From Patescibacteria group bacterium (GTDB taxonomy: Bacteria; Patescibacteria; Microgenomatia; Levybacterales; UBA12049), in contig JAMCTK010000075.1 in assembly GCA_023381035.1 (NCBI GenBank), forward strand, positions 1-5,225: 5,225 nt of DNA. Direction: 5' to 3'. Shown piece after piece: positions 1 through 5,225 of this stretch. How positions within the stretch are numbered: position 1 is the stretch's first letter; each line of letters begins with the position of its first letter. The notes beneath the pieces are model-generated. The model was not told the origin of the DNA. It searched no databases and was given only the letters and a program-made list of their open reading frames with translations. The translations under genes were made by a program, and so were the position numbers.

Positions 1-179
1 CTGAGTTATCCAAAAGAGTTAACCCTGTTGTCCAAGCATTTCCACCAGATTTATATTGTAGATTTAATGCTCCTGTTTCTGGTCTGATGGTATCAACGGT
101 TAATGTTCCTGAGATTGTGGCATTACCTATTACTGCAAACTTCTCAAGAGGAGAGGTTGTCCCAATACCAACATTACCG
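1..179 (-). repeat. Stalk cassette A, copy 2 (EKFAV...LLDNS), cut by left edge
   Basis: The cassette encodes GIGTTSPLEKFAVIGN, then ATISGTLTVDTIRPETGALN and LQYKSGGNAWTTGLTLLDNS (residues about 1427-1485). It matches 1417-1595 at a constant offset of 1,416 bases. By hand count 20 of 179 bases differ, and 18 of these are synonymous; the two replacements are I/T and R/K. The last visible base fits the first base of a Gly codon, so a seventh GNVGIGTT motif probably begins at the window edge. Confidence 0.9.
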
Positions 180-3100
180 CTGTTTGAAAGTATCCTCATT
201 TTTTCACTAGCAGAACCATATGCAGTATAAAAAATAAGATCGAGTTGATTAGTGCCTGAACCATTTGTTCTACCTTCTATTCCAGCATAGGCAGTAGGAT
301 AGGTAGGACTATAAAACTTAAGTATTCCTTGAGATGTATTAGTTGTGTTTGTATTGGAAAGTCCAATATCTCCAACAGAAATATGTAGTTTATCGCTTGG
401 ACTCGTTGTTCCAATCCCCACATTTCCTGTATTAATCCAGGAATCACCATTAGCGGTTCCTGTGAATTTGACTAAAGCAGAAGCAGTAGCACTTCCTCCT
501 AATAACAGGTCAGCATTTGTATTAATAGGGGATAAAGCTCCTGCTAGCTCTTGCCAATATCGATCAGCTGTTCCAGTTGAGCAGGATCCCCAAGCAGGAG
601 CAGCTCCTCCTAGTAAACATTGAGAAGCTGTTCCTGCTGCTGTTTGATAAAGAGAACCAGAGGAATTACCATACATAACTCCTCCAGCTGCGTTATACAG
701 GGGGATAGTTAATCTACCGTTATTTGCAATACTAAACTTATTTACTCCACTTGCTGAAGCAGTAAAGATATCTTGTGATTCAGTTTGATTGAGAATCATT
801 AGGGCTTTTCCAAAGGTAGAGGAGTTTGTAAAGTATGAACCACCAATATTAGCCGGAGCTATGTTTGTTCCTGCAATAAATTGTCCGGATACTGTTGCAG
901 CGTAGTTTGTAACAAAAGCTTCAGAGTCAACAATCACATTTCCCTTGTTAAATGTTCTTAGGGTAAGATCAGACGAATTAAAAGTTTCCCCTGCTTCCAG
1001 GTAAAGCGGGGCAGAGGACTTGATGTAGGAAGCAGATGGGTTTGTGAATAGAAGATCATAAGCCATAGAAACATCTCCTGCTGAAGTAAAGGTAGTTGGA
1101 AGATTAAATGTGGCTGCAGTTTGAGAAACTGAAAAGACAGGAGAACCATTGTCTTTAACATTGAAAATATTTCCGATTGTTCCAAGTGAGCCAATATCAA
1201 GAGAAAGCAAATCTCCCGTTGCTGTGGTTGCTGATCCTGGATTCCAGTAAAGACCCATTAAATTTCCGGTTGTTAAACCAGTTGATGTGGAGGAAAGATA
1301 CAAACCTTGTCCTGTGGTAAGGGAATTAGCAGTAAGATTCATGCCGTTTGTCGTTGATGCTCCTGTAACTAAATCTAAAGAAGCAGTTGGTGCAGTTGTC
1401 CCAATTCCCACATTGCCTGAGTTATCCAAAAGAGTTAATCCCGTTGTCCAAGCATTCCCCCCTGATTTGTATTGTAGATTTAGTGCTCCAGTTTCCGGTT
1501 TGATTGTGTCTACTGTTAAAGTTCCTGAAATTGTGGCATTACCTGTTACTGCAAACTTCTCAAGAGGAGAGGTTGTCCCAATTCCCACATTCCCGGTATT
1601 GATCCACGAGTTGTTTCCTGATGTACCACTAAGCTTAATCAAAGCAGAGGAGGTAGCAGATGCACCAAGAAGTACATCATCAGTAATATTTCTTGGAGAT
1701 AAAGCTCCTAATACTCTCTGCCATTCATTGCTTGCAACAGTAGTACCAATAAGGTTGTCTACATATAGATTAGCCCAATGTCTTGTTGCAGATCCTAGAT
1801 CATAGGTAGCATTAGCATTAGGGTTAAAGGTTCCTGCCATTGTTGCAATTAACCCTGTTGGAGCAAAAGACAGATAACCCATCTGATCTGTCTTAAGATC
1901 AGCATATTTAGCAGGATCTGAGGACAACCTTAACTGAGTTCCTCCTGCTGCTGATAAAACATCTAGTTTTTGAGCAGGGGAGGTGGTGCCAATGCCAACA
2001 TTTCCGCCATTTAGTACGGTCATTAAAGGAGAGTTAGAGGTATCCACAATTTTAAAACCATAGCTCGCACCTGAAGATTTAATAGTGGTAAAATCATCAG
2101 TTGCTACTCCGAGTAGTCCAGCTATAACACTGTCTGATCTTTTTCCTGAATAAAAATATCCATTGTCAATTCCTACTGATCCTCCAGATATATAAAACTT
2201 GCTCCCTGGTGCAGTTGTCCCTATTCCAACATTTCCAGTATTAATCCACGAGTTATTTCCCGAGGTCCCTGTCAGCTTGATCAAGGCTGATGCTGTGCTA
2301 GTTGCACCTAGTAAGACATCGTCTGTTGTATTTACAGGACTAATTGCATTTGAAGCTCTTTGCCAATATCCTTGGACTCCCGTAGAAGCTCCTACAATAT
2401 TGTTTACATACAAGTTATTCCAGTATTTTGAGGAAGAACCTAGATCATAGGTGCTAGTTGCTAAAGGAATTACGCTACCTGAAGTAATAGTGCCAGAATT
2501 ATCTACGGTAAATTTAGCAACTCCGCTAGCAGAAGCGCTAATTAAAGGACCCGATCCGGTTTGGTTAATTGTAAAAGCAGATTGTCCGCTTGATGAAGCT
2601 AGAACCGATAGTAGATCATCAACCTCTACTGATCCTGCAGCTGTGGTTATATTGTTGTTTAAAGTGTTGTTGACCAGAGGCTTTTGTATTTCTATTTTTC
2701 CTAAGCCATCAGGATTCATAACTATATTCGTATTGCTGCCTGTTGCTGTAGTTAAGTTTAAAATTCTTCCGGAAAGAGTAAATTGTCCGCCGGTTGCAGC
2801 AAATGTTGGAGTAGCACTTCCGCCGATACTAAGATTACCGCTTGAATCTAAAGCTAAAACAACATTGCTGGTACCTGCTCCTCCTGCTGTAATTGGTACG
2901 AGTCCTTGTAATGATTCTGAGTTAGCAGCAAAAGCAACAGTTGCTAATTGTTGACGCGGGGTAAGTTCATCAGTTTGTTGAACAGTTACACCAAGCCATA
3001 AAGCGCTGTTTTGGAATAGGTCTGCCGGGAAAGGAATGTTGTTTCCAAGTAAAACAGAAAAAATTCCGTCTTCATCAGGTGAAACTGTTTGAATTTCCTG

Positions 3101-4456
3101 CCAGAGTAGGGCAGCGCCCGATGCTGTTAAGTCGTCATATATGGCAAAACGCAGAGGAGTTGCAGTAGCTATTGGAACGTCATTGCTATTTGTTAGTCTT
3201 CCCTGAAAAGACATTATTCTGGGTGGAGCAGTTGGCAGTGCTGCTAATGCTTTCTTATCCATTTGAGGTTTGATAACAAAGGCATTATAGAAGCTGAAAC
3301 TAAGTGCAGAAATGAAAATGATTAAGATAGCAAAATGAAAATAGTGAGTGATTGAGTATGAATGATACCTTTTGTACCAGTCTGGACGTGTATATCTCGT
3401 GTGAAAAATGACTTTTCTGTACCAAGGGAAGTATTTGGTGGAGATACTTAGCGGATTATAGAACGATTTGCTAAGATTTTTTACACTTATTTCATCAACA
3501 TAGGACTGTTGGCTAGTAGCTGTTTTACGAATCTTATCTTGTAGGTTGTAAAAGACTTCTTTGCCTCCGGACTTCCAAAGGAGAAGTTGTCCATGTTTTA
3601 GCAATTCGACAATTGGAGTGATAAGAATAGCTTCGAATAAAGCATTTAACCCCTTTCCGCTTTTTTGAGCTAGCCTAACTGGAGGAAAGGGAGAATAGGA
3701 ACTAGCTTCCTCAGCGGTCGCAGGGAGTTGAGTATCAGCTATTTGCAGGGATTCAAGACCTCGGTTGTTAGAAGGAGAAAGTGTTTTAAGATTAGATATT
3801 TGCTCATAAGCAGATGGTTTAATGGTTGAAATTAACCCTTCTTGCTGAGCCCAAGTTAGATATTTCCTCAAAGATGAGAGTTTTCTATTAACTGTAAGAG
3901 GCGAGAATCCTTGGTCGACAAGCCTGTTTTTGTATTCTTGAATAACATTGTTATTGAGCTTGGTAAAGACATTCTTGTCTTCTACCTGCCAGGCATCTTT
4001 AGCTCCGGTCACTTCTTGTGCCCAGTCAAAAAACTGCTTAATATCAATTACGTAGTTTTTGATTGTTAGCTTCGAAGCATTATATACATAGAGGAAATTC
4101 TTAAAGTCTCTAATCTTAAACGGATCATCCTGTGCTAAGACTTCAGCGGATTGAGCTTGTTGTTCGAACGGGGAGTGGGATATATGTCCTTCAAGTTTTA
4201 AAAACAAAAAGAACTTTCTAAGAGAGGACAGATGTCTTTCAAAAGATCTCGGAGCAATTCCAAGAGAGATTTTATCTTTTTTGTAGGCAGATAATATTTG
4301 GTTTGAAATTGCGGTTGGATCAAATTCTCTCTGAAACTTCTCACTATACCAACGAATGAATTGACTTACGTCAGCTTTATAGTTTTTAACCGTAACTCTA
4401 GACGGAAGTTTTTTTTGAGATAAAAGATATTGGATAAATTCGTTAATTAAATTCAT
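1..4456 (-). CDS. Giant surface fibre protein: tandem recombinase-like SAM domains, one TM helix, GIGTT-repeat stalk (C-terminus off window)
   Basis: An uninterrupted frame of 1,485 codons starts at ATG 4456; an in-frame TAA lies 12 bases upstream (4466-4468), the next Met is residue 399, and the first domain begins at once, so this start is the best choice. Residues 1-95 and 105-210 each follow the tyrosine-recombinase core-binding pattern (LTIKNYVIDIKQF, then NRKLSSLRKYLTWAQQEG). No catalytic domain with an R...HxxR...Y signature follows. A Pro/Ser-rich linker (about 211-255) and a basic stretch (347-363, rich in R and K) precede a helix at about 373-395 (HFAILIIFISALSFSF), which predicts N-in topology. 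Residues 413-518 form a FQGRLT...WQE...GIFSVLLG...LTPRQ domain common at the base of CPR fibre proteins. The rest is a Ser/Thr/Gly/Asn stalk with GIGTT at 744-748, 821-825, 958-962, 1017-1021, 1347-1351 and 1430-1434. There is no good ribosome site: AGGTG lies 17 nt away and the leader is A-rich. The surface-fibre role is inferred; whether the head binds DNA is unknown. The C-terminus, possibly an S74-type chaperone, is not visible. Confidence 0.93.
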   Translation of the reverse strand, partial: MNLINEFIQYLLSQKKLPSRVTVKNYKADVSQFIRWYSEKFQREFDPTAISNQILSAYKKDKISLGIAPRSFERHLSSLRKFFLFLKLEGHISHSPFEQQAQSAEVLAQDDPFKIRDFKNFLYVYNASKLTIKNYVIDIKQFFDWAQEVTGAKDAWQVEDKNVFTKLNNNVIQEYKNRLVDQGFSPLTVNRKLSSLRKYLTWAQQEGLISTIKPSAYEQISNLKTLSPSNNRGLESLQIADTQLPATAEEASSYSPFPPVRLAQKSGKGLNALFEAILITPIVELLKHGQLLLWKSGGKEVFYNLQDKIRKTATSQQSYVDEISVKNLSKSFYNPLSISTKYFPWYRKVIFHTRYTRPDWYKRYHSYSITHYFHFAILIIFISALSFSFYNAFVIKPQMDKKALAALPTAPPRIMSFQGRLTNSNDVPIATATPLRFAIYDDLTASGAALLWQEIQTVSPDEDGIFSVLLGNNIPFPADLFQNSALWLGVTVQQTDELTPRQQLATVAFAANSESLQGLVPITAGGAGTSNVVLALDSSGNLSIGGSATPTFAATGGQFTLSGRILNLTTATGSNTNIVMNPDGLGKIEIQKPLVNNTLNNNITTAAGSVEVDDLLSVLASSSGQSAFTINQTGSGPLISASASGVAKFTVDNSGTITSGSVIPLATSTYDLGSSSKYWNNLYVNNIVGASTGVQGYWQRASNAISPVNTTDDVLLGATSTASALIKLTGTSGNNSWINTGNVGIGTTAPGSKFYISGGSVGIDNGYFYSGKRSDSVIAGLLGVATDDFTTIKSSGASYGFKIVDTSNSPLMTVLNGGNVGIGTTSPAQKLDVLSAAGGTQLRLSSDPAKYADLKTDQMGYLSFAPTGLIATMAGTFNPNANATYDLGSATRHWANLYVDNLIGTTVASNEWQRVLGALSPRNITDDVLLGASATSSALIKLSGTSGNNSWINTGNVGIGTTSPLEKFAVTGNATISGTLTVDTIKPETGALNLQYKSGGNAWTTGLTLLDNSGNVGIGTTAPTASLDLVTGASTTNGMNLTANSLTTGQGLYLSSTSTGLTTGNLMGLYWNPGSATTATGDLLSLDIGSLGTIGNIFNVKDNGSPVFSVSQTAATFNLPTTFTSAGDVSMAYDLLFTNPSASYIKSSAPLYLEAGETFNSSDLTLRTFNKGNVIVDSEAFVTNYAATVSGQFIAGTNIAPANIGGSYFTNSSTFGKALMILNQTESQDIFTASASGVNKFSIANNGRLTIPLYNAAGGVMYGNSSGSLYQTAAGTASQCLLGGAAPAWGSCSTGTADRYWQELAGALSPINTNADLLLGGSATASALVKFTGTANGDSWINTGNVGIGTTSPSDKLHISVGDIGLSNTNTTNTSQGILKFYSPTYPTAYAGIEGRTNGSGTNQLDLIFYTAYGSASEKMRILSNSGNVGIGTTSPLEKFAVIGNATISGTLTVDTIRPETGALNLQYKSGGNAWTTGLTLLDNS
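398..568 (-). repeat. Stalk cassette B, copy 3 (second half only)
   Basis: Residues 1297-1353 read RYWQELAGALSPINTNADLL, then SALVKFTGTANGDSWINTGN and VGIGTTSP. The YDLGS half of the cassette is absent; in its place is a Cys-containing QCLLGGAAPAWGSC segment. This suggests the cassette is made of separately shuffled halves. Confidence 0.8.
716..796 (-). repeat. Stalk cassette C, copy 2
   Basis: Residues 1221-1247 (ILNQTESQDIFTASASGV, then NKFSIANNG) are the partner of 2492-2572. The order cassette C then cassette B is kept in both places, with different spacing between them. Confidence 0.75.
1417..1595 (-). repeat. Stalk cassette A, copy 1
   Basis: This is the partner of the block at 1-179, in the same orientation and reading frame (residues about 955-1013 of the large protein). 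It encodes GIGTTSPLEKFAVTGN through GLTLLDNSGNVGIGTTAP. Short stretches are identical in both copies, for example the bases around 1546-1582, while third positions elsewhere differ. That is typical of duplicated surface-protein cassettes. Confidence 0.9.
1565..1804 (-). repeat. Stalk cassette B, copy 2
   Basis: Residues 885-964 read YDLGSATRHWANLYVDNLIG, then EWQRVLGALSPRNITDDVLL and SGNNSWINTGNVGIGTTSP. It aligns along its full length with 2207-2449 and runs straight into cassette A copy 1, which shares its GNVGIGTTSP end. Confidence 0.85.
2207..2449 (-). repeat. Stalk cassette B, copy 1 (YDLGS...NLYV...WINTGNVGIGTT)
   Basis: Residues 670-750 read YDLGSSSKYWNNLYVNNIVG, then YWQRASNAISPVNTTDDVLL and SGNNSWINTGNVGIGTTAP. 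The YDLGS....W.NLYV motif is common in phage tail-fibre-like and CPR fibre proteins. The cassette recurs at 1565-1804, and its second half recurs at 398-568. Confidence 0.85.
2492..2572 (-). repeat. Stalk cassette C, copy 1 (NQT...SASASGV.KF)
   Basis: Residues 629-655 (TINQTGSGPLISASASGV, then AKFTVDNSG) match residues 1221-1247 encoded at 716-796. The pattern is NQT.S...(I/F)(S/T)ASASGV.KF(T/S)(V/I).N.G. It is a short beta-rich unit placed before a cassette B copy in both places. Confidence 0.75.
3272..3417 (-). other. Basic stop/anchor segment and single transmembrane helix
   Basis: This is a subregion of the large gene (residues about 347-395). A run of basic and aromatic residues (RKVIFHTRYTRPDWYKRYH) leads into an uncharged stretch from H374 to I395 containing FAILIIFISALSFSFYNAFV. 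By the positive-inside rule the N-terminal head stays in the cytoplasm and everything after residue 396 is exported. The helix sits directly before the FQGRLT domain, where other proteins of this kind carry an N-terminal signal peptide, so it probably acts as an uncleaved signal anchor. Cleavage near ALAALPTA (about 403-410) cannot be excluded. Confidence 0.8.
3842..4456 (-). other. Cytoplasmic head: two tandem tyrosine-recombinase core-binding (SAM-like) domains
   Basis: This is a subregion of the large gene (residues about 1-205). Copy 1 contains FIQYLLSQKKLPSRVTVKNY, then DVSQFIRWY, and ends with RSFERHLSSLRKFFLFLKLE. Copy 2 contains FKNFLYVYNASKLTIKNY, then DIKQFFDWA, and ends with VNRKLSSLRKYLTWAQQEG. 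Both match the XerC/XerD N-terminal pattern: a short helix, a T..NY..D...F..W helix, and a terminal R.LSSLRKF...L..EG helix. In true recombinases this domain clamps DNA and is followed by a catalytic domain of about 180 residues; here it is duplicated and followed by a linker and a membrane helix. The similarity is visible in the sequence; DNA binding is inference, and the domains could equally serve protein contact. Confidence 0.75.
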
Positions 4457-4476
4457 TTTTAAGTTTTAAATAACAC

Positions 4477-4513
4477 CTACAAGGGCGATGATGGCCATGA
4501 TCTTGTCCTGTAG
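4477..4513. other. Imperfect hairpin in the leader of the large gene, with a T-run on the plus strand
   Basis: CTACA (4477-4481) pairs with TGTAG (4509-4513). Beyond a bulged A, GG pairs with CC; an inner GAT.AT / AT.ATC stem closes on GGCC. On the plus strand it is followed by six T residues (4514-4519), a terminator-like layout that would stop plus-strand transcripts. Read on the minus strand it is a leader hairpin ending 20 bases before the large gene's ATG and partly covering the AGGTG sequence. The pairing is only moderate. Confidence 0.35.
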
Positions 4514-4631
4514 TTTTTTCCTGTTTGAAATAAGCTTGTTTTTAGTCTGTGAAAAGATAAAAAATGAGGTGAAAACAGAGTCCTTATTTAAAAGGCAGGC
4601 TAAAGGTTGTTGAGTTTGGAACGGCTTTGGG

Positions 4632-4970
4632 CTATGTCTTTCCATGCGTTTTTGCTGCCTGATTTGCGCTTAGGTATTCCCGAAGAGAAATAGTTGGGAA
4701 AGGGAGCTTAGCTTCAAGATTATACGGATTATATACATTATCACCCAGATTAGTAATAAAAATAAATTCACTCATACAATTAGAATAAATAAGTATACAG
4801 CATGTTGTCAAGACCCTAGAGTAATTAAAAAGGATACATTTATTTATAGTTAGATATAGAAGGGAAATACGCAAAAAACCCGAATGGACGGAGTATGGAG
4901 GGTTATTTTTGTTTAACTGTCGGGAATTCGTATTTTTTACATGCTTAGTGACCACATCAAAACGCATCAT
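4632..4970 (-). CDS. Doubtful 112-codon frame, no recognised product
   Basis: This frame lies upstream of the large gene on the same strand, with two adjacent ATG codons at 4965-4970 and a TAG at 4632-4634. The first 65 residues are rich in N, Y, S, L and I, as expected from translated AT-rich noncoding DNA, and show no domain. From an internal Met at 4775 the last 47 residues (MSEFIFITNLGDNVYNPY, then LEAKLPFPTISLREYLSANQ) look more protein-like, and a good promoter lies just upstream of that Met. No convincing ribosome site precedes either start. I do not recognise it; it may not be a gene. Confidence 0.18.
   Translation of the reverse strand: MMRFDVVTKHVKNTNSRQLNKNNPPYSVHSGFLRISLLYLTINKCILFNYSRVLTTCCILIYSNCMSEFIFITNLGDNVYNPYNLEAKLPFPTISLREYLSANQAAKTHGKT
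4782..4811 (-). promoter_or_regulatory. Sigma70-like promoter candidate directed toward the large gene
   Basis: On the minus strand a perfect TTGACA (4806-4811) is followed 18 bp later by TATTCT (4782-4787). The expected transcription start is near 4775, about 320 bases before the large gene's ATG. That would give a long leader containing the hairpin at 4477-4513. The start also coincides with an ATG at 4773-4775 that opens a 47-codon frame ending at 4632, so a leaderless short message is an alternative reading. Confidence 0.45.
4873..4910 (-). terminator. Weak terminator-like hairpin
   Basis: On the minus strand AACCC (4900-4904) can pair with GGGTT (4877-4881), followed by a run of T ending at 4873. 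The stem has only three G-C pairs and the loop is about 18 bases, although CCG/CGG pairing inside the loop could shorten it. It could end a minus-strand transcript entering from the right edge, which would fit the alternative reading of the right end. Confidence 0.2.
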
Positions 4971-5068
4971 ACCGCTAATGTAGTCCTATAATAAATATTG
5001 TGAAATTTTGATAAATTGGTCGTGAAAAGGGAAATATCTCATAATTTTACTTAATGGTATGTTTTGTT

Positions 5069-5096
5069 TTGACGGCTAAATTTGGCAGTATTTACT
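5069..5096 (+). promoter_or_regulatory. Weak plus-strand promoter candidate
   Basis: TTGACG and TTTACT are separated by 16 bp and point at the putative GTG start at 5171. The -35 box is near consensus and the -10 box is poor (TATTTA at 5089-5094 would be too close). Its main support is the open frame and ribosome site downstream. Confidence 0.25.
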
Positions 5097-5170
5097 AGTG
5101 AGCGCTACGTTTTGATGTAATTTTTTTAGGCTGGTTTAATAGGCTAATTAGTTTTTACGTGAGGCTAAAC

Positions 5171-5225
5171 GTGAATGGTTTAGGTTTCCTCGAGCAATTT
5201 GCATCTGTCTCCAATATTTTCTACT
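5171..5225 (+). CDS. Possible 5' end of a divergent gene running off the right edge
   Basis: GTG at 5171 is preceded by GAGG (5161-5164) with a 6-base gap, an ideal ribosome-site spacing, and the frame (MNGLGFLEQFASVSNIFY) stays open to the edge. A plausible promoter, TTGACG (5069-5074), 16 bp, TTTACT (5091-5096), lies upstream. Only 18 codons are visible and no family can be assigned. The opposite strand is also open here: a frame ending in TAA at 5148-5150 (RQMQIARGNLNHSRLASRKN) would instead be the tail of an upstream minus-strand gene, so the call is uncertain. Confidence 0.22.
   Translation, partial: MNGLGFLEQFASVSNIFY

Follow-up and report, generated by a model that had tools for sequence, protein, structure and literature searches.

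Two core-binding domains of the tyrosine-recombinase type, one transmembrane helix and a long fibre, joined in a single chain without a catalytic domain, constitute a conserved protein family and not a one-off arrangement. The member studied here is encoded by the single long ORF (4456..2, minus strand, 1485 aa) of the window, i.e. the whole 5,225-nt stretch of DNA analysed, and runs off its end. As a tentative reading, quite possible though short of probable, we propose that the protein joins a DNA-binding head, anchored at the membrane, to an adhesive fibre that would be exported and probably trimeric, and that it regulates its own expression via the direct-repeat element just downstream of its own promoter. 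From the N-terminus, the chain consists of the SAM pair, a variable linker, a helical segment, a juxtamembrane segment, a hydrophobic helix (residues ~372-391) and the fibre, with the following features in and upstream of the gene:

4187..4447, minus strand: SAM1, first tyrosine-recombinase core-binding (SAM-like) domain, residues 4-90
3851..4105, minus strand: SAM2, second core-binding domain, residues 118-202
3551..3697, minus strand: conserved YSxFPPxRLxQK segment and long helix, residues 254-302, from the alignment (predicted model helix 258-296)
3344..3439, minus strand: juxtamembrane segment with RPxWYKxYHSY, residues 340-371, from alignment conservation
3284..3343, minus strand: single predicted transmembrane helix, residues 372-391, from hydropathy (model helix 368-395)
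2867..3229, minus strand: first fibre domain (SFQGRLT...), MAT-N-like, residues 410-530, NF053851 match below cut-off
2..2866, minus strand: repetitive fibre of GNVGIGTT-type modules, from the ORF translation, extending beyond the window
4709..4741, minus strand: conserved direct-repeat element ATAATGTATATAATCCGTATAATCTTGAAGCTA, 277 nt from the second TATAAT to the fibre ATG
4782..4811, minus strand: sigma-70-like promoter read by eye, TTGACA at 4806-4811, 18 nt spacing, TATTCT at 4782-4787

The initial annotation had described the head as two recombinase SAM-like domains that resemble each other, lack a catalytic domain and continue in frame through a linker and one transmembrane helix into an exported-type fibre, and this description holds: the ORF is continuous, and both hydropathy and the model predict one such helix. 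In the first 210 residues of the window protein, a Pfam scan finds PF02899 (E 3.8e-20) and PF13495 (E 5.2e-8), and each head domain has the fold and sequence family of a tyrosine-recombinase core-binding domain. Compared as a pair alone, SAM1 and SAM2 are 35% identical over 83 residues (E 4e-14), and the best stretch of a XerC model comprises its positions 2-93 of 295, i.e. the N-terminal part only. A catalytic recombinase family (PF00589; R-H-R-H-Y) is not found by the Pfam scan of the window protein, nor is a catalytic domain among those precomputed for the 120 listed relatives. Because this domain is missing, the window protein is not a recombinase, and recombinase function was rejected as an explanation.

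A protein search with the head returned 333 relatives at E<=1e-3, of which the 120 listed cover 83-100% of the query; those with names are mostly Candidatus Levybacteria/Levyibacteriota or Patescibacteria, with one Sulfotelmatobacter. Models built from the alignment of the 120 listed relatives detect two or more SAM domains in every one of them, along with the juxtamembrane segment and the beginning of the fibre. A hydrophobic segment is present at the anchor position in 113 of the 120, and 91 have exactly one within their first 600 residues. Among the 80 loci kept of 332 in a scan of a genome collection, the head is present in L001-L026 (partial in L020 and L026). The core-binding matches in L027-L080 belong to other phyla and were taken as ordinary recombinases. 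Exactly one strong head match was found in each of 26 genomes, 25 of which also have weaker matches, nearly all of them in separate ORFs of ~286-350 aa; 19 of these ORFs were read by eye as full-length Xer-like recombinases. A phylum-wide draw gave matches at 1e-13, including some Xer-sized ORFs, in 22 of 379 genomes, 19 of which were already in the class-wide draw, a class that is presumably Microgenomatia. Seven loci on viral contigs match weakly (E 4e-8 to 1e-4), each over part of residues 1-213, and none of them carries the complete head; a viral or phage origin was rejected.

An important question is whether the head has retained the capacity to read DNA. Both SAM domains are basic (pI 9.7 and 9.3), and T22, K24, N25, Y26, D29 and R74 in SAM1 as well as K133, N134, Y135, D138, N190, R191, K192 and R197 in SAM2 are each identical in at least 115 of the 117-120 rows of the listed relatives that have a letter there. 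For K24, N25, R74, K133, N134, R191, K192 and R197, these counts are 115-119 of 118-120, whereas R80 (109/120) and K81 (108/120) are less constant. In a wider set of 23 heads, invariance within the motif is limited to Y26, D29 and R74, with N25 at 90% or more. By Cre and Xer structures, we take the conserved positions to be DNA-facing and to belong to helices inserted into the major groove. For XerH, one study attributes most base-specific contacts to the N-terminal domain (PMC5241119). Several relatives with split genes keep the motif (TIKNYLSD / TINRRLS) in SAM1 and have lost it in SAM2; because SAM1 retains it after its loss from SAM2, the SAM1 motif, and not the fold alone, seems to be under selection. 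A DNA-binding capacity of the head is thus supported by near-invariant residues at expected contact positions. The initial annotation had placed a potential DNA-binding module inside the cell; its DNA-binding potential is strengthened by these residues, while actual binding and the inside location stay at the level of prediction. In a tree of SAM domains, resident Xer domains form clades separate from the heads, and the two SAM domains of L133 pair with each other (100/97), as do less firmly those of L137 (100/66), which looks as if the tandem had been renewed; this tree has few columns, weak forks and long branches and does not recover a single-origin SAM1/SAM2 duplication.

Elsewhere in the class, the homologous gene is interrupted within SAM2. 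A first ORF of 140-195 aa encodes SAM1 plus the front half of SAM2, and a second ORF starts at or near the second half of SAM2 and continues into the transmembrane segment and fibre, with a SAM match at its start in 17 of 23 split loci examined. At 22 of these split loci the two ORFs overlap (5), lie 2 or 8 nt apart (2), 71-400 nt apart (14) or, in L134, 1041 nt apart; in six, a similar small ORF with DP[AS]xx[GS][NS]PY, read by eye, occupies the gap. Across 137 genomes of the class, the best head match falls in an ORF of at least 500 aa in at least 36, of 130-250 aa in at least 26 and of 270-400 aa in at least 8, by a hand count that excluded resident Xer-sized single matches and in which contig ends may shorten ORFs and the weakest matches may be other proteins. 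The split halves may be joined into one chain by recoding, such as a programmed frameshift, or be translated independently and dock as two proteins.

Between head and fibre, the juxtamembrane segment has P358, W360, Y361 and Y364 identical in all 120 listed relatives. At E<=1e-9, 21 of 25 genomes have this segment at the head gene; a strong extra match in G024 is a sequence included in the query alignment, and further weak ones were seen in G006, G008 and G058. A role of this motif as a general export signal was rejected, as it is mostly confined to the head gene. By the positive-inside rule, the N-terminus would lie inside. The beginning of the fibre (residues 409-472 of the window protein) resembles NF053851, Bdello_MAT_N, with 22.7 bits at a cut-off of 60, and two of six scanned relatives score 28.8 and 28.4 bits, likewise below cut-off; further along, residues 1203-1450 match the tail fibre family phrog_18345 (E 5.6e-9). 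Of the S74/G2 type, PF11962 occurs in 45 of the 120 listed relatives and PF13884 in 10, by a hand count with some incomplete rows. The Pfam scan finds no S74/G2 domain in the window protein, which stops at the window end; one is present in four of the six scanned relatives, at residues ~795-930 of ~1350-1500, i.e. mid-protein and not terminal. Judging from the MAT and S74 relatives, the fibre would be trimeric.

One or both of two recurrent, probably exported, protein families are encoded a few genes upstream at 22 of 26 loci; in the other four, the head gene is close to a contig edge. In L011, the first family shows a weak likeness to Pam pilus proteins (NCBIfam; 41.7/240 and 33.1/55 bits), all scores of the L011 neighbours against the Pam models NF058579 and NF058581 (41.7/240, 24.1/55 and 33.1/55) being below the cut-offs, and the second comes just short of the WxLIP_PGBD cut-off (25.6 of 27.3). 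A family of TPR-containing membrane proteins follows the head gene at 9 of 26 loci. The head gene sits among probable surface genes. Upstream on the opposite strand, a putative LeuS gene was recognized by eye in 13 of 26 displayed rows, and beyond it, in some loci, ComEA and ComEC families (identified in L012).

A setting among surface genes also suits an explanation in which the SAM domains serve protein-protein contacts, as a cytoplasmic plug or adaptor by which the fibre is anchored or localized, for example at a pole or at a partner, and in which DNA binding has been lost or plays no role. The frequent split inside SAM2, as if the halves must dock, and relatives of the L151-L158 type, where SAM2 has lost the DNA motif and its remains are still recognizable, point in the same direction. 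However, a pure docking function does not sit well with motif residues that are near-invariant across the 120 listed relatives in SAM1 and SAM2 alike, nor with a SAM1 motif that outlasts that of SAM2. We regard this explanation as unlikely, yet deserving serious consideration.

If the head reads DNA, its most likely target lies just upstream of its own gene. Among shared upstream 8-mers in Levybacteria, GTATAATC occurs at 13 and TTTTCACA at 15 of 20 loci, with no more than 8 in 30 shuffles. They belong to a motif of three 9-bp direct repeats, TATAATCNG, which is present in the window and at 24 of 25 loci, the exception being L007, which begins too near a contig end. A sigma-70-like promoter precedes the element by 22-55 nt, with an unaltered TTGACA in 22 of 24 sequences; in the window, an automated scan gave the same TTGACA but TTTATT at 16 nt, and the promoter score alone is often non-significant against shuffles. 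The TATAAT of the repeat is itself also a -10 hexamer.

The element is concentrated at the head gene. In 20 of the 26 genomes (leaving out G007, G013, G019, G020, G025 and G026, of which G013 and G019 had, before that choice, shown no motif in the upstream stretch viewed), the pattern TATAATNNGTATAATNT is found within ~720 nt 5' of the head gene in every case. It occurs once per genome in 18 of the 20, with two overlapping matches in G024 and one extra match elsewhere in G008; the reversed control matched twice. The element was later found in G013 with one pattern-breaking change and in G019 on the other strand. The 137 class genomes, four of which were also in the set of 20, contain 28 TATAATNNGTATAATNT matches, 16 of them at the head gene (15 genomes) and 12 elsewhere, with 7 for the control. 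A matrix derived from 24 training sequences was applied to 40 held-out loci, each compared with up to 100 windows taken from that locus itself; 26 reached p<=0.02, with about one expected (7/17 unsplit, 19/23 split loci; 8 of the 26 score below zero), and the other 14 were non-significant despite the presence of the head. By eye, the upstream regions of L121 and L149 resemble the element, and L120 has it further upstream. In 1.52 Mb scanned on both strands, 45 of 50 sites above zero are at the 5' end of a head gene, including 23 training loci and one site in reverse orientation (L019).

An element of this kind could act as DNA, as RNA or as part of a leader peptide. Conservation is equal at the three codon positions (1.59/1.57/1.62 bits), no ATG, GTG or TTG start exists in the repeat frame of 8 of 24 leaders, no leader RNA structure was predicted and no RNA family matched in 13 sources. 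A DNA site is favoured because codon positions are equally conserved, the frame is not always startable and there is no RNA structure. The location of the element fits a local autoregulator or a single-locus tether better than a chromosome-wide tether. The initial annotation had suggested that the chain could tether the chromosome or a plasmid to the envelope, or sense from the surface to DNA; its interpretation is supported in part, with both of these as candidate roles.

A tether in the strict sense, in which the head holds the chromosome or a single locus at the envelope and aids a very small cell in segregation or polarity, draws on the inferred topology, the DNA-binding fold and the one conserved site per genome in most genomes searched. 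Known chromosome anchors, however, use clustered sites, quite unlike a single site at the protein's own promoter, and no tie to origin or terminus was found; overall, we consider it improbable. A similarly low probability attaches to the idea that the element serves another regulator or a leader peptide, while the head works with the resident Xer/FtsK or on some other DNA target. Full-length Xer-like ORFs do occur in the same genomes, the repeat would read Y-N-x-Y-N-L/F-x-A, 11 of 24 leaders have an ATG that opens this frame across the repeat (compared with 5 and 0 leaders for the two alternative frames), the repeat lies inside coding sequence in L151-L158 and, read by eye, a small ORF begins with it in L129, L140, L141, L143 and L145-L147. 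Yet third codon positions are as conserved as the others, a third of the leaders have no start in the repeat frame, and the resident Xer clades lie apart from the heads, although this last point speaks against a recent Xer origin only. A dif pattern modelled on that of E. coli had no match with up to three mismatches in any of 23 genomes. Finally, misassembly or misannotation joining a recombinase fragment to a fibre gene, an assembly error between head and stalk being among the findings that the initial annotation had named as refuting its reading, has a negligible probability and was rejected, since the fusion recurs in every listed relative and as one strong match in every one of the 26 genomes.

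Returning to the proposed autoregulation, two core-binding domains taken from a tyrosine recombinase would have remained cytoplasmic with their DNA-reading face, tied by the conserved juxtamembrane and transmembrane anchor to a MAT-like fibre. With a trimeric fibre, three double heads would come together at the membrane, for which direct repeats just downstream of the promoter would be a natural target. The assembled fibre, by its number or state and perhaps when host-bound, could thus feed back on its own expression in the fashion of CadC/ToxR. The most far-reaching version, a widespread one-chain system of ultrasmall bacteria of the Microgenomatia type, in which a recombinase core-binding pair has come to serve at the membrane as an autoregulator or locus tether, driven by a trimeric fibre in contact with the host via a near-unique direct-repeat operator, and with a head often made from two separately encoded split-SAM halves, is conceivable but rather doubtful as a whole. 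Uncultured ultrasmall bacteria have few classical signalling systems. How they recognize and respond to their hosts is described as largely unknown (PMC12206443). If true, a single-copy, widespread protein that links a fibre on the surface with a DNA-reading domain, and that has a matching conserved site, would offer them a direct route from surface contact to gene expression, and the core-binding domain of tyrosine recombinases would have found an unusual second career.

With XerC/XerD/XerA, lambda Int and Cre, each head domain shares the N-terminal core-binding domain; unlike these recombinases, the head has no catalytic domain, comes as two tandem copies and is followed by a membrane anchor and a fibre. 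The MAT fibres of Bdellovibrio, surface fibres as the present one would be, have a conserved N-domain (~130 aa) that the start of the window fibre resembles at sub-threshold level. S74 domains, reported for 13 of 21 Bdellovibrio MATs (PMC10769870), also occur in some relatives of the window protein, there however in mid-protein instead of at the end as in MATs, and where MATs have a signal peptide, the window protein has a ~370-residue head and an internal transmembrane helix. To the CPR Pam pilus (NF058579, NF058581) the link is through the neighbours, which resemble PamT and the Pam pilin C-terminal domain far under the cut-off; the fibre itself matches no NCBIfam CPR Pam pilus protein. In MYRF, the DNA-binding domain has the S74 domain on its own side and is freed by it, whereas here fibre and S74/G2 would be outside. 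What the window protein has in common with MYRF, a transcription factor bound to the membrane and containing a phage tailspike domain (PMC3742443), is a DNA-binding-type domain and a transmembrane segment in one chain, with an S74-type domain in some relatives. CadC and ToxR, as presented in two reports (PMC6320335, PMC5430869), combine a cytoplasmic N-terminal DNA-binding-type domain, one transmembrane segment and an outside C-terminal part, the same order as predicted here, but the present head has core-binding helical domains instead of a winged helix, and a fibre of more than 1000 residues would take the place of a small sensor. The Pfam scan finds no OmpR-type winged-helix family in the window protein, which might work like CadC/ToxR but for this reason is no member of this group. 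Among the papers listed by searches of the open-licence PMC literature, no title or abstract start describes the head-transmembrane-fibre layout. Thus, the combined architecture was not found described, while both of its working parts, the adhesive fibre and the membrane-tied DNA-binding regulator, have known parallels.

In two relatives, the tandem SAM-like domains (of the tyrosine-recombinase core-binding type) pair with each other in the tree: those of L133:6588-7562 (+) do so with support 100/97, and those of L137:1-683 (-) with weaker support, 100/66. It looks as if the SAM pair of these two loci had gone through a second round of duplication.

Head and fibre also vary in other relatives. 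At L139 (contig C14 of genome G265), the front of an open frame with a reported length of 24,949 aa encodes a head with one SAM domain only, followed by the transmembrane (TM) helix and the start of a fibre, and the 397-aa relative at L123:4031-5224 (+) has two SAM domains and the TM helix in an ORF without a fibre. Recurrently, at L134-L136 and L140-L159, the head gene is broken into two ORFs within the second SAM domain, with the ORFs overlapping, restarting nearly adjacently or being separated by a gap. According to gaps read by eye, a small ORF of approximately 45-60 aa with DP[AS]xx[GS][NS]PY lies between both halves at L151, L153, L154, L155, L157 and L158. The inter-ORF gaps of L135, L144 and L149 have the motif ATCTGGGGG in common, and an Rfam search of these three loci gave no match.

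With respect to the surroundings, ComEA- and ComEC-family genes as well as a putative LeuS gene (assigned by eye) adjoin the cluster of the head-fibre gene and its upstream families on the opposite strand at L005, L012, L014, L015, L018, L024 and L025. At L019:9555 (- strand), the element of 9-bp direct repeats otherwise found near the head-fibre promoter is reversed and precedes the head gene by approximately 445 nt; this reverse orientation would suit a DNA site.

Parts of the protein also have likenesses outside the family. The conserved juxtamembrane segment, as RPxWYKKYH, and a TM helix stand at the start of a different, probably exported 296-aa protein without SAM domains (L179:974-1864 (+)). 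The PDB sequence file gives the name RaiA to chain 14 of 9i5v (401 aa), and an N-terminal stretch of this chain resembles the first SAM domain.
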